Source: Chitinophaga polysaccharea (lineage in GTDB: Bacteria > Bacteroidota > Bacteroidia > Chitinophagales > Chitinophagaceae). Taken from it: a stretch of 64,000 bases of DNA. Each line of letters begins with the position of its first letter. Within the stretch, counting starts at the first letter, position 1. The stretch spans positions 124,001-188,000 of the forward strand of contig NZ_VIWO01000007.1 of assembly GCF_007829335.1 (NCBI RefSeq), written 5' to 3'. A model generated the notes under the pieces. It made no database searches. It saw only the letters and a program-made list of their open reading frames with translations, and was not told where the DNA came from. Below are positions 1 to 64,000 of this stretch, in pieces. The position numbers and the translations under genes are program-made.

Positions 1-18
1 TTATCAGAATATCTAATT

Positions 19-50
19 AAAAAGGGATCCCGTACAGGAGATCCCTTTTT
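19..50 (-). terminator. Intrinsic terminator after ilvA
   Basis: An 11-bp perfect inverted repeat (AAAAAGGGATC at 19-29 and GATCCCTTTTT at 40-50) encloses a 10-nt loop and lies 10 nt past the ilvA stop codon. The A/T ends of the arms supply a U-tract for either strand, so it could also stop transcripts entering from the left. Confidence 0.85.
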
Positions 51-59
51 AGTTAATAG

Positions 60-1316
60 TTACACCAGGTATCCGAATAAGCTATCGTCTTTATTCAGCT
101 CAGTGAACTGGAAATTATATTTCTGGAAATTGGCGATCAGTTTATCGTAGTCCTCCCGGTACTTCAGTTCAACACCTACCAGTGCCGGGCCTATTTCCTT
201 GTTGTGTTTCTGGATATATTCAAAGCGGGTGATATCGTCGTTGGGGCCGAGAATATGATTCACGAATTCTCTTAATGCACCCGGGCGTTGTGCAAAGCGT
301 ACAATAAAGTAATGCTTTAATCCTTCGTAAAGCAGGGAGCGTTCTTTTATTTCCTGCATGCGGTCAATGTCGTTGTTGCTGCCACTGATTACGCATACTA
401 CTTTCTTTCCTTTTATTTCTTCAGCAAAGCCGTCGAGTGCCGCAATAGATAAGGCGCCTGCGGGTTCTACCACGATGGCATCTTCGTTATACAGGCGCAG
501 GATGGTAGAGCATACCTTTCCTTCAGGCACGAGGTGCATCTTTTCCAATACATCTTTACAGATTTCATAGTTGAGCGTACCTACTCTTTTCACTGCGGCG
601 CCATCTACAAATCGTTCAATTTCGTTGAGGGTAACGGGGCCGCCCTGTTCGAGCGCTTTGAGCATGGAAGGGGCGCCTTCCGGCTCTACGCCAATGATGC
701 GGGTTTTAGGGCTGTATGTTTTGAAGTAGGTGCCTAGTCCGGCTGCCAGTCCCCCGCCGCCTACCGGAACAAAGAGGAAATCGATACCGGATTGGTCTTC
801 CAATATCTCCACGGCCACGGTGCCCTGGCCTTCAATAATTTTTGCATTGTCGAAGGGCGGGATGAAAGTCATGTTATTAGCGGCGGTAAATGCCTGGGCT
901 TCGGCGGAGCAATCGTCGAAGGTATCGCCAGTAAGCCGGATTTCGATGTTATCGCCTCCGAACATGTTTACCTGGTTTACTTTTTGTTTTGGTGTAATTA
1001 CGGGCATAAACACCACGCCTTTGATGTTCATGGCTTTGCAGGCGTAGGCGAAGCCCTGGGCGTGGTTGCCGGCGCTGGCGCAGGTAACGCCTTTGGCCAA
1101 TATTTCAGCAGGGAGGCTGCTGATGAGGTTATAAGCACCGCGTAATTTATAGGAGCGTACAATTTGCATATCCTCTCTTTTCAGATACACATCGCATTGG
1201 TAGCGCCGGGAAAGGTTGGCGCTGTAGGTAAGCGGGGTGCGGGCCACCACTGATTTCAGCTTCACCGCTGCATCGAGGATATTCAATGAATTGACACTGC
1301 TCATTACTTCAGACAT
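60..1316 (-). CDS. ilvA: Threonine ammonia-lyase (threonine dehydratase), short form
   Basis: PLP enzyme converting threonine to 2-oxobutyrate, the committed step of isoleucine synthesis. The 418-aa protein has the PLP lysine in RSYKLRGAYN (K57), a glycine-rich phosphate loop GGGGLAAG near residue 190, and one ACT-like regulatory segment from about residue 330 (LKHYFIVRFAQRPGALREF). This makes it the single-ACT short form rather than the two-ACT E. coli type. It is the last gene of the ilv operon, 163 nt after ilvC, with a terminator directly behind. The ATG at 1316 is used; a second ATG four codons in cannot be excluded. Isoleucine feedback through the ACT segment is family knowledge, not shown here. 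Confidence 0.95.
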   Translation of the reverse strand: MSEVMSSVNSLNILDAAVKLKSVVARTPLTYSANLSRRYQCDVYLKREDMQIVRSYKLRGAYNLISSLPAEILAKGVTCASAGNHAQGFAYACKAMNIKGVVFMPVITPKQKVNQVNMFGGDNIEIRLTGDTFDDCSAEAQAFTAANNMTFIPPFDNAKIIEGQGTVAVEILEDQSGIDFLFVPVGGGGLAAGLGTYFKTYSPKTRIIGVEPEGAPSMLKALEQGGPVTLNEIERFVDGAAVKRVGTLNYEICKDVLEKMHLVPEGKVCSTILRLYNEDAIVVEPAGALSIAALDGFAEEIKGKKVVCVISGSNNDIDRMQEIKERSLLYEGLKHYFIVRFAQRPGALREFVNHILGPNDDITRFEYIQKHNKEIGPALVGVELKYREDYDKLIANFQKYNFQFTELNKDDSLFGYLV

Positions 1317-1336
1317 ATGATCTATTTAAAATACAA

Positions 1337-1456
1337 ATGGCAAACCATTCCGGAATTCTGGGAATCGGCTATTCAGCTATAAAGTTCCGTGGAAAAATCT
1401 CCGGGAAACTAAACAGCGGGAATGCTAATAATCAAAATTCCAAAATGGTTTGCCAT
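1337..1456. repeat. Wide 13-bp inverted repeat between ilvC and ilvA
   Basis: ATGGCAAACCATT at 1337-1349 is the exact reverse complement of AATGGTTTGCCAT at 1444-1456, with 94 nt between. The pair nearly spans the ilvC-ilvA intergenic region and could form a long-range stem in the operon mRNA or be paired protein-binding sites. No function can be assigned from sequence. Confidence 0.6.
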
Positions 1457-1479
1457 CCGTCACTATAATTTTAAAAAAA

Positions 1480-2526
1480 TTAAGCGTTGTTAGGACGCAA
1501 CTTACGTACTGCTGCACCAGCCTGCCACATTTCGCTTTCGCGCAGTTCTTTCAGTTCTTCGTTCAGTTTTTCGCGATAATCAGGCGTGCTGTTGGAAGCG
1601 ATAGAGCGGGCAGCTTCTTTACCTGCAGCTACGCTGGCGTACAGTTCATCAAATACAGGCTGAGTAGCTGTTTTGAATTTCTTCCACCAGTCAAGTGCAC
1701 CGCGTTGAGCAGTAGTAGAGCAGTTAGCATACATCCAGTCCATACCATTTTCTGCTACCAGTGGCATCAGGGACTGTGTCAGTTCTTCTACTGTTTCGTT
1801 GAACGCTTCAGAAGGAGAGTGACCGTTTTTACGCAGGGTTTCGTATTGCGCTGCAAAGATACCCTGGATACAACCCATCAGGGAACCGCGTTCGCCGGTG
1901 AGGTCGGAGTATACTTCTTTTTTGAAATCTGTTTCGAACAGGTAACCGGAACCAACGCCGATACCCAGTGCTACTACGCGTTCTTTAGCGCGACCGGTAG
2001 CATCCTGGAAGATAGCGAAGCTGGAGTTCAGCCCCTGACCAGCCAGGAACAGGCGACGTAGGGAAGTACCGGAACCTTTAGGGGCTACCAGGATTACGTC
2101 TACATCAGCCGGAGGAACGATACCGGTTTGATCTTTATAGGTGATACCAAACCCGTGGGAGAAGTAGAGTGCTTTACCAGGAGTCAGGTGTTGTTTCAGT
2201 GTAGGCCACAGGGTGATCTGACCAGCATCAGACAGCAGGAACTGGATGATAGTACCTTTTTGAGCTGCTTCTTCGATGTCGAATAAAGTTTCACCAGGAA
2301 CCCAGCCATCAGCTACCGCTTTATCCCAGGTTTTTGAATTCTTACGTTGGCCTACAATAACATTGAAGCCATTGTCTTTCAGGTTCAGTGCCTGGCCAGG
2401 ACCTTGTACGCCGTAACCAATTACTGCAATCACTTCGTTCTTCAGCACTTCCCTTGCTTTTTCCATAGGGAATTCTTCTCTGGTTACTACTTGCTCGAGT
2501 ACCCCTCCAAAATTGATGGTTGCCAT
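1480..2526 (-). CDS. ilvC: Ketol-acid reductoisomerase (class I)
   Basis: Converts 2-acetolactate and 2-aceto-2-hydroxybutyrate to the dihydroxy acids using NADPH and Mg2+. The 348-aa length fits the short class I form with one C-terminal knotted domain. Visible motifs are the Rossmann segment VIGYGVQGPGQALNL (the variant GPG where many bacteria have GHAH), the basic NADPH loop GQRKNS, SHGFGI with the catalytic-region His, the metal-binding SDLTGERG, and CSTTAQRGA with the substrate-contacting Ser. It sits between ilvN and ilvA on the same strand. ATG at 2526; no Shine-Dalgarno, normal for this phylum. Confidence 0.97.
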   Translation of the reverse strand: MATINFGGVLEQVVTREEFPMEKAREVLKNEVIAVIGYGVQGPGQALNLKDNGFNVIVGQRKNSKTWDKAVADGWVPGETLFDIEEAAQKGTIIQFLLSDAGQITLWPTLKQHLTPGKALYFSHGFGITYKDQTGIVPPADVDVILVAPKGSGTSLRRLFLAGQGLNSSFAIFQDATGRAKERVVALGIGVGSGYLFETDFKKEVYSDLTGERGSLMGCIQGIFAAQYETLRKNGHSPSEAFNETVEELTQSLMPLVAENGMDWMYANCSTTAQRGALDWWKKFKTATQPVFDELYASVAAGKEAARSIASNSTPDYREKLNEELKELRESEMWQAGAAVRKLRPNNA

Positions 2527-2540
2527 GTGTTGTTTTTTTA

Positions 2541-2571
2541 GCTTTTAGCTATTAGCGGTTAGCTATTAGCT
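2541..2571. repeat. AGC-rich intergenic repeat, locus A
   Basis: Between ilvN and ilvC the 12-mer TTAGCTATTAGC occurs twice in direct orientation (2545-2556 and 2559-2570), preceded by GCTTTTAGC. The AGC-every-6-to-7-nt texture matches the larger elements at 6787-6935 and 18196-18326, so this is probably a short member of the same dispersed family. Confidence 0.5.
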
Positions 2572-2625
2572 GACGTGTGATTTGAATGAATAATAATGTA
2601 TCGTTTAACAGCTTTCAGCGATCTG

Positions 2626-3165
2626 CTAAAGGCCGTGTTCTGCATCCTCTGCCTGCAATTCTTTCAGGTGTTCATGGAAACGGCGGCTCCATTTTACGAT
2701 GGCTACGCGGCCGCTTTTTGAATACTCGATCAAACCGTATGGTTCCAGTTTTTTAATGAAGTCGATCAACTCCTGCTGGTGGCCTGTTTTCTCGATCACG
2801 AAATATTCGGCAGTAATGGTGAGGATACGCGCGTTGTTTTCGCGGATCAACCTTTCGATATCGCCGGTGTGTAACGACCGGGTAGATATTTTGTATAATG
2901 CCAGCTCCTGGTATACGACTTCTTCTTCTTCGTGTACAAAGGCGCGATGTATTTCAATGAGTCTTTCTATCTGGCCTACCACTTTATCCAGCTTTTCACG
3001 TGTAGACAACACCGTTATAATGAATTTATATACACCGGGTATCTCTGTTTCAGCTGTGGTTAAACTGGTAATATTAATGCCCCTGCGGGTAAATATAATC
3101 GTGATACGGTTGGTGATACCTATACGGTCTTCCGTATATACCGTTACTGTATATTCTTTTTGCAT
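2626..3165 (-). CDS. ilvN: Acetolactate synthase regulatory (small) subunit
   Basis: Regulatory partner of IlvB that confers valine feedback inhibition. The 179-aa protein begins with an ACT domain (YTVTVYTEDRIGITNRITIIF, residues 5-25, continuing to about residue 75), followed by a C-terminal small-subunit domain ending near FIKKLEPYGLIEYSKSGR. It lies directly downstream of ilvB with a 48-nt gap. The acidic insert HEEEEVV around residue 77 links the two halves. ATG at 3165. Confidence 0.93.
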   Translation of the reverse strand: MQKEYTVTVYTEDRIGITNRITIIFTRRGINITSLTTAETEIPGVYKFIITVLSTREKLDKVVGQIERLIEIHRAFVHEEEEVVYQELALYKISTRSLHTGDIERLIRENNARILTITAEYFVIEKTGHQQELIDFIKKLEPYGLIEYSKSGRVAIVKWSRRFHEHLKELQAEDAEHGL

Positions 3166-3213
3166 ATACCTGTTGTGAATTACAAATGATCAAAATGAAT
3201 CCTTCTGTACCTG

Positions 3214-4962
3214 CTACTCCAGCCTGATGGAAGTGATAGGAGCGCCTGCCGGTACCATGGGGAATACGTTATCTTCTTTTTCCACCACTACTTCGAGCAG
3301 GTAAGCGCCCTTGTGTGCCAGCATTTCATCAATGGCGGCAGATATATCTTCCCTTGCTGTTACTTTCTTGCCGGGGATAAAGAACCCTTTGGCAATCTGT
3401 ACAAAATCGGGATTGACCATTTCAGTTGAAGAATAGCGTTTGTCGAAAAACAACTGTTGCCATTGTCTTACCATTCCGAGGAAGTTGTTGTTGAGGATCA
3501 CTATTTTCACGCCGATCTGTGATTGATAAATAGTGCCCAGTTCCTGGAGGGTCATCTGGAAGCAGCCATCGCCAATGATAGCCACCACTTCTTTCTCCGG
3601 GGTACCCATTTTGGCGCCCATGGCTGCTGGCAATGAGAAGCCCATTGTACCCATACCACCGGAGGTAACATTAGTATTAGGATTTTTGAACCGGTAGTAG
3701 CGGGAAGCTACCATCTGGTGTTGTCCTACGTCTGTTACCAGTACGGCTTCTCCCTTGGTTTTTTCTGAGATGAGGCGGATTGTCTCCGCCATTTTCAGTT
3801 CACCAGCTTCGGGATATAATTCTCTATGCTGTACTTTTTCGTATTCTTTCTTATCAGCTGCCCTGAATTCTTCCAGCCATTCGCTGTGCTGTGCAGGTTT
3901 CACCAATTCCAATAGCGCTTCCAGCGCGGGTTTGGCATCGGCATGCACTGCTACATCCGCTTTCACGATCTTGTTGATTTCAGCGGCATCAATTTCGATG
4001 TGAATTACTTTGGCGTTGGGCACATAGGTACCTACGTCGCCCGTTACGCGGTCATCGAAGCGCATACCAACTGCAATAACTACGTCGGCCTCGCCGGTGA
4101 GCATATTAGGACCGTAGTTACCGTGCATACCCAGCATACCTACGTACATCGGGTGATCTACCGGCATAGCGGATAATCCCAGCAAGGTAGAGCCTACGGG
4201 GATCTGTGCTTTTTCGGCCAGTGCGATCAGTGCTTTTTCCGCACCGGATATCAGTACACCATGTCCGCAGAGGATAAATGGTTTTTTAGCGTTGTTGATC
4301 AGTTCAGCAGCGGCGGATACAGCTTCCTTGTTTAATTCGGGAAGAGGGCGATAACTGCGGATATATTCACATTTCTTATACTCATATTCGAATTCCCCGA
4401 ACTGTGCATTTTTGGTGATATCCACCAGTACGGGGCCTGGACGGCCGCTACGGGCAATATAAAATGCTTTGGCCATGGCAGCAGGGATGTCCTCCGCACG
4501 GGTTACCTGTATATTCCATTTAGTGATAGGCATGGTGATACCGATCACATCTGTTTCCTGGAATGCGTCTGTACCCAGTAAAGCGGCGGCTACCTGGCCG
4601 GTTACGCATACCATGGGGGTAGAGTCCATATAAGCATCTGCCAAACCTGTTACCAGGTTGGTAGCGCCAGGACCGGAAGTAGCAAAAGCCACACCTACCT
4701 TGCCGGAGCTGCGGGCGTATCCCTGGGCAGCATGTGTAGCACCTTGTTCATGACGGACGAGAATATGGTGTACCTGATCCTGGAAATCATAGAGGGCATC
4801 ATAAATAGGCATGATCGCCCCGCCGGGATAACCGAAGATAGTGTCGACTCCTTCTGCTATCAGGGAGCGAATCACTGCTTCAGAGCCAGTAATAACGGGC
4901 TTTACAGTCAACTGCTTATCAGCTATCTCAGGCTTCATCGGTAACACATCCTTCTGTTGCAT
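3214..4962 (-). CDS. ilvB: Acetolactate synthase catalytic (large) subunit
   Basis: ThDP/FAD enzyme condensing pyruvate with pyruvate or 2-oxobutyrate. The 582-aa protein shows the N-terminal ThDP segment [16 protein letters not shown], the catalytic glutamate in [14 protein letters not shown] (E72), [11 protein letters not shown], and the C-terminal ThDP/Mg motif [12 protein letters not shown] followed by LNNNFLG. The ATG at 4962 overlaps the ilvD end by 35 nt; a second ATG at 4938 (MKPEIADKQ) would overlap by 11 nt, and the sequence does not decide between them. The overlap suggests translational coupling to ilvD. Chain order and strand place it third in the operon. Confidence 0.95.
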
Positions 4963-6607
4963 TTTTTACAAGTTTTGCGTACTTAAATAAGATTCCATTG
5001 GATACTTTCAATGCGGGTTGTACCCATTTTGCCCTGCGGGCAGCCAGTTCTTCATCACTCAGTTCCACATTGATAAAGTTCTTTACTGCGTCGATTTCGA
5101 TGATATCATCATCTTGTACCAGGGCTATATTACCACCTTCAAAAGCTTCGGGGGTAATGTGGCCTACCACGAATCCGTGGGTACCACCGGAGAAGCGGCC
5201 ATCTGTGATGAGGGCCACACTTTTACCTAAGCCCACGCCCATGATAGCGCTGGTTGGTTTAAGCATTTCCGGCATACCGGGTGCGCCTTTAGGGCCTACG
5301 TGGCGGATGACGACGACATCTCCCTGTTTCACTTTACCGGAGGTAATACCGGCAATCAATTCAAATTCGCCATCGAATACGCGGGCGGGTCCTTTGAATC
5401 GTTCGCCTTCCTTACCAGTTATTTTAGCTACAGATCCCTGGGTGGCCAGGTTACCGTAGAGGATTTGAATATGTGCGGTTGATTTCAATGGTTTTTCCAG
5501 CGGTACAATGATATCCTGTGCGCTAAAATCCAGGTCTGGTATATTTTCCAGGTTTTCGGCAATTGTTTTACCGGTAACGGTGAGACAGTGACCGTGGAGG
5601 AATCCTTTTTGCAGGAGGTATTTCATTACCAGGGGAATACCGCCGATGTTGTGGAGGTCTTCCATGAGGTATTTACCACTTGGTTTGAGATCGGCGATCA
5701 GCGGTGTTTTATCGCTGATACGCTGGAAATCATCAATGGTAATATCAACGCCTACGGATTTTGCGATAGCGATGAAATGCAGTACGGCATTGGTGCTGCC
5801 GCCAGTGGCCATGATGATGGTGAGCGCATTTTCAAATGCGTCTTTCGTCATGATGTCCCTGGGTTTAATATCTTTTTCCAGGAGCAGGCGGATGTATTTA
5901 CCTGCGGCGAGGCACTCATCCCTTTTTTCCTTGCTCAGGGCGGGGTTGGATGAGCTATAGGGCAGGCTCATACCGAGTGCTTCAATAGCCGAAGACATGG
6001 TATTAGCGGTGTACATACCTCCACAGGCGCCGGCGCCGGGGCAGGAGTTTTGTACGATGCCTTTAAAATCGCCTTCATCGAGTTTACCGGCCATTTTCTG
6101 ACCCAGTGCTTCGAAAGCGGAGATGATGTTAAGATCCTGGCCTTTATATTTTCCAGGGGCGATAGTACCGCCGTAAACCATGATAGACGGGCGATTGAGG
6201 CGCCCCATGGCCATCAGGGAACCGGGCATGTTTTTATCGCAGCCAGGAACAGTAATGAGGGCATCATAATACTGCGCTCCGGCTACAGTTTCAATGGAGT
6301 CAGCAATCAGATCGCGGCTCACGAGGGAATAGCGCATACCGGGAGTACCATTGCTCATACCATCGCTGACGCCAATGGTATTAAAAATGAGTCCCACCAG
6401 GTCATTGGCCCAGACGCCTTTTTTCACGTCCCGTGCCAGGTCGTTGAGGTGCATGTTGCAGGTATTACCATCGTAGCCCATGCTAACAATGCCCACCTGT
6501 GCTTTTTTCAAGTCTTCCTCTGTCAAACCAATTCCGTACAACTGTGCCTGTGCGGCTGGTTGCGTAGGATCCTGCGTAATCGTCTTGCTGTATTTATTTA
6601 ATTCCAT
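4928..6607 (-). CDS. ilvD: Dihydroxy-acid dehydratase
   Basis: Fe-S enzyme that dehydrates the dihydroxy acids to 2-oxo acids, the step before transamination. The 559-aa protein has three cysteines in the expected places for cluster ligation: C50 in [13 protein letters not shown]123 in [11 protein letters not shown] and C195 in [14 protein letters not shown]. The DK pair after C123 carries the Mg-binding residues of the family. It is second in the operon, 336 nt after ilvE; the gap holds a repeat element. Its 3' end overlaps the start of ilvB. ATG at 6607. Confidence 0.96.
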
Positions 6608-6786
6608 TGCTTTAGTTATTACCGGAGTTATAGTAACCCTATTTTAAAACTCCACCACAAATTACCCGGTAGTTGCCTCATATTCAAACCAACAATTTCC
6701 AAATTACCGGTATTCAAATCTGCCTTTCTGTTGCCCAAACCCTTTACAGTAAAGGGTTGTGTATTTTTCGATTTACGACCTTCAAG

Positions 6787-6935
6787 GCAGAAAGCATAGA
6801 GCGGAAAGCGGAAAGCATAAAGCTACCTATGTTTGCTGAAGCCCATTTACAGATATCTGGTAAAAGCCCCATACATAATGGATGGGCGATATCCGCTTCA
6901 ATAGCTTTGTGCTTCCGGCTTTCAGCTTTCAGCTG
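6787..6935. repeat. AGC-rich palindromic intergenic element, locus B
   Basis: The 336-nt ilvE-ilvD gap is largely filled by an imperfect palindrome. The left arm (about 6787-6825) contains GCGGAAAGCGGAAAGCATA and AAGCTA. The right arm (6901-6935) contains TAGCTTTGTGCTTCCGG and CTTTCAGCTTTCAGCTG. Nested inner pairs are TGAAGC 6837-6842 with GCTTCA 6895-6900, and GCCCAT 6841-6846 with ATGGGC 6882-6887. The arms resemble those of the element at 18196-18326, while the interiors differ. No coding sequence is credible in this gap. Confidence 0.6.
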
Positions 6936-6943
6936 TATATCAT

Positions 6944-7846
6944 TTAGGCCAGTTGAGCTTCGCGCTGGAAGGATTTTTCCAGTACTCTGGCTTTGTAGGC
7001 CTGTTGTAGTACTTTTCCGAGTGACTGTGCCCATGGTTTACCGAATGATTGTCCGTCGAGGGAGTCGAGGCCAATTACTTCAGCGGCGGTACCGCAGAAG
7101 AAGGCGCATTCGGCTTCTTTCAGTTCAGCGATGGTAAATAATTTTTCTTCCAGTGGGATATTCAGTTCCTGGCAAAGTTCAATAACGGTGGCGCGGGTGA
7201 TGCCTGGGAGGATGTTACCGGCAGGAGGAGTGTAGATTTTGCCGTCTTTTTCGAAGAAGATGTTAGCGCCGGGGCCTTCAGCAACGTAACCATTCATATC
7301 GAGGAGGAGTGCTTCATCGTAGCCTTTTTCTTTTGCTTCCTGTGAGGCCAGTATCGAGTTTACGTAGAGACCGGCGGATTTGGATTCTATCTTAAAGGCT
7401 TTAGGATTAGGTCGCTCGTAGGAGGAAGTCATTACGCGCAACAGTTTTTCTCCCAGGTACGCTCCCCATTCCCATGCGCAGATCAGGATATTTGATTCCG
7501 ATGCTGCTTTGAGGGTCATGTTAGGCGGACAGAAAACCAGCGGTCGGATGTAAGCTTCTTCCATGTTATTCATCTCCAGTACTTTGTAACAGGCGGCGAT
7601 CAACGCTTCGTTATCAAATTTGTAAGGGATGTGGATCAGTTCACAAGAGCGCTGGAGGCGGTCGAAGTGTTCTTTTGCTTTAAAAATCTTCACTTCTCCG
7701 TTAGCAGTCTTGTAGGCGCGGATGCCTTCAAATACTGCGTAACCGTAGTGGAGCGATTGGCCAAACAGGTCAGTTGTAGCGGCGTTCGCTTTGGTGTACT
7801 CACCGTTGATGTAAAGAATGGTGTTGTCGTTGTAATAGCTATACAT
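6944..7846 (-). CDS. ilvE: Branched-chain amino acid aminotransferase
   Basis: Class IV PLP aminotransferase for the last step of Ile/Val/Leu synthesis. The 300-aa protein has SLHYGYAVFEGIRAY near residues 31-45, the PLP lysine at K156 in IESKSAGLYVNS (aligning with the E. coli IlvE lysine), and the signature DEALLLDMNGYVAEGPGANIFF. It is the first structural gene of the ilv operon. Its 5' leader carries an attenuator (leader peptide 7942-8058, terminator 7879-7912), so expression of the whole operon is likely controlled here. ATG at 7846, 33 nt past the terminator T-run. Confidence 0.95.
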   Translation of the reverse strand: MYSYYNDNTILYINGEYTKANAATTDLFGQSLHYGYAVFEGIRAYKTANGEVKIFKAKEHFDRLQRSCELIHIPYKFDNEALIAACYKVLEMNNMEEAYIRPLVFCPPNMTLKAASESNILICAWEWGAYLGEKLLRVMTSSYERPNPKAFKIESKSAGLYVNSILASQEAKEKGYDEALLLDMNGYVAEGPGANIFFEKDGKIYTPPAGNILPGITRATVIELCQELNIPLEEKLFTIAELKEAECAFFCGTAAEVIGLDSLDGQSFGKPWAQSLGKVLQQAYKARVLEKSFQREAQLA

Positions 7847-7878
7847 AAAATTGAAATTATACCAGGAATCTATCGTCC

Positions 7879-7912
7879 AAAAAAAAAGCCTTCCTCTTTG
7901 CGGAGGAAGGCT
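7879..7912 (-). terminator. Attenuator terminator in the ilvE leader
   Basis: On the minus strand a perfect 10-bp stem (arms 7903-7912 and 7887-7896, AGCCTTCCTC / GAGGAAGGCT) with loop CGCAAA is followed by a run of nine T (7879-7887, one of them in the stem). It lies between the leader-peptide stop and the ilvE start, so it would block ilvE rather than end an upstream gene. The 5' arm (CCTTCCTCCG, 7901-7910) can pair alternatively with CGGAGGATAGG at 7941-7951 at the end of the leader ORF: seven pairs, a one-nt bulge, then three pairs. Confidence 0.88.
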
Positions 7913-7941
7913 CTATATCTTGTGATTATATGCACGTTTAC

Positions 7942-8058
7942 CTATCCTCCGAACTGGTGGCTAATAATGACAACGACTATAATCACGACCTTCGTGATAG
8001 CCCAATTGAGCTGAGGTACGATGTGATTAAGCTTTATATTGTCTTTATTTACCCACAT
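7942..8058 (-). CDS. ilv operon leader peptide (38 aa)
   Basis: A 38-codon ORF starting at ATG 8058 and ending in TAG at 7942. Its C-terminal half reads AITKVVIIVVVIISHQFGG, with nine consecutive valine/isoleucine codons (7963-7989) before four codons and Gly-Gly-stop. This is the composition expected of a ribosome-stalling leader for a branched-chain operon. A Bacteroidota-type promoter (-7 box at 8088-8095) places the transcript start about 20 nt before this ATG, which rules out the longer in-frame start at 8130. The last codons (Phe-Gly-Gly-stop) double as the antiterminator strand. A small hairpin, ATCACGA/TCGTGAT, lies at 7982-7998 over the first control codons. Confidence 0.85.
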   Translation of the reverse strand: MWVNKDNIKLNHIVPQLNWAITKVVIIVVVIISHQFGG

Positions 8059-8087
8059 GGAGGTGCTTGTTATTGACTGTGTTTCTA

Positions 8088-8118
8088 CAAAAGTATTCGC
8101 GAAAAAAATAAAAAACAA
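8088..8118 (-). promoter_or_regulatory. Promoter of the ilv operon
   Basis: On the minus strand TTG (8116-8118), 20 nt of spacer and TACTTTTG (8088-8095) match the Bacteroidota -33/-7 pattern TTG...TAnnTTTG. The predicted transcript start near 8080 gives a leader of about 235 nt that contains the leader peptide and the attenuator. Confidence 0.75.
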
Positions 8119-8277
8119 TAACCTTCCCAATATTTCGTAAAAAATTAATCACATTAGGTGTTTTTGAAAATATTTAAAAAAACAAGTCAATACTTGCTCT
8201 TTTTCTAAACAATTCAATAGTTCATTATAAATTAATCTACCAATTTTGTGTACAAAACACAGGTAAAGGGGCAAAAA

Positions 8278-8306
8278 AAATCCCGGTGCGGGGTGCACCG
8301 GGATTT
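8278..8306 (-). terminator. Terminator after the sugar-kinase gene
   Basis: A 12-bp perfect stem (AAATCCCGGTGC 8278-8289 with GCACCGGGATTT 8295-8306, loop of 5 nt) followed on the minus strand by a T-run (8273-8280). It closes the kinase/nucleotidyltransferase operon. Confidence 0.88.
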
Positions 8307-8366
8307 AAATGATTTCATTTCATTTACTGTTCACGTTCTAAAAAATGATTTCATTTTACTGTTCAC
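8307..8366. repeat. Short direct repeat overlapping the kinase 3' end
   Basis: Two near-identical copies, 8307-8334 and 8343-8366, share AAATGATTTCATTT and ACTGTTCAC and differ by a few inserted bases. The second copy includes the last codons and stop of the kinase gene, so the first looks like a small tandem duplication of the gene's 3' end. Confidence 0.55.
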
Positions 8367-9453
8367 TTGTTACGCTGATAAGCAGGCATTTGCCGATAAT
8401 TTCCTGCAATATCGTTTCTTTTTCCATGAGCCGCTGCAGAAGTACCAGTTGGTTTTTAGCGCGGTCATAGTTGTGTTTTGGATGTTTAATGGGATAGTAT
8501 ACATCACCGTTCAGGTAATCGGTAAGGAATCTTATTCCCTGCATGTAGATCATGAACTTCCCGGCAAAGAACAGCTGTTCTTTTTCTACTTTGGTTAAAG
8601 TACCGCCAATCTCTTCGAGATACCCCTGCATGAGGGCCTCGTAGTATTCTTCGCGGATAACGATCTGGCTGAAATCTTTTTCTTCTTCAGAAACGGGGCA
8701 AACATAGGTGCGTACCATGTCGCCGAGGTCTGAGATGATTTTTCCGGGCATCAGGGTATCCAGGTCACACACACAAATACCTTCATAAGTATCCTTGTTG
8801 AGCAATACGTTATTGATTTTGGTATCGTGGTGCATCAGATGGTCCCTGAAATCGGGATTTGTTTTCAGTTGTTCATACGTTACAGCGATGTCAGAATAGC
8901 GGAGGAATTCTTCAATCATCTCTTCTGCTGCAGCTTTCCTGTCTTCCTTAGCGGTGCGGATAGCATCCTGGAAGGCGCTGTACCGCAAGGTAAGGTTGTG
9001 AAAGTTTGGAATAGAAGCTTTAAACGGCTTCAGGTCAATTCCCGAAAGGTAACTGGCGAGGCGGCCAAACTGTTTGGCTGCTTCATACGCCTGCTTTGGG
9101 TTGTCGGCCTGGTCTACCGTTACGGAATCCGCAATAAAAGGGATCATTCTCCAGTATTCGTTGTCAATTACAAAGAGCTCTTCCCCGTTAACCGTGGGGA
9201 TCGGCGTAATAAACAGATAGCCGGGATGATGAACTGCCAGGAAATCCGCTGCCATTCTCTGGTTAGCGGCGATCACTCCTGGTTCCTTAAATACGCTTAC
9301 ATTGATTTTCTGTAAAACATACTTACTGCCGTCCTGCTTTTTTTCCAGCAAAAAAGTGTTGTTGATGTGTCCTGATCCAAATCTTCGGACATTTAATCCT
9401 TCAGGCTCCAATCCGAAAGCCTGAAGGATCCTTGTGTTTGGTTTTATTTCCAT
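8356..9453 (-). CDS. APH-fold sugar kinase, N-acetylhexosamine 1-kinase-like
   Basis: Member of the aminoglycoside-phosphotransferase fold, 365 aa. The ATP-side N-lobe contains GSGHINNTFLLE and YVLQKIN. The Brenner-type catalytic loop is HHDTKINNVL, with D210 as probable base and N214/N215 nearby, and CDLDTLMPG (D230/D232) binds Mg. The gene overlaps the upstream nucleotidyltransferase by 10 nt, and a kinase plus a sugar-1-phosphate nucleotidyltransferase suggests salvage of a free sugar to a nucleotide sugar. N-acetylhexosamine is the best guess from the NahK-like architecture; an antibiotic-modifying role is unlikely in this context. The exact substrate is an inference. Confidence 0.75.
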   Translation of the reverse strand: MEIKPNTRILQAFGLEPEGLNVRRFGSGHINNTFLLEKKQDGSKYVLQKINVSVFKEPGVIAANQRMAADFLAVHHPGYLFITPIPTVNGEELFVIDNEYWRMIPFIADSVTVDQADNPKQAYEAAKQFGRLASYLSGIDLKPFKASIPNFHNLTLRYSAFQDAIRTAKEDRKAAAEEMIEEFLRYSDIAVTYEQLKTNPDFRDHLMHHDTKINNVLLNKDTYEGICVCDLDTLMPGKIISDLGDMVRTYVCPVSEEEKDFSQIVIREEYYEALMQGYLEEIGGTLTKVEKEQLFFAGKFMIYMQGIRFLTDYLNGDVYYPIKHPKHNYDRAKNQLVLLQRLMEKETILQEIIGKCLLISVTSEQ

Positions 9454-10346
9454 AAATTGTCTGGATATTCTCCCTTCTTAACCAGCTCGGATAGACTGGC
9501 CTGCACGCCGGGTGCATCTTCTTTGTAAGTAACACCAAACCATTTTGCACTGGTAGGTAATACTTTTACTTCGCCTTTACTGCGACGGATAAATTCATCA
9601 GCTACAATCGGAATAAAGAATTCTGACTTAGGATTACTGATGTTCTTATCCAGGAATTCGGTGAATAAGTCCTGGCTCAGCTGAAACACGCTGGGATGGA
9701 ATCCCCAGAAGTTCATTGAAACCGGTGTATTGGCTGCCAGCGGGTGTTTGCCACCGTCAGCGTCTTCATACACGATTTGATCACCGTCTTTGTATATTTT
9801 AGTTCTTTCGTTGATAGCTGTGAGGTTCTGCGTAGCGCCTACTTCGCAAACGCCGCGGGATACAGAGCCATGTTCACTGATAGTTTTGCCCAGTTCATAC
9901 CCTACCACGCTGTATACATCTGGCTTACAGTCATTTTTCAGGAAAGCCGCCATTTTCACAAAAGAGTCGGTACCATAGAAGTCATCCGCGTTGATTACGG
10001 CAAATGGCTCATTGATGGCATTCTTTGCACAAAGGATAGCATGAGCGGTACCCCATGGCTTAGTCCTGTCGGCAGGAATGGTGTGGTTACCTACAAATGC
10101 ATCCATTTCCTGGAATACATAATCCACCTCTACACGGCCTTTCAGCTTAGGTTCAAAGATTTCTTTGAATTCCGCTGCAAAGTTTTCACGGATGATGAAC
10201 ACAATTTTCCCAAAGCCGGCGCTGATAGCGTCGTAAATAGAATAATCAATGATAGTTTCTCCGCTGGGGCCAAATTGCTGGATTTGCTTCAAACTGCCAT
10301 AACGACTGGCCATTCCGGCCGCCAAAATCAATAAAGTCGGTTGCAT
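9444..10346 (-). CDS. Sugar-phosphate nucleotidyltransferase
   Basis: NTP-transferase (GT-A-like) fold enzyme of 300 aa that would attach a nucleotide to a sugar 1-phosphate. It begins with the signature LILAAGMASRYGSLKQ (residues 6-21); the metal-binding region is FAVINADDFYG near residue 120. It is co-transcribed with the downstream kinase (10-nt overlap) and divergent from a GH29 fucosidase at 10477, so both operons may serve use of fucosylated or amino-sugar glycans. UTP/UDP-HexNAc specificity is possible but not readable from the sequence. ATG at 10346. Confidence 0.8.
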   Translation of the reverse strand: MQPTLLILAAGMASRYGSLKQIQQFGPSGETIIDYSIYDAISAGFGKIVFIIRENFAAEFKEIFEPKLKGRVEVDYVFQEMDAFVGNHTIPADRTKPWGTAHAILCAKNAINEPFAVINADDFYGTDSFVKMAAFLKNDCKPDVYSVVGYELGKTISEHGSVSRGVCEVGATQNLTAINERTKIYKDGDQIVYEDADGGKHPLAANTPVSMNFWGFHPSVFQLSQDLFTEFLDKNISNPKSEFFIPIVADEFIRRSKGEVKVLPTSAKWFGVTYKEDAPGVQASLSELVKKGEYPDNLWK

Positions 10347-10476
10347 TTTGCTGATATTAGTTTTATAATTGACAACTATTTACCTAAAATAACGGCGTTA
10401 AATTTAATCATTAAAACTATTTTCACACTTTCTTTTTGTGTAGAACACGTATTTTAAAGATTAATTAAACCGAACA

Positions 10477-11817
10477 ATGAAGAGATTACTAGTGCTGGGA
10501 GTCCTTGCCACACAGCTTTTTACCGCTGCCAGTGCGCAGGAAAAAACAAGTCCTGAAGAGATCAAAGAAAAAATGCAGTGGTTTGCCGATGCCAAACTGG
10601 GCATTTTCATCCACTGGGGCATCTATTCTGTAAACGGAATCGATGAATCCTGGTCATTCCACAACAAAAAAATCTCTTATCCCGATTACATGCGGCAGCT
10701 GAAAGGCTTTACCGCCAGTAATTATGACCCGCAGGCCTGGGCCGATCTTATCAAGGAGTCTGGCGCCCGTTATGCAGTCATGACCACCAAACACCACGAC
10801 GGGGTAGCCCTGTGGGACAGTAAATACAGTAAACTGAATGTTGCTAAGAGCACGCCAGCCAAAAGGGACGTGCTCACTCCCTTTTTTGCAGCCTTGCGGC
10901 GCGATAGTATCAAATGTGGGGCCTATTTTTCCCTCATCGACTGGAGTTACCCGGATTATCCACAGTTTTTGAAAGACAGCAATCGCTATGATATCAAAGC
11001 ACAGCCCGAAAGATGGAAGAAGTTCCTCGGGTTTTACGAAGGCCAGATGGCGGAAGTAATGAACAAATTCAACCCCGACCTGTGGTGGTTTGACGGTGAC
11101 TGGGAACATTCTGCCGAAGAATGGGAAGCCCCTAAAATGCGCAAAATGCTCACCGATCATAATCCTAATACAATTATCAACGGGCGTTTACAAGGGTATG
11201 GCGACTATGACACCCCGGAACAGAACTTCCCCGTTACCCGTCCGCATTTCCATTGGTGGGAGCTTTGTATGACCATCAACAACAACTGGGGATGGCAACC
11301 ACAGGACACCAACTGGAAAACACCCTATGAAATCATCACCATCTTCGCGGATGCCGTGGCCAATGGCGGTAACCTGCTGCTGGACATAGGTCCCCGCGCC
11401 GACGGCAGCATCCCCGATGAAGAAGTACACCTGCTCAAAGAACTGGGCGCCTGGAATAAACGCAATGGAGAAGCCATTTTCAACACCATTGGCGGTATTC
11501 CGCAAGGACATTTCTATGGCCCTACCACCCTGTCGAAAGATTCTACCACCCTTTACCTGTTCCTTGCCTCTAAAACCAGCGGGCCGATCATGGTGAAAGG
11601 ATTATCCAATAAAATTGAAAGCATCACCGTATTGGGCAATAATACCCCGCTGTCGCACAAGATAGTAGGTAAGATCTCCTGGAGCCCGGTACCAGGGCTG
11701 GTATACATTGATGTACCGGAACAGGTGCAGGATAAGTACGTGACTGTACTGAAAGTGAAGCTGGACAAAGCCGTGAAGCTATACAGGGGGAAAGGTGGTT
11801 TCCTCACCAACGAATAA
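10477..11817 (+). CDS. Secreted alpha-L-fucosidase, GH29
   Basis: Glycoside hydrolase releasing L-fucose from glycans, 446 aa. A signal peptide (residues 1-20, cut after AASA, before QEK) sends it to the periplasm or beyond. GH29 hallmarks include KLGIFIHWGIYSV (residues 40-52), TTKHHDGVALWDS and the nucleophile region PDLWWFDGDW, with D206 the likely catalytic nucleophile. WELCMTINNNWGW and LLLDIGPRADGSIP are typical of the family. The C-terminal 90 residues look like a small beta domain. A PLP-enzyme gene starts 2 nt after its stop. No SusCD pair adjoins it, so it is not in a canonical polysaccharide utilization locus. Confidence 0.93.
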   Translation: MKRLLVLGVLATQLFTAASAQEKTSPEEIKEKMQWFADAKLGIFIHWGIYSVNGIDESWSFHNKKISYPDYMRQLKGFTASNYDPQAWADLIKESGARYAVMTTKHHDGVALWDSKYSKLNVAKSTPAKRDVLTPFFAALRRDSIKCGAYFSLIDWSYPDYPQFLKDSNRYDIKAQPERWKKFLGFYEGQMAEVMNKFNPDLWWFDGDWEHSAEEWEAPKMRKMLTDHNPNTIINGRLQGYGDYDTPEQNFPVTRPHFHWWELCMTINNNWGWQPQDTNWKTPYEIITIFADAVANGGNLLLDIGPRADGSIPDEEVHLLKELGAWNKRNGEAIFNTIGGIPQGHFYGPTTLSKDSTTLYLFLASKTSGPIMVKGLSNKIESITVLGNNTPLSHKIVGKISWSPVPGLVYIDVPEQVQDKYVTVLKVKLDKAVKLYRGKGGFLTNE

Positions 11818-11819
11818 CT

Positions 11820-12713
11820 ATGCTGCATTATAGCAACATCACCTTAACATCTATACACACTGCATGGCTGCCGGAGCATATCTCCGCAGCCATGTTGCGT
11901 TTAGATCAGCTCCACCCGGAGATATCCGGCAATAAATGGTTTAAATTAAAACATAATATACAGGCTGCACTGGCCGATCACTGCGCCGGTATACTCACCT
12001 TTGGAGGCGCGTACTCCAATCATATTGCAGCTACGGCGGTAGCCTGTAAAGAAGCCGGTATTACCTGTATTGGCATTATACGCGGAGAAGAGCACCATGC
12101 ATCCGGGAACCATACCCTGCAAACAGCCACTGCCAACGGTATGGAGCTGATATTCGTAAGCCGGGAAGATTACCGGAACGGCACTGCACTGGATACTTAT
12201 GCTTCCCTGTTCCCCGACTATCACCTGGTTCCGGAAGGCGGGCACAACCCGTTGGGCGCCAAGGGTTGTGAAGAAATCCTGTCTATTCTCCCTACTACCC
12301 ACTATACACATATACTTTGCGCTGTAGGTACCGGCACCACACTGGCCGGGCTGATCAACAGCGCCAGCCTGCAACAGCAGGTGGTCGGAATCCCTGTACT
12401 AAAAGGCGCGCAATACCTGGAAAGCGAGGTGAACGACCTGCTAAAACCCGGCCCCTGTCCGGTCTGGACCCTGTTACACGACTTCCATGAAGGTGGTTAT
12501 GCCAGGAAATCGCCCGCCCTCATAGATTTTATCAATAGCTTTTATCAGGAAGCAGGCATTCCAACAGATATTATTTATACCGGTAAACTGGTAAAGGCAT
12601 TTCAGCAATTGGCCCTGCAAGGCTATTTCCCGGACAACAGCCAGGTATTGCTGGTACATACCGGCGGGCTGCAAGGCAATCTTTCCCTCCCTCCCGGCGT
12701 TTTAACCTTTTAA
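11820..12713 (+). CDS. PLP-dependent ACC deaminase / D-cysteine desulfhydrase family protein
   Basis: Fold-type II PLP enzyme of 297 aa. The PLP lysine is K39 in EISGNKWFKLKHNI. FGGAYSNHIAATA, VPEGGHNPLGAKG and AVGTGTTLAGL form the cofactor phosphate and ring contacts. Relatives act on 1-aminocyclopropane-1-carboxylate or D-cysteine; at the sequence level those activities cannot be separated, and many bacterial homologues are D-cysteine desulfhydrases. It starts 2 nt after the fucosidase stop and is probably co-transcribed, though no functional link is obvious. Confidence 0.82.
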   Translation: MLHYSNITLTSIHTAWLPEHISAAMLRLDQLHPEISGNKWFKLKHNIQAALADHCAGILTFGGAYSNHIAATAVACKEAGITCIGIIRGEEHHASGNHTLQTATANGMELIFVSREDYRNGTALDTYASLFPDYHLVPEGGHNPLGAKGCEEILSILPTTHYTHILCAVGTGTTLAGLINSASLQQQVVGIPVLKGAQYLESEVNDLLKPGPCPVWTLLHDFHEGGYARKSPALIDFINSFYQEAGIPTDIIYTGKLVKAFQQLALQGYFPDNSQVLLVHTGGLQGNLSLPPGVLTF

Positions 12714-12742
12714 AAACTGTTCATTATATTTGAACGGTAGTG

Positions 12743-12750
12743 TATTTTTG
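12743..12750 (+). promoter_or_regulatory. -7 box upstream of the small secreted protein
   Basis: TATTTTTG fits TAnnTTTG and lies 28 nt before ATG 12779. It overlaps the alternative GTG at 12740, so the transcript would exclude that start. No good -33 element is visible. Confidence 0.5.
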
Positions 12751-12778
12751 CCAACTTAAAGAGCTCGGAATAATCAGT

Positions 12779-13510
12779 ATGAAGCAAATTGTGCGTATAA
12801 CTTTTGTTATTGGAATATTTTTATTGACGGCATTTACAGGGAAAGCACAGGAACAAACCTATGTTCCGCCCGTACTGCCCAACTTCGTGGCTACCATTAA
12901 AACCGGTAAAATACAACTGGACTGGATCTCCGGCTTTACGCAAGTCAAAGAAATCGGTATTCAGCGGTCGCTCGACAGCGTACTGAATTTTAATACCATC
13001 GGGTATGCCAGCTATCCTACCCAAACAAGGAATGCTTACCTTGATAACAGGCCCCTGCCCGGCACCAACTACTACCGCCTGTTTATTTTATTCACCAATG
13101 GGCGTTATATGTATAGTAAAACGGTACTGGCCCTATCAGATAGCAGTATCCGCGCAGACCAGAAACTCCAGTACGCCGATATCAAGGATGCCGCCAAAGG
13201 CCTCAGAGGCAAAGAGCAGGAAAACAAAGAGCCTGAGAGAATACAGTGGCACCCATCAAATTATATTTATACCACCGCAGATGGCAATGTGAATATCAAA
13301 TTACCAGATGCCCCGGAGAAAAAATATACCGTAAAGTTTTATGAGGCAAACGGAGCCTTCCTCTTTGATATACCAGAAGTGAAAGGGCCTTTCCTCATCC
13401 TGGAAAAGGCGATTTTCCTGCATGCAGGCTGGTTCAATTTTGAAATATTTGAGAATGGAAAGGTGTTAGAGAAGTGGAATTTGTTTATTCCGTTGAACTA
13501 TAAGATGTAG
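12779..13510 (+). CDS. Secreted hypothetical protein with fibronectin III-like segment
   Basis: I do not recognise a named family. The 243-aa protein (ATG 12779) starts with a clear signal peptide, KQIVRITFVIGIFLLTAF, cut near GKAQ. Residues about 30-110 (ATIKTGKIQLDW...NYYRLFILFTNGRYMYSKTV) read like a fibronectin III-type beta sandwich, as seen in Bacteroidota surface proteins just before sorting domains, but no type IX sorting signal follows. The C-terminal 90 residues are beta-rich. It follows the fucosidase/PLP pair by 65 nt but has its own -7 box. Confidence 0.6.
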   Translation: MKQIVRITFVIGIFLLTAFTGKAQEQTYVPPVLPNFVATIKTGKIQLDWISGFTQVKEIGIQRSLDSVLNFNTIGYASYPTQTRNAYLDNRPLPGTNYYRLFILFTNGRYMYSKTVLALSDSSIRADQKLQYADIKDAAKGLRGKEQENKEPERIQWHPSNYIYTTADGNVNIKLPDAPEKKYTVKFYEANGAFLFDIPEVKGPFLILEKAIFLHAGWFNFEIFENGKVLEKWNLFIPLNYKM

Positions 13511-13521
13511 ACGTTACGTCT

Positions 13522-14226
13522 CTACACCATCTCCGCTTCAAACACTTCTCCAAAGTGCTTGCTCAGCTTAGCTTTCACCTCTTCCATACTTACTGCATGT
13601 CCTACTTCTTTATCGAGTGACGCTACTTGTTTATCGGCAATACCACAAGCAATGATATTATTGAAATAATCCATGAGGGTATTAACGTTGAGAGCAAAGC
13701 CATGCATGGTTACCCAGCGACTGCAACGTACGCCCATCGCGCATATTTTACGGGCTTGGGCTTTATCCTGCGGATCCAGCCATACGCCGGTTTCTCCTTT
13801 AGAGCGGTCGCCGGTAACACCGTATTCTGCCAGGGTACGGATAATCACCTCTTCCAGGCAACGCAGGTATTTGCCGATGTCGGTAAAAAAATGTTCCAGG
13901 TCCAGGATGGGATAACCTACTATCTGGCCAGGTCCGTGGAAGGTGATGTCGCCGCCCCGGTTGGTAGGCACGAAGTCGATACCTTCTTCCTGCAACTGTT
14001 GTTCGGATACCAGCAAGTTTTCGATATGCCCGCTTTTACCGATGGTATACACCGGTGGATGTTCGCAAAACAGCAGGTAGTGGGTAGTAGGCGCTGGCTG
14101 CCCGGCGGGGGTAGTTGATTTCAACTGCACATTTTCTTTCAATAGCTGCTCCTGGTAGTCCCAGGCGGCCTGGTAACCAATGGTGCCAAGGTCTTTTACT
14201 ACAATCTGTTGTTTTGCTTTTTCCAT
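13522..14226 (-). CDS. lipB: Octanoyl-[ACP]:protein N-octanoyltransferase
   Basis: Transfers octanoate from ACP to lipoyl domains, the first step of lipoate synthesis. With start ATG 14226 it has 234 aa. The LipB signature is RGGDITFHGPGQIVGYP (residues 90-106); the catalytic pair is K160 (RKICAMGVR) and C194 (IIACGIADK). An in-frame longer start at 14286 lies upstream of a -7 box (14253-14260) and would not be transcribed from it. The gene is convergent with the small secreted protein, 11 nt away, and divergent from the RluD-type gene. Confidence 0.93.
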   Translation of the reverse strand: MEKAKQQIVVKDLGTIGYQAAWDYQEQLLKENVQLKSTTPAGQPAPTTHYLLFCEHPPVYTIGKSGHIENLLVSEQQLQEEGIDFVPTNRGGDITFHGPGQIVGYPILDLEHFFTDIGKYLRCLEEVIIRTLAEYGVTGDRSKGETGVWLDPQDKAQARKICAMGVRCSRWVTMHGFALNVNTLMDYFNNIIACGIADKQVASLDKEVGHAVSMEEVKAKLSKHFGEVFEAEMV

Positions 14227-14252
14227 GATCGTACTGGTTCTTTTTCGCTGCG

Positions 14253-14260
14253 CAAAGGTA
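14253..14260 (-). promoter_or_regulatory. -7 box of lipB
   Basis: TACCTTTG on the minus strand, with TTC 20 nt upstream, fits the Bacteroidota promoter pattern and lies 26 nt before the lipB ATG. It decides the lipB start. Confidence 0.6.
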
Positions 14261-14320
14261 CGCCAATTCGGCGTGATCCCGAACATTTGACGAGGGGCTG
14301 CTAAACTGGCAACTAAACTT

Positions 14321-14328
14321 TACCTTTG
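14321..14328 (+). promoter_or_regulatory. -7 box of the RluD-type gene
   Basis: TACCTTTG sits 15 nt before ATG 14344. The predicted transcript start falls after the alternative TTG at 14326, so ATG 14344 is preferred. Confidence 0.6.
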
Positions 14329-14343
14329 CAAAAAATAATATTA

Positions 14344-15417
14344 ATGGCTGAAGAACTGCTGGAATTGGAAGATGAGCTGGATAATGGCGATGGCAGTGAG
14401 GAATTATATGAGAAAATTAATATGGTGGTGGACAAAGGTCAGGAGCCCCTCCGTATCGATAAATTCCTTACAAACCGCATTGAAGGCGCTACCCGCAACA
14501 AGGTACAACAAGCCTTGGATGGTGAGATGGTATTGGTAAACGATAAACCCGTTAAAGCCAATTACAAAATCCGGCCACTGGACAGGATTGTGGTATTTTC
14601 CAACCGGAATCCGGAGAACAACGACATTATTCCGCAAGAGTTACCGCTGAACATAGTATACGAAGATGAAGATGTGATGGTGATTGATAAACCGGCCGGC
14701 CTGGTAGTACATCCTGGTTGTGGTAACCGCGATGGTACCCTGGTAAACGGCTTGTCGTGGTACCTGGGGGATAAAACACAGGTGACGGAGCCAGAAATTC
14801 CCCGCTTCGGATTGGTGCATCGGATCGATAAAAATACCAGCGGGTTACTGGTCATTGCCAAATCGTCTAAAGCCATGAACGATCTGGCCAAGCAATTCTT
14901 TGACCATAGCGTACATCGCCGTTATATAGCGCTGGTATGGGGCGATTTTGAAGAAGATGAAGGAACCGTAGTAGCTCACGTAGGCCGCCACCAACGGTTA
15001 CGGAAAATCATGGATGCATATCCCGATGGTGAATATGGTAAAGAAGCCATTACCCATTACCGGGTGCTGGAACGCTTCAACTATGTGAGCCTGGTAGAAT
15101 GCAGACTGGAAACCGGCCGTACTCACCAGATCCGTGTGCACATGCAACATATCGGCCACTCTCTCTTCAACGATGAAACCTATGGTGGGAATCGTATTGT
15201 AAAGGGCACCGTATATACGAAGTACAAACAGTTTATCGATAACTGCTTCGATATTATGCCCCGCCATGCCCTGCATGCGCAACAGCTGGGATTCATACAT
15301 CCACGTACCCGTCAGCAAATGCATTTCGAAAGCCCATTGCCGGCCGATTTTACCAGCGTGCTGGAGAAATGGAAAAGATATATCTCTGCCAGGCCACTGA
15401 GAGATGAAGAAAGCTGA
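14344..15417 (+). CDS. rluD: RluD-type 23S rRNA pseudouridine synthase
   Basis: RNA-modifying enzyme of 357 aa. An N-terminal S4 RNA-binding domain covers residues 35-85 (LRIDKFLTNRIEGATRNKVQQ). The catalytic domain has the signature GLVHRIDKNTSGLLVIAK with catalytic D162, and ETGRTHQIRVHMQHIGH near residue 255. The acidic N-terminus (EELLELEDELDNGDG) is an extra compared with E. coli RluD. Family membership (RluA/C/D) is certain; RluD is the most likely member because of the S4 domain and architecture, but the exact target uridines are inferred. It is followed by a strong terminator. Confidence 0.87.
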   Translation: MAEELLELEDELDNGDGSEELYEKINMVVDKGQEPLRIDKFLTNRIEGATRNKVQQALDGEMVLVNDKPVKANYKIRPLDRIVVFSNRNPENNDIIPQELPLNIVYEDEDVMVIDKPAGLVVHPGCGNRDGTLVNGLSWYLGDKTQVTEPEIPRFGLVHRIDKNTSGLLVIAKSSKAMNDLAKQFFDHSVHRRYIALVWGDFEEDEGTVVAHVGRHQRLRKIMDAYPDGEYGKEAITHYRVLERFNYVSLVECRLETGRTHQIRVHMQHIGHSLFNDETYGGNRIVKGTVYTKYKQFIDNCFDIMPRHALHAQQLGFIHPRTRQQMHFESPLPADFTSVLEKWKRYISARPLRDEES

Positions 15418-15445
15418 GCAGATTAATACCCTGTGAATAGATACG

Positions 15446-15490
15446 ATTGGGAGAAGAAAATGTAATAATCATTTTCTTCTCCCAATTTTA
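15446..15490 (+). terminator. Terminator after the RluD-type gene
   Basis: A 17-bp perfect stem (15446-15462 with 15470-15486) around a 7-nt AT loop, followed by TTTTATTATT. Confidence 0.9.
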
Positions 15491-15549
15491 TTATTAAAAA
15501 TATTCTACATGTTTTATATTATCTTAGCGGTAATTACCCATGTCAATAC

Positions 15550-17226
15550 ATGAGAAGCCAAAGATCCATTTCCGTTCGTATCTTATACCTGATGCTTGTG
15601 CTGGCTGCCTGTTGCCTGCTCCCCGAAACCACCGCCGCACAGGGTAAAACCCCGTTTACCGTATCTTCTACCTGCGTAAATGATACTTCCTTTTTCCAAA
15701 TCAATACCCCGGCGGGAATTGATTCCGTAAAATGGTATTTCGGTGATCCGGCATCCGGACCAAAAGATTCGGCTGTTAATATCCGCGGAGCTTTCCATAT
15801 TTATACTGCTATCGGCACTTACAACGATACGCTCATTGCGTGGCGGCAGGGTGTACCTGATACCACCATACAACCTATTACCATCGTAACACCGGTGATT
15901 TTCGACCTGGGGCCGCAGGACATCACCTTATGTGAGGGTTCCACCATGACGCTCAGTGCACCGGTAATACCCGGCGCCACCTACCTGTGGCAGGATGGCT
16001 CTACCGGCAGCAGCATTCTTGTAGACACTTCTGCTACTTATAAAGTAAAAATCAACGGATGTCCGAACCCCGATTCGGTCAATATTTTTTATACGCCCAT
16101 TCCCAAAATAGACCTGGGTAAAGACCTGGTGCTTTGCACCGGCGAAAACATCACCCTGGACGCTACTGCCCAGAACTGTACCTACCTGTGGAATACCGGT
16201 AATACAGAGCCTACGCAGCCTGTAACCACTTCCGGTACTTATCATGTAGATGTATTTCCGAAAGGTTGCGCTATGATGTCGGCCCAGGTTACCATTACCT
16301 TTACCGGCGCCCCTTATCCTTTTTCGCTGGGGCCCGATACTTTATTATGCCCGGGCGAATCTATTACGATAGCGCCAAAGATCCCGGAAGCTACCAAATG
16401 GGAATGGAGTACCGGTGCCACTACGCCGTCTGTTACGATTAATCAAACCACCAATCTATGGGCGCTGGTAGAAATAAACCATACCTGCAGCGTAATAGAT
16501 ACTATTTTCATCAACTACAATCGCCTGAAGAAGCTGAACCTGGGCAACGATACGACCATTTGTAAAGGGAATTTCCTGGTGTTGACAGCCGATTTTGGCA
16601 ATGGAGTTTATCGTTGGCAGGATGGATCAGACCAGGCCACCTATTATGTGACCAAACCAGGTTACTACTATGTACATGCCAAGATAGGCCGCTGTGAGTC
16701 GTTCGACAGTATTTCAGTAGCGTTCGACGATACCCTGCGGGTGAACCTGGGTCCGGATACATTGCTTTGTAAAAATGAAGTGTACCAATTGCATGCTACC
16801 GACGCCGGCGGCAGTATTTTCAAGTGGCAAGACAGTACCAGCACCCCCATGTACACGGTGACCAGACCAGGTATATATGCCATGGTAGCGTATAACAGCT
16901 GTGGCAAGTCAGTTGATTCTGTAACAGTCACGTATCACGATTGCATCTGCCAGTTATTTTTCCCTACCGCCTTCACACCTAACGGCGATGGCCGGAACGA
17001 CTTTTTCCGGCCCATTTATCGTTGTCCTATCTACGATTATACCATCAGCATTTACAACCGCTGGGGAGAGCGGGTATTCTATACCACCGACCCACAGGTG
17101 GGCTGGAACGGGAAGGTCAACGGGAAAACAGCAGATGTAGCCACCTATGTATGGATTGTGGACTACAAAGAAACAGATACGCGATTACCCGTGCATAAAA
17201 CGGGTACTATTACGCTGCTGAACTAA
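15550..17226 (+). CDS. Secreted PKD/repeat protein with type IX secretion type B C-terminal domain
   Basis: Cell-surface or released protein of 558 aa. A signal peptide (residues 1-30) is followed by a PKD-like domain (about 36-112, with VKWYFGDPASG). Five repeats of roughly 70-80 residues run from about 118 to 470, each opening with a motif like LGPDTLLCPGES and carrying a W-x-D/T-G segment. The C-terminal 85 residues (FFPTAFTPNGDGRNDFFRP, IYNRWGERVF, GWNGKVNGK) are the gliding-motility-associated C-terminal domain, which is the type B signal for the type IX secretion system. Binding or adhesion is likely; the ligand is unknown. Its stop abuts that of the convergent gene at 17227. Confidence 0.85.
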   Translation: MRSQRSISVRILYLMLVLAACCLLPETTAAQGKTPFTVSSTCVNDTSFFQINTPAGIDSVKWYFGDPASGPKDSAVNIRGAFHIYTAIGTYNDTLIAWRQGVPDTTIQPITIVTPVIFDLGPQDITLCEGSTMTLSAPVIPGATYLWQDGSTGSSILVDTSATYKVKINGCPNPDSVNIFYTPIPKIDLGKDLVLCTGENITLDATAQNCTYLWNTGNTEPTQPVTTSGTYHVDVFPKGCAMMSAQVTITFTGAPYPFSLGPDTLLCPGESITIAPKIPEATKWEWSTGATTPSVTINQTTNLWALVEINHTCSVIDTIFINYNRLKKLNLGNDTTICKGNFLVLTADFGNGVYRWQDGSDQATYYVTKPGYYYVHAKIGRCESFDSISVAFDDTLRVNLGPDTLLCKNEVYQLHATDAGGSIFKWQDSTSTPMYTVTRPGIYAMVAYNSCGKSVDSVTVTYHDCICQLFFPTAFTPNGDGRNDFFRPIYRCPIYDYTISIYNRWGERVFYTTDPQVGWNGKVNGKTADVATYVWIVDYKETDTRLPVHKTGTITLLN

Positions 17227-18180
17227 CTACTGAGCAGCGGTAAAATTCATGAATTTTGCGGCAAAAACGGCAGTTTCACGCTTTTTGAAGGGTACATTCC
17301 AGGTTCCACTGTAAGATACCAGGGAGGGGATCAGTAGCCCATTGTATTTCGTCATCTGTACATTCATCTTCACGTTAAAGTCGAACAGCATTGTTTTGTA
17401 AGACAGGGCATACTTACGACCCACGATTTCAAAATTGTCTTTATTAAACCAGGTGATCAGCTCATCTATCACAATATCGGCCCGGTCGATACGGTTGAGG
17501 CCTGGTTTGGCTTTCGCGGTAAATACGTAGCAAGGGGTTCCATCCACATAATTTTGGGCGGAAATAGAAAAATCGTAGAAGCGCATTACTTCGTAATTGA
17601 AGATGGCTACTTTTTGTCCTACGATGGGTACGCCATGTACAGGTTTACCGGGGTTGAAGATGAGTTGTTTCAGCTGTGATTTATGCCGGGCAAGGCTTCC
17701 GCTGGAGCGTTCGGGCGATTCGCCGGTTTCATCTACGCAAACAGTGCCTTTGGTAAAGAACAGGTTAGCGTATAGCTCAGCGGTATAGTAGTTATAATTT
17801 CCTTTGCGGGTATAAAAATCGCCGGTTATTTTTTCGTCGGTCGTTTGCATGGTACGGCATCTGCCTTTCATGTCCTGGTGGGTGCGGTTAAATAGGGAGG
17901 CTTTCACCTGGGTACCGCCTTTGTCCAGTATCTGGATGTCGTTAACGGCATCAAATCCTACGATATGTAAATTTTTGAATGCACGGTAAAAGGTAGTGTC
18001 TTCTTCTACCCTTTTAATAAAGCTGTTAACGTCGAAGCCTATACGTTTTGCTTCCACAATGACTTCATCCAGGTTAACCGTCATGCCTTTATAGCGGGCT
18101 GTATCCTGGGCATCGAGTTGTGTAAACAGTAGCAGGCAGCCGGCTACGGTTCCGGCTAAACATTTCCAAATATGTGACAT
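17227..18180 (-). CDS. Secreted hypothetical protein (GLPGLI/CarboxypepD-like region)
   Basis: No named function recognised. The 317-aa protein has a signal peptide (WKCLAGTVAGCLLLFTQLDA, residues 5-24). Next comes YKGMTVNLDEVIVEAKR, which resembles the tail of the carboxypeptidase-regulatory-like domain common in Bacteroidota outer-membrane proteins. The remaining 260 residues are beta-rich, with a conserved-looking core YVDGTPCYVFTAKAKP. A periplasmic or outer-membrane-associated role is likely. The gene is convergent with the type IX substrate with no spacer, and it follows repeat locus C. Confidence 0.55.
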   Translation of the reverse strand: MSHIWKCLAGTVAGCLLLFTQLDAQDTARYKGMTVNLDEVIVEAKRIGFDVNSFIKRVEEDTTFYRAFKNLHIVGFDAVNDIQILDKGGTQVKASLFNRTHQDMKGRCRTMQTTDEKITGDFYTRKGNYNYYTAELYANLFFTKGTVCVDETGESPERSSGSLARHKSQLKQLIFNPGKPVHGVPIVGQKVAIFNYEVMRFYDFSISAQNYVDGTPCYVFTAKAKPGLNRIDRADIVIDELITWFNKDNFEIVGRKYALSYKTMLFDFNVKMNVQMTKYNGLLIPSLVSYSGTWNVPFKKRETAVFAAKFMNFTAAQ

Positions 18181-18195
18181 GCCTGCAATTTAAGG

Positions 18196-18326
18196 AAAAA
18201 GCGATAAGCAGAAAGCGGAAAGCAAAAAGCTATTATAGCGAGTGACCGGGGCGGGTAAAATATACACGTTTAGATCATTCGCTACAATAGCTTTTTGCTT
18301 TTTTTGTTTTAGGCTTTCAGCTTTCC
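18196..18326. repeat. AGC-rich palindromic intergenic element, locus C
   Basis: A 21-nt arm at 18221-18241 (core AGCAAAAAGCTATT) pairs with 18279-18299 with one mismatch that becomes G-U in minus-strand RNA; the loop is 37 nt. Outside it, AGCAGAAAGCGGAAAGC (about 18207-18223) is partly complementary to GGCTTTCAGCTTTCC (18312-18326). The outer arms match those of locus B at 6787-6935, so the two are members of one repeat family. Confidence 0.65.
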
Positions 18327-18330
18327 AGGA

Positions 18331-18903
18331 TTATCCCGGAATTTTTCCGGCCACATACATTTGTTCCATTGTTGGAGATGCGGCGCCACCTTTTTTCTCC
18401 AGGGTAACGGCGAACATTTGTGCTTTGCCGGTTACTTTCATTTTCTGGAGGAGTTTGGCGGTATCACCCATTTCGAACACGCCCATATCTACCGGCTTAC
18501 CGTCTACGATAGCCCAGAGCTGGTACTGTTTGTCGGCGGCTGGTTCCGGCAGCTTGTTCACTTTCAGGTAAACCTGCTGGCTTTGCGGATTCCAGAATAC
18601 GGTCGCTAATGCTTCAGGGAATGCTTTGGTTCCTGGCATTGGCACCTTCAATACTTTAGGATCCTGGATAATATCCATCGATTCTTCCATTTGCTCTAAG
18701 CGGGTTTTGTAAAGATTGCTCTTTGACAAAATGGAGTTCTGGGAGAGGAGCAAAGATTCGTATTTGTCTTTGTACTCTTTGAATTCGTTGTACCGGTTAA
18801 AGAACACATAGTTGAGAATGAGGCTACCGATCAGCAGTATGGCAGCTGCGGCAGCAATCCATTTCCAGGATAGGCTTTTGGTTGTTTCTTCTTGCATGGA
18901 CAT
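18331..18903 (-). CDS. RskA C-terminal-domain protein lacking the anti-sigma N-terminus
   Basis: A 190-aa membrane protein with one transmembrane helix (residues 13-35), a coiled-coil-like stretch (about 36-75) and a C-terminal RskA-type extracytoplasmic domain (VFWNPQSQQVYLKV, YQLWAIVDGKPVDMGVF, FAVTLEKKGG). The C-terminal half is clearly paralogous to the neighbouring full anti-sigma factor, but the sigma-binding N-terminal domain is missing: only about 12 residues precede the membrane helix. It may be a duplicated sensor half that partners or competes with the full protein. It is 173 nt downstream of the anti-sigma gene. Confidence 0.75.
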   Translation of the reverse strand: MSMQEETTKSLSWKWIAAAAAILLIGSLILNYVFFNRYNEFKEYKDKYESLLLSQNSILSKSNLYKTRLEQMEESMDIIQDPKVLKVPMPGTKAFPEALATVFWNPQSQQVYLKVNKLPEPAADKQYQLWAIVDGKPVDMGVFEMGDTAKLLQKMKVTGKAQMFAVTLEKKGGAASPTMEQMYVAGKIPG

Positions 18904-19076
18904 ACTTTTGGTGGTTGCAGGTCTTGATCGGGTACAGGGTCACCCTCCTGCGGATTTGGTTCATTATTGATGTTAGAGAATAAAATTGACGGATATGGAA
19001 TTATTCCCACTTATCTCTGCACATCAGCCTCCTCCTTCATTTGATCCAAAACAACAGGGGGCTTTTCTTACATTTT

Positions 19077-19976
19077 TCACATCGTAATCTTTGCCGACAT
19101 ACATACCTGGTCCATAGAGGGTTCGGAGCTACCTCCTGCTTTTTCCAGCGTTACAGCAAAGCCCTGGGCGGCTGCCAGAGGTTTCATTTGTTGTAGTACC
19201 TGGGCAGCTTCTGCACCAGTTTCAAAAACGCCTTCATCCACCAGCTTCTTATTGATGATGGCCCACAATTGGAATTGCTTACCAGTGGGAGGTGCCGGCA
19301 TCAACCTGGCCTGCAGGTAAACCGCTTGTGTACCTGTGTTCCAGCCCACCGCAACGGTCTTTCCCTTAAACAAGCCTGCCCCCCGGATGGTTGTCCATTT
19401 AAAAGCGGGATCGCTCAGCGGGTCTATCACCGGGGCTACCGGAGAATGCGCGCTGGTTAAGGATTCGCGCTGTTTTTCTGCTTCCAGTTTTTCTTTGGTC
19501 GCAATCAATGATTTGTAACGGCTTTTATAGTCGGTGGATTTCTGGAAGAAAAAAAAGTTCAGGAGTACACTGCCTATCAATAAAATCACAATAGCAGCGG
19601 TCATTATTTTCCACTTGCGGTCGTCCTTTTTCCTGGCGACCGGCAGCTGTTTAATTACTGCTTCCTTTACTGGCTTTTTTTTTTCACCAGTAGGCTGGTA
19701 ATTGGAGATACGTAAATCTTCCGGTAGTTTTTCATTGCCTTCCAGGGTGTTCTCCTGGCGGATGATTTCCGTTAATTTATCTTTAATGGCAGATGGAGGT
19801 GAAACAGCATATAACTGAACAAACCTTTCCTTGTCCAGCTGTAACGAGTTTACGGCGGCCTTTACATCAGGATATTGTCCTACGATAGCTTCTACTTCAC
19901 TACGTTCAGCTTCCGGCAACATGCCGAAAACATAGCTTTCAAGAATTCCAGATGATATGTAGCGTTGTACATCCAC
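19077..19976 (-). CDS. RskA-type anti-sigma factor
   Basis: Membrane-bound regulator of the adjacent ECF sigma factor, 299 aa. The N-terminal cytoplasmic domain begins VQRYISSGILESYVFGMLPEAE (residues 3-24), typical of Bacteroidota anti-sigma factors and without the zinc-binding HxxxCxxC motif. A single transmembrane helix at 123-145 leads to an extracytoplasmic RskA domain (AVGWNTGTQAVYLQARL, FQLWAIINKKLVDEGVF, AVTLEKAGGSSEPS). The start is GTG at 19976; no in-frame ATG precedes it before a stop. It begins 12 nt after the sigma gene ends. Proteolytic release of the sigma is family knowledge. Confidence 0.88.
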   Translation of the reverse strand: MDVQRYISSGILESYVFGMLPEAERSEVEAIVGQYPDVKAAVNSLQLDKERFVQLYAVSPPSAIKDKLTEIIRQENTLEGNEKLPEDLRISNYQPTGEKKKPVKEAVIKQLPVARKKDDRKWKIMTAAIVILLIGSVLLNFFFFQKSTDYKSRYKSLIATKEKLEAEKQRESLTSAHSPVAPVIDPLSDPAFKWTTIRGAGLFKGKTVAVGWNTGTQAVYLQARLMPAPPTGKQFQLWAIINKKLVDEGVFETGAEAAQVLQQMKPLAAAQGFAVTLEKAGGSSEPSMDQVCMSAKITM

Positions 19977-19988
19977 TATGTTTCAGTA

Positions 19989-20540
19989 TTACAACTGTTT
20001 TAAGAGCGTTCTCAATTGGATAATAGCGTTGCGCATGCGGGTCTTCACGGTTCCTAAAGGTATTTCAAGAGATTTGGCTATTTCTTCCTGTGTATGACCC
20101 TTAAAATAAGCCATATCAATAATGATGCGCTGATCTTTTTGTAGCTGTTCTATCACCTTACTCAGTCCGAGGTGATCTACAGATAAATGTACTGCCAGCT
20201 GCGGCTCGTATACCAATGATGCGCTGTTAACATCCTGTATCCGCTGGTCTAACTTGTGATTTTTGGATCGGAGACTATCTATCGCTGTATTGCGTGTTAT
20301 GTTCAGCATCCAGGTGAACAAACGGCCTTTTGAGGGATCATATCGATCTATGTTACGCCATATTTTTACGAACACCTCCTGTAGTACATCACCTGCGGCA
20401 GCTTCTTCGCCTACTACTTTGAGGGCTACACCGTATAAAGCAGGTGAATAGTGGTCGTATAGGTAGGTAAATATCTTTTCCTCCCTGGCCAAAAGGCCCT
20501 GAATCAGCTCTACTTCAGTGTATGTTAAGGTAGCTCCCAA
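19989..20540 (-). CDS. ECF RNA polymerase sigma factor (SigK-like)
   Basis: Sigma-70 family ECF factor of 183 aa. Region 2 spans about residues 25-95 (LYDHYSPALYGVAL, DVLQEVFVKIWRN, LFTWMLNITRNTAIDSLRS). Region 4 spans about 125-180 (GHTQEEIAKSLEIPLGTVKTRMRNAI). No ATG is available near the N-terminus; TTG at 20540 is the only sensible start upstream of region 2. It forms an operon with the RskA-type anti-sigma 12 nt downstream. Confidence 0.9.
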   Translation of the reverse strand: MGATLTYTEVELIQGLLAREEKIFTYLYDHYSPALYGVALKVVGEEAAAGDVLQEVFVKIWRNIDRYDPSKGRLFTWMLNITRNTAIDSLRSKNHKLDQRIQDVNSASLVYEPQLAVHLSVDHLGLSKVIEQLQKDQRIIIDMAYFKGHTQEEIAKSLEIPLGTVKTRMRNAIIQLRTLLKQL

Positions 20541-20611
20541 GTTTGAGGATATGGATGTTATACTTTATAATACCAAAATAACAGGTTTTATTTACATTAC
20601 AAAATTATTTC

Positions 20612-21190
20612 CTATTTAGGGAAAGTCATCTTGTAATCCACCCTGATTTTGCCTTTGGAGATATCGTCCAGTTTACTTTTCAGCATTCTGCGTTTTAGCG
20701 GTTTCAGGTGATCAATAAATAATACCCCATCAATGTGGTCATATTCGTGGAGGATCACCCTGGCGGTAACACCTGTAAATGTTTTTACATGTGGTGTAAA
20801 GTTTTCATCTACATAGCTTAAGGTCACTGTTTCCGCACGGTTTACATCTTCGCGTACTTTGGGAATGCTCAGGCAACCTTCGTTGTAGGCCCATTCTTTT
20901 CCGCCGGTTTCTACTATATGTGCATTGATAAATACTTCCTTTACACCGTTGTCGCCGGGATAGTCGTTTTTTTCATCTTCTTCCAGGTTATTAATAATCT
21001 GTTCACTATCCACTACAAACAACCGTATTGCTTTATTTACCTGTGGTGCTGCAATGCCTACGCCATTGGAACCGTACATGGTAGACCACATATTTTCAAT
21101 CAATTCCTTCAGACCAGGATAATCGGGCGTAATGTCTTCCGCTACTTTTCTTAATACCGGGTGCCCATATGCTACTATTGGCAAAATCAT
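20612..21190 (-). CDS. def: Peptide deformylase
   Basis: Metalloenzyme removing the formyl group from nascent proteins, 192 aa. All three motifs are present: GVGIAAPQ (motif 1), EGCLSIP with the metal-binding Cys (motif 2), and HEYDH (motif 3, the HExxH zinc/iron site). ATG at 21190 is chosen over a TTG at 21196; a -7 box lies at 21214-21221. It follows the RuvX-like gene on the same strand. Confidence 0.96.
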   Translation of the reverse strand: MILPIVAYGHPVLRKVAEDITPDYPGLKELIENMWSTMYGSNGVGIAAPQVNKAIRLFVVDSEQIINNLEEDEKNDYPGDNGVKEVFINAHIVETGGKEWAYNEGCLSIPKVREDVNRAETVTLSYVDENFTPHVKTFTGVTARVILHEYDHIDGVLFIDHLKPLKRRMLKSKLDDISKGKIRVDYKMTFPK

Positions 21191-21213
21191 GTTCAAATTC
21201 TTGGTTTAATCCG

Positions 21214-21221
21214 CAAAGATA
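21214..21221 (-). promoter_or_regulatory. -7 box of def
   Basis: TATCTTTG on the minus strand, 23 nt before the def ATG, fits TAnnTTTG. It lies in the 84-nt gap after the RuvX-like gene. Confidence 0.55.
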
Positions 21222-21274
21222 GGCAATTTCAGGCTTGTAGCTCCCCTGTTGCGGTTCATTATAGCAACTTTATC

Positions 21275-21688
21275 TTATATTTTATTTCTCAGGTATTCCT
21301 GGAGCATAATAGTAGCGCTGATTTCATCGACCAGGGCTTTGTCCCGGCGGTCTTTCTTCTTCAGTCCGCTGTCGATCATTGTCTGGAAGGCCATTTTTGA
21401 CGTAAACCGCTCATCTACCCTGACGATGGGGATATCGGGGAAATTTTTCTTCATCACCCGGATACATTCTGCTACCAGCGCTGTGGCATCGGTAGCCGTT
21501 CCATCCAGGTTTTTTGGTTCTCCTATGACAATCGTTTCCACCGGTTCGGCGGCAAAATATTTCTTCAGGAAAGGAATCAGTTCATGGGTAGGGATGGTAG
21601 TTAATCCACTGGCAATCAGCTGCAGCGGATCTGTTACGGCCAGTCCGGTTCTCTTCTTCCCATAGTCAATGGCCATTAAACGAGGCAT
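21275..21688 (-). CDS. ruvX: YqgF/RuvX-type Holliday-junction resolvase-like protein
   Basis: RNase H-fold protein of 137 aa. The N-terminus MPRLMAIDYGKKRTGLAVTD carries the first catalytic Asp. IVIGEPKNLDGT and RVDERFTSKMA carry the other motifs, and DKALVDEISATIMLQEYL is the C-terminal helix with the last Asp. The ATG at 21688 is used because longer in-frame starts would run into ubiA. It lies 25 nt downstream of the ubiA-type gene. The family is linked to pre-16S rRNA 5' end processing and junction resolution. Confidence 0.9.
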   Translation of the reverse strand: MPRLMAIDYGKKRTGLAVTDPLQLIASGLTTIPTHELIPFLKKYFAAEPVETIVIGEPKNLDGTATDATALVAECIRVMKKNFPDIPIVRVDERFTSKMAFQTMIDSGLKKKDRRDKALVDEISATIMLQEYLRNKI

Positions 21689-21713
21689 GTGAATATTTTT
21701 TGAGGTGAATATA

Positions 21714-22580
21714 TTATCCCAGTAGCAGCATATCTGTAATGGCAAATACGGCAAATACCACGCTGGCAATACCATTGGTGGTCATAAACATCACATTGAT
21801 ACGGCTCAGGTCATTGGGCTTTACCAGCAAATGCTGGGATACCAGCATCACAATAAATACCGCGGCGCCGATCCAGAACAACCAGTGAAAATGCCCGGTG
21901 AGGCCAATTGTTATCACTAAGGCAGCGGCCACCACGTGCAGCAATTCCGAAAAGCGCAGGGCGCCGGAAAGTCCCAGCCAGGCCGGGATTGAATTCAGTT
22001 GCTGCGACTTATCAAAATCTTCGTCCTGCAGGGAGTAAATGATATCGAAGCCGGCCACCCAACACAGTACCAGGAAAGACACCAGCACCGGCAACAATGC
22101 AAACTCACCGGTTACCGCCAGGTAAGCGCCAATAGGCGCCAACGCCAGTCCTACGCCCAGCACCATATGGCAAAGCGCAGTAAAACGCTTGGTATAACTA
22201 TATCCTAGCACCACCAGTAATGCCACCGGTGACAGGTAAAAACAAATCCGGTTGATAAACCAGGTAGTAACGATAAACAGTACCACATTGGCTATGATAA
22301 AAAACAAAGCGTTATTGGGAGATATGATACCGGCCGGTATTTCTCTTTTTGCAGTACGTGGATTAAGCTTGTCGATATCCACATCCAGCCAGCGGTTGAA
22401 GGCCATGGCCGCACTGCGGGCAAATACCATACACAATACCACCAGTCCGAAAGTAGCCCAGCTAAAACTGCCGCCCCCTTTGGTAGTAGCCATGAAGAAG
22501 CCGGTCAATGCAAAAGGCATGGCAAAAATGGTATGACTGAACTTTACCAGTGAAAGATATTTGTTAACCGTAGAAATCAT
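21714..22580 (-). CDS. UbiA-family prenyltransferase
   Basis: Integral membrane enzyme of 288 aa with about eight transmembrane helices. The two Asp-rich motifs are NRWLDVDIDKLNPRT (residues about 62-76) and DIIYSLQDEDFD (about 182-193). The sequence resembles 4-hydroxybenzoate prenyltransferase and the futalosine-pathway prenyltransferase MqnP rather than MenA, so a role in quinone side-chain attachment is likely. The acceptor cannot be settled without knowing the organism's quinone pathway. It is co-directional with the RuvX-like gene, 25 nt upstream of it. Confidence 0.85.
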   Translation of the reverse strand: MISTVNKYLSLVKFSHTIFAMPFALTGFFMATTKGGGSFSWATFGLVVLCMVFARSAAMAFNRWLDVDIDKLNPRTAKREIPAGIISPNNALFFIIANVVLFIVTTWFINRICFYLSPVALLVVLGYSYTKRFTALCHMVLGVGLALAPIGAYLAVTGEFALLPVLVSFLVLCWVAGFDIIYSLQDEDFDKSQQLNSIPAWLGLSGALRFSELLHVVAAALVITIGLTGHFHWLFWIGAAVFIVMLVSQHLLVKPNDLSRINVMFMTTNGIASVVFAVFAITDMLLLG

Positions 22581-22655
22581 ACTGTGCTTAGGTTTTAGCT
22601 GCAGGTACTGTTTAATACCATTTGCTATTTATAAAAAATAGTTTATGTGCTCCCG

Positions 22656-23201
22656 TTATCCCTGGCGATTGAAGGCCGCCAATTTTACAAAGATATCCCA
22701 AACCACGATACCAGTGCTCACAGAAATATTCAAGGAATGTTTCATACCTAATTGGGGGATTTCGATACAGCCATCCACCACTTTCATCACTTCTGCGTCT
22801 ACCCCGCTTACTTCGTTCCCGAAAACCAGTGCCAATGGCTGATCGGTGGGTGGCGTAAACTGATCCAGCATATGGCTGTTGACCGCCTGTTCTATTGCCA
22901 TCACCTGGTAACCGGCGGCTTTCAGCTCCTGCACCGCTGCCATGGTAGTATCGAAGTACTGCCACTCTACCGTTTCGGTAGCGCCCAGGGCTGTTTTATT
23001 GATATCGCGGTGGGGAGGTACAGGGGTATACCCGCAAAGTATGATCCCCTGTACCAGGAAAGCATCAGCGGTACGGAATACGGAGCCTACATTGTGCATG
23101 CTGCGTATATTATCCAGCACCAGTACAATAGGCGTTTTATCGGCGGCCTTGAACTCTGCGACCGTTTTCCGGCCTAGTTCATCCATGCTTAATTTTCTCA
23201 T
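22656..23201 (-). CDS. TrmH/SpoU-family RNA 2'-O-methyltransferase
   Basis: SPOUT-fold methyltransferase of 181 aa. Motif 1 is NIRSMHNVGSVFRTAD (residues 31-46), motif 2 LVFGNEVSGVD, motif 3 IPQLGMKHSLNISVSTGIVVW; together they form the knotted SAM site. Target (tRNA or rRNA) is not readable. ATG 23201 (MRKLSMDEL) is chosen: a -7 box at 23208-23215 lies only 6 nt upstream, which excludes the longer frame and suggests a leaderless or nearly leaderless mRNA. It is divergent from mutS. Confidence 0.88.
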   Translation of the reverse strand: MRKLSMDELGRKTVAEFKAADKTPIVLVLDNIRSMHNVGSVFRTADAFLVQGIILCGYTPVPPHRDINKTALGATETVEWQYFDTTMAAVQELKAAGYQVMAIEQAVNSHMLDQFTPPTDQPLALVFGNEVSGVDAEVMKVVDGCIEIPQLGMKHSLNISVSTGIVVWDIFVKLAAFNRQG

Positions 23202-23207
23202 CACCTG

Positions 23208-23243
23208 CAAAGATAATAGGATGGGATGAGTTTTATATATTTG
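23208..23243. promoter_or_regulatory. Back-to-back -7 boxes of the trmH-like gene and mutS
   Basis: TATCTTTG on the minus strand (23208-23215) and TATATTTG on the plus strand (23236-23243) lie within 36 nt. They sit 6 nt and 4 nt from their respective ATG codons, so both transcripts would start at about the initiation codon. The -33 region of each falls in the other gene's promoter or coding start. Confidence 0.5.
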
Positions 23244-23247
23244 CGCC

Positions 23248-25857
23248 ATGGCAAAAAGTAAATCGGAAGAAACCCCGCTCATGCAACAACATAAGGCAAT
23301 TAAGGATAAATACCCCGATGCCGTACTGTTGTTCCGTGTGGGCGACTTTTATGAAACATTTAATGAAGATGCGGTCATAGCCGCCCGGGTACTGGGCATT
23401 GTGTTAACCAAAAGGGCCAATGGTTCTGCATCCTACGTGGATCTGGCAGGATTCCCCCATCATTCGTTAGATACTTATCTGCATAAACTGGTAAAAGCCG
23501 GTCACCGGGTGGCGGTATGCGACCAGCTGGAAGACCCTAAAACCGTAAAAGGCATTGTAAAACGGGGCGTAACTGAAATGGTAACACCCGGAGTAGCCAT
23601 CAACGATAAGCTGCTGGAAAATTCCAGCAACAACTTCCTGGCGGCCGTACATTTCGGCACCGATAGCACCGGCGTATCCTTCCTGGATATTTCTACCGGC
23701 GAATTTTTTGTAGCGGAGGGCAGTGAAGAATATGTAGATAAGCTCCTGCAAAGTTTCCGCCCGGCAGAAGTGCTTTTTGCCAAACAACAGCAGAAACACT
23801 TTAAAGCGACCTTCGGCAGCCGGTTCTATACTTATACTATGGATGAGTGGATATTTACCACCACTTATGCCGAAGAAATATTACTCAAACATTTCCAGAC
23901 CCATTCCTTCAAGGGGTTTGGTGTAGATGGACTGGTGGCCGCACTCATTGCAGCCGGCGCTACGCTCCACTACCTGAAAGACACGGAGCATCCCAACCTG
24001 CAACACATTACCCGTATGCAGCGGATCAGCCAGGACGATTTCCTGTGGATGGACCGCTTCACCGTGCGTAACCTGGAGCTGCTCAACAGCAGTGTGGAAA
24101 ACGGGCATACCCTGCTGAAAGTACTGGACAATACCGTTACCCCCATGGGCGCCCGCCTGCTCAAACGCTGGATGGTATTCCCACTGCGCGATATCAAAGC
24201 CATCAATGAGCGACTGGACACAGTAGCTTATCTCATAAAGGAAACCGATTTTTCCAAGGCCCTGGTACATCACCTGAAGCAAACCGGCGACCTGGAGAGA
24301 TTAGTCTCTAAAATACCACTGAAAAAAATCAATCCGCGGGAAGTGATGCAGCTGGCCCGCTCCCTGCAACAGGTAGAAGCGGTACAAGCCATGCTGGCCG
24401 GCAGCAGTAGTGACTACCTCCTGCGGCTACACGAAAAGCTGGATCCCTGCAAGCCATTGCTCGAGCGTATTCTCAATGAAATCATGGAGAACCCGCCGGT
24501 GTTGGTCAACAAGGGCGGTGTAATCCAGGAGGGCGTGAATGCTGAACTGGATGAACTGCGCAATATTGCCAGCAAGGGCAAAGACTACCTGCTGCAAATA
24601 CAACAGAAAGAATCGGAAGCTACGGGAATCCCTTCCCTGAAAATAGCCTTCAATAATGTGTTTGGCTATTACCTGGAAGTAACCAACACCCATAAAAATA
24701 AAGTGCCTGAGCGCTGGATGCGTAAACAAACGCTGGCCAATGCCGAACGCTATATCACACCAGAGCTGAAAGAATATGAAGAAAAGATTGTAGGCGCAGA
24801 AGAAAAGATCCTGGCGCTGGAAACCCGGTTGTTCGATGAGTTAGTACAAGCTTTGCAGTCGTTCATTTTGCCGGTACAGGAAGATGCCCAGGTATTTGCC
24901 CGGTTGGATTGCCTGTTGTGTTTTGCGCAGAATGCCGTTCAATATAAATACCGCCGTCCCAATATCAATGAAGGTTTCGATCTGTTGATCAAAGAAGGGC
25001 GGCACCCGGTTATTGAAAGGGGATTGCCTGCCGGCGAAACGTACGTATCCAACGATCTCACGCTGGACAAGGCATCGCAGCAGATCATTATTCTCACGGG
25101 ACCGAACATGAGCGGTAAATCGGCCCTGCTACGGCAAACTGCACTGATTACCCTTATGGCGCATATGGGAAGCTTTGTTCCGGCCACCAGCGCAGATATT
25201 GGCTTAACCGACAAGATATTTACCCGCGTAGGCGCTTCGGATAACCTGAGTGGTGGTGAATCCACCTTCATGGTAGAAATGAATGAAACCGCCAGCATTA
25301 TCAACAATATCACCGACCGCAGCCTGGTGATCCTCGATGAAATTGGTCGCGGTACCAGCACATACGACGGTATTTCCATTGCCTGGAGCATTGTGGAATA
25401 CCTGCACGATATGACTGCCTGCTGCCCGAAAACATTGTTCGCCACGCACTATCATGAATTGAATGAGCTGGAAAATAAACATGCCCGGGTAAAGAACTTC
25501 CATATTACCAATATGGAATCGGGCAATAAAATCATTTTCCTGCGTAAGCTGGCGCCAGGTGGTAGTCGCCATAGCTTTGGTATTCACGTAGCCCGGATGG
25601 CAGGCATGCCGCCGGAACTGATTAACCGTGCCAACGAAGTGTTATCTCATCTCGAAGAAAAACATATTGAAGCACCGTTACAGAAGAATGTGAAGCATAT
25701 CAGCACCCCTTCCCAGAAACTACAGCTGAACATCTTTGATGCACACAGCGATATCTTCCAGGAGATCCGGCAGAAACTGGATCATGTGGATATTAACCGG
25801 TTAACACCGGTAGAAGCGCTGCTGAAACTGAGTGAGATCAAGAATATGATTGGATAA
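23248..25857 (+). CDS. mutS: DNA mismatch repair protein MutS
   Basis: Mismatch recognition ATPase, 869 aa, usual MutS1 length. The mismatch-reading motif is GDFYETF (F34 and E36). The lever/clamp region is in the middle, the Walker A is GPNMSGKS (about residue 620), STFMVEM is the signature region, and Walker B is LVILDEIGRGTSTYDG (about 695-708), with THYHEL following. The C-terminal part (LSHLEEKHIE... to IKNMIG) is the helical dimerization segment. ATG 23248 is kept because MAKSKSEETPLMQQ matches typical Bacteroidota MutS N-termini, even though a -7 box lies only 4 nt upstream. The next in-frame ATG is 11 codons in. Confidence 0.97.
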   Translation: MAKSKSEETPLMQQHKAIKDKYPDAVLLFRVGDFYETFNEDAVIAARVLGIVLTKRANGSASYVDLAGFPHHSLDTYLHKLVKAGHRVAVCDQLEDPKTVKGIVKRGVTEMVTPGVAINDKLLENSSNNFLAAVHFGTDSTGVSFLDISTGEFFVAEGSEEYVDKLLQSFRPAEVLFAKQQQKHFKATFGSRFYTYTMDEWIFTTTYAEEILLKHFQTHSFKGFGVDGLVAALIAAGATLHYLKDTEHPNLQHITRMQRISQDDFLWMDRFTVRNLELLNSSVENGHTLLKVLDNTVTPMGARLLKRWMVFPLRDIKAINERLDTVAYLIKETDFSKALVHHLKQTGDLERLVSKIPLKKINPREVMQLARSLQQVEAVQAMLAGSSSDYLLRLHEKLDPCKPLLERILNEIMENPPVLVNKGGVIQEGVNAELDELRNIASKGKDYLLQIQQKESEATGIPSLKIAFNNVFGYYLEVTNTHKNKVPERWMRKQTLANAERYITPELKEYEEKIVGAEEKILALETRLFDELVQALQSFILPVQEDAQVFARLDCLLCFAQNAVQYKYRRPNINEGFDLLIKEGRHPVIERGLPAGETYVSNDLTLDKASQQIIILTGPNMSGKSALLRQTALITLMAHMGSFVPATSADIGLTDKIFTRVGASDNLSGGESTFMVEMNETASIINNITDRSLVILDEIGRGTSTYDGISIAWSIVEYLHDMTACCPKTLFATHYHELNELENKHARVKNFHITNMESGNKIIFLRKLAPGGSRHSFGIHVARMAGMPPELINRANEVLSHLEEKHIEAPLQKNVKHISTPSQKLQLNIFDAHSDIFQEIRQKLDHVDINRLTPVEALLKLSEIKNMIG

Positions 25858-25873
25858 ACGATCTAACAGGCGA

Positions 25874-25920
25874 TAAAAAAACATCCCGTTTCGGAAAATC
25901 CGAAACGGGATGTTTTTTTA
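25874..25920. terminator. Bidirectional terminator between mutS and susD
   Basis: A 15-bp perfect stem (25881-25895 with 25899-25913, loop AAA), flanked by A-run and T-run, serves both convergent genes. Confidence 0.92.
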
Positions 25921-25944
25921 TTGTAACGATGATTTGAGACTTGA

Positions 25945-27525
25945 TTAGCGTACGTCCCAGAAAATCTTGATGTCGGCTTTATCTTTAGCGGCCACTTTAG
26001 CGTAGTTGTCAGGATTGTATACCTGTTCTGTGGAAGGATACAACAGGCGCTGTGGAGGCGTGCTGGCTCCGGAGGTTGAAGCCAAAGCAAAAGTAAGCTT
26101 TGGATAACTGGTGCGTCTCAGTTCAGCCCAGGCTTCTCCGGACTGCAGGATGAAGCAGTTCATCCATTTCTGTGTCCAGATTTTCGCCAGTTTCTGTTGC
26201 TGTGTACCAGTATAGGCAATAGCCGGTTTGCCAAGAAACGCGCTGATAGCTGAATCTGTAGGAGAAGTCAACGGTTTCCAGCTTCCTGAACTGAGAACTG
26301 CCGTTTTATTGATGGTGTAGTAGAAAGCTATTGACTGCGTAATACCACTTTTATAACTGGCCTGTGGTGTGCCTAAGCCCCATCTTTCGCCTGCTTCTGC
26401 TTTCAGGAAACTTACTTCTGATGCAGTAAAGATCACGCCAGGAATATTATAGTTATAGAAGAAGGTAGCAGAGTCGTAAGTAGCATAACCACCGGCTTCA
26501 TAATCAGAAGCTCCTCCGTTGGCAGGGAAGCCTGCCCATCCATGGATGGTACCTTTATCCCAGTATACATCTGTGCGTGGATCATTGTTAGCCAGCATCA
26601 TGGTATCCAGCATAAAGGCTGGTGCATATGGGCTACCGGTGAGAGCATCTTTCACGTCACTTTTCAATGCATTAGGGCTCATAGGCACCAATACATTTTC
26701 ATCGTTGGAAGCGATCAGCGGATATTTTGCCGGATTATTCAGCATATCCGAAACAGCCGCTTTCGACCTAGCTTCATTTACGAAAGATGTGCGCATTAAC
26801 AGGCGCAAACGCAGGGAGTTCGCATAGCGTCTCCAGGCGTCCAGGCTTCCTGTTAATACAAAATCTGCTTTTGTCAGCGATGCCTGTATTTCAGGTTTCA
26901 ACTGAGCAGCTGCGAAGTAGCTATTCAGGTTATCCAGGCCGGTGATCAATGTATCATAAATGGCGGTAGCATCTTGAAAGGCAGCCGGATTTACGTTGCG
27001 ATCGGGCGTATTCAGTGATCCTGCCTGACCGAAAGGAATATCTCCCCAAAGGTCCACCATCTGGGCGGTTTGATCAAAGAGTAATACTTTTCCGCAGTTC
27101 ATGAAAACCAGCTGATCTGCCTGTTGTGCAGGCGTGAGCGCAGCATAAGTGGTTTGCATTTCCCTGAAGTTGGCCATAATACCCGGGCCTACATAGTTCA
27201 GGTCATTGTCATCACTTTTAGCGCCGGCATAGAAATCTACCCAACGGTTTTCAGTATAAGACAAAGATGGAATATACATTTTTGACCCTGGCTGTAACGC
27301 AGTGGTTTGCGAATAAGCCGCGGTAGTTGGTAAAATAAAGGTAGCATAATCCCAGTAAGACGGGCGCATACGCTTATTGATAAACATACCGCTCAGCAAC
27401 TTGCTCATTGAGCCCTTCTGGCTCAGCTCCGGGTTATTATAATCATCTGCAATCTGTTTCTTACAGGCGGTAAAAGTACCCGCAAATAAGGCGATGAGTG
27501 AGATATTTATTAAGAGACGTTTCAT
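25945..27525 (-). CDS. SusD/RagB-like surface glycan- or nutrient-binding lipoprotein
   Basis: Outer-membrane lipoprotein that caps the SusC channel, 526 aa. The lipoprotein signal ends TFTAC|KK (Cys at about residue 20). The sequence is of the SusD-like 2 type, with TPR-like helices (WRRYANSLRLRLLMRTSF near residue 240) and the C-terminal WAELRRTSYPKL motif. It follows its SusC partner by 35 nt on the same strand. No glycoside hydrolase, protease or sulfatase is in the locus, so the ligand is unknown; peptides and other small polymers are possible. Confidence 0.9.
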   Translation of the reverse strand: MKRLLINISLIALFAGTFTACKKQIADDYNNPELSQKGSMSKLLSGMFINKRMRPSYWDYATFILPTTAAYSQTTALQPGSKMYIPSLSYTENRWVDFYAGAKSDDNDLNYVGPGIMANFREMQTTYAALTPAQQADQLVFMNCGKVLLFDQTAQMVDLWGDIPFGQAGSLNTPDRNVNPAAFQDATAIYDTLITGLDNLNSYFAAAQLKPEIQASLTKADFVLTGSLDAWRRYANSLRLRLLMRTSFVNEARSKAAVSDMLNNPAKYPLIASNDENVLVPMSPNALKSDVKDALTGSPYAPAFMLDTMMLANNDPRTDVYWDKGTIHGWAGFPANGGASDYEAGGYATYDSATFFYNYNIPGVIFTASEVSFLKAEAGERWGLGTPQASYKSGITQSIAFYYTINKTAVLSSGSWKPLTSPTDSAISAFLGKPAIAYTGTQQQKLAKIWTQKWMNCFILQSGEAWAELRRTSYPKLTFALASTSGASTPPQRLLYPSTEQVYNPDNYAKVAAKDKADIKIFWDVR

Positions 27526-27560
27526 TATTATCTGTTAAGTTCGTTTACAAATAAATACCA

Positions 27561-30500
27561 TTAAAAACGGGCACGGATGCTGGCGCCGAGACTTCTGGTA
27601 GGTCCGACAGTACCACCGTCAACACCTTGACTCAACCAGGAAGATCCAACTGCTACTTCCGGATCTAAACCTTTTGGTAAAGTTTTCCAGATATAGAACA
27701 GGTTCCTTCCGATTAATGAAAATTGCAGGTTTTGCAGGTGTAGTTTCTCCACCACGTTTTTAGGCATATTGTAGGAGAGTGTTACTTCGCGAAGTTTAAC
27801 ATAACTATTTTTGAATACAGCATTCTCATACAGACCGTTGGTTTCCCAGTCGTGCATATTAGACCAGTACTGACCAGCAGTGATTATTTTTTCGTTCTTC
27901 TTACCATCTTCGGTTACGCCCGGCAGAATCACGCCATCATGATATGCTCCGTTAGGATTAGCCACCAGTTTACCGGAAGCCCAGTCAACTGCATCGTAGG
28001 AAAGCCCCCCATGTGCGGCATCCCTGTACTGCAACGTGCTGTTAAACATACCGGCACCGATCTGGTAGTAGTAAGGAATAGAAACCAGGTTACCACCTAA
28101 GCGGTAATCCAGGGTAAAGTCCAGCGTAAAGTTTTTATAGCTTACGGAGTTGGAGAAACCACCTACTACCTTAGGCATAATATTTCCTGCATACTCATAT
28201 GCACCTGTATTAGCGGTATAAATACCATCGCCATTTACGATTTTGTTACCATTGGCATCTTTATTAGCCGGGTGAACATAGATATTACCTAATGGATCAC
28301 CCACATTGGAGCGGATCAACAGGTAACCTCCATCGTATGCAGGCATGGTTAAAGTAGTCTGGCCATCTTTCAGCGCAGTCAGTTTGTTTCTGTTGACAGC
28401 AAAGTTGAAACGGGTAGTCCAGCGGAAATCCCTGGTGGTAATAGGCGTAGCATTGATGGCTGCTTCGTAACCATAGTTGCTCAGGTCACCGGCATTCACC
28501 AGCTGAGAAGTAGCGCCGGAAGAAGCAGGTGTGCTCAGTGTCAGGATCTGGTTACTGATTTTGTTATTATAGTAACTGAAATCTACACCGATTTTGTTTT
28601 TGAACAAACGTGTTTCAAAGCCAAACTCCATTTCTCTCTTTTTCTCAGAAGTCAACAGTTCATTACCGAAACCAGATGGATTAGATTGCTGGTAAGGAAT
28701 GTTGTTTTTGCTGATGGTAACGGTATATGGATTGTACGCAATATTGGACTGATACAGGTTCGGGTGGTTACCCACTAAACCATAAGATGCCCTGATTTTC
28801 GCGTAATCAATAAATGCGGGCAGCTTTGCTACTTCAGAAAGCAGGAAGCCAGCATTCACGGAAGGATAAAAATATTTGTTATTAGCTACCGGCAAAGTAG
28901 AAGTTGACTCATAACGGCCGGTTCCTTCGAGGAACAGGAAGCCCTTGTAGCTGAGGTTCAACATACCGAAAGCAGCCACGTCGATCTGTTCAGCGCGTGC
29001 AGAGGTGGCGTAGAGTGGGCTGGCTGAGTTGTTCAGGCTAAACCAGTTTTCATCTACCAAACCATCTTTGGTTTGTGTATATTGATTTTTGTAAGTCTGT
29101 TTACGACCAGTAACACCACCTGTTACAGAGAGATCAAAATCTTTGGTGATTTTAGGACTGTACACCAAAATCGCATCGCCGTAGAACACATTGTTGTTGC
29201 GGGTAGTTACATCGTATTGACCGGTATAACCTACTGCAGCTGGTTGTGTATTGTGCTGCTCGTCGGAGGTAGCTACGTTTGTAAAATCTCCCCCTACTCT
29301 ACCTCTGAAGCGCAGGTTATCGAGGATGCCTACATTCAATGTAGCGCTATTGATGAAACGGTTTTGTCTTTCATCGTAAGCGTTACGCAGGTTATTCCAC
29401 AGATAATCCATCAGGTTGGTAGCTCTGAAACGATAGGTCATTTTCTGGTCCTGGTCGTATGAGTTGTTAGTGGCGGTTACGTATCTATAGCCGTTGGTGG
29501 TCTGATATTTATTGAAGAACGTACTCATATCATCAAAACGGCTAAAGAATCCGTCAAATGAACCGAATATGTTGCTCATTACGTTGGCACGGTTATGAAC
29601 GAAGTTATTATTATAAGTAGAAACGAGGTCTACACTTATTTTCTCGCTCAGTTTTAATGTTCCGTTGAAGTTGAAGTTATTCTTATAGAGATTACTTCCT
29701 GGCATGATGCTCTTATAATCTACGCGGTTATAAGAAAAGCGGAAACTTCCTTTATCGCTGGCATTGGAAATAGCAACGTTAGCAGCAGAGTTGTAACCGG
29801 TTTGGAAGAAGTCTTTATAGTTGTTTTTCTGCGCTTCATACTTACGGATAGATCCATCCCAGTATTTCACATCGCGACCATCGAACTTAGGACCAAACTG
29901 GTTGTAAGCTCTGTAGTACGGGTGCATAGAGCCATCGGCATCTTTTACCCAGCCGGACGCATCTGCGATTCCGTTTACGATGTTGGTTTGCGGGTCATAA
30001 CCCGGGCCATATTCATTCTGATAGTCTGGTTGGGAGGCCAGTTTCTCCTGGTTATAAGTGTAGTTAACATCTACATTTAAGCCACGGCCTTTCACACCTT
30101 TCTTGGTAGTAATTACTACCACACCGTTAGTGGCTTCCGAACCATATAGGGCAGAAGCACTGGCGCCTTTCAGGATAGTCAGTGTTTCAATATCTTCCGG
30201 GTTGATATCGAGTGCACCGTTACCTTCAATTCTGCCGTTGCTTGTACCGAAGCTTCCGGAAGTCAGATCATTGAAATTTCTCAACGGTACGCCATCTACC
30301 ACATATAATGGTTGTGTGCTCAGGCCGATGGAGGAAACACCTCTCACCTGCACGGAAACGGCGCTGGCAGCACCACCTGGAGCAGATACGATTTTCACAC
30401 CGGCAGCTTTACCGTATAAGGCTGAAGCAAAGTTGGTGCTCCCGCTTTCTGTTATCTCTTTTGAACTTACTGTACTTACAGAATACCCCAGTGCCTTCGC

Positions 30501-30845
30501 TTCTCTCTTAATACCCATGGCGGTTACTACCACCTCATTCAGATTCTTATTATCTTCTTTTAGTACAATGTTCAATGGCGACTGTCCATCGGCAGCCACC
30601 TCCTGGTTGATAAATCCTATATAGGAAAAAACGAGGGTAGCACCAGGTGCTACCTGAATGGTAAATTTTCCATCCGGGCCGGTAGTAGCGCCGTTGGATG
30701 CGTTTTTCTCTTTAACGGTTACTCCTGGTAAAAACGTTCCTTTTACGTCTTTAACAGTACCCGTAACAGCTTTCTTACCCTGCGCCCATGCAGTAATACA
30801 GCAGCATAAGAAAAGCAACGTGGTGAGAAGAAGTGATCTTCGCAT
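27561..30845 (-). CDS. SusC/RagA-like TonB-dependent transporter
   Basis: Outer-membrane importer of 1094 aa. Signal peptide 1-21 (WAQ|GKK), carboxypeptidase-regulatory-like domain about 25-100 (GTVKDVKGTFLPGVTVKEKN), TonB plug about 115-230 (VQVRGVSSIGLSTQPLYVVDGVPL, LTILKGASASALYGSEATNGVVVITTKKG), then a 22-strand barrel ending in SLGASIRARF. There is no STN domain, so it is not a sigma-regulating transducer. It pairs with the SusD downstream and lies behind a LacI-type regulator and a long 5' leader containing a palindromic operator candidate. Confidence 0.93.
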   Translation of the reverse strand: MRRSLLLTTLLFLCCCITAWAQGKKAVTGTVKDVKGTFLPGVTVKEKNASNGATTGPDGKFTIQVAPGATLVFSYIGFINQEVAADGQSPLNIVLKEDNKNLNEVVVTAMGIKREAKALGYSVSTVSSKEITESGSTNFASALYGKAAGVKIVSAPGGAASAVSVQVRGVSSIGLSTQPLYVVDGVPLRNFNDLTSGSFGTSNGRIEGNGALDINPEDIETLTILKGASASALYGSEATNGVVVITTKKGVKGRGLNVDVNYTYNQEKLASQPDYQNEYGPGYDPQTNIVNGIADASGWVKDADGSMHPYYRAYNQFGPKFDGRDVKYWDGSIRKYEAQKNNYKDFFQTGYNSAANVAISNASDKGSFRFSYNRVDYKSIMPGSNLYKNNFNFNGTLKLSEKISVDLVSTYNNNFVHNRANVMSNIFGSFDGFFSRFDDMSTFFNKYQTTNGYRYVTATNNSYDQDQKMTYRFRATNLMDYLWNNLRNAYDERQNRFINSATLNVGILDNLRFRGRVGGDFTNVATSDEQHNTQPAAVGYTGQYDVTTRNNNVFYGDAILVYSPKITKDFDLSVTGGVTGRKQTYKNQYTQTKDGLVDENWFSLNNSASPLYATSARAEQIDVAAFGMLNLSYKGFLFLEGTGRYESTSTLPVANNKYFYPSVNAGFLLSEVAKLPAFIDYAKIRASYGLVGNHPNLYQSNIAYNPYTVTISKNNIPYQQSNPSGFGNELLTSEKKREMEFGFETRLFKNKIGVDFSYYNNKISNQILTLSTPASSGATSQLVNAGDLSNYGYEAAINATPITTRDFRWTTRFNFAVNRNKLTALKDGQTTLTMPAYDGGYLLIRSNVGDPLGNIYVHPANKDANGNKIVNGDGIYTANTGAYEYAGNIMPKVVGGFSNSVSYKNFTLDFTLDYRLGGNLVSIPYYYQIGAGMFNSTLQYRDAAHGGLSYDAVDWASGKLVANPNGAYHDGVILPGVTEDGKKNEKIITAGQYWSNMHDWETNGLYENAVFKNSYVKLREVTLSYNMPKNVVEKLHLQNLQFSLIGRNLFYIWKTLPKGLDPEVAVGSSWLSQGVDGGTVGPTRSLGASIRARF

Positions 30846-31032
30846 AGCTTCCTTTGGTTTAGTGAATTATAACAAGTGAATCAGACACATAAGCAAAAAG
30901 GCATGGGAATCCCACTACCAAGGCCCCTGCATTGCACAGGAGTCCTAATGGTTAATTGAAGTTTCCGTCCCTAAAAAATTGCATGGAATTACTCCATTGG
31001 CATTAAGCGTAATTCTGACAGTTGGCCTGTAG

Positions 31033-31044
31033 TAAAACGTTTTA
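31033..31044. promoter_or_regulatory. Candidate LacI-family operator
   Basis: TAAAACGTTTTA is a perfect 12-bp palindrome with a central CG, the hallmark of LacI-family operators. It lies about 85 nt downstream of the predicted susC transcript start and 188 nt before susC; the LacI-type gene is the next gene upstream. Confidence 0.5.
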
Positions 31045-31130
31045 GCATGTTTCCGTAAAAAAAACCTGTCTACCGCTCTCACATCTCCATTTCACTACAA
31101 GTTGTTTATAAAAATCAAAATAATCGATTT

Positions 31131-31160
31131 CAAACTTAGGTATAATTATGAGAAGTGCAA
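31131..31160 (-). promoter_or_regulatory. Promoter of the LacI-linked susC
   Basis: On the minus strand TTG (31158-31160), 19 nt, then TAAGTTTG (31131-31138) matches the Bacteroidota -33/-7 pattern. The T-rich stretch before TTG extends it to TTTG. Confidence 0.65.
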
Positions 31161-31320
31161 AAAAGATTTAACAATTTTTTTATTTCTCGTTAACCGCTCG
31201 TTAAGATTGCGAAAATAATATTCCTTGAAATTAAAATAGCATTACTAAAGAAAAGGTGTAAAGCTTACGCTTTCTGCATTTTCAGCGCATCCTGGAGGAT
31301 AATTATTATTAGTCTTGCAT

Positions 31321-31362
31321 AAAAAAACGTCCTGTGTTGTATGTAACGCAGGACGTTTTTTA
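31321..31362. terminator. Terminator after the LacI-type gene
   Basis: A 17-bp stem with one G-U-type mismatch (ACGTCCTGTGTT versus AACGCAGGACGT) flanked by A and T runs lies about 29 nt past the lacI-type stop. It separates that gene from the susC transcription unit. Confidence 0.88.
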
Positions 31363-31390
31363 AAGTAATATATCGCTTAGGTTATGTTAA

Positions 31391-32410
31391 TCAGGTGCGG
31401 GAAGAAGACGCACGCACCACCAGTTCCGGCGCCAGTACTACCTGCCTGGAAGGCGATCCCGGGTGGTTTAATTCATTCATCAGCACTTCCACAATATTTT
31501 TCCCGATGCTGGCAATAGGTTGTGATACACAAGTAATAGAAGGACTGTGCAGGCGGAAAAGATCATGATCATCAAAGCCAACAAGGCCAATTTCCTTGCC
31601 TATCTCCCACCCCAGGGAACGGATGCTTTCTATACCAGCAATACCGAGATAGTTGGTGGCAAAGAAAACCGCGTCGAGGTCTTTTACGGTGGTGAGGAAT
31701 TTCTTTATCTCTGTATTGAAGCTCTCCCTGTCGAGATCAAAAGCGAGGCGCTTCACCAGCGATTTATTAAAAGGTATTTTATGTTCTTTCAGTGCAGCCA
31801 CAAAACCATCCAGGCGGTCTTTCATCTGGGTTTGTTCGGAGGCGATGGTAACGATAGCAATCTTTTTATATCCCTGTGCAATCAGGTGTGTAGTAGCATC
31901 GTAAGCGCCTTTATAATTGTTGAGCACTACATAGCTGCTGTTGATATGCGGGAAGTAGCGATCCATTAACACCAGCGGTTTGGAGGCGCTCTGCAGCAAT
32001 TCTATTTCTTTATCAAGGTTTTTGGTGGGCGTGATAATGTAGCCATCTACCTGCCGGTACTTCAATACTTCCAACAGGCCTTTTGCTTTCTCCGTGTTAT
32101 CTTCTGTGCTGCCGTAAAGTACTTTGTAGCCATATTTATCTGCTTCATCTTCCACCACTTTGGCGAGTGAAGCAAAGAAGTTGTTGGCAATGTCTTCTAC
32201 AATGAGACCAATGGTTTTTGTTTTACCGGTACGTAATCCGCGGGCCAGCTGATTGGGCTTATACTTTAGCCGGGCGGCAATTTTCTGGATTTTCTTACTT
32301 ACCTGTTCGCTGATTCTTTTTTCTTTCGCCTTGCCATTGAGCACAAAAGATACCGTTGTAGGAGATACACCGGCCTGTTTCGCAATATCTTTAATAGAGA
32401 TCCCTTTCAT
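31391..32410 (-). CDS. LacI/GalR-family transcriptional regulator
   Basis: DNA-binding repressor or activator of 339 aa. The N-terminal LacI helix-turn-helix and hinge are at residues 4-60 (SIKDIAKQAGVSPTTVSFVLNG, YKPNQLARGLRTGKTKTIGLI). The rest is a periplasmic-binding-protein-like effector domain (VDGYIITPT, VLMDRYFP, GLVGFDDHDLFRLHSPSITCVSQP), so a sugar or related small molecule is the likely effector. It is the nearest regulator to the susC/susD pair at 25945-30845, with a LacI-type palindrome in the susC leader, so local control of that pair is likely. Confidence 0.92.
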   Translation of the reverse strand: MKGISIKDIAKQAGVSPTTVSFVLNGKAKEKRISEQVSKKIQKIAARLKYKPNQLARGLRTGKTKTIGLIVEDIANNFFASLAKVVEDEADKYGYKVLYGSTEDNTEKAKGLLEVLKYRQVDGYIITPTKNLDKEIELLQSASKPLVLMDRYFPHINSSYVVLNNYKGAYDATTHLIAQGYKKIAIVTIASEQTQMKDRLDGFVAALKEHKIPFNKSLVKRLAFDLDRESFNTEIKKFLTTVKDLDAVFFATNYLGIAGIESIRSLGWEIGKEIGLVGFDDHDLFRLHSPSITCVSQPIASIGKNIVEVLMNELNHPGSPSRQVVLAPELVVRASSSRT

Positions 32411-32722
32411 AGAAAAAACGCTACATCGATTTAGCCCTGCGTAATTTACAAAATGAAGTTGGAAATTACGTTGTTGTATTAATTATTCCAAGCTACATTG
32501 AAAAACTTATTCCTTTTGGCTTGTCAGCCTTTCATCACATAAAAAGGTTATTTTGGCCAAAATGATGTTTTTTTAACCAATTTTTAATAACTTGGCAACA
32601 TTCATAGGACGATCTGTATACGACACACCTGCCAGCATAGGGGTTCCCCAGGGGGGCATAATGGCTATGGTAATAAAGTATAGGACTGTCACAGTAATAT
32701 AGTAGCTTAAATTAATACATGA
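32411..32722. other. Divergent intergenic region, LacI-type / AraC-type genes
   Basis: A 312-nt region between two divergent regulators. I see no ORF, tRNA or clear TAnnTTTG promoter box in it. The right part contains the G-run GGGGTTCCCCAGGGGGG near 32640-32657, unusual for AT-rich intergenic DNA here; its role is unknown. Confidence 0.5.
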
Positions 32723-33595
32723 ATGAAACCCATCCTTATTAAAGTTGGGGCTTTTGCCGATAACCAGATCACCATCATAGAGAGGAGTGATCCATATTTT
32801 AATACACCGTTTCACTTCCACCCGGAATGTGAGTTAGTATATGTTACGGAGAGCCACGGGAAGCGAATTGTGGGAGATAGCATTGAAAGCTTCGAGGAAG
32901 GCGACATGGTGTTTCTTGGACCACATATCCCACATGTATGGTATAATGAAGAAGAATACTATAAGGGCGATGATTTAAAAGCGCGGTCGGTGGTCATCTA
33001 TTTTCCCAAGGATATTTTCGGGGAGAAATTTTATGGATTACCGGAAACGAAAGCGCTCAGTGAGTTATTCCACCGGGCACAACGGGGCATGAAAATCACT
33101 GGCGCTACCCATGAACTGCTGAAACCCGAGATATTGGCCCTTCCGCGGAAAGAGGGATTGGACCGCATCATTTCACTGCTCAACATCCTGAAAACATTAT
33201 CTGAAACACGCGATTGCTATTACCTGGCCAGCACGGGTTACTCCCATGCCTACAATGTAAAAGACAATCATAAGATCGATGAAGTGTTCAAATACGTAAT
33301 GAATAACTTCTCCAAAGAAATCTCCCTGCAGGATGTAGCCAGCATCACCAACCTGTCGCCACAGTCATTCTGCCGCTTCTTTAAGAACCGCACCAAGAAA
33401 TCATTTGTCCAGTTTTTAAATGAAGTGCGCATTGGCCATGCCTGCAAGCGCTTAACAGAAGAAGACTGGTCCATCGCCGAAATCGCCTATTCCTGCGGGT
33501 TTAAAAACCTCTCCAACTTCAACCGCTTCTTCAAAGAGATCGTGGGCAAAACGCCTAAAGAGTATAAGAATGAACTCCGTCTGAAGGAAGCATGA
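32723..33595 (+). CDS. AraC-family transcriptional regulator
   Basis: A 290-aa regulator with an N-terminal cupin-like effector domain (HFHPECELVYV near residues 31-42, EEGDMVFLGPHIPHVW) and a C-terminal double helix-turn-helix (ISLQDVASITNLSPQSFCRFFKNRT and WSIAEIAYSCGFKNLSNFNRFFKEIVGKTPKEYK). It is divergent from the LacI-type gene and precedes the ECF sigma gene by 138 nt on the same strand. Effector and targets are unknown; the cupin type is common in sugar-responsive regulators. Confidence 0.92.
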   Translation: MKPILIKVGAFADNQITIIERSDPYFNTPFHFHPECELVYVTESHGKRIVGDSIESFEEGDMVFLGPHIPHVWYNEEEYYKGDDLKARSVVIYFPKDIFGEKFYGLPETKALSELFHRAQRGMKITGATHELLKPEILALPRKEGLDRIISLLNILKTLSETRDCYYLASTGYSHAYNVKDNHKIDEVFKYVMNNFSKEISLQDVASITNLSPQSFCRFFKNRTKKSFVQFLNEVRIGHACKRLTEEDWSIAEIAYSCGFKNLSNFNRFFKEIVGKTPKEYKNELRLKEA

Positions 33596-33733
33596 TAAAA
33601 ATATAATTATTTTAGTATTTGGTTATTTAGTTATTTTAAAAAGTAGACTGTCAAATTTCAGAATATCAAAATTTTCTTCTTACATTCATTTCAGTAATTA
33701 TCAACCAAAACGCTTAATTACTACTGTCATTCA

Positions 33734-34324
33734 ATGTACAGCAGTTATTCCGATAACCAGTTAGTATCGCTGTTAAAAAGCGATGATAGTGCAGCCTTCA
33801 ATGCTATTTATGACCGCTACAGTAAAATGCTGTATTTATTTATACACAGCAAGCTCGACGCGGCAGAGATCAGCAAAGATGTACTGCAGGAACTCTTCAT
33901 TTCATTATGGGAGAAGCGACATTCATTGGTACTGAAAGAATCGTTAAAAGCATACCTGTACCAGGTAGCCCGCCACAAAATCATTGACATTTACCGGAAA
34001 AACGCCACCTATCGTAAGTACCTCCAACAATTGATTGAGCACTTTGATGCGCAACCCCATTCTATTGCAGACACGGTAGACAATAAAGTGAGGACCCAGG
34101 AACTATTTGAGGCAATTAACCACCTGCCCGAACGCATGAAGGAAATCTTTATGCTGAGCAGGTTCGAAAACCTCAGCGTAGAGCAGATCTCCAATCACCT
34201 GGGGCTATCACAGCAAACCGTTAAAAACCAAATCACTAAAGCATTAAAAATACTAAGGGCCAGCTATGCCAAAACGGATCTTATCCTCCTTTGCGTCGTG
34301 CTGATCCGCTATTTCTTCATCTAA
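33734..34324 (+). CDS. ECF sigma factor of the FecI-like Bacteroidota type
   Basis: A 196-aa sigma-70 family member. Region 2 is at about 22-90 (FNAIYDRYSKMLYLFI, DVLQELFISLWEKR, LYQVARHKIIDIYRKN). Region 4 is at about 125-175 (LPERMKEIFMLSRFENLSVEQISNHLGLSQQTVKNQI). The hydrophobic C-terminal tail (DLILLCVVLIRYFFI) is typical of this Bacteroidota group. It is followed by a FecR anti-sigma and an STN-bearing SusC, the standard three-part surface-signalling cascade. Confidence 0.92.
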   Translation: MYSSYSDNQLVSLLKSDDSAAFNAIYDRYSKMLYLFIHSKLDAAEISKDVLQELFISLWEKRHSLVLKESLKAYLYQVARHKIIDIYRKNATYRKYLQQLIEHFDAQPHSIADTVDNKVRTQELFEAINHLPERMKEIFMLSRFENLSVEQISNHLGLSQQTVKNQITKALKILRASYAKTDLILLCVVLIRYFFI

Positions 34325-34408
34325 ACCGGGTATTTCATAAAAAATACCGGGTAGCGATGGTACTATTTCCACGTTATTCCGACTTAAGAACACATAAAAT
34401 CCGAGCAG

Positions 34409-35434
34409 GTGGACACAGAACAGATCAAAATATTGCTGGAACGATATAACCAGGGGAAATGCTCACCGGAGGAAGCAGCTATTGTAGATCAGTGGTTTGA
34501 AAATATAAATCGTCACCAGTCCACCTACGTAGATGAAAAAGAACTGGACCGGGAGCTCGACAGCTTAAAAATACAGCTGAACCAACAGATAGCGCCGGCG
34601 CCGCGGGCAAAACCGCTGTATGCCCGCTACTGGTACGCTGTTGTAGCTGCCGCCGTTTTCCTGCTGGCGGTAGGCATATTCTGGCTTAACCAGCCTAAAC
34701 AGGTGACTCCCCTACCGGGAGGTAACCATGCCGTTCCATTGGCAGCCAACCAGGGACAGCGCGTGGTGAGAGACGGTTTCGTGGAAGTGACCACCGGTAA
34801 AGGCAATAAGGAAAGCATTACCCTGGAAGATGGCAGCAGCCTGGAATTGAATGCCGGTAGTAAAGTGCTTTACCCTGAGCACTTTGGCGCCGACATCCGC
34901 ACCGTGGTATTACTGGAAGGAGAAGCTTTTTTTAATGTAGCCGCCGATCCTGTCCGCCGCTTCGTGGTAAAAGCCGGCGACCTGGCTACCACCGCATTAG
35001 GTACTTCTTTCAATATCCGCGCTTATGCCAGTGAACAAAAAGTGACTGTAGCCCTCCTCACCGGTAAAGTAAAAATTGACCAGTTGAATACCAGTCAGCC
35101 AGCGGCCCCGCTCATCCTGCTCCCTAGTGAACAGATCAGCTACGACCGCATTTCCCTGCACCTGGTAAAAACCAGTTTCAGTAAGCCTGACGACATTACC
35201 GGGTGGAAACAGGGATACCTGGTATTCAGAGATGCTCCCTACAATGAAATTGTAACCGGCATCGAAAACCGTTACGGTGTTACCGTTGTGAACAACAGCG
35301 ACAAAAAAGAATGGAATTACAACGGCTCCTTCAAAAATGAAAGCCTTAAAGACGTAATGGATATTATCTGCCTGGCAAAATCACTTTCTTATACCATTAA
35401 AAACGATACCGTTTATCTGCAAAATCAAAACTAG
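34409..35434 (+). CDS. FecR-type anti-sigma factor
   Basis: Inner-membrane anti-sigma/signal relay, 341 aa. The N-terminal cytoplasmic part is IKILLERYNQGKCSPEEAAIVDQW, the transmembrane helix is at 74-93, the periplasmic FecR domain at about 125-225 (GKGNKESITLEDGSSLELNAGSKVLYP is its core region), and a C-terminal DUF4974-like domain at about 260-341 (YLVFRDAPYNEIVTGIENRYGV). The start is GTG at 34409; no in-frame ATG fits. It receives the signal from the STN domain of the SusC 5 nt downstream and controls the sigma upstream. Confidence 0.92.
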   Translation: MDTEQIKILLERYNQGKCSPEEAAIVDQWFENINRHQSTYVDEKELDRELDSLKIQLNQQIAPAPRAKPLYARYWYAVVAAAVFLLAVGIFWLNQPKQVTPLPGGNHAVPLAANQGQRVVRDGFVEVTTGKGNKESITLEDGSSLELNAGSKVLYPEHFGADIRTVVLLEGEAFFNVAADPVRRFVVKAGDLATTALGTSFNIRAYASEQKVTVALLTGKVKIDQLNTSQPAAPLILLPSEQISYDRISLHLVKTSFSKPDDITGWKQGYLVFRDAPYNEIVTGIENRYGVTVVNNSDKKEWNYNGSFKNESLKDVMDIICLAKSLSYTIKNDTVYLQNQN

Positions 35435-35439
35435 TTCAT

Positions 35440-38400
35440 ATGAGGGTAAAGCCGTGCCCCGTGAAGTGGTTTGTATCCATGGGGTTGATGCTGACACTCC
35501 TGTTGGCGGGTAGCCTGAACACCATGACTAGTGCCATCACGCAAATACCCGACCCGCCCACAGATACTGTCGTCACCATCCAGGTAAAAAATAAAAACCT
35601 GGAAGATGTAATGGCCGAAATTTCGGCAAAAACAGGACTAAACTTTCATTACGACAAAGCTGATCTTAACCTGAAGAAAAAAATTACGTTAAACTGCACC
35701 AAAACACCCATCGAAGAAGTGCTCACGTTAATGTCAGTACAAAGCGGATTAAAGTTTACCCGGATCAATAACAAAATCATAGTAGGCACTGCCAGTGAAA
35801 AAATATCGTCACCCAGTGTAGACCTGCTGAATCATGTATCACTGGAACGAGATATCACAGGGATTGTACGCGATAACAAAGGCACGCCGCTCCCCGGAGT
35901 TACCATCCAGATAAAACATACAAATAAAGGAACACAATCCAACGCCGATGCTGGTTTTACCATTAAAGCCAGCACCGGCGACATCCTTGTATTCAGTTCT
36001 ATCGGTTTCGTGAACCGTGACATAGTAGTGGGTACAGAAAATATAATCGACGTACGCCTGCAGGAAAATGTGAAAGCACTGAATGAGCTGGTGGTTACGG
36101 CGCTGGGCCTGCAGAAAAAAGCAAAAGAACTGCCCTACGCCACCCAACAACTGGGCGGCGATGATTTGCAGCTGGTTAAAGACGTCAACTTCATGAATTC
36201 CCTCAATGGGAAAACGGCGGGTGCCACCATTACCCGCAACGCTTCCGGCGTAGGTGGCTCCGTACGCGTGGTACTAAGAGGCAATAAATCTACCCGCGAA
36301 AATCAGCCCTTGTATATCGTAGACGGCGTCCCCTACGTTAACAATACTCCTTCCCAACCGGCCGATGTATGGGGACAATCGCATAATATAATAGGCGCCG
36401 GCGGCCGCGATGGCGGCGATGGTATCTCCAATATCAACCCCGATGACATTGAAAGCATCAGCATCCTCAAAGGCGCATCTGCGGCCGCTTTATACGGTAG
36501 CCAGGCCGCCAACGGTGTTATCCTCATTACCACCAAAAAAGGAAAAGCCGGTCGCAGTAAAATCGACATTTCCTCCGACTATACCCGGGAAATGCCTTCC
36601 CTGCTGCCGAAATTACAATACCGGTATGCACAAACAGATCCACCAGGCATGGACCATGTAGGCACGCCACAACCCGGATCGCTGGGCAGCTGGGGCAAGC
36701 CCATACAAGCACCGGATCATGTAAAAGCATTTTACCAGACCGGGTCTACCTGGACCAATACCGTGGCCTTCAGCGGCGGCACCGAAACCGCACAAAGCTA
36801 TTTTTCCTATGCCAATACCACGAACAAAGGCATTCTGCCTACCAACCGGTTTGACCGGCATACCATTAATTTACGCGAAACATTAAAGCTACTCAACGAT
36901 AAACTGGTGATGGATGCCAATGTATCCTTTACCGCACAAAGCACCGTAAACCGGTTATCGTCCGGCCTTTACTACAGCCCTATTTCGGGGCTGTATACTT
37001 TTCCAAGAGGATTGGATTTTGACTACTACAAAAACAACTTTGAATATTTTGATACGGATCGTAACCTGTACCTGCAAAACTGGTGGAATATCCGCAGCGA
37101 TAAAAAATGGATAGGGCAGGATGACCAGCAAAACCCGATGTGGGCGCTGCAACGCAACCTGCGCCTCGATTCCAGGTACAGGGGATTAGCCACCCTGTCG
37201 CTCACCTGGCAGTTGAATAACTGGCTATCCATAAAAAGCCGTGGCAACTTCGATAAATCGCTCGACCAGTATGAATTGGAAGCCTACGCCGGTACACAGA
37301 TTGTGCTGGCAGGTTCCAATGGCCGCTATACCCAGGAGCGAGAATTCAATACCCAGTTATACGGAGATCTCATGGTAAATGCCAGCAGCAAGATCAACAG
37401 CTGGCTGCACCTGGCGGGCAACCTGGGCGCCAGCATTACCGACACCAAAGCACATGAACGCACTTTCAACGGCTCCAATCCCAATGCAGATCCAGGCTTA
37501 ATTTATCCCAATAAATTTTCGATCTCCAATATCTGGAGCTCCTCGCTGGATGCTCAACATGGTATTGACCAGAAGCAGCTACAGGCGCTGTTTGCCAACG
37601 TTCAAGCCGGATTTAAAAACTTCCTGTTTTTAGATATTACCGGGCGTAACGACTGGTCCAGCACTTTTGCGTTTACCAATACCAAGAATAAAGGTTACTT
37701 CTATTATTCTGCCGGTATTTCTGCGGTATGGAGTGAAATGTTTAAGATGCCCGCCGGTATTGACTTTCTTCGTTCCCGTATTTCATATGCCCGGGTAGGT
37801 AATGATATTGCAGCTTATTCGTCGCGTCCCGCTTCGTTTTCCCTGCAAACTATTGCCGGGGTAACCCGTGTGATATTGAACCAGCGTACGCTTTACCCTG
37901 GCCTGACCCTGGAGCCGGAAGACAACCGCTCATTTGAGATAGGCCTGGAAGCGCATCTGCTCAAAAACAGGGTGACGGCGGATCTTACCTTCTACAAGAA
38001 TAATAACTACAAACAATACATGGAAATTCCCGCTCCGCCGGGCTACCGGTTCAATACTTATTACCTGAACATGGGGAATATCCAAAACCAGGGATGGGAA
38101 GCGACACTAACGCTGATGCCCATACGAAACAAAGCACTTTCCTGGACCAGTACCATCAACTTCGCGGCCAATAAGAATAAAATCATTTCCTTGTCCAACT
38201 CCCGGATTATAGGCGCCGACAGCAGCAGCATGTTTATATTGACAGACTTCGGCGTAAATATGTTTGGTTCCTTTATCATGGAAGGAGGGTCGTGGGGAGA
38301 TATTTACTCTAACAAAGAGTTGGTAAAAGACGATCACGGCGCTTACATACTGGATGGCGCAGGTAAACTACAGTCGCGCAATGCGTTTAAAAAAGTGGGG

Positions 38401-38925
38401 AATCCGAATCCTGATTTTACCCTGGGATGGAATAACAGCATCGACTATAAAAACTTTAACCTGAGCTTTTTGATAGATGGCCGTTTTGGCGGCAAGGTTA
38501 TGAGCGTTACACAGGCCGTGCTCGACTGGTATGGTGTGAGTGAGGTGAGTGCCCGGGCCCGCGACAATGGAGGCGTATCCATTAATGCAGTGAATAAAAA
38601 CGGGAGTCCTTACACCGGCAAAATTGATGCCCAGACTTACTATACCACCATCGGCTCCAGGGCCGGTATTGGTGAAATGTACATGTATGATGCTACCAAT
38701 ATACGGTTGCGGGAATTAAGCCTGAGTTACCGTATTCCATTAAAGTGGAAATGGATACGCAGTGTGAGGGCTGGCATTATAGGCAGGAACCTGTTCTTCT
38801 TTGAACTGCATGCGCCTTTCGATCCGGAAGTATCCATGGGTACGGGCAACGGCTTGCAGGGAGTAGATGTATTCGGGCTTCCGCCTTTGCGGAGTATGGG
38901 AATCAATTTAAGATTAGGTATTTAA
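35440..38925 (+). CDS. SusC-like TonB-dependent transducer with STN domain
   Basis: Outer-membrane transporter and signal transducer, 1161 aa. After a signal peptide (1-32) comes an STN (secretin/TonB short N-terminal) domain at 44-116 (LEDVMAEISAKTGLNFHYD). This is followed by a carboxypeptidase-regulatory domain at about 138-215, a plug (VVLRGNKSTRENQPLYIVDGVPYVN, ISILKGASAAALYGSQAANGVILITTKKG) and the barrel. The STN domain is the part that talks to FecR, and the gene begins 5 nt after fecR. It closely resembles the SusC at 40919, which lacks STN. Its SusD partner starts 13 nt downstream. Confidence 0.93.
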   Translation: MRVKPCPVKWFVSMGLMLTLLLAGSLNTMTSAITQIPDPPTDTVVTIQVKNKNLEDVMAEISAKTGLNFHYDKADLNLKKKITLNCTKTPIEEVLTLMSVQSGLKFTRINNKIIVGTASEKISSPSVDLLNHVSLERDITGIVRDNKGTPLPGVTIQIKHTNKGTQSNADAGFTIKASTGDILVFSSIGFVNRDIVVGTENIIDVRLQENVKALNELVVTALGLQKKAKELPYATQQLGGDDLQLVKDVNFMNSLNGKTAGATITRNASGVGGSVRVVLRGNKSTRENQPLYIVDGVPYVNNTPSQPADVWGQSHNIIGAGGRDGGDGISNINPDDIESISILKGASAAALYGSQAANGVILITTKKGKAGRSKIDISSDYTREMPSLLPKLQYRYAQTDPPGMDHVGTPQPGSLGSWGKPIQAPDHVKAFYQTGSTWTNTVAFSGGTETAQSYFSYANTTNKGILPTNRFDRHTINLRETLKLLNDKLVMDANVSFTAQSTVNRLSSGLYYSPISGLYTFPRGLDFDYYKNNFEYFDTDRNLYLQNWWNIRSDKKWIGQDDQQNPMWALQRNLRLDSRYRGLATLSLTWQLNNWLSIKSRGNFDKSLDQYELEAYAGTQIVLAGSNGRYTQEREFNTQLYGDLMVNASSKINSWLHLAGNLGASITDTKAHERTFNGSNPNADPGLIYPNKFSISNIWSSSLDAQHGIDQKQLQALFANVQAGFKNFLFLDITGRNDWSSTFAFTNTKNKGYFYYSAGISAVWSEMFKMPAGIDFLRSRISYARVGNDIAAYSSRPASFSLQTIAGVTRVILNQRTLYPGLTLEPEDNRSFEIGLEAHLLKNRVTADLTFYKNNNYKQYMEIPAPPGYRFNTYYLNMGNIQNQGWEATLTLMPIRNKALSWTSTINFAANKNKIISLSNSRIIGADSSSMFILTDFGVNMFGSFIMEGGSWGDIYSNKELVKDDHGAYILDGAGKLQSRNAFKKVGNPNPDFTLGWNNSIDYKNFNLSFLIDGRFGGKVMSVTQAVLDWYGVSEVSARARDNGGVSINAVNKNGSPYTGKIDAQTYYTTIGSRAGIGEMYMYDATNIRLRELSLSYRIPLKWKWIRSVRAGIIGRNLFFFELHAPFDPEVSMGTGNGLQGVDVFGLPPLRSMGINLRLGI

Positions 38926-38937
38926 AAATACTCACCA

Positions 38938-40518
38938 ATGAAAAGCAGGAGGAACATATCCACATTATTTGCCCTGGTGGCTATTATGCTGGTAAGTGCA
39001 TGTACGAAAAAGTTTGATGAGATTAACACCAATCCTTATGATTTTAACGAAGAGGACCTGGCCGCAGACTATCGCCTGATGGGGGAACCGTTATCGCAGG
39101 CGCAGCTATGCCTGTTGATCTACAACGACCCTCCAACCGCTCAGCTGCAGCAAAACCTGAATGCGGATATCTTTTCGGGGTATATGATGTCGCCCACTCC
39201 TTTTGAAGGCAATATCAACAATACCAATTATGGCCTGCTGTATTATTGGAACAACCGTCCCTGGCAAGTTACCTATACCAATGTGATGAAGTCCTGCGAT
39301 TTCACGCAACAGAAGGCAAAAGGCGCCTACAGCGATTTTTATGCATGGGCGCAAATTATTAAAGTGGAGGCCATGCACCGCATCAGCGACATTTACGGCC
39401 CTATTATGTATACGCATTATGGCATATTAAACGATGAAATGGGCATTGATTACGATTCGCAGGAGCAAGCCTACAATGCGTTTTTCAATGATCTGCGGGA
39501 GGCGGTGGACACGCTGACCGCGTATATCAACCGGAATGCTGTGCAGCGTTTCACCTCCTTCGACCTGGCCTATAAAGGTGATTATACCCAGTGGGTGAAG
39601 TTTGCCAATACCCTGCGACTGCGCCTGGCTATCCGTATTGCCGGCGTTAATCCCCAAAAGGCAAAACAGGAAGGGGAAGCGGCCCTCAGCCATCCTTTAG
39701 GGTTGCTGAAAACATCTGCTGATAACTTTGCTATTAATATTGCTCCCGTTACCCACCCGCTGAACATTATGTGTTATACCTGGGCGGATATACGCATGAG
39801 CGCACCAATGGAGTCTATCCTGACAGGTTATAACGACCCGCGGCTACCCCATTATTTTGTGCCCACCGATGATGGCGCCAATGTGTATCATGGCATCCGC
39901 AATGGTATCCGTATTTCAGCGAAAGAAGAATACAGTGGCTTCTCCCAACTGGTAAAATTCAACAGTAATATCTTGTTTATGACAGCTGCAGAAGCCTGGT
40001 TCCTGAAAGCGGAGGCCGCATTAAATGGCTGGAAGGGCGCCGGTACTGCTGCCGACAACTATGCTGCAGGTATTACTACTTCTTTCAACCAATATGGTAT
40101 TAATAACGTTAACGACTATATGAACAATAGTACTGCCAGGCCTAAGCCATATGTTGACCCTCAAAACCCAGAAAACAACATATCTGCGGGCGATCCGCAT
40201 TTAAGCACCATTACTATTAAATGGGACGAAAGCGCCGGCAGGGAGCAAAAGCTGGAACGCATCATCACTCAGAAATGGATTGCCATGTTCCCCGAGGGAC
40301 AGGAAGCCTGGACTGAATTCAGGCGAACCGGCTATCCCAAGTTATTCCCCGTAGTAATTAATAATAGTGGCGGTACCATTCCTACCGAGAAATTTATCCG
40401 CCGTTTACCCATGCCACAAGTAGAGCTGGTTACCAATCCTAAAGCGGTAGCCCGTGCCATTACTACGCTGAAGGGACCAGACACCGGAGGAACACCGCTC
40501 TGGTGGGACATCAGATAG
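38938..40518 (+). CDS. SusD-like lipoprotein, first tandem copy
   Basis: A 526-aa SusD/RagB lipoprotein. The lipobox is LVSAC|TKK (Cys at about residue 22). Motifs shared with the copy at 44095 are FDEINTNPY, QQNLNADIFSGYMMS, IKVEAMHRISDIYGPI, WVKFANTLRLRLAIR and EAWTEFRRTGYPKLFPVVINN. It pairs with the STN-bearing SusC upstream. No hydrolase is nearby, so the captured nutrient is unknown. Confidence 0.9.
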   Translation: MKSRRNISTLFALVAIMLVSACTKKFDEINTNPYDFNEEDLAADYRLMGEPLSQAQLCLLIYNDPPTAQLQQNLNADIFSGYMMSPTPFEGNINNTNYGLLYYWNNRPWQVTYTNVMKSCDFTQQKAKGAYSDFYAWAQIIKVEAMHRISDIYGPIMYTHYGILNDEMGIDYDSQEQAYNAFFNDLREAVDTLTAYINRNAVQRFTSFDLAYKGDYTQWVKFANTLRLRLAIRIAGVNPQKAKQEGEAALSHPLGLLKTSADNFAINIAPVTHPLNIMCYTWADIRMSAPMESILTGYNDPRLPHYFVPTDDGANVYHGIRNGIRISAKEEYSGFSQLVKFNSNILFMTAAEAWFLKAEAALNGWKGAGTAADNYAAGITTSFNQYGINNVNDYMNNSTARPKPYVDPQNPENNISAGDPHLSTITIKWDESAGREQKLERIITQKWIAMFPEGQEAWTEFRRTGYPKLFPVVINNSGGTIPTEKFIRRLPMPQVELVTNPKAVARAITTLKGPDTGGTPLWWDIR

Positions 40519-40918
40519 CGGCTAAAAAAAATTAATTTTTTTTTAAAATCACGTAGTACTAGTATCAACTCCGTACGACTCCTTTTGCATAGCGCAGTAT
40601 TTCGGCGCTTTTAGCTATGCAGCCTGTAAAAAAACAGACGTTATAAAAAACAACATTTCATGTAAGAAAAACACATAACAGGACTCAACCCGAATAGACA
40701 TTGCCACACGCGATGAGGCCTTGCACGTACCTATGAGTCCGGCTATTGACTAAAAATATTACAAACAACTATAACAGGATGGTATCTGCCATGCTAACGG
40801 CTTTGTACGTCCTGTATCCGACGCGTATGAACAACTATTCATCACCTTGATCTATTTAAAAATGGTCAGTTTAATGCAACAATACAAATCCCATTTATTA
40901 ACCAAAAAAAAGGCAAGT
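40519..40918. other. Non-coding leader region before the second susC
   Basis: A 400-nt gap without a convincing ORF. It contains an 8-bp hairpin (TGCATAGC 40586-40593 with GCTATGCA 40614-40621, with inner GCGC/GCGC pairing) and a 7-bp inverted repeat GGACTCA 40681-40687 / TGAGTCC 40734-40740 enclosing 46 nt. These suggest a structured 5' leader for the susC at 40919. I see no known riboswitch. Confidence 0.5.
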
Positions 40919-43900
40919 ATGAAAAAAAACCTACGCCTTATGAAAGTGTGTGCTATGACCGGTCTTGCGCTCACTTCCATCTTAGCAGACAGTGCGTATG
41001 CGAAGGCCGCCGGCTATCGCTATTCGCCCACCACTTCATTCCGTAGTATTTTACAGGACAGGGAAATCAGCGGTACCGTACGCGATAGCAAGGGCAATGC
41101 ATTGCCCGGCGTTACGATACAGGTGAAAGGTGTTTCAAGAGGTACACAAACTGGTGCAGACGGTAAATATCATATCAACGCCAAAACCGGCGATGTACTG
41201 GTTTTCAGCTCCGTAGGTTTTGCCGTAAAAGAAGCGGCAGTAGGCAGCGGCGCTACGCTCAACGTGTCTTTAGATGACAACGTTAAAGGATTAAATGAAC
41301 TGGTAGTAACTGCGTTGGGCATTCAACGCAAAGCAAAAGATCTCACCTACTCTACCCAACAGGTAAAAGGAGAGGATCTGACTACTGTAAAAGAAACAAA
41401 CGTTATCAACAGCTTATCCGGTAAAGTATCTGGCTTACAGATCAACCGCAGTGCATCCGGTGTGGGCGGTTCTTCCAGGGTAGTATTACGCGGACAGAAA
41501 TCTATCCGTGAAAACCAACCGCTTTATGTAGTGGATGGCGTACCCATTGCCAATTTCACCAGTGCGCAACCCAGCGATCTTTGGGGCCAGGCCTCCGGTA
41601 CTTCCTCCGGTGGTCGCGATGGTGGCGATATCCTCAGTACCATTAACCCCGATGACATCGAAAGTGTAAACGTGCTGAAAGGCGCCTCCGCCTCAGCGTT
41701 GTACGGTAGCCAGGCAGCCAACGGCGTGATCATGATCACCACCAAAAAAGGAAAAGCAGGACAGGCAAAGATCATCTACTCGTCTAACTTTACGATCGAC
41801 CAGCCTTCCTATCGTCCGGACTTGCAATATTCTTACCTGCAATCCTCTCCGGGCAACCTGTATAGCTGGGGCGATAAAGGCAGCAGTCCTGATCATGTAA
41901 AGAAGTTCTTCCAGACGGGCACTACCTGGATCAACTCCGTGAACGTATCCGGTGGTACAGAAAAGGCACAGACGTATTTCTCTTACTCCAATACCGCCAA
42001 CAAGGGTATTGTGCCTACCGCTAAATACGGACAACACACCCTCAATTTCCGGGAAAATGCCAATTTCCTGAACGATAAACTGAACCTGGATGCGAACGTG
42101 CAAATGACCACGCAAAATGCGCATAACCGCCCTACTTCCGGTTTATATTACAATGCGCTGACGGGCTTATACCTGTTTCCAAGAGGTTTAAACTTCGATC
42201 AATACAAGAACAATTATGAATACTTCTCTCCTACCCGTAACATGTATGTGCAGGATTGGTGGAACCTCAATATTGATAAAAAACTGGACGGACAAGACTC
42301 CCAGCAGAACCCTTACTGGATCCTGAACAGGAACGTCACCGAAAACCGTAAGGATAACCTGATCACCTCCCTGGCTCTGCGTTATACGCTCACTGACTGG
42401 TTAAGCGTACAAGCCCGTGGTAATGTGAATAAAGCCTGGGATAAATACGAATTAAAAGCGAATGCCGGTACACAAACCACTATTGCGGATGCCAATGGTC
42501 GTTATACCTACGATTACCTGTCCAGCACACAGTATTATGGTGACCTGTTATTTGTAGGAAGTCCTAAAATTTCTGATAAAATAGGCTTCAACTTCACCGC
42601 AGGTACCAGCATTACAGACCTGAAACAGGATCGTAACTTCATCGATTCCAAAGATGCTGACCTGGCTTTTGCCAATATATTCCATGTTGGTAACATCAAC
42701 CTGAGCCCGGCCGCTAAAATTATACCGACCGGCACCAGGAGACAGCTCCAGTCTGTATTTGGAACCGTTGGTTTCAATCTCCAGCAGAAAGTATTCCTGG
42801 ATTTAACCGCCCGTAACGACTGGTCTTCCACCCTGGCTTACACGCCGAATGCCAAGAAGGGGTATCTCTATTATTCCGGCGGTTTAAACGCCATCCTCAG
42901 CGACATTTTCCATATGCCTAAATTCATAGACTATGGTAAGGTGCGTGGCTCTTATGCCAAAGTGGGTAATGACGTGGCGCCATTTGCTACCCTGCCGGTA
43001 AATACCATTACTTCCGGCACGCTGACCTCCAATACATCCGGCGCTTACCTGGGACTACCGCTGAAACCGGAAATGACCACTTCCGTTGAATTTGGTACAG
43101 AATGGAGAATGTTTGACAACCGCTTAAACTTCGATATTACGTGGTATAACTCGCATACTAAAAACCAGTATTTTGACTTTACCATCTCCGCAGGTTATTT
43201 ATATCCTAATGCCTTCGTGAACGCAGGTAACGTGCAAAACACCGGTATAGAAGCTACTTTGGGCTACCAGGTTATCAAAAGCAAAAACCTGAACTGGCAA
43301 ACCTCCTTCAACTTTACCCATAACCGGAACAAGCTGATAGAACTGGCTCCTCAGCTGAAAGGCGACTATACCATTACTCCTAAAGGCGACAATGTAAACA
43401 GCTATGCACTGAAATTACATGAAGGAAGTTCCTTCGGTGATATCTACGGTCGTGCTTTCAAACGTGGAGCAGACGGCAGCATCCTGGTAGATGATAATGG
43501 CAAGCCTTTGCCAGCCGATGGTCCGCTGTCTTTCCTGGGTAATCCTACTCCTAAATTCCTGCTGGGATGGAACAACAGTTTCAGCTGGAAACAATTCAGC
43601 TTAAACATCCTGATCGACGGTCGTTTTGGTGGTAAAGTAATGAGTATTACACAGGCTATGCTGGATGAATATGGCGTATCTAAAGTTACCGCAGATGCCC
43701 GCGACAATGGTGGTGTAGAATTCAATGCTACCAAAGCCAGTGGCGGTAAATTCACCGGCAAGATTCCTGCAGCAGTATTTTATGGTGGTGTAGCCGGTCG
43801 CGCCGGTATCACTGAATACTACATGTATGATGCTACCAACGTGCGTTTGAGAGAGCTGGCCATTGGTTACACCATTCCGATGCACAACAATGTGCTCAGA

Positions 43901-44065
43901 GACCTGAAAGTAGGCCTGGTAGGACGTAACCTGTTCTTCTTCACCAAAAAAGCGCCTTACGATCCTGAAATGAGCATGAGTACAGATAACGGTGTTCAGG
44001 GTGTGGATGTATTTGGTCTGCCTTCTACCCGCAGCTTTGGACTGAACCTGAAAGCTACGTTTTAA
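40919..44065 (+). CDS. SusC-like TonB-dependent transporter, second tandem copy
   Basis: A 1048-aa outer-membrane importer. ATG 40919 gives a normal signal peptide (KKNLRLMKVCAMTGLALTSIL, cut near AYA); in-frame upstream starts (TTG 40847, ATG 40862, ATG 40874) would add a charged extension and remain possible. There is no STN domain. The carboxypeptidase-regulatory domain (REISGTVRDSKGNALPGVTI), plug and barrel align along their length with the SusC at 35440, including ARDNGGV, the MYDATNVRLRELAI block and the C-terminal GVQGVDVFGLPSTRS. It is probably a duplicate that kept transport but not signalling. Confidence 0.92.
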   Translation: MKKNLRLMKVCAMTGLALTSILADSAYAKAAGYRYSPTTSFRSILQDREISGTVRDSKGNALPGVTIQVKGVSRGTQTGADGKYHINAKTGDVLVFSSVGFAVKEAAVGSGATLNVSLDDNVKGLNELVVTALGIQRKAKDLTYSTQQVKGEDLTTVKETNVINSLSGKVSGLQINRSASGVGGSSRVVLRGQKSIRENQPLYVVDGVPIANFTSAQPSDLWGQASGTSSGGRDGGDILSTINPDDIESVNVLKGASASALYGSQAANGVIMITTKKGKAGQAKIIYSSNFTIDQPSYRPDLQYSYLQSSPGNLYSWGDKGSSPDHVKKFFQTGTTWINSVNVSGGTEKAQTYFSYSNTANKGIVPTAKYGQHTLNFRENANFLNDKLNLDANVQMTTQNAHNRPTSGLYYNALTGLYLFPRGLNFDQYKNNYEYFSPTRNMYVQDWWNLNIDKKLDGQDSQQNPYWILNRNVTENRKDNLITSLALRYTLTDWLSVQARGNVNKAWDKYELKANAGTQTTIADANGRYTYDYLSSTQYYGDLLFVGSPKISDKIGFNFTAGTSITDLKQDRNFIDSKDADLAFANIFHVGNINLSPAAKIIPTGTRRQLQSVFGTVGFNLQQKVFLDLTARNDWSSTLAYTPNAKKGYLYYSGGLNAILSDIFHMPKFIDYGKVRGSYAKVGNDVAPFATLPVNTITSGTLTSNTSGAYLGLPLKPEMTTSVEFGTEWRMFDNRLNFDITWYNSHTKNQYFDFTISAGYLYPNAFVNAGNVQNTGIEATLGYQVIKSKNLNWQTSFNFTHNRNKLIELAPQLKGDYTITPKGDNVNSYALKLHEGSSFGDIYGRAFKRGADGSILVDDNGKPLPADGPLSFLGNPTPKFLLGWNNSFSWKQFSLNILIDGRFGGKVMSITQAMLDEYGVSKVTADARDNGGVEFNATKASGGKFTGKIPAAVFYGGVAGRAGITEYYMYDATNVRLRELAIGYTIPMHNNVLRDLKVGLVGRNLFFFTKKAPYDPEMSMSTDNGVQGVDVFGLPSTRSFGLNLKATF

Positions 44066-44094
44066 CCTGATTCAGCACACAAAAAAATTGAGCC

Positions 44095-45702
44095 ATGAAT
44101 TTTAAATCATATAAAAAAATAGGTTTGGTCCTAACCGCTGCCTTATTAAGTTTCAGCAGCTGTACCAAGAACTTCGAGGAAATCAACAAAAACCCGTATG
44201 GGTCTACCGATGCTGATTTACAGGGCGACTTTGCGCTGGTAGCGGCACAATTACAACAGGCGCAACGCAGTATTTACTTGTATCTCCCGGTGCCGGATTT
44301 TCAATTGCAGCAAAACCTGCTGGGAGATGTATTCAGTGGTTATATGATGTCGGCCACGCCATTTGCCGGCAACAGCAATAACCTCAGCTATAACCTGCTG
44401 GATGGATGGACCAGCGCTGCCTGGAGAATTGCTTACAGCAATGTAATGAACCCTTGTTACAAAGCGAGCAACTACTCCAAATCTAAATTCCCCGAAACGT
44501 ATGCCATGTCGCAGATCCTGAAGGTAGAGGCCATGCATCGTATCAGCGATATTTACGGCCCTATTATCTACACCAAGTATAATCAGCCTAATGCAGATGG
44601 TACCGTAGATTTAGACAGTCAGAAAGACGCCTATTATGCTTTCTTCGCCGATTTGAAAGAAGCGATCGATATTCTCACGCCGATCAAAGATCAGCAACAA
44701 TCCGTTTTATTTGGGAAAGCGGACCTCGTATACGGTGGCAAATACATCCAGTGGCTGAAGTTCGCCAATACCCTGCGCTTACGGCTTGCTTTGCGTGTTG
44801 TGAATATTGATCCTACCAAAGCTAAAACAGAGGGCGAAGCTGCCCTGGCCAATGCCGGCGGCTTGCTGGCCGATGGTACTGCCGACAACTTCCTGGTAGA
44901 TATTGGCGCTACCACGCACCCGCTGAATACCATCAACGATTCCTGGGGTGATATCCGCATGGGGGCTCCGGCAGAATCTATCATGGGTGGCTACAATGAT
45001 CCGCGCTTGCCTAAATTCTTTCAGGCAGCTACCGATCCGGCTGTAGCTGGCTTATTTAAAGGTATCCGTAACGGTATCAACATCGACGCAAAAGAGAGAT
45101 ACCTGAAATACTCCAAGCTGGCTATTTTCCAAAGCAAAATACAACTGATGACTGCTGCTGAAGGTTGGTTCCTGAAAGCCGAAGCCGGTATTCGCGGATG
45201 GGCCAAAGCCGGTGATCCGCAAACCAACTACCAATCCGGCATCCAGGCTTCCTTTGATCAGTACAAGCTGGGCAGCGCGGCTACTTACTATAACAACAGT
45301 ACCGCTAAACCTAATGAGTACAAAGATCCTAAAGCCATCACGGCTGGTCAGAATGATATACTTACCGGTTCTCCTTACCTGAGCACCATCACTATCAAAT
45401 GGGATGCTGCTGCTACTTTTAACCAGCAACTGGAACGCATCATCACACAAAAATGGATTGCCAACTACCCGGAAGGAGAAGAAGCCTGGTCTGAATTCCG
45501 CAGAACCGGTTATCCTAAACTCTTCCCGGTAGTGATCAATAACAGTAACGGCGCTATCAGTACTACCGATTTCGTTCGCAGGGCTATTTTCCCGAGCAAT
45601 GAATACGCTACTAATGCTGGTGCCATTCAAAAGGCAATTGCCACCTTAACACCACAAAAAGACGTAGGCGGTACTCATCTCTGGTGGGATCCGATAAAAT
45701 AA
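44095..45702 (+). CDS. SusD-like lipoprotein, second tandem copy
   Basis: A 535-aa SusD/RagB lipoprotein with lipobox SFSSC|TKN. It matches the copy at 38938 throughout (FEEINKNPY, QQNLLGDVFSGYMMS, LKVEAMHRISDIYGPI, WLKFANTLRLRLALR, EAWSEFRRTGYPKLFPVVINN). It begins 29 nt after its SusC. The pair 40919-45702 is a tandem paralogue of 35440-40518. Confidence 0.9.
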   Translation: MNFKSYKKIGLVLTAALLSFSSCTKNFEEINKNPYGSTDADLQGDFALVAAQLQQAQRSIYLYLPVPDFQLQQNLLGDVFSGYMMSATPFAGNSNNLSYNLLDGWTSAAWRIAYSNVMNPCYKASNYSKSKFPETYAMSQILKVEAMHRISDIYGPIIYTKYNQPNADGTVDLDSQKDAYYAFFADLKEAIDILTPIKDQQQSVLFGKADLVYGGKYIQWLKFANTLRLRLALRVVNIDPTKAKTEGEAALANAGGLLADGTADNFLVDIGATTHPLNTINDSWGDIRMGAPAESIMGGYNDPRLPKFFQAATDPAVAGLFKGIRNGINIDAKERYLKYSKLAIFQSKIQLMTAAEGWFLKAEAGIRGWAKAGDPQTNYQSGIQASFDQYKLGSAATYYNNSTAKPNEYKDPKAITAGQNDILTGSPYLSTITIKWDAAATFNQQLERIITQKWIANYPEGEEAWSEFRRTGYPKLFPVVINNSNGAISTTDFVRRAIFPSNEYATNAGAIQKAIATLTPQKDVGGTHLWWDPIK

Positions 45703-45738
45703 ATCAACATTTTATTTTGAATCGCGTGCATAAAAAAG

Positions 45739-45760
45739 GCCGGTCCTGTTGAGGACCGGC
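45739..45760 (-). terminator. Hairpin after the second susD
   Basis: GCCGGTCCT and AGGACCGGC form a 9-bp stem with loop GTTG, 36 nt after susD. The T-run lies on the minus-strand side, so on its own it would best stop leftward transcripts. It may still end susD transcripts, since a U-tract is often weak in this phylum. Confidence 0.6.
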
Positions 45761-45911
45761 ATTCTATCACCAAATGATTCTTAAAAAAATATTGCATTTA
45801 GCATTCACTCAACATAGGTCACATTCAAATTAACAGCCGTTGGCATTCCTGTTGACGGACTTTTTAAGAGAACAAAAATTTTCGAATTTTCATAGATACA
45901 GGACAAAAGCA

Positions 45912-45939
45912 AAAGCCGGTTTTGTTGAAAACCGGCTTT
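45912..45939. terminator. Terminator after the esterase gene
   Basis: AAAGCCGGTTTT and AAAACCGGCTTT form a 12-bp stem with loop GTTG, 22 nt past the esterase stop. It can act in both directions and has the same core and loop as the hairpin at 45739-45760. Confidence 0.85.
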
Positions 45940-45961
45940 CTTTATGCGTATAAGCATTTGT

Positions 45962-46771
45962 TTACTGGAAGAAACGATGGAAGAACAACAGCTGATACTG
46001 GATAGAATTACTCCAGTAGTCCCAGTTATGCTCGCCCGGCCGTTCGGTATAGTCGTGGTCGATACCGGCCAGCAGTAATTTCTTGTGGAGTTCGCGGTTT
46101 ACATCTATAAAAAAGTCTTTTACCCCACAATCGATGATAATAGCCAAGGCGCCGGGTTTCAGCTTTTCTACCTGCTTAATTACCGTATAGTCGGTCCAGT
46201 TAGCGCCTGCGGCACCGGGAGGCCCCAGTCGTTTAGCAATGTCCCAGTTTTTGGGGAAGGGACGTAAGTCAACCCCACCGCTAATACTGCCGGCAGCACC
46301 AAATACTTCGGGGTGGCGGATGGCGATGAACAGGGCGCCATGACCTCCCATGCTGAGTCCCGCGATGGCCCGGTAATGAGGTTCAGGCATTGTTTGATAA
46401 TGCTGATCTATATAGGCAGGGATTTCTGTAGATACATAGCTTTCGAAGCGCATGCTGCTATCTACCGGGCTATCGAAATACCAACTGGTAACGGCTCCGT
46501 CCGGGCATACCAGCATACATTGATAAGTATCGGCCAGTTCCTTAATGGCAGGCACTTTGGTGACCCAATTGGCGTAGTTGCCACCGGCACCATGCAACAG
46601 GTATACTACCGGGTACCGCCGGGTGCCGTTTTTATAGGTGGAGGGCGTAATGACCACACATTTGTAGGAACGATGCATTTTGGGGCTGTAAATGCCGACA
46701 GTGTCTACATCTGCGGCCTTTACCGCCTGGGCGCAACATATCAGTATCAGTAAACGGGCAAATAATTTCAT
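45962..46771 (-). CDS. Secreted alpha/beta-hydrolase esterase (esterase D-like)
   Basis: A 269-aa alpha/beta hydrolase. The signal peptide is KLFARLLILICCAQAVKA (residues 2-19). The oxyanion region is YLLHGAGGNYANW, the nucleophile elbow GLSMGGHG (S140), and GEHNWDYW supplies the catalytic His. The closest architecture is the esterase D / S-formylglutathione hydrolase-like family, which in secreted form includes feruloyl- and acetyl-esterases. ATG 46771 is chosen because the longer TTG start at 46834 lies upstream of a terminator hairpin and lacks a signal-peptide-like N-terminus. It follows the M1 peptidase on the same strand. Confidence 0.85.
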   Translation of the reverse strand: MKLFARLLILICCAQAVKAADVDTVGIYSPKMHRSYKCVVITPSTYKNGTRRYPVVYLLHGAGGNYANWVTKVPAIKELADTYQCMLVCPDGAVTSWYFDSPVDSSMRFESYVSTEIPAYIDQHYQTMPEPHYRAIAGLSMGGHGALFIAIRHPEVFGAAGSISGGVDLRPFPKNWDIAKRLGPPGAAGANWTDYTVIKQVEKLKPGALAIIIDCGVKDFFIDVNRELHKKLLLAGIDHDYTERPGEHNWDYWSNSIQYQLLFFHRFFQ

Positions 46772-46801
46772 CACTCGGGCTTTTATGAATATCAAAAAAA
46801 G

Positions 46802-46830
46802 GGCGGCTATCATCCGGGATGATAGCCGCC
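46802..46830 (-). terminator. Terminator after the M1 peptidase
   Basis: A 13-bp perfect stem (46802-46814 with 46818-46830, loop CGG) followed on the minus strand by a run of seven T. It lies between the M1 peptidase stop and the esterase start. Confidence 0.88.
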
Positions 46831-46851
46831 ACAAAATATAAAATAGCGCGA

Positions 46852-49176
46852 TTATTTTGTTCTTGCTTTTTTCATTGGATTGTCGCCGGTGGAAGCACCG
46901 CGTACGCCTCCCTGAGCTTTAAACAACTCAAACTGGGAAGGAGCAGCCTCGCGGGGCCAGCTGTTATTGCTTTCGTCGATATCAGCGGTTTCGCGCAACG
47001 GGTCGAGCTTTACGGCCACTACCTGTTTGTCTTTGGCGAATACTTTGGTTACTTCATTTTCATTCTTGCGCCAGATGTAGGCAGAAATGCGGTCTGTTTC
47101 CTTCGTGCCATCTGCAAACGTCCACTCAATGATCAGCGGCATTACCAGTCCGCCTTTATTGGAGAAAGTAAGCTGGTAGAAGTTCTTCTTGCTGTCGTAC
47201 AGTGCTTTTTCTTCTGCGCTCAGGCCGTTATAGAACTTGCTGTAGGCATCCTTGTCTTCCTGGCTTACTTCAAACCGGTTCCATTTGCTGTAGAAGTCCT
47301 GCAGGCTGGTATCCTGGTCTACCGCATACTTTACGCCAGCAGCTTTATTCCGCTGACGGGCAACATGGTCCATGTTTTTATCATAGGCTGCCTGGGCAGT
47401 TTTAGCTGTTTTTTCCGGATCATTGCCATCCATGCGGAACCATTTCACGCTGTCGAGGGAAATGTCTACCGGTTCGATGCCAAAGAACCATCCGCGCCAG
47501 AACCAGTCCAGGTCTACCGCAGAGGCATCTTCCATGGTGCGGAAGAAATCGGCCGGTGTAGGATGTTTAAATGCCCAGCGGCGTGCATATTCCCGGAAAG
47601 AGAAATCGAACAGCTCACGGCCCATAATGGTTTCGCGGAGAATATTTAACCCGGTAGCCGGCTTGGCATAAGCGTTAGGGCCAAACTGCACAATGTTTTC
47701 GGAGTTGGTCATAATAGGCTCCAGCTGGTCTTTAGGCATCTTCATATAATCTACGATCTTATGGGCAGGGCCACGACCAGAAGGGAAATTGCTGTCCCAT
47801 TCCTGTTCCGCCATAAACTGGCAGAAGGTATTTAATCCTTCATCCATCCAGGTCCATTGTCTTTCATCGGAGTTAACGATCATTGGGAAGAAGTTGTGTC
47901 CCACTTCATGGATGATGACGCCGATCATACCATTTTTGGTGGATTCCGAGTAGGTACCATCTTTATCAGCACGGCCGTAGTTAAAGCAGATCATCGGGTA
48001 TTCCATACCGTTGGCTGCTTCTACCGAAATAGCCACGGGATAAGGATAAGGGATGGTATGCTTTGAGTAGGATTTCAGGGTATGTGCTACCACTTTGGAA
48101 GAATAGCGGCGATACAGCGGATAGGCTTCAGGACCATAATACGACATGGCCATTACCTTGTTGCCTTCTACGTTAGTGGGCAACGCGTCCCATATGAGGC
48201 GGCGGGAAGATACCCAGGCGAAGTCGCGCACGTTCTGTGCTTCATACACCCAGGTTTTGGTGCTGGAGGCGTGGCCTTGTATGGCTTTCTTTGCGTCGTC
48301 GAGGGTCACTACTTCCACCGGTTCCTTGCTGTTTTGTGCCTGTTGCCAGCGCTGGTATTGCGCTGCGCTGAGCATTTCCTTATAGTTCTGACATTCGCCG
48401 GTAGCACCTACCACATGGTCGGAAGGCACTGTCATGCGTACTTTGAAGTTACCGAAGGTGAGGGCAAATTCGCCCCTGCCGGTGAACTGTTTGTTTTGCC
48501 AGCCCTGGAAGTCCGAATATACGGCCAACCTGGGATACCATTGAGCAATGGTATAGAGGTAGTTTTTGTCTTCCTGGAAATATTCATATCCGCCGCGGCC
48601 ACCGATGGTCATGCGATCGGAGATGTTGTACCACCAGGATACCTTAAACCGATATTTTTCGCCCGGCATCAGGGGTTTGGGCAAATCGATCCGTAACATG
48701 GTTTGGTTGATGGTGTAGGGCAATGTTTTGCCTTCTGCATCGGTGAGCTTCGTGATTTTCACGCCCAGGTCCTGCTTAGGTGGCAGGATGCTATTGAGTG
48801 TAGAAAGGGTCATCTTATCGGACATCCGGCTTTCGTTGAAAGACTGGTTGTCACTTTTCGGATCGTGTTCATTTTCATCCAGCTGCAGCCAGATATAGGT
48901 GAGCGGATCGGGCGAATTATTAAAGTAGGTAATGGTTTCGGCGCCGGTTAATTTCTGCGCAGCATCATCCAGTTGTACGTCGATATCGTAATCGGCCCGT
49001 TGCTGCCAGTATTTGGGTCCTGGCGCCCCGGAGGCAGAGCGGTACATATTGGGTGTTTGCAGCATAGTGCCCAGCTGTTCGAAGCGGTTGCCATGGTTGG
49101 AGCCTGGGTTATTCTGTGCCTGCAGCGACAAAATACTGCAACACAATACCCCGGCGAGGTAAAGATTCTTTCTCAT
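46852..49176 (-). CDS. M1-family zinc metallopeptidase, secreted
   Basis: A 774-aa peptidase of the gluzincin M1 family. Signal peptide RKNLYLAGVLCCSILSLQA (2-20). The zinc site is HEVGHNFFP (around residue 420), with the third ligand Glu in WMDEGLNTF about 19 residues on. The usual N-terminal beta domain is present (YDIDVQLDDAAQKLTG), while the exopeptidase GxMEN motif is replaced by NGMEYP. The substrate is unknown. It is 8 nt downstream of the HupE/UreJ-like gene and probably co-transcribed. Confidence 0.9.
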   Translation of the reverse strand: MRKNLYLAGVLCCSILSLQAQNNPGSNHGNRFEQLGTMLQTPNMYRSASGAPGPKYWQQRADYDIDVQLDDAAQKLTGAETITYFNNSPDPLTYIWLQLDENEHDPKSDNQSFNESRMSDKMTLSTLNSILPPKQDLGVKITKLTDAEGKTLPYTINQTMLRIDLPKPLMPGEKYRFKVSWWYNISDRMTIGGRGGYEYFQEDKNYLYTIAQWYPRLAVYSDFQGWQNKQFTGRGEFALTFGNFKVRMTVPSDHVVGATGECQNYKEMLSAAQYQRWQQAQNSKEPVEVVTLDDAKKAIQGHASSTKTWVYEAQNVRDFAWVSSRRLIWDALPTNVEGNKVMAMSYYGPEAYPLYRRYSSKVVAHTLKSYSKHTIPYPYPVAISVEAANGMEYPMICFNYGRADKDGTYSESTKNGMIGVIIHEVGHNFFPMIVNSDERQWTWMDEGLNTFCQFMAEQEWDSNFPSGRGPAHKIVDYMKMPKDQLEPIMTNSENIVQFGPNAYAKPATGLNILRETIMGRELFDFSFREYARRWAFKHPTPADFFRTMEDASAVDLDWFWRGWFFGIEPVDISLDSVKWFRMDGNDPEKTAKTAQAAYDKNMDHVARQRNKAAGVKYAVDQDTSLQDFYSKWNRFEVSQEDKDAYSKFYNGLSAEEKALYDSKKNFYQLTFSNKGGLVMPLIIEWTFADGTKETDRISAYIWRKNENEVTKVFAKDKQVVAVKLDPLRETADIDESNNSWPREAAPSQFELFKAQGGVRGASTGDNPMKKARTK

Positions 49177-49184
49177 AAACAGTA

Positions 49185-49766
49185 TTAAAAAAACAGCGAT
49201 CTAACGCCTTGTATAACCATCAAAAATGCGATTCCAAAAGTGGCCGACGACAGGAACATGTTCCAATCCCGGCGTTTTACCTGGCTGATTTTCACGATCG
49301 TTGTAGATACCAGCAGTATGCTCATGACGATGATGATCTGCCCGAATTCCAGCCCCAGGTTAAATCCCAGGAGTGGTTGTACGATGTTGGTCTGGCTTCC
49401 CAATAAACTCTTCAGGTAATTGGAGAACCCCAGCCCATGAATCAATCCAAAAAACAATGCGTAGAAATAGTTCAGTTGCAGATGCTGTGGCTCCTCTTCT
49501 CTTTTCAGGATGTTAGATACTGCAGTGACGCATATGGTGACCGGTATCAGGAATTCCACCAGTGGCCCGGGTATGCGGATAATATGTAACACACTCAAAG
49601 CCAATGTAATGGAATGGCCCACTGTAAAAGCGGTTACCAATACCAGTACTTTTCTCCAGTCGCGCAACAGGTAAATAGCACTCAGTGCTATTACAAAAAG
49701 AGTGTGATCATAAGCGTCCCAATTGATAATATGCTGCCATCCCAGCTGAAAATACAACTCATCCAT
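49185..49766 (-). CDS. HupE/UreJ-like membrane protein
   Basis: A 193-aa integral membrane protein with about six helices. WDAYDHTLFVIALSAIYL near the N-terminus, FTVGHSITLALS and FGLIHGLGFSNYL carry conserved His/Asp/Gly residues typical of the HupE/UreJ family, which is linked to nickel/cobalt handling. No urease or hydrogenase gene is in the window. It precedes the M1 peptidase by 8 nt and is divergent from the DUF6702-like gene; this trio suggests shared metal-dependent function, by inference only. Confidence 0.8.
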   Translation of the reverse strand: MDELYFQLGWQHIINWDAYDHTLFVIALSAIYLLRDWRKVLVLVTAFTVGHSITLALSVLHIIRIPGPLVEFLIPVTICVTAVSNILKREEEPQHLQLNYFYALFFGLIHGLGFSNYLKSLLGSQTNIVQPLLGFNLGLEFGQIIIVMSILLVSTTIVKISQVKRRDWNMFLSSATFGIAFLMVIQGVRSLFF

Positions 49767-49939
49767 TGCCCTGCCCTGCTATATTTTGGTTATGATTGCT
49801 TTGCCAGCTTTGCATTTGCGTTCACTGGTATTTAAATTTTCAAAGAACACAAGATAATAATGTTCTCCAAAAATCAATATACAAATGTGTTGAACCAAAA
49901 AATCGGGATTGTGAGCGGAGAATATGGCGGCTTAAAGTG

Positions 49940-49947
49940 TATTTTTG
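49940..49947 (+). promoter_or_regulatory. -7 box of the DUF6702-like gene
   Basis: TATTTTTG fits TAnnTTTG and lies 29 nt before GTG 49977, consistent with a short leader. Confidence 0.5.
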
Positions 49948-49976
49948 TCTTCCGGTAAATTTAAAAATATAAAGAG

Positions 49977-50465
49977 GTGGGCTTATTATTTTGTAAATGG
50001 TGGATGACTTTGTGGCTAACAGCCGTTCATCCTTTTTATGCCAGTGTAACAGAGATTTCGCATGATGCTGCTAAGAAAGAGCTGCAGGTAAGCTGCCGTA
50101 TTTTTGCAGACGACCTCGAAAATACACTCAAGGCGGAGTATAAAACGTCCTTCGACATCGCCCGCCCCGCTAATCGCCAGCAGGTAGAGGGTTATATTGC
50201 CGGTTATCTCTCCCGGCATCTTATCATTACTTTAGATGGTAAAAGAGTGCCCTTACATTTTATTGGCTATAAGATAGAAGAAGACGCCGTATGGAGCTTC
50301 CTGGAAGCGGAAAATGTACCGGCGCCTAAACAGGTACAGGTAAAAAATAACCTGTTGTATGAAAGACATCCTACACAAACAAATATGATTCACGTAATGG
50401 TAGGAGGTGAACGGAAAAGCACGAAGCTGGATAACCCGAAAGATATAGCGGTGATAGGGTTTTGA
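49977..50465 (+). CDS. DUF6702-like secreted protein
   Basis: Small exported protein of 162 aa. The start is GTG at 49977, giving a signal-peptide-like N-terminus (GLLFCKWWMTLWLTAVHPFYA); an ATG at 50004 is an alternative. The mature part begins SVTEISHDAAKKELQVSCRIFADDLENTL, which matches the family of small Bacteroidota proteins (DUF6702) commonly found beside HupE-like and M1 genes. Function unknown. Its stop is 3 nt from the stop of the convergent PaaK-like gene. Confidence 0.75.
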   Translation: MGLLFCKWWMTLWLTAVHPFYASVTEISHDAAKKELQVSCRIFADDLENTLKAEYKTSFDIARPANRQQVEGYIAGYLSRHLIITLDGKRVPLHFIGYKIEEDAVWSFLEAENVPAPKQVQVKNNLLYERHPTQTNMIHVMVGGERKSTKLDNPKDIAVIGF

Positions 50466-50468
50466 TGG

Positions 50469-51761
50469 CTAATTTCTGTTATCTAAAAACTTCACCGGTT
50501 TGCGGCTGTTTTCTGGAAACTGCATACGCATAATTTCCTGCTGGCCGGTATACCGCACCTGGGGGATTACCCGTAGCTTAGCCTGGAGGTAAGATTTTAT
50601 TTTGCGGTCCATTTCTTCCGACTCTTCCCGGGGCCAAAGGTGCAAGAGGATTTCATCGGTACCCAATTCGTTGGAATATACTTCCACTACAAACTCTTTC
50701 ACATCTTCCATATCGTTCAGCAGGTCGAACAGGGCCGGCGGATACAAGGTGGTACCCTTGTACTTGATCATCTGTTTTTTACGTCCTATTACGGGAGATA
50801 AGCGCAAGGTATGCCTGCCGCAGCTACAGGTATCGTAATGGTACTGGCAGATATCACCGGTCTTATAACGCAACAGGGGCATACCTTCTACGCCCAGCGT
50901 GGTAATGGTAACCTCTCCTTCTTCACCGGGAGCCACTGGCTGGTTGTTTTCATCCAGTAATTCTACGTACAACAACTCCGGATGATGATGCCCGCCATTG
51001 CCGGCTTTACACTCCGTAAAGGCCGTTTGCATTTCGGTGGAAGCATAGGTGGAATACAATTTAATATCCCATTGTTCTGTAATTTTTTTGCCCAATACAT
51101 TCAGCGAAAAATCCGTATTACGGATATTTTCGCCAATACACACCGCTTTCTTTACAGACGTTTTATTGATATCGATATTATGTTCTTTCGCATAGGCGAT
51201 CAGCTTTACGATAAAGGAAGGCACGCCTACGATAACGGTGGGCTGTATACGTTGTATATTTTCCCATTGCATGCTGGGTACACCGGGGCCTACACGCAAT
51301 ACGCCGGCGCCGAGCTTACGTATACCGTTGTAATACGCCATACCCGCCATAAACTGGCGGTCCAGCGTCAGCATCAGCTGGTAAATATCGTTGTCTGTTC
51401 CGTCGGCACAACAAAAAGAAATGTATTCGTTGTAGCTTAAACGTTGCAGGTCTTTTTCTGTGAGAGCAATAATAACGGGGCGTCCGAGGGTACCGGAAGT
51501 GGTGGTATATTCCGCAATCTTGCTTTTATCTACGCAAAGAAACTCCCAGTTGTGTTCCTGTAAATCTTCTTTGGTTACCGGTGGAATCATGGAAAATGCT
51601 TCCAGCGACCGAACCTGGTCAGCAGCGATGTCATGCTTTTTGAACCAGGCTTTGTAGAATGGTGAAAATTCACGCAGGTAGCCCAACAGACGTAACACTT
51701 CTTTCTCCTGGTAAGCCCTGATGGCTGCTTTCGACTGTAATTCAATATCTGGTATATACAT
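50469..51761 (-). CDS. PaaK-like AMP-dependent aryl/acyl-CoA ligase
   Basis: A 430-aa ANL-superfamily ligase of the phenylacetate-CoA ligase type. The P-loop is TTSGTLGRP (about residues 86-94), and YASTEMQTAFTECK is in the middle. LLRYKTGDICQY precedes the C-terminal lid; a Cys cluster (YHYDTCSCGRH) follows, as in many PaaK-like proteins. It is the last gene of the pigment operon, 14 nt after acpS. Activation of an aromatic or acyl precursor of the pigment is likely; the substrate is an inference. Confidence 0.85.
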   Translation of the reverse strand: MYIPDIELQSKAAIRAYQEKEVLRLLGYLREFSPFYKAWFKKHDIAADQVRSLEAFSMIPPVTKEDLQEHNWEFLCVDKSKIAEYTTTSGTLGRPVIIALTEKDLQRLSYNEYISFCCADGTDNDIYQLMLTLDRQFMAGMAYYNGIRKLGAGVLRVGPGVPSMQWENIQRIQPTVIVGVPSFIVKLIAYAKEHNIDINKTSVKKAVCIGENIRNTDFSLNVLGKKITEQWDIKLYSTYASTEMQTAFTECKAGNGGHHHPELLYVELLDENNQPVAPGEEGEVTITTLGVEGMPLLRYKTGDICQYHYDTCSCGRHTLRLSPVIGRKKQMIKYKGTTLYPPALFDLLNDMEDVKEFVVEVYSNELGTDEILLHLWPREESEEMDRKIKSYLQAKLRVIPQVRYTGQQEIMRMQFPENSRKPVKFLDNRN

Positions 51762-51775
51762 CTTCGGCTTAAAAT

Positions 51776-52153
51776 TTATCCTTCAATAATGACCATGGCT
51801 ACGGCGGCGCTTTTTTCATGGGATAAAGACACCCATATTTTTTTGATGCCCATGGTAGCATACCTGGCGGCTCCCTTTCCAATCAGGTATACTTCCGGCT
51901 TCCCGGCTTCATCGCTGCGTATTTCTATTTCATCGAAGTTAATACCGCCGTTTCCCCAACCGGTTCCCATAGCTTTCAACACGGCTTCCTTGGCAGCAAA
52001 ACGGGCAGCATAGCTATCGGCCGGAGCAGCCTGTTTTTCGCAATAGGTGATTTCATAGGGCGTGAATACCAGGTTGCGAAACCCCTCGCCCTTCGCCAGT
52101 TTGGCCGCGATGCGGGGCACCTCCACAATGTCTGTTCCAATACCTATAATCAT
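51776..52153 (-). CDS. acpS: Holo-ACP synthase (4'-phosphopantetheinyl transferase)
   Basis: A 125-aa AcpS-type enzyme that loads phosphopantetheine on acyl carrier proteins. The two Mg-binding motifs are present: GIGTDIVEVPRI (D8) and ARFAAKEAVLKAMG (E56). SLSHEKSAAVAMVIIEG closes the fold. It lies inside the pigment operon, so it may serve the operon's ACPs, but it could also be the cell's housekeeping AcpS. It is 11 nt downstream of the C45-type gene. Confidence 0.93.
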   Translation of the reverse strand: MIIGIGTDIVEVPRIAAKLAKGEGFRNLVFTPYEITYCEKQAAPADSYAARFAAKEAVLKAMGTGWGNGGINFDEIEIRSDEAGKPEVYLIGKGAARYATMGIKKIWVSLSHEKSAAVAMVIIEG

Positions 52154-52164
52154 AACAGTTACTT

Positions 52165-53856
52165 TTAGTGGTTCGCCTGCAATTTTGCATTACATAACTC
52201 CAGCTGTTTACGGATATGATCTTCCTCTCCTTTGGTGGCAATGACTTTCGTTAATCCCGTTTCATAATATTTTTTCGCAGCCGCATACTCTTTGCGCTTA
52301 AACGCATAATCGCCTGCCAGCACGTATGTATGATAGTATGCAGGGTTAGACGCAATCAATGCGTTAATATCTACCGTTTTACCTTCTTTTATCTGGTCTC
52401 TCAGCTGCCGGTAGGTATTGAAGGCAACATATTCTTTTGATAGCAGGAAGCTGTCTGCCGGAATAGTTTGCGCACTATCGTATACCTCATGATCGGAATC
52501 CAGGCCGTGCATGCTGAATATCTTGTTCAGGTCGTAGGCTACAAACTGTCCCAGTTGCCAGGGTGCAGTAGATACCCACACCATCCGTTTTTTAGGTTCA
52601 AATACGATGGAATGATGGGCAATCAACTGGTTGATGGCTTTTTCATTCCCCAGGCCAATATTGGCGTTATGTAAACCTCCGCGATCGCGGAGGATATTCA
52701 CCGTTTTCTGTACTGTATTAGGCCCGTTTTCCTGCATCAGCTCTTTCAATCTTTCATAACGGTATGCTGATGCACTTTCTTTCATCTGCAGCTTGTTGGA
52801 AACCAGGTTACCGAGTGAATCGCCCTGGAAATGATTGGTACAGGTAATGGCGTTTTTACCAGAGCTGTACATATCCATGCCCTGCGGCGTTTTTTCGATG
52901 ATCACCGCTTTATTATCAGCCGCCGATCCAACCAGGAAAGATTCCGATACAAACATTTCCCGCTTGCTGGCAATATTCCAGGCTTCGGAGATATTACCTG
53001 CATATTGCAGGATTTCCCGGGCTACCAGCGATACCGGCGTAGCTGCTGCGGTAGGCACACTGGTTTTGGCGGCATTGATGGTCACGGTGAGGCCCTGGTC
53101 ATTCATACCGGATACCACTCCTGTAAAACCACCCCAGGTCACAAACATGAATTTATGCCCTTTTTCCGGGCGATAAAAAACGACCATCTTTTCTTTCGCA
53201 AAATCGTCGCCCATATAAAAGTCGAAATTGCGCCCGATAATCAGGTTGCTATCGGCCGACTGGTCATTCCACGTGCCAAAAGACGTACAACCTACCAGCA
53301 TCATGCCTTGCAGCGCATGGCCGATATCATGTGCCGCATGATAGTTCATCAAACGGGCATAGTTGGTACCAATGTAATCGTAGTTGGGAGAGGCAGAAAA
53401 TGATTCTCCATAAATTTCCTCCTTAAACTCCTCCGGCACATGGCTGGCCAGATCCCGGTTAAACCAGCCTATAAAGTATTTCAGGAAGTGAAGCATGAAC
53501 TTGGAGGGCACCATTTTGCTGAACTGGGCCACAAACACGTCTTCCTGGCGGCGGATCAACTCGCCGGACAGTTTGCCATTAATCACCCCACGTTCAAAAG
53601 GCGCACCTTCTACGTACATTTCATACAGGCCGCTGTTGCTTTTCCGAAACCAGTTGTTACCGAGCGTATAACAGGTGCTGTCCAGCTCTTTGCGTTGCAG
53701 CTGCAATGCGCGCTGGTCTGCCACCACCGGCGGCGGCATTTTGCTCACGGCTACCAGGTAAATGGCCAGCCCTACAAAGAGCAGCAAGAAAAACCCGATG
53801 ATATATAAAAGTGTGCGTCCGAATCTGTTCCAGCCGCTTCGTTTCTTTTGTTTCAC
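52165..53856 (-). CDS. C45-type N-terminal-nucleophile acyltransferase/hydrolase, membrane-anchored
   Basis: A 563-aa protein (GTG start at 53856; no usable ATG). A transmembrane anchor at about 14-36 is followed by a domain of the acyl-CoA:6-aminopenicillanate acyltransferase family. The autoproteolysis site is LVGCTSFG, with C190 becoming the N-terminal nucleophile; NFDFYMG and WGGFTGVVSGMNDQGLTVTINA are its conserved core. The C-terminal 100 residues (residues 460-560, LASNPAYYHTYVLAGDYAFKR) look TPR-like. In the pigment operon it is a good candidate for an acyl/ester-forming step. It starts 1 nt from the stop of the FAD gene. Confidence 0.8.
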   Translation of the reverse strand: MKQKKRSGWNRFGRTLLYIIGFFLLLFVGLAIYLVAVSKMPPPVVADQRALQLQRKELDSTCYTLGNNWFRKSNSGLYEMYVEGAPFERGVINGKLSGELIRRQEDVFVAQFSKMVPSKFMLHFLKYFIGWFNRDLASHVPEEFKEEIYGESFSASPNYDYIGTNYARLMNYHAAHDIGHALQGMMLVGCTSFGTWNDQSADSNLIIGRNFDFYMGDDFAKEKMVVFYRPEKGHKFMFVTWGGFTGVVSGMNDQGLTVTINAAKTSVPTAAATPVSLVAREILQYAGNISEAWNIASKREMFVSESFLVGSAADNKAVIIEKTPQGMDMYSSGKNAITCTNHFQGDSLGNLVSNKLQMKESASAYRYERLKELMQENGPNTVQKTVNILRDRGGLHNANIGLGNEKAINQLIAHHSIVFEPKKRMVWVSTAPWQLGQFVAYDLNKIFSMHGLDSDHEVYDSAQTIPADSFLLSKEYVAFNTYRQLRDQIKEGKTVDINALIASNPAYYHTYVLAGDYAFKRKEYAAAKKYYETGLTKVIATKGEEDHIRKQLELCNAKLQANH

Positions 53857-53857
53857 T

Positions 53858-55375
53858 TTATATTGGTATTGATTGATTAATTTCGTCCACCAGGAAGTCC
53901 ATGCCCAGCAATTCTGCCGAGGTAATCACCCCACTGATGGTCACTCCTAAAATTCCATGCAAGTTCAGGTTTTGCCCCGTAAGATACAAATTGGATAATT
54001 TGGTACGGGCCGATATCATGGTCCGTAGCGGATCTGCGCTATCTTTCATAATGCCGTACATGCTGCCATCCCCGGTACCGATATAATCGCGGTACGACAA
54101 TGGCGTAGCCACGTAATACGACTGTATACAGTTCCGGAATCCCGGGAATTGCTTTTCCACACAATCGATCAGCAGGTCTGCCTTTTGTTGTTTAAATACC
54201 TCATAGGCTGCGCCCCGGCTTTCAGGTTGCAGCACGGTATGGATGGTATGTTGCCAGGGTTCCATTTCGGCGTACCGCATATACGTCATTACCGACAGGC
54301 TATCTGCATAGGTTTCATGCCGGGAACTGGCCGATACATACATCGCATAGGTCTGCGGCCATTCCTCCACGCGATAATCGATGCCTGCCCATGCATCAGG
54401 GGTAGCATGGTAATAATGATTATAGTTGAGATACTTGAATGTACCGGGTTTCAGCACCACGTTCAATACAAACGCGCCTACTGAATTTTCCAGTTGTTGC
54501 ACGCGGTTGCGATAAGCGCTCCGGAGCGTATCGCTATGGGTCATCGCCATCGTTTGCGCCGGATGCAGATTAGAAATGTAATGGGTGGCACGGGCGCGAG
54601 TACCATCCTGTAAAACAATATGATCTACCTGATCGCCTTCGCCCTGGATGGCGGTTACCGCCATATTCCGGATAATATTACCGCCATTTTCCCGGATGCG
54701 CCGGCACAACAGCTTCCCTATCTGGGAACCACCATCTACACATTTCCAGGAGCTTTTCATATAGCTGTTTAACACCAACGCATGAACGTAAAAAGGCGTT
54801 TTTTCGGCCATGCCAGCGTATAACAGGTTATTACCGGCCAATACCTGTTGTAATTTTTCGTTGCTGGTAATACTACGCAAGTAGCTGGCGGTATTGAGTT
54901 GCAGTACACTGCGCTTTTCTTCATAATCGCCCGTCCGGAGATTGTACAGCGGGAACTTGCTGCATACTTCACTGATCTTATCGCAGTAAGCCCGCAGCGC
55001 GGCTTCTTCTTCCGGGAAATCGGCCAGCAAGGTACGGATAAAGTTTTCCTCGCCCTGGGCCAGTTTGTATATTTTATCATCCCCGGCAAAACTGATATGA
55101 TCGAAACCGTCCATATCCATGCGTTTCAGCTTCAGCTTATCGTAGATGCCCAGGTATTTAAATACTTTATATAGATTTTCGCCCGGAGCCAGGCCACCAA
55201 TATAATGTACGCCTGAATCAAAGATGACTTTCTCCCGGGAATAGGTTTGCAGGCAACCACCTGCCTGCCGGTTTTTTTCATAAATACAAACACGGTACCC
55301 GTGCTGGCTGAGGATAGCGCCACAAACAAGGCCTCCGAGGCCGCTGCCTATAATGATGACATCATAGCTGTGCAT
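53858..55375 (-). CDS. FAD-dependent oxidoreductase, CrtI/phytoene-desaturase-like
   Basis: A 505-aa flavoprotein with the dinucleotide fold DVIIIGSGLGGLVCGAIL (GxGxxG at G10-G15), CIYEKNRQAGGCLQTY, and a C-terminal FAD contact (NLYLTGQNLNLHGILGVTISG). It belongs to the carotenoid desaturase / retinol saturase-like branch. Within an aryl-polyene/flexirubin operon it could desaturate, saturate or hydroxylate the polyene or a precursor. It overlaps the exporter gene by 14 nt. Confidence 0.85.
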   Translation of the reverse strand: MHSYDVIIIGSGLGGLVCGAILSQHGYRVCIYEKNRQAGGCLQTYSREKVIFDSGVHYIGGLAPGENLYKVFKYLGIYDKLKLKRMDMDGFDHISFAGDDKIYKLAQGEENFIRTLLADFPEEEAALRAYCDKISEVCSKFPLYNLRTGDYEEKRSVLQLNTASYLRSITSNEKLQQVLAGNNLLYAGMAEKTPFYVHALVLNSYMKSSWKCVDGGSQIGKLLCRRIRENGGNIIRNMAVTAIQGEGDQVDHIVLQDGTRARATHYISNLHPAQTMAMTHSDTLRSAYRNRVQQLENSVGAFVLNVVLKPGTFKYLNYNHYYHATPDAWAGIDYRVEEWPQTYAMYVSASSRHETYADSLSVMTYMRYAEMEPWQHTIHTVLQPESRGAAYEVFKQQKADLLIDCVEKQFPGFRNCIQSYYVATPLSYRDYIGTGDGSMYGIMKDSADPLRTMISARTKLSNLYLTGQNLNLHGILGVTISGVITSAELLGMDFLVDEINQSIPI

Positions 55376-58300
55376 AATTTTTTTGGGGAAGTTTTTTTAT
55401 CACAAATATTACATTCGAGGTGTACCGGGTATTATCTATCTGCTCCGCTACCGCACCATATTTGCTGACCAGGTTACGCACATGTGAAGCGGAAAAAAAC
55501 GATAACTGCTGATTACCCGTTTTATTAAATCCAAACACTTTTGTAGACATAAACTCTGTAAACTTCGTGCCTTCGTGCCTTTTAGCCATGTCGCTGTCGC
55601 CATCGCGTATCACGATAACACCATCCGGGGTAAGCCTGCTTATACATTGCTGCAGCAGGACTTCCTGTGCCGCAGGCTGCAGGTAATGCAATACATCACT
55701 TAAAATAAAGGCATCGTATTTTTCAAACGGCGTTTGGGAAATATCGCCGTGCATAAACTGCAGCTGTCCCGGCTTCTGGTAACACCAGGCCGCTGTAGCT
55801 ATTTTCTCTTCATCGTAGTCAATACCGGTAATTTCACGCCCTGGGGCTGTCCAGGTAAGCATATAATCCATGAAACCATAGCCACAGCCTATATCCAGGA
55901 TGCGACCATTTGTGGGGAGTAATTCATGAAACAATGCATAGTTCTTTTCCATGGCGGTTTTTACCCGCATATACCACTCCAGCACCGGCCCTTTATAAAT
56001 GTAATTATACTTCAGCTGTTCCCGGAAATATTCCGGCACTTCTATCTCGGCCCGCAGCACTTCATACTGTTGCCTGAAATACCGGCTGATACTTTTCGTA
56101 CGTGCGCTGTAGTTATCTCCCCAGGAAGTATCCTGTGGCGTAATACGTGGCAGGTATTTAACCGTTACCGTACCATCCTTCAGCAGGAAATCGCCCTTAC
56201 TCATCGTATAGGCGGTACCGTGAATGATAATTGGTGCTATATCAAGGCCCAGTTGCTCTGCAATATAGAAGGCGCCTTTATGAAACCGTTTGATAACAGG
56301 ATCGGGAGAACGGGTACCTTCAGGGTATACCACGATGGAATAACCTTCTGCCACACGTTGTTTTAATTTCTCGATAGCCCCTTCCGCCCCATCAGCCACC
56401 GGGTAATAGTCGGCCAGCCTCACTACTGCCCCGAATACCGGCGAACGCCATACCCACTGGTTAGTGAGTAATATTACCTTGGGATGCAGCATGGTAGATA
56501 CCAGGATGTCCAGGAAAGACTGGTGATTACTGATGATCACTGCTGGCCTTTCAAACTGCTCATTGGCTGGATTGACAATGCGTTTCTTCACATTCCCCAT
56601 AATGTACAATACACTATGTGTATAGGCAGAAAGAATGCGGTGGTATAATAGTTTACCTTTTTCCTTATTGAAAGGATTTAAGCGGATCAATACCGTACCT
56701 ATGACCGTTAACAACAGACAACCTATCGTAAAATAAGTAAAGGAAAATACCGACAAAGTCCACCCTTTCAGGGTCCAGGGAGCGTAGTTCTTTTTTACCC
56801 GGTTGGTGATCAGCCAGTTGAACAGAAACGGGATAATCACCTGGGAAATCAATACCACCGTGCTGATCCCGATAATTGATATCAGGGCAATAGATTTCAG
56901 GGAAGGATGCTTCGCAAAGATCAGTACGCCCAATCCGAGTATGGTAGTGATGGCCGACAGGAAAATAGAAGATTTGAAAGAAGAAAGGGTTTTCTTGCCG
57001 GTCTTGTATTCCTGCAACAGCCCGTCCATCATAAAGATGCTGTAGTCATCTCCCAAACCAAAAATAAACGTGGAAAGGATGATATTGACAATATTGAACT
57101 TGATGCCAAACAATCCCATAATACCTAGTATCCAGATCCAGCTCACGGCCATGGGGATAAAGGTAATCAGCGCCAGCTCAATACGGCCGTAGGACAGCAA
57201 CAGGGCGAAAAACACCAGCAGAGAGGTCATCCAGGCGATGCTGTTAAACTCATCTTTGATCACCTCTACCAACCTGTTAGCTGCGTATTGCTTGTCCAGC
57301 ACCGTAGTACCAGGCAGGTTTTCCAACGCGTTGTACACTGCCTGTTTATGCGCCGGATCTACCTTCAGCAACGTTACTACCGACGTAGCGCCATTCTTTT
57401 GTATAATGAAATCGCCCAGGTTGCCGCTTTGTAAGATTTTTACTGCCTCCGGCGACAACGGCTGAAAGTCTTTATGCAGTAACTCATCAAAATTATTGAA
57501 GGCGGTAGCGCTAAAGCCGAAGCGGGCGCCTTCCTGGCGCAGGTAGGCGACTAAAGCCACCCGCTTGTTGGCGTCGGCAGCCTGCCAGTAATGGTTCCAG
57601 CGATCAATGCGTGCCTGTTGTTCTTTTTCAGATAACAGTAACGCCTGTACGCCGGCATACTTTTTCACTATTCCCTTCTCCTGCAACTGCTGTATCACCG
57701 GCATCAGCCGCTCCCCGTTTTCCAGGGCGCTCTCCAGGTTATGTCCATCTGAAACTACGTATACCGACTGGGCAATATAAGCATTCACTGCGTTGAGATG
57801 CGCTTCTGCGGCCTTCAATTGCGGCGTCATGTAATTCATGCGCATCATATCACTTTCAAAGGATACGTTGCGCGCGGTATAAAAGAATACAATAGTGAGC
57901 AGGAAAATAGCGCCTACCAGGTATTTATTTTTCTCCGGCTTGTAAGCCGATAATTTATCCAGCCAGTTGTCGTGGTGCTTGTGCTGCTGCTGTGGATGCT
58001 GCCCAATCACGATCCAATGAGGCAGGAATACCAATGAAAATAAGGCTGCTCCTACCAGGCTAAGCGCCGCAAACAATCCCACATCGCGCAGCATAGGCGA
58101 TGCTACAAACTGCAAACAGAGAAAACCGCCAACGGTGGTAAAACTGCCCAGGGTCATGGGCATCGCCAGGTCGTTGATCACTTCCCGGATATCCTGCGAA
58201 TGTCGATAGTGATTAAATACATGCAACGAATAGTTCACCGCTATACCCAATACCACGGCGCCCGCCCCCATGGCCATCACCGAGATATGTCCCTTTACAA

Positions 58301-59246
58301 CGTATATCCATGCCAGTGAAAAGAGGCCACCGAAAATCACGGGCAACATCACCAGTACCGGCGATCTTTTCTTCCGGAAAAACAACGCAATCAATACCAC
58401 CAGTAATACGATGGTAATGCCCTGCGTTAAAAAGGTATCCTGCCTTAACTGGGTGGCATTGCCAACCGATACGGCCGTACCTCCAAAATACGAGGCCGCT
58501 ACACCAGGATAATGCTGGTTCAGGCTGTCTTTTATCTTATCCAGTCCCTGCAGGAACTGCGCATTTATCTTCGTTGCTCCCGGAGGATTAGCCGGCGTAA
58601 TAAAGATCAGCACGTGCTTATGATCTTTGGTGATCACATAGTTATCGTACAGCTCATATTGATCGTCTACCTGAAGATGTTGCAGCTTCCGGATGCCTAT
58701 CCAGGAAATGCCCACCGGGTCGGCCTGTATCATCTTCTTCAGTACCAGTCCCGCTGGTGAGATGAGGGTGTTGTAATCGTATTGCAGCGATTCCTGCAAC
58801 TTAGCAGGCTGTAGTAAACTATCTATCTTCACATAGTCTTTTTCTTCCAGGAAGATGGGAAGGTGTTGTTGTATCACCTGCATCAATCCCATGACCATGG
58901 AATCCTGTGCCTGCGATTGTATTTGCTTGATGTAGGGCGACAGCTGCGCGCCGGCCTGTGTGGCCAGGTCTGCAGCATAGGCAGTGAGGCTGTCGGGTTG
59001 TGCCGCCTGTGTAGTATCTTTTTGAGAGATGGTGACAATCAGCTTGTCGGCAAAGCGTGAATCCTGGAATACCTGTTGCAGTTTATCCAGCTTCTTATCC
59101 TGTGGTAGTATTTTTGTGATATCTTCTTCCAGCTTAATTTGTGCAGCAAAATATCCCACGAGCAAAAAGCTGAGCAGGGTGCAGCACCACAGCCAAAATT
59201 TGCGCTGTTCAAAAAAGTTATATATCGCTACAAAAAGACTACCCAT
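55362..59246 (-). CDS. Three-domain fusion: RND/MMPL exporter, PlsC acyltransferase, SAM methyltransferase
   Basis: A 1294-aa protein. Residues 1 to about 860 are an MMPL/RND transporter (transmembrane start FWLWCCTLLSFLLVGYF, two large loops, helix groups such as VVLLVVLIALFF and WMTSLLVFFALLLSYG). Residues about 890-1060 are a 1-acylglycerol-phosphate acyltransferase-like domain with NHQSFLD (H near 906) and VYPEGTRSPD. Residues about 1090-1290 are a class I methyltransferase (ILDIGCGYGFMDYML, DVLHYLQP). Aryl-polyene operons carry these activities as separate genes; here one chain links export, acyl transfer and methylation. The gene overlaps both neighbours (8 and 14 nt). Confidence 0.9.
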   Translation of the reverse strand: MGSLFVAIYNFFEQRKFWLWCCTLLSFLLVGYFAAQIKLEEDITKILPQDKKLDKLQQVFQDSRFADKLIVTISQKDTTQAAQPDSLTAYAADLATQAGAQLSPYIKQIQSQAQDSMVMGLMQVIQQHLPIFLEEKDYVKIDSLLQPAKLQESLQYDYNTLISPAGLVLKKMIQADPVGISWIGIRKLQHLQVDDQYELYDNYVITKDHKHVLIFITPANPPGATKINAQFLQGLDKIKDSLNQHYPGVAASYFGGTAVSVGNATQLRQDTFLTQGITIVLLVVLIALFFRKKRSPVLVMLPVIFGGLFSLAWIYVVKGHISVMAMGAGAVVLGIAVNYSLHVFNHYRHSQDIREVINDLAMPMTLGSFTTVGGFLCLQFVASPMLRDVGLFAALSLVGAALFSLVFLPHWIVIGQHPQQQHKHHDNWLDKLSAYKPEKNKYLVGAIFLLTIVFFYTARNVSFESDMMRMNYMTPQLKAAEAHLNAVNAYIAQSVYVVSDGHNLESALENGERLMPVIQQLQEKGIVKKYAGVQALLLSEKEQQARIDRWNHYWQAADANKRVALVAYLRQEGARFGFSATAFNNFDELLHKDFQPLSPEAVKILQSGNLGDFIIQKNGATSVVTLLKVDPAHKQAVYNALENLPGTTVLDKQYAANRLVEVIKDEFNSIAWMTSLLVFFALLLSYGRIELALITFIPMAVSWIWILGIMGLFGIKFNIVNIILSTFIFGLGDDYSIFMMDGLLQEYKTGKKTLSSFKSSIFLSAITTILGLGVLIFAKHPSLKSIALISIIGISTVVLISQVIIPFLFNWLITNRVKKNYAPWTLKGWTLSVFSFTYFTIGCLLLTVIGTVLIRLNPFNKEKGKLLYHRILSAYTHSVLYIMGNVKKRIVNPANEQFERPAVIISNHQSFLDILVSTMLHPKVILLTNQWVWRSPVFGAVVRLADYYPVADGAEGAIEKLKQRVAEGYSIVVYPEGTRSPDPVIKRFHKGAFYIAEQLGLDIAPIIIHGTAYTMSKGDFLLKDGTVTVKYLPRITPQDTSWGDNYSARTKSISRYFRQQYEVLRAEIEVPEYFREQLKYNYIYKGPVLEWYMRVKTAMEKNYALFHELLPTNGRILDIGCGYGFMDYMLTWTAPGREITGIDYDEEKIATAAWCYQKPGQLQFMHGDISQTPFEKYDAFILSDVLHYLQPAAQEVLLQQCISRLTPDGVIVIRDGDSDMAKRHEGTKFTEFMSTKVFGFNKTGNQQLSFFSASHVRNLVSKYGAVAEQIDNTRYTSNVIFVIKKLPQKNYAQL

Positions 59247-60432
59247 TTTTTTTCTCTTTTCTAAACATTCCCAACAACATCCAACTCAGCAGCCAGGCGG
59301 CGATGCCCGCCAGTACGGCTAGCGTAATACTGCCCACTATAAATTGCAGCATATTGTCGCGGAAGGTCTGGAAGGTAATACCATCTTTAAATACCAGGTC
59401 TTTCGCGGTTTGCCCCATCCAGATGCGACCGGTATAAAAGCCGGCAAACATAATGAAGGGAGTAAACGGCGGCGTGCTGATATGTGCCGACAATAATACC
59501 AATGCTTTATTCAATTTCAGTTTAATAGATACCAGAATCGCCACCAGCAGTTGCGCGCCCCAGATAGGTACAATGCCCATGAATACGCCAAAGCCTATAG
59601 ATGCGGCTTTCCTGACATTAGACTCTTCCGCTTTCAGCACTTCTTCTTTCCACATCCGCTTCCAGTTTTCCTTTTTCAACAGGAAACGAATAAAGTCGCG
59701 GGGCTTGATATACAGGAAAGTGACCAGCACCAGTACTGTATTAAGTATTGATATCCGCACGAAATCGCGGAACGGCCGGAAATGCGACACCCGCTCTTCC
59801 GGCGGCGGATAGTACACTTTCACTGGTGTCCAGTTCACTTTAATACCTTTCCAGGCGCTGCGTACCAGCACCTCAATTTCAAATTCGTATTTGGTACAAA
59901 AGAAATTCATTTTCCCCATGCGGAGCAGGGGATACAGCCGGTAGCCGGATTGTGTATCGGGTCCTTTCAACCCGGTAGTTACCCAAAACCAAAAGTTAGA
60001 TATTTTATTGGCGGTAGTATTTTTACCAGGCATATTTTCCTGTTGCAGGTTGCGCGCGCCAATGATCAATGCCCCCGGCTGCTCTTCTATCTGTTGCACC
60101 ATGGCTGGCAGATCGGTAGCAAAGTGCTGCCCGTCGGCATCCATGGTAATCACATAGTGATATCCTTGTTGCAGTGCATAGGAAAACCCACGGCGCAAGG
60201 CTGTGCCTTTACCACGGTTAGGGCTATACGATACCAATTGCAGACCGGGATACTGTTCCAGTACCGCCAGCGTTTCATCGGTGGCCCCATCGTTTACCAC
60301 TATTATATGGCTGGTGTAGGTAAGCACTTCCGATAATACCGCGCCGAGGGTACCTGCGTTGTTATACGTAGGAATCAGCACCGCCGCGCGGTGACGTTCA
60401 AAATGATCGTTATGTGTAGGTGCGTTCGCCAC
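59239..60432 (-). CDS. GT2 glycosyltransferase fused to DUF2062 membrane domain
   Basis: A 397-aa protein. Residues 15-230 are a family 2 glycosyltransferase (AAVLIPTYNNAGTLG, VVNDGATDET, ITMDADGQH with D98/D100). Residues about 255-390 are a DUF2062-type membrane region (KAASIGFGVFMGIVPIWGAQLLVA, TPPFTPFIMFAGFYTGR). The start is GTG at 60432, directly after the dehydratase stop; no nearby ATG exists. Glycosylation of a lipid or pigment intermediate is likely. It overlaps the exporter by 8 nt. Confidence 0.85.
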   Translation of the reverse strand: MANAPTHNDHFERHRAAVLIPTYNNAGTLGAVLSEVLTYTSHIIVVNDGATDETLAVLEQYPGLQLVSYSPNRGKGTALRRGFSYALQQGYHYVITMDADGQHFATDLPAMVQQIEEQPGALIIGARNLQQENMPGKNTTANKISNFWFWVTTGLKGPDTQSGYRLYPLLRMGKMNFFCTKYEFEIEVLVRSAWKGIKVNWTPVKVYYPPPEERVSHFRPFRDFVRISILNTVLVLVTFLYIKPRDFIRFLLKKENWKRMWKEEVLKAEESNVRKAASIGFGVFMGIVPIWGAQLLVAILVSIKLKLNKALVLLSAHISTPPFTPFIMFAGFYTGRIWMGQTAKDLVFKDGITFQTFRDNMLQFIVGSITLAVLAGIAAWLLSWMLLGMFRKEKKNG

Positions 60433-60792
60433 TTAGTTAAATATGCCCTGGAACTTCATAAATGTTTTGTCTTCCCGCTTCAGGGTAGCCGTTACTTTCC
60501 AGCCGCTCTCTTCTTCTTTATACACCACGGATACATCTACCAGGGGCTGCTGTACCGGGTCTATCATTTGCAGGAACTTCATCTGGTTTGCTTTCTTCAG
60601 GGTAACCTTCTTTTGCAGTGCGCTTTCCAGTACTTCTGTAACGGTTTGCATCATGCATACGCCGGGCACCACAGGTTGTTCGGGAAAATGACCCTGAAAA
60701 ATGGGATGTCCCGCATTCAGTTCAATGGTAGCGGTCACCTGTCCTGGTTCCTGTGATTGTGCTGTAACGTTATAAAAATTGCCTGCTAACAT
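60433..60792 (-). CDS. Hotdog-fold 3-hydroxyacyl-ACP dehydratase-like protein
   Basis: A 119-aa FabZ/FabA-like hotdog protein. The core HPIFQGHFPEQPVVPGVCMMQ keeps the catalytic-type His (H35) but has Gln at position 49, where FabZ has its catalytic Glu (GVLILEA in E. coli). This may mean altered catalysis, another proton donor, or a non-catalytic partner role. It is 29 nt after the lipoprotein gene and abuts the glycosyltransferase gene. Family membership and operon point to beta-hydroxyacyl dehydration during polyene chain extension. Confidence 0.8.
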   Translation of the reverse strand: MLAGNFYNVTAQSQEPGQVTATIELNAGHPIFQGHFPEQPVVPGVCMMQTVTEVLESALQKKVTLKKANQMKFLQMIDPVQQPLVDVSVVYKEEESGWKVTATLKREDKTFMKFQGIFN

Positions 60793-60821
60793 GAAGTATG
60801 ATGATTTAAATGATGTTGATA

Positions 60822-61460
60822 TTATTTTTCTACCTTTTGCAGGGAGATATTGAATTTGAAGTGCTCATGACGGATGTTGATCGAATCGGGCACGCCATTC
60901 GTGTAATGCCGCATCCACACCGTAACAGCCGGGCGACGGCGGGATGATTTCTCTATTCTTACCAGCTCCGTACAGGTAGTATCAGTGATGTAGTAGTTGT
61001 TTCCTTTTTCCGTTGGCAACACCACATAACGGTAACGGCTATCTGTGGCTACATGCGCCTGGGTCAGATCCGGGTGCAACAGTACCAGTGCAAAATCCTG
61101 CTGCAATGTTTTCACCACGGCTTTCTTATCCATTTTGGCCATCAGGTAGTGTTTGGTGAACTGCCCGTTTTTATCAAATTCAAAATCAAAGAACTTAAAT
61201 CCCATTTCGTTGGCAAATACTACGCGGGTACTGCTATCCGGCATTTGTTTAAAAAACAGGAGGCCGCTGAGATGATGCTTTAAGATGTCGACCTGCGTAC
61301 TATACAGCGAAGACGTAAACTGCGGACTGAATTGCCGGATGCAGTTTACATCACCGGTGGCGGGCTGTAAGCCTTTGTAAACAGAGCGGCAGCTGGTCAT
61401 CAGCAAAGCGATCCAGGCGATACTACTTAACTGAAAATACCGCATCGGCAATAGCTGCAT
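60822..61460 (-). CDS. Small lipoprotein of the pigment operon
   Basis: A 212-aa lipoprotein. Two ATGs (61460, 61445) precede a lipobox ending LLMTSC (Cys at residue 24 or 19), so it is anchored to a membrane. The mature part is beta-rich (LSGLLFFKQMPDSSTRVVFANEMGFKFFDFEFD), suggestive of the LolB-like or DUF3261-type lipoprotein found next to LolA in aryl-polyene operons. Its start lies inside the LolA gene (overlap 38 or 23 nt), so translation is probably coupled. Likely partner of the LolA-like protein; not proven. Confidence 0.65.
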   Translation of the reverse strand: MQLLPMRYFQLSSIAWIALLMTSCRSVYKGLQPATGDVNCIRQFSPQFTSSLYSTQVDILKHHLSGLLFFKQMPDSSTRVVFANEMGFKFFDFEFDKNGQFTKHYLMAKMDKKAVVKTLQQDFALVLLHPDLTQAHVATDSRYRYVVLPTEKGNNYYITDTTCTELVRIEKSSRRRPAVTVWMRHYTNGVPDSINIRHEHFKFNISLQKVEK

Positions 61461-62055
61461 TCAGCTGTTTATGTAAAAAACTAATGGTCGTGTCGTCACC
61501 AGACGATTCTGCCATCGTAATTTTAGATACAGAATAATCTTGTTTGTCTACCAGCAGCACAATTGTTTTGAAATATTCTTTCATCACTTTGTTTACCGGT
61601 GTCAGCTCCAGGCGGTAGGACTGGCTATTTTCTGTAGCCTTGGTTGTAAAGTCGGTATTATCCAGTACTGTTCCGCGTACGCAGTCGACGGTAATTTTAT
61701 TGATTTGTTCGAACAGTTTATTGCTCTTTCCAGACACTTTATTTTCTTTCTGGGCATCTTTAATCCGGATATCTTTCCCGTTGATGACCAGCAGGTAATA
61801 GGATGGCTGCATATATTCCATTCTTACCTTATTATCTTTCTTAAACCAGAACTTGCCTTTAGATACAATTTTATCAGACAGCATGCTCAGGTTTTTCTCC
61901 TGTACAAAATCGCATTGAATGCTCTGGGTGCGCTGCGCAGCGGCAGCAAACTGCTGTTTCAGCGGGGCCAGGTCGGCCACCGGCTTAAATCCTGTTTGCG
62001 CCTGCATTTGCAGGCTTGCTACGGAGCAAAGCAACAATAAAATCCATTTACACAT
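61423..62055 (-). CDS. LolA-like outer-membrane lipoprotein carrier protein
   Basis: A 210-aa periplasmic carrier. The signal peptide is CKWILLLLCSVASLQMQA (cut about residue 19), and the LolA fold core includes QSIQCDFVQEKNLSMLSDKIVSKGKF (a 26-residue stretch from about residue 44). In pigment operons LolA paralogues are thought to move lipidic products to the outer membrane. It overlaps the deacetylase gene by 8 nt. Whether it carries lipoproteins or the pigment is unresolved. Confidence 0.85.
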   Translation of the reverse strand: MCKWILLLLCSVASLQMQAQTGFKPVADLAPLKQQFAAAAQRTQSIQCDFVQEKNLSMLSDKIVSKGKFWFKKDNKVRMEYMQPSYYLLVINGKDIRIKDAQKENKVSGKSNKLFEQINKITVDCVRGTVLDNTDFTTKATENSQSYRLELTPVNKVMKEYFKTIVLLVDKQDYSVSKITMAESSGDDTTISFLHKQLNAAIADAVFSVK

Positions 62056-62827
62056 AAGCTCTCACATTTAACATTTTATCAATTCTCTCCAGCCGGTATC
62101 CCCGTTGGCGGATATCGCGGATCAGTTGTGGCAATATAGCGGCGGTTATCTTACAGGTATCATGTAACAGGATAACGGCGCCGGGTTTGAGTTGCGTTAA
62201 TATCCTGTGTAACAATGCTTCCCCATCTTTGGCTACGGTATCGAGCGAGCGGATATTCCAGCCCACCGGCAGGTAGTTGCCTGCTTTCACCGCCCTTGCC
62301 AGGTTGGGGTTGGTAACGCCATAAGGCGGACGAAACAACCGTGGGTGCAGACCGGTAGCATCTACCGTCAGCGCGTCCATCTGCTGCATGTCTGTCAGCA
62401 TATTAGACGACAGTTTCATATCAAACCAGAAATGATGGGAATAGGTGTGGTTACCTATTACATGTCCTTCCTGGCAAATGCGTTTCAGCAAGGGTTCATT
62501 GCCCGTAATATTTTTTCCGATACAAAAAAATGCCGCAGGCACCTGCTCTTCCTTTAAGATATCCAGGATAACAGGGGTATATTCCGTTTGCGGGCCATCA
62601 TCGAAAGACAGGGCCACTACCTTCTCCGTCGTATCTGCCTGGCATTGTACCTTCATAAAGAAGTTCGCTTCAATATTGATAGCACCGTGAATGGTAAAGG
62701 GCAGGTAAATCAGTATGGGAAGGCCATAATACCAGAATGGTATATCATACCCCATGAGCTTGTCCAGGCATAATAATACCAGGAGGCTCGCTACAGCGAT
62801 GATATTTACAATCCTGTTATTCAGCAT
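62048..62827 (-). CDS. Membrane-anchored polysaccharide-deacetylase (NodB) family protein
   Basis: A 259-aa protein with two N-terminal transmembrane helices (about 7-22 and 30-47) and a NodB carbohydrate esterase 4 domain. Metal-binding motif SFDDGP (D76/D77), HTYSH (H127, H131), RPPYG, and VILLHDT near residue 225 are all present, so it should be active. Its presence in a pigment operon suggests removal of an acyl group from a sugar or lipid-linked intermediate. It overlaps the next upstream gene by 7 nt. Confidence 0.85.
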   Translation of the reverse strand: MLNNRIVNIIAVASLLVLLCLDKLMGYDIPFWYYGLPILIYLPFTIHGAINIEANFFMKVQCQADTTEKVVALSFDDGPQTEYTPVILDILKEEQVPAAFFCIGKNITGNEPLLKRICQEGHVIGNHTYSHHFWFDMKLSSNMLTDMQQMDALTVDATGLHPRLFRPPYGVTNPNLARAVKAGNYLPVGWNIRSLDTVAKDGEALLHRILTQLKPGAVILLHDTCKITAAILPQLIRDIRQRGYRLERIDKMLNVRAYV

Positions 62828-63885
62828 GCGGTGAGGAGTACAAAGGAATGGTGTGTTCCCTGGTGATGGTTATACAATAGAATCCTGTTGATTTTTTGTG
62901 GCGCATGACCGTAGAATACGGCAGCTTCCGGAACGGCTTGTTCCGCGATAATAGCGTTGGCCATCCATAGTCCAAAGGCCGCTGCGGTAGGATATTCGCC
63001 ACAAAGATGTTTGAAGCTGGCTTCTGCATGATCGGGAAACAAGGCGGCGGCTACTTCTTCATACATTTCATCCTGGTCAATATCTCCATTTCTGCCGGTT
63101 ACCAGCAGGTCTATATCGGCGGGTGTGCAGTGATGATCTTCCAGGAATTTCATGATATGGCCAATCACTTCTCCCTCCCATAGCGGTTTATACAGGGTGC
63201 TTACCCCTGTTAACTCAGCTGCGGTGCCTGGGTCTTTTGTAATGCCCAACGCAAAAAATGCGGCGCCTTCACCGGCAATGGTGCCGGTATCTGGGCTGTT
63301 GAGCAACTCCATTGTTTTTACTGGCGCTTTCTTGTAAATGCCGAAACGGGACAATACCTGGTGGCTGTAGTTGGTAATTTCATCCATGCCACCGGCCAGT
63401 ATATGTTTTGCTGTGCCTTCTTTTAAGATCATGATGGCATCGAGCAGGGCATTTTCGAAAGAAAATCCGCGGTGTACAAAAGTATTGTTATACCCATTAC
63501 ATCCCAGCAGCAGGGCAATCTGCCCGGCTACGGTGTTGTGGGTGCTTTGTATAAAGGCTGTTGGTGTCAGCATTTCTTCCTGCTGGTTCACCATTTTGGT
63601 TAAAAACACGCCGGTATCGTCGAGGCATCCGTAGGCGGTGCCGGTGATGATGGCATCCGGCAATGTGATGCCGGCAGCCTCCAGGCTCAGGTTGGCTGCC
63701 GCCACGCCCATTTTCACCACGCGGCTCATACGACGGATCTGCTTTACGTCAATCCACTGCTTATAATCCGGATCTACGGTGGCCAGCCTCACTTGTTCAT
63801 ATTCCCGGGGAGCAGCCAGCAAAGGCCCTCCCTGCGCAGTGTCCTGCGGAGATATACAACCGGTGCCATTGATGTAGATATTCAT
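62821..63885 (-). CDS. Ketosynthase-like protein lacking active-site Cys and His (chain-length-factor type)
   Basis: A 354-aa beta-ketoacyl synthase-fold protein. The nucleophile position is NNTFVHRGFS, where T135-F-V137-H-R-G140 aligns with T-A-C-A-S-G, so the Cys is Val137. The C-terminal K-x-x-x-G-H region is FKHLCGEYPTAAA, with Glu for the catalytic His. This is expected of a chain-length factor paired with a competent ketosynthase, as in aryl-polyene KS-CLF heterodimers. The active KS is probably the next gene (63910 onward). It overlaps the deacetylase gene by 7 nt. Confidence 0.8.
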   Translation of the reverse strand: MNIYINGTGCISPQDTAQGGPLLAAPREYEQVRLATVDPDYKQWIDVKQIRRMSRVVKMGVAAANLSLEAAGITLPDAIITGTAYGCLDDTGVFLTKMVNQQEEMLTPTAFIQSTHNTVAGQIALLLGCNGYNNTFVHRGFSFENALLDAIMILKEGTAKHILAGGMDEITNYSHQVLSRFGIYKKAPVKTMELLNSPDTGTIAGEGAAFFALGITKDPGTAAELTGVSTLYKPLWEGEVIGHIMKFLEDHHCTPADIDLLVTGRNGDIDQDEMYEEVAAALFPDHAEASFKHLCGEYPTAAAFGLWMANAIIAEQAVPEAAVFYGHAPQKINRILLYNHHQGTHHSFVLLTAC

Positions 63886-63909
63886 GTAGTCGTTAACTTT
63901 TTAGCAGCG

Positions 63910-64000
63910 TTACACTTTAGAAAATACCAGGCTGGAACAATTTCCACCAAACCCAAACGAGTTAGACATGACGTGTTGCAGGTCATGGCCGGTAGAAAAA
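63910..64000 (-). CDS. Beta-ketoacyl-ACP synthase, 3' end only (runs off the window)
   Basis: The last 29 codons of a gene entering from the right edge, ending at TAA 63910-63912. The translated C-terminus contains HVMSNSFGFGGNCSSLVFSK, the strongly conserved end of FabB/FabF-type ketosynthases. It is 24 nt upstream of the chain-length-factor-like gene and is probably its catalytic partner. Active-site residues lie beyond the window. Confidence 0.85.
   Translation of the reverse strand, partial: FSTGHDLQHVMSNSFGFGGNCSSLVFSKV

Follow-up and report, generated by a model that had tools for sequence, protein, structure and literature searches.

We conclude with high confidence that the ilvEDBNCA operon of the soil bacterium Chitinophaga polysaccharea is controlled by ribosome-mediated transcription attenuation of the classic kind, and the supply of Val and Ile very probably decides, through stalling of a ribosome on a short leader peptide, whether transcription terminates before the first gene. 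The window, i.e., the whole stretch of 64,000 nt that was analysed, comes from assembly GCF_007829335.1 (contig NZ_VIWO01000007.1, positions 124,001-188,000). The parts of the attenuator are present and conserved in relatives, compensating changes occur in both its terminator and its antiterminator, the spacing between control codons and antiterminator is tight, and selection on the leader is protein-like. Attenuation was worked out in enterobacteria and has entered the textbooks; here it is found well conserved in a phylum that offers hardly any descriptions of it. The locus and more than 100 relatives yield a concrete three-hairpin model with testable bases.

The operon has the order ilvE-D-B-N-C-A, all six genes score above the NCBIfam cut-offs (Table 1), and the highest-identity named records for its ilvE are from Chitinophaga. 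The preliminary description had proposed a Bacteroidota-type promoter, a 38-codon ORF with nine consecutive Val/Ile codons, an intrinsic terminator just 5' of ilvE and a pairing between the leader end and the 5' arm of that terminator, and all four were recovered, the last one both in the sequence and in the fold. Across all six reading frames of the 64 kb window, VVIIVVVII is the sole run of at least six Val/Ile residues. The terminator scan alone is weak evidence because it gave 28 terminator-like sites in 16 kb and still 17.1 in shuffles. A separate, strong terminator-like hairpin at 8306-8278 lies 5' of the leader promoter and probably terminates the upstream gene; with this site present, assignment of the ilvE-proximal terminator to the upstream gene was rejected.

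Table 1. Features of the ilv leader region and operon in the window (pairing segments are numbered 1 to 4 in the order of transcription)
Feature	Position	Strand	Description and basis
Promoter, Bacteroidota type	8088..8118	-	TTG at -33, N20, TACTTTTG at -7; predicted from sequence
CCUCC directly 5' of leader AUG (segment 1, outer strand of protector hairpin)	8059..8063	-	Pairs with GGAGG at 7946-7950
5' strand of 1:2 protector hairpin	8038..8063	-	CCUCC and leader codons 1-7
Leader ORF, 38 codons and stop	7942..8058	-	ATG at 8058, stop at 7944-7942; peptide MWVNKDNIKLNHIVPQLNWAITKVVIIVVVIISHQFGG (38 aa)
Control codons VVIIVVVII	7963..7989	-	GTC GTG ATT ATA GTC GTT GTC ATT ATT
3' strand of 1:2 protector hairpin	7946..7974	-	End of run, AGCCACC, GGAGG
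Segment 2, 5' strand of antiterminator	7941..7951	-	CGGAGGATAGG; last leader codons and stop; begins 11 nt past last Val/Ile codon
Segment 3, 3' strand of antiterminator	7901..7910	-	CCTTCCTCCG; also inside terminator 5' arm and loop
Terminator hairpin 3:4	7885..7914	-	Terminator scan, fold, covariation
Terminator U tract	7879..7887	-	Sequence, terminator scan
ilvE, branched-chain aminotransferase (first structural gene)	6944..7846	-	TIGR01122 over cut-off; start at 7846
ilvD, dihydroxy-acid dehydratase	4928..6607	-	TIGR00110 over cut-off
ilvB, acetolactate synthase large subunit	3214..4962	-	TIGR00118 over cut-off
ilvN/ilvH, acetolactate synthase small subunit	2626..3165	-	TIGR00119 over cut-off
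ilvC, ketol-acid reductoisomerase	1480..2526	-	TIGR00465 over cut-off
ilvA, threonine ammonia-lyase	60..1316	-	TIGR02079 over cut-off

The locus combines a leader ORF carrying codons for products of the operon, a terminator before the first structural gene and, at the leader end, an antiterminator that excludes the terminator; to these are added a predicted 1:2 hairpin and a spacing of the control codons that agrees with the footprint of a bacterial ribosome. From this layout we infer stalling, its timing and its response to Val and Ile as follows. The leader peptide would be translated as RNA polymerase moves ahead. When charged Val- or Ile-tRNA is scarce, the ribosome would stall in the run and hold 1:2 open, leaving segment 2 just past its leading edge and able to pair with segment 3; once 2:3 had formed, the terminator would be blocked and the ilv genes transcribed. 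Under ample supply, a ribosome at the stop codon would cover segment 2, and 3:4 would form and terminate transcription. If the leader were untranslated, or the ribosome released, 1:2 would sequester segment 2, and the default would be termination.

A search by ilvE gave matches in 58 of 59 relatives, where other aminotransferases may account for the weaker ones, and in 109 of 294 family genomes at E 1e-70. Of the 106 genomes that this second set newly contributed, 100 were used (G105, G109, G187, G195, G307, and G326 were left out). In all, 138 upstream regions were analysed, and the locus counts refer to related sequences rather than independent events. By a fixed rule, a Val/Ile leader is present in 129 of the 138 regions: all 38 Chitinophaga loci, 91 of 97 loci of other Chitinophagaceae genera, and none of three loci from other families of the order, two of which are short contig ends. 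The same rule was passed by 22 of 1380 dinucleotide shuffles of these regions (1.6%). A terminator was detected by script in 128 of the 129 leader loci; in the one miss, L046, it is visible by eye, and this locus was excluded from the pair and fold counts. The promoter pair is found in 38/38 genus loci and 42/91 other-genus loci, with 47 of 645 control windows matching a nearly identical pattern, and 72 of the 91 other-genus loci have a -7-like box.

A covariance model built from the run end and the terminator (R1) matches 190 of the 294 family genomes at E 0.01, the weak ones among them possibly by chance. Twenty loci were derived from R1 (19 in genomes without an ilvE match at E 1e-70, plus G062); all 20 have a Val/Ile leader, the presence of the run being partly by construction, and ilvD lies in the fetched stretch of 19. 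By the fixed rule, the leader before ilvE is absent in 6 of 135 family loci. L063, L083, L098, L106, and L139 have no trace of a leader, with neither GGAGG nor CCGCCT within 260 nt, and ilvE is preceded in them by an ORF that we take, from its resemblance, to be leuB-like. At L131 the Val/Ile run is lost, yet GGAGGTGG of the antiterminator strand and the terminator hairpin are retained, and this locus is perhaps a natural loss of control.

The alternative pairing was analysed with an alignment of 54 of the 128 loci, picked for diversity and used for the pair counts, and with folds of single loci. In the terminator, 93.2% of cells are paired and 35 cells have changed on both sides, compared with 5.8 in shuffles (reached in 0 of 500). 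In the antiterminator, 89.1% of cells are paired, against 51-70% when one strand is slid, and 12 cells show changes in both partners, where shuffles give 3.4 (again reached in 0 of 500). Two of five covariation measures for the antiterminator do not rise above shuffles; the count of pairs with a both-side change is reached by 85 of 500 shuffles, and that of further pair types by 359 of 500. The preliminary description had asked for covariation in the ilvE upstream regions of relatives, and this speaks for the terminator and, less strongly, for the antiterminator; it had also named missing conservation of the run or of the alternative pairing as what would count against attenuation, and run, terminator and alternative pairing all proved to be conserved.

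The antiterminator duplex has a mean stability of -16.2 kcal/mol over the 128 loci, and 1.3% of 12,800 shuffles are equally stable. When leader ends and terminator arms were exchanged between the two large sequence classes, Chitinophaga ends with the other arms gave -11.7 and the reverse combination -14.0 kcal/mol, while pairings across loci inside one class gave -15.4 and -16.3 kcal/mol. The paired strands are GGAGGA(U)AGG with CCUUCCUCC in Chitinophaga, GGAGGUGG with CCGCCUCC in most other genera, CAGAGGAGC with GCUUCUCUG in L132 and L136, and GGCGGG with CCCGCC in L128 and L133. When 17 unusual loci were examined one by one, L090 alone had its own leader end as the best partner of all; in the remaining 16, the own end was outperformed by 13 to 66 of the 127 foreign ends. 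In folds of the stalled state, a median of 10 antiterminator pairs forms, with at least seven in 126/128 loci, compared with a median of 5 and at least seven in 461/1280 when the spacer is shuffled. The lower threshold of at least five pairs, reached in 128/128 loci, says little because 745/1280 shuffled spacers also reach it. Full folds contain the terminator in 117 of 128 loci, and the terminator fold is more stable than the antiterminator fold in 84 of 128.

RNAalifold gave only partial helices for the genus alignment and no structure for 63 'PA' loci or for all 91 other-genus loci; different registers between genera may be behind this. Since these alignments gave little, the folds and swaps of individual loci were used. 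The sequence CCTTCCTCC would be part of the antiterminator pairing and has its matching 3' arm within the terminator. GGAGGTGG is conserved as RNA and not as peptide, because it is kept at L079, where the reading frame has shifted, and at L112, where it lies behind an earlier stop with one base changed.

The leader and terminator model of the preliminary description stands, but a third hairpin, 1:2, which spans the start-codon region, had been overlooked there. In the fold of the window, GGAGG is the partner of CCUCC just 5' of the AUG, and the run end and AGCCACC are the partners of codons 1-7. Over 128 predicted folds the 1:2 helix has a median of 29 bp, compared with 13 when the leaders are recoded synonymously and 7 when they are dinucleotide-shuffled. 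Only the helix length stands out, because at least eight pairs, found in 127/128 loci, are often reached by recoded (342/512) and shuffled (244/512) leaders as well. The start codon is touched by a pair in 119/128 folds, and half or more of the antiterminator strand is masked by 1:2 in 101/128 and none of it in 14/128.

In swap tests of the 1:2 strands, the own 5' part lies in the better half for 113 and in the best 5% for 22 of all 129 loci; for the other genera these figures are 85/91 and 30/91. Crossing two sequence classes of the other genera costs 1:2 5-9 kcal/mol relative to cognate pairs. Chitinophaga 5' parts have no advantage with their own 3' parts (-26.1, vs. -26.0 with those of other Chitinophaga), and they also fit the 3' parts of other classes well (-21.8 and -23.6). 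Synonymous recoding of the first 12 codons causes little shift in the genus (mean z -0.45). Within the genus 95.4% of the helix is paired, against 26-69% when slid, with no double change and with pair counts not above shuffles; the CCUCC/GGAGG pairing is kept in 91.7% of genus cells, likewise without double changes. RNAalifold found no 1:2 consensus across the other genera as a whole. The 1:2 hairpin is thereby well supported as a predicted structure, and the swaps indicate coevolution of its strands between some genera only and not inside Chitinophaga; its role would be that of a protector or a pause. According to PMC6847099, initiation in F. johnsoniae is helped by A at -3 and -6 and hindered by structure. 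CCUCC before the AUG fits a pairing role because it is not what favours initiation there.

The last Val/Ile codon and the antiterminator strand are separated by a median of 11 nt (SD 2.2), with 104 of 128 loci in the range 10-13 nt, while the distance of the strand to the stop codon is more variable (SD 4.7). With the last Val/Ile codon in the A site, the leading edge of a bacterial ribosome would come to lie near the start of the antiterminator strand. The gap to the run being tighter than that to the stop, the strand is positioned with respect to the control codons, which is what attenuation requires.

In the 38 genus loci, codons 3-22 of the leader have a pN/pS of 0.20 in the leader frame versus 1.9 and 1.8 in the other frames, a value near that of the first 33 ilvE codons (0.19), and on these ratios the leader is under protein-like selection in its own reading frame in Chitinophaga. 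Together with the uniqueness of the Val/Ile run and the shuffle control, this frame-specific selection led us to reject a chance ORF. The last six codons of the run show few synonymous changes within the genus (pS 0.16). Outside Chitinophaga, the part before the run has a ratio of 0.63 (11 genus groups), so that the N-terminal constraint at the protein level stands out in Chitinophaga.

Such conservation, as strict as that of the start of ilvE, and the hydrophobic character of the run could also be expected of a functional small, perhaps membrane, protein, with an ordinary partial terminator behind it and the pairings as by-products. We regard this as very improbable, and rejected it as the main explanation: the part before the run is only weakly conserved in other genera, as the ratio above indicates, as RNA, GGAGGTGG is retained even out of frame or after a stop, compensating changes connect the leader end with the terminator, and the peptides of Pedobacter and Flavobacteriaceae differ yet are rich in the same residues. 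A second alternative is arrest by the nascent chain, in which the peptide, perhaps with a ligand, would stall the ribosome and the signal would not, or not only, be tRNA charging. It would be consistent with NHIVPQLNWAIT, which is under protein-level constraint in Chitinophaga and would sit in the exit tunnel while the run is translated. This alternative is improbable, although less so than the small protein; the run is made of amino acids that the operon produces, the N-terminal part outside the genus has no such constraint, and a reading of the codons is pointed to because leaders rich in His, Trp, and Phe/Tyr precede matching genes in the same genome. Attenuation by Val and Ile codons, the preferred reading, could be extended by a contribution of the Chitinophaga N-terminal chain (MWVNKDN-K-NHIVPQLNWAIT), which might help the stall from within the exit tunnel while the start-codon hairpin limits each transcript to one leader ribosome. 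We consider this extension rather unlikely; if true, it would make attenuation a one-shot decision, of a kind that suits ribosomes initiating without Shine-Dalgarno pairing.

Codon use in the run differs from that of the window. Among the Val codons of the run (at 7963-7989 and in relatives), GTC, which is rare in window genes, is favoured, and GTA, the most frequent Val codon there, is avoided: 59% are GTC and 0% GTA (187 codons in 38 loci), compared with 5% and 51% in window genes, for which the background is 28 genes with 936 codons. For Ile, ATT accounts for 80% in the run and 37% in window genes. The bias, counted from related sequences, can be read either as rare control codons or as a pairing constraint.

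The long predicted structure and the low synonymous variation at the run end and leader end might also suggest an RNA sensor that works independently of translation (T-box, riboswitch, or protein-binding attenuator), with the ORF being incidental. We give this a probability close to negligible, as the ORF is under frame-specific selection and no Rfam family, T-boxes and riboswitches included, reaches its gathering score anywhere in the window. The sub-threshold list for 7800-8200 contains no T-box and is headed by rnk_leader (RF01771; 36.5 bits, E 8.5e-5) and Thr_leader (RF00506; 24.3), followed by PyrR (22.8), RefA9 (22.7), and Phe_leader (RF01859; 20.4). The resemblance to rnk_leader, Thr_leader, and Phe_leader is weak, all three being below their gathering scores of 50, 55, and 55, and a known Rfam element was rejected on this ground.

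Leaders of this kind are not confined to the family. Of 39 genomes related to G636, 20 gave ilvE loci, all from one genus of another family, and each of the 20 has a Val/Ile leader and a terminator-like hairpin by eye; the stem sequences differ, e.g., GUGUGAGA with UCUCACAC. Named loci outside the Chitinophaga records numbered 35, and 28 of them (including Pedobacter, Oceanihabitans, and Aequorivita) show a leader and a terminator by a rule, seven of nine residues Val, Ile or Leu, that is looser than that for the 138 regions in that Leu counts fully; in 700 shuffles of these regions, a leader was found in 37 and a leader with a terminator in 0. Pedobacter leaders also contain Leu, and the weakest antiterminator duplexes among these loci (about -8 to -9 kcal/mol) are not convincing individually. 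Similar leaders with other stems are found 5' of ilvE in Pedobacter and Flavobacteriaceae, and lineages keep the attenuation logic while the letters of the stems differ. At the class level and E 0.001, R1 matched 38 of 395 genomes, of which six, the own genome included, belong to Chitinophagaceae. Seven loci outside the family were inspected (L146-L152), and a Val/Ile leader 5' of ilvE is present only at L150. R1 is not specific because it also matches the Phe/Tyr leader of the own genome.

Leader-peptide attenuators are known for ilvGMEDA and ilvBN of E. coli. The present locus resembles them in having a leader rich in branched-chain residues before an ilv operon, mutually exclusive 1:2, 2:3, and 3:4 pairings, and a terminator before the first gene. 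Unlike them, it has other sequences, a leader with Val and Ile and little Leu, an operon that begins with ilvE, and a segment 1 that spans the start codon, in a phylum without Shine-Dalgarno use; the mRNAs of Bacteroidota lack Shine-Dalgarno sequences (PMC6847099). The preliminary description had called such control little described in this lineage, which fits the open-licence literature: in the full texts as far as retrieved, no account of a Chitinophaga ilv attenuator was found, and attenuation in Bacteroidota appears only in passing mentions. Among the nearest is Flavobacterium psychrophilum, also of the Bacteroidota, for which 'strong clues' for leader-peptide attenuation before amino-acid operons are mentioned (PMC9723704), with no ilv case, model or covariation in section 19 of that paper. 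The excerpts of PMC7366714 contain a remark on sORFs, and those of PMC6429828 nothing on such leaders. Bacteroid-trp (Rfam RF01692), a putative cis-regulatory RNA in Bacteroidetes according to an extract of PMC2864571, is a different family, whose link to trp comes from its name and which has no match in the window at gathering score. Besides the phylum, the interest of the locus lies in the start-codon hairpin, the conserved N-terminus in Chitinophaga and the occurrence of several leaders in one genome, and both ribosome stalling and initiation without Shine-Dalgarno pairing could be studied with it as a simple reporter system.

The preliminary description was right about the ilv leader but had overlooked the similar leaders in other Bacteroidia and those before his, trp-like, and phe-like genes of the same genome, whose presence suggests that Chitinophaga may control its ilv, his, trp, and phe operons by attenuation. 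In front of the leuA gene of this genome that scores above its family cut-off, no leader was found. At L173 (C7:108000-113500), some 12 kb to the left of the window, two Phe/Tyr-rich leaders, MKLQATFGFYGFYYFWHQK and MLSPSNNNFFYYFSYFFYAKKQGTRLQ, stand in tandem, with, by eye and in the own genome only, a strong terminator-like hairpin after the first and one with a weaker U tract after the second. Downstream are a prephenate dehydratase-like (pheA-like) gene and an aminotransferase-like gene, both below cut-off, and further on a prephenate dehydrogenase gene over cut-off and a DAHP synthase gene that is incomplete at the locus end. Of 23 genus loci, 22 carry both Phe/Tyr leaders, and the exception, L209, has little sequence upstream; the pair is absent from the two other-family loci. 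A leader with five consecutive His, MTTNIHIHHHHHILPAR, precedes hisG (L302), and one with three consecutive Trp, MQNIITNKHWWWHGINS, precedes a trpE-like gene below its family cut-off (L303); a hairpin, terminator-like in the case of hisG, is visible by eye at each.
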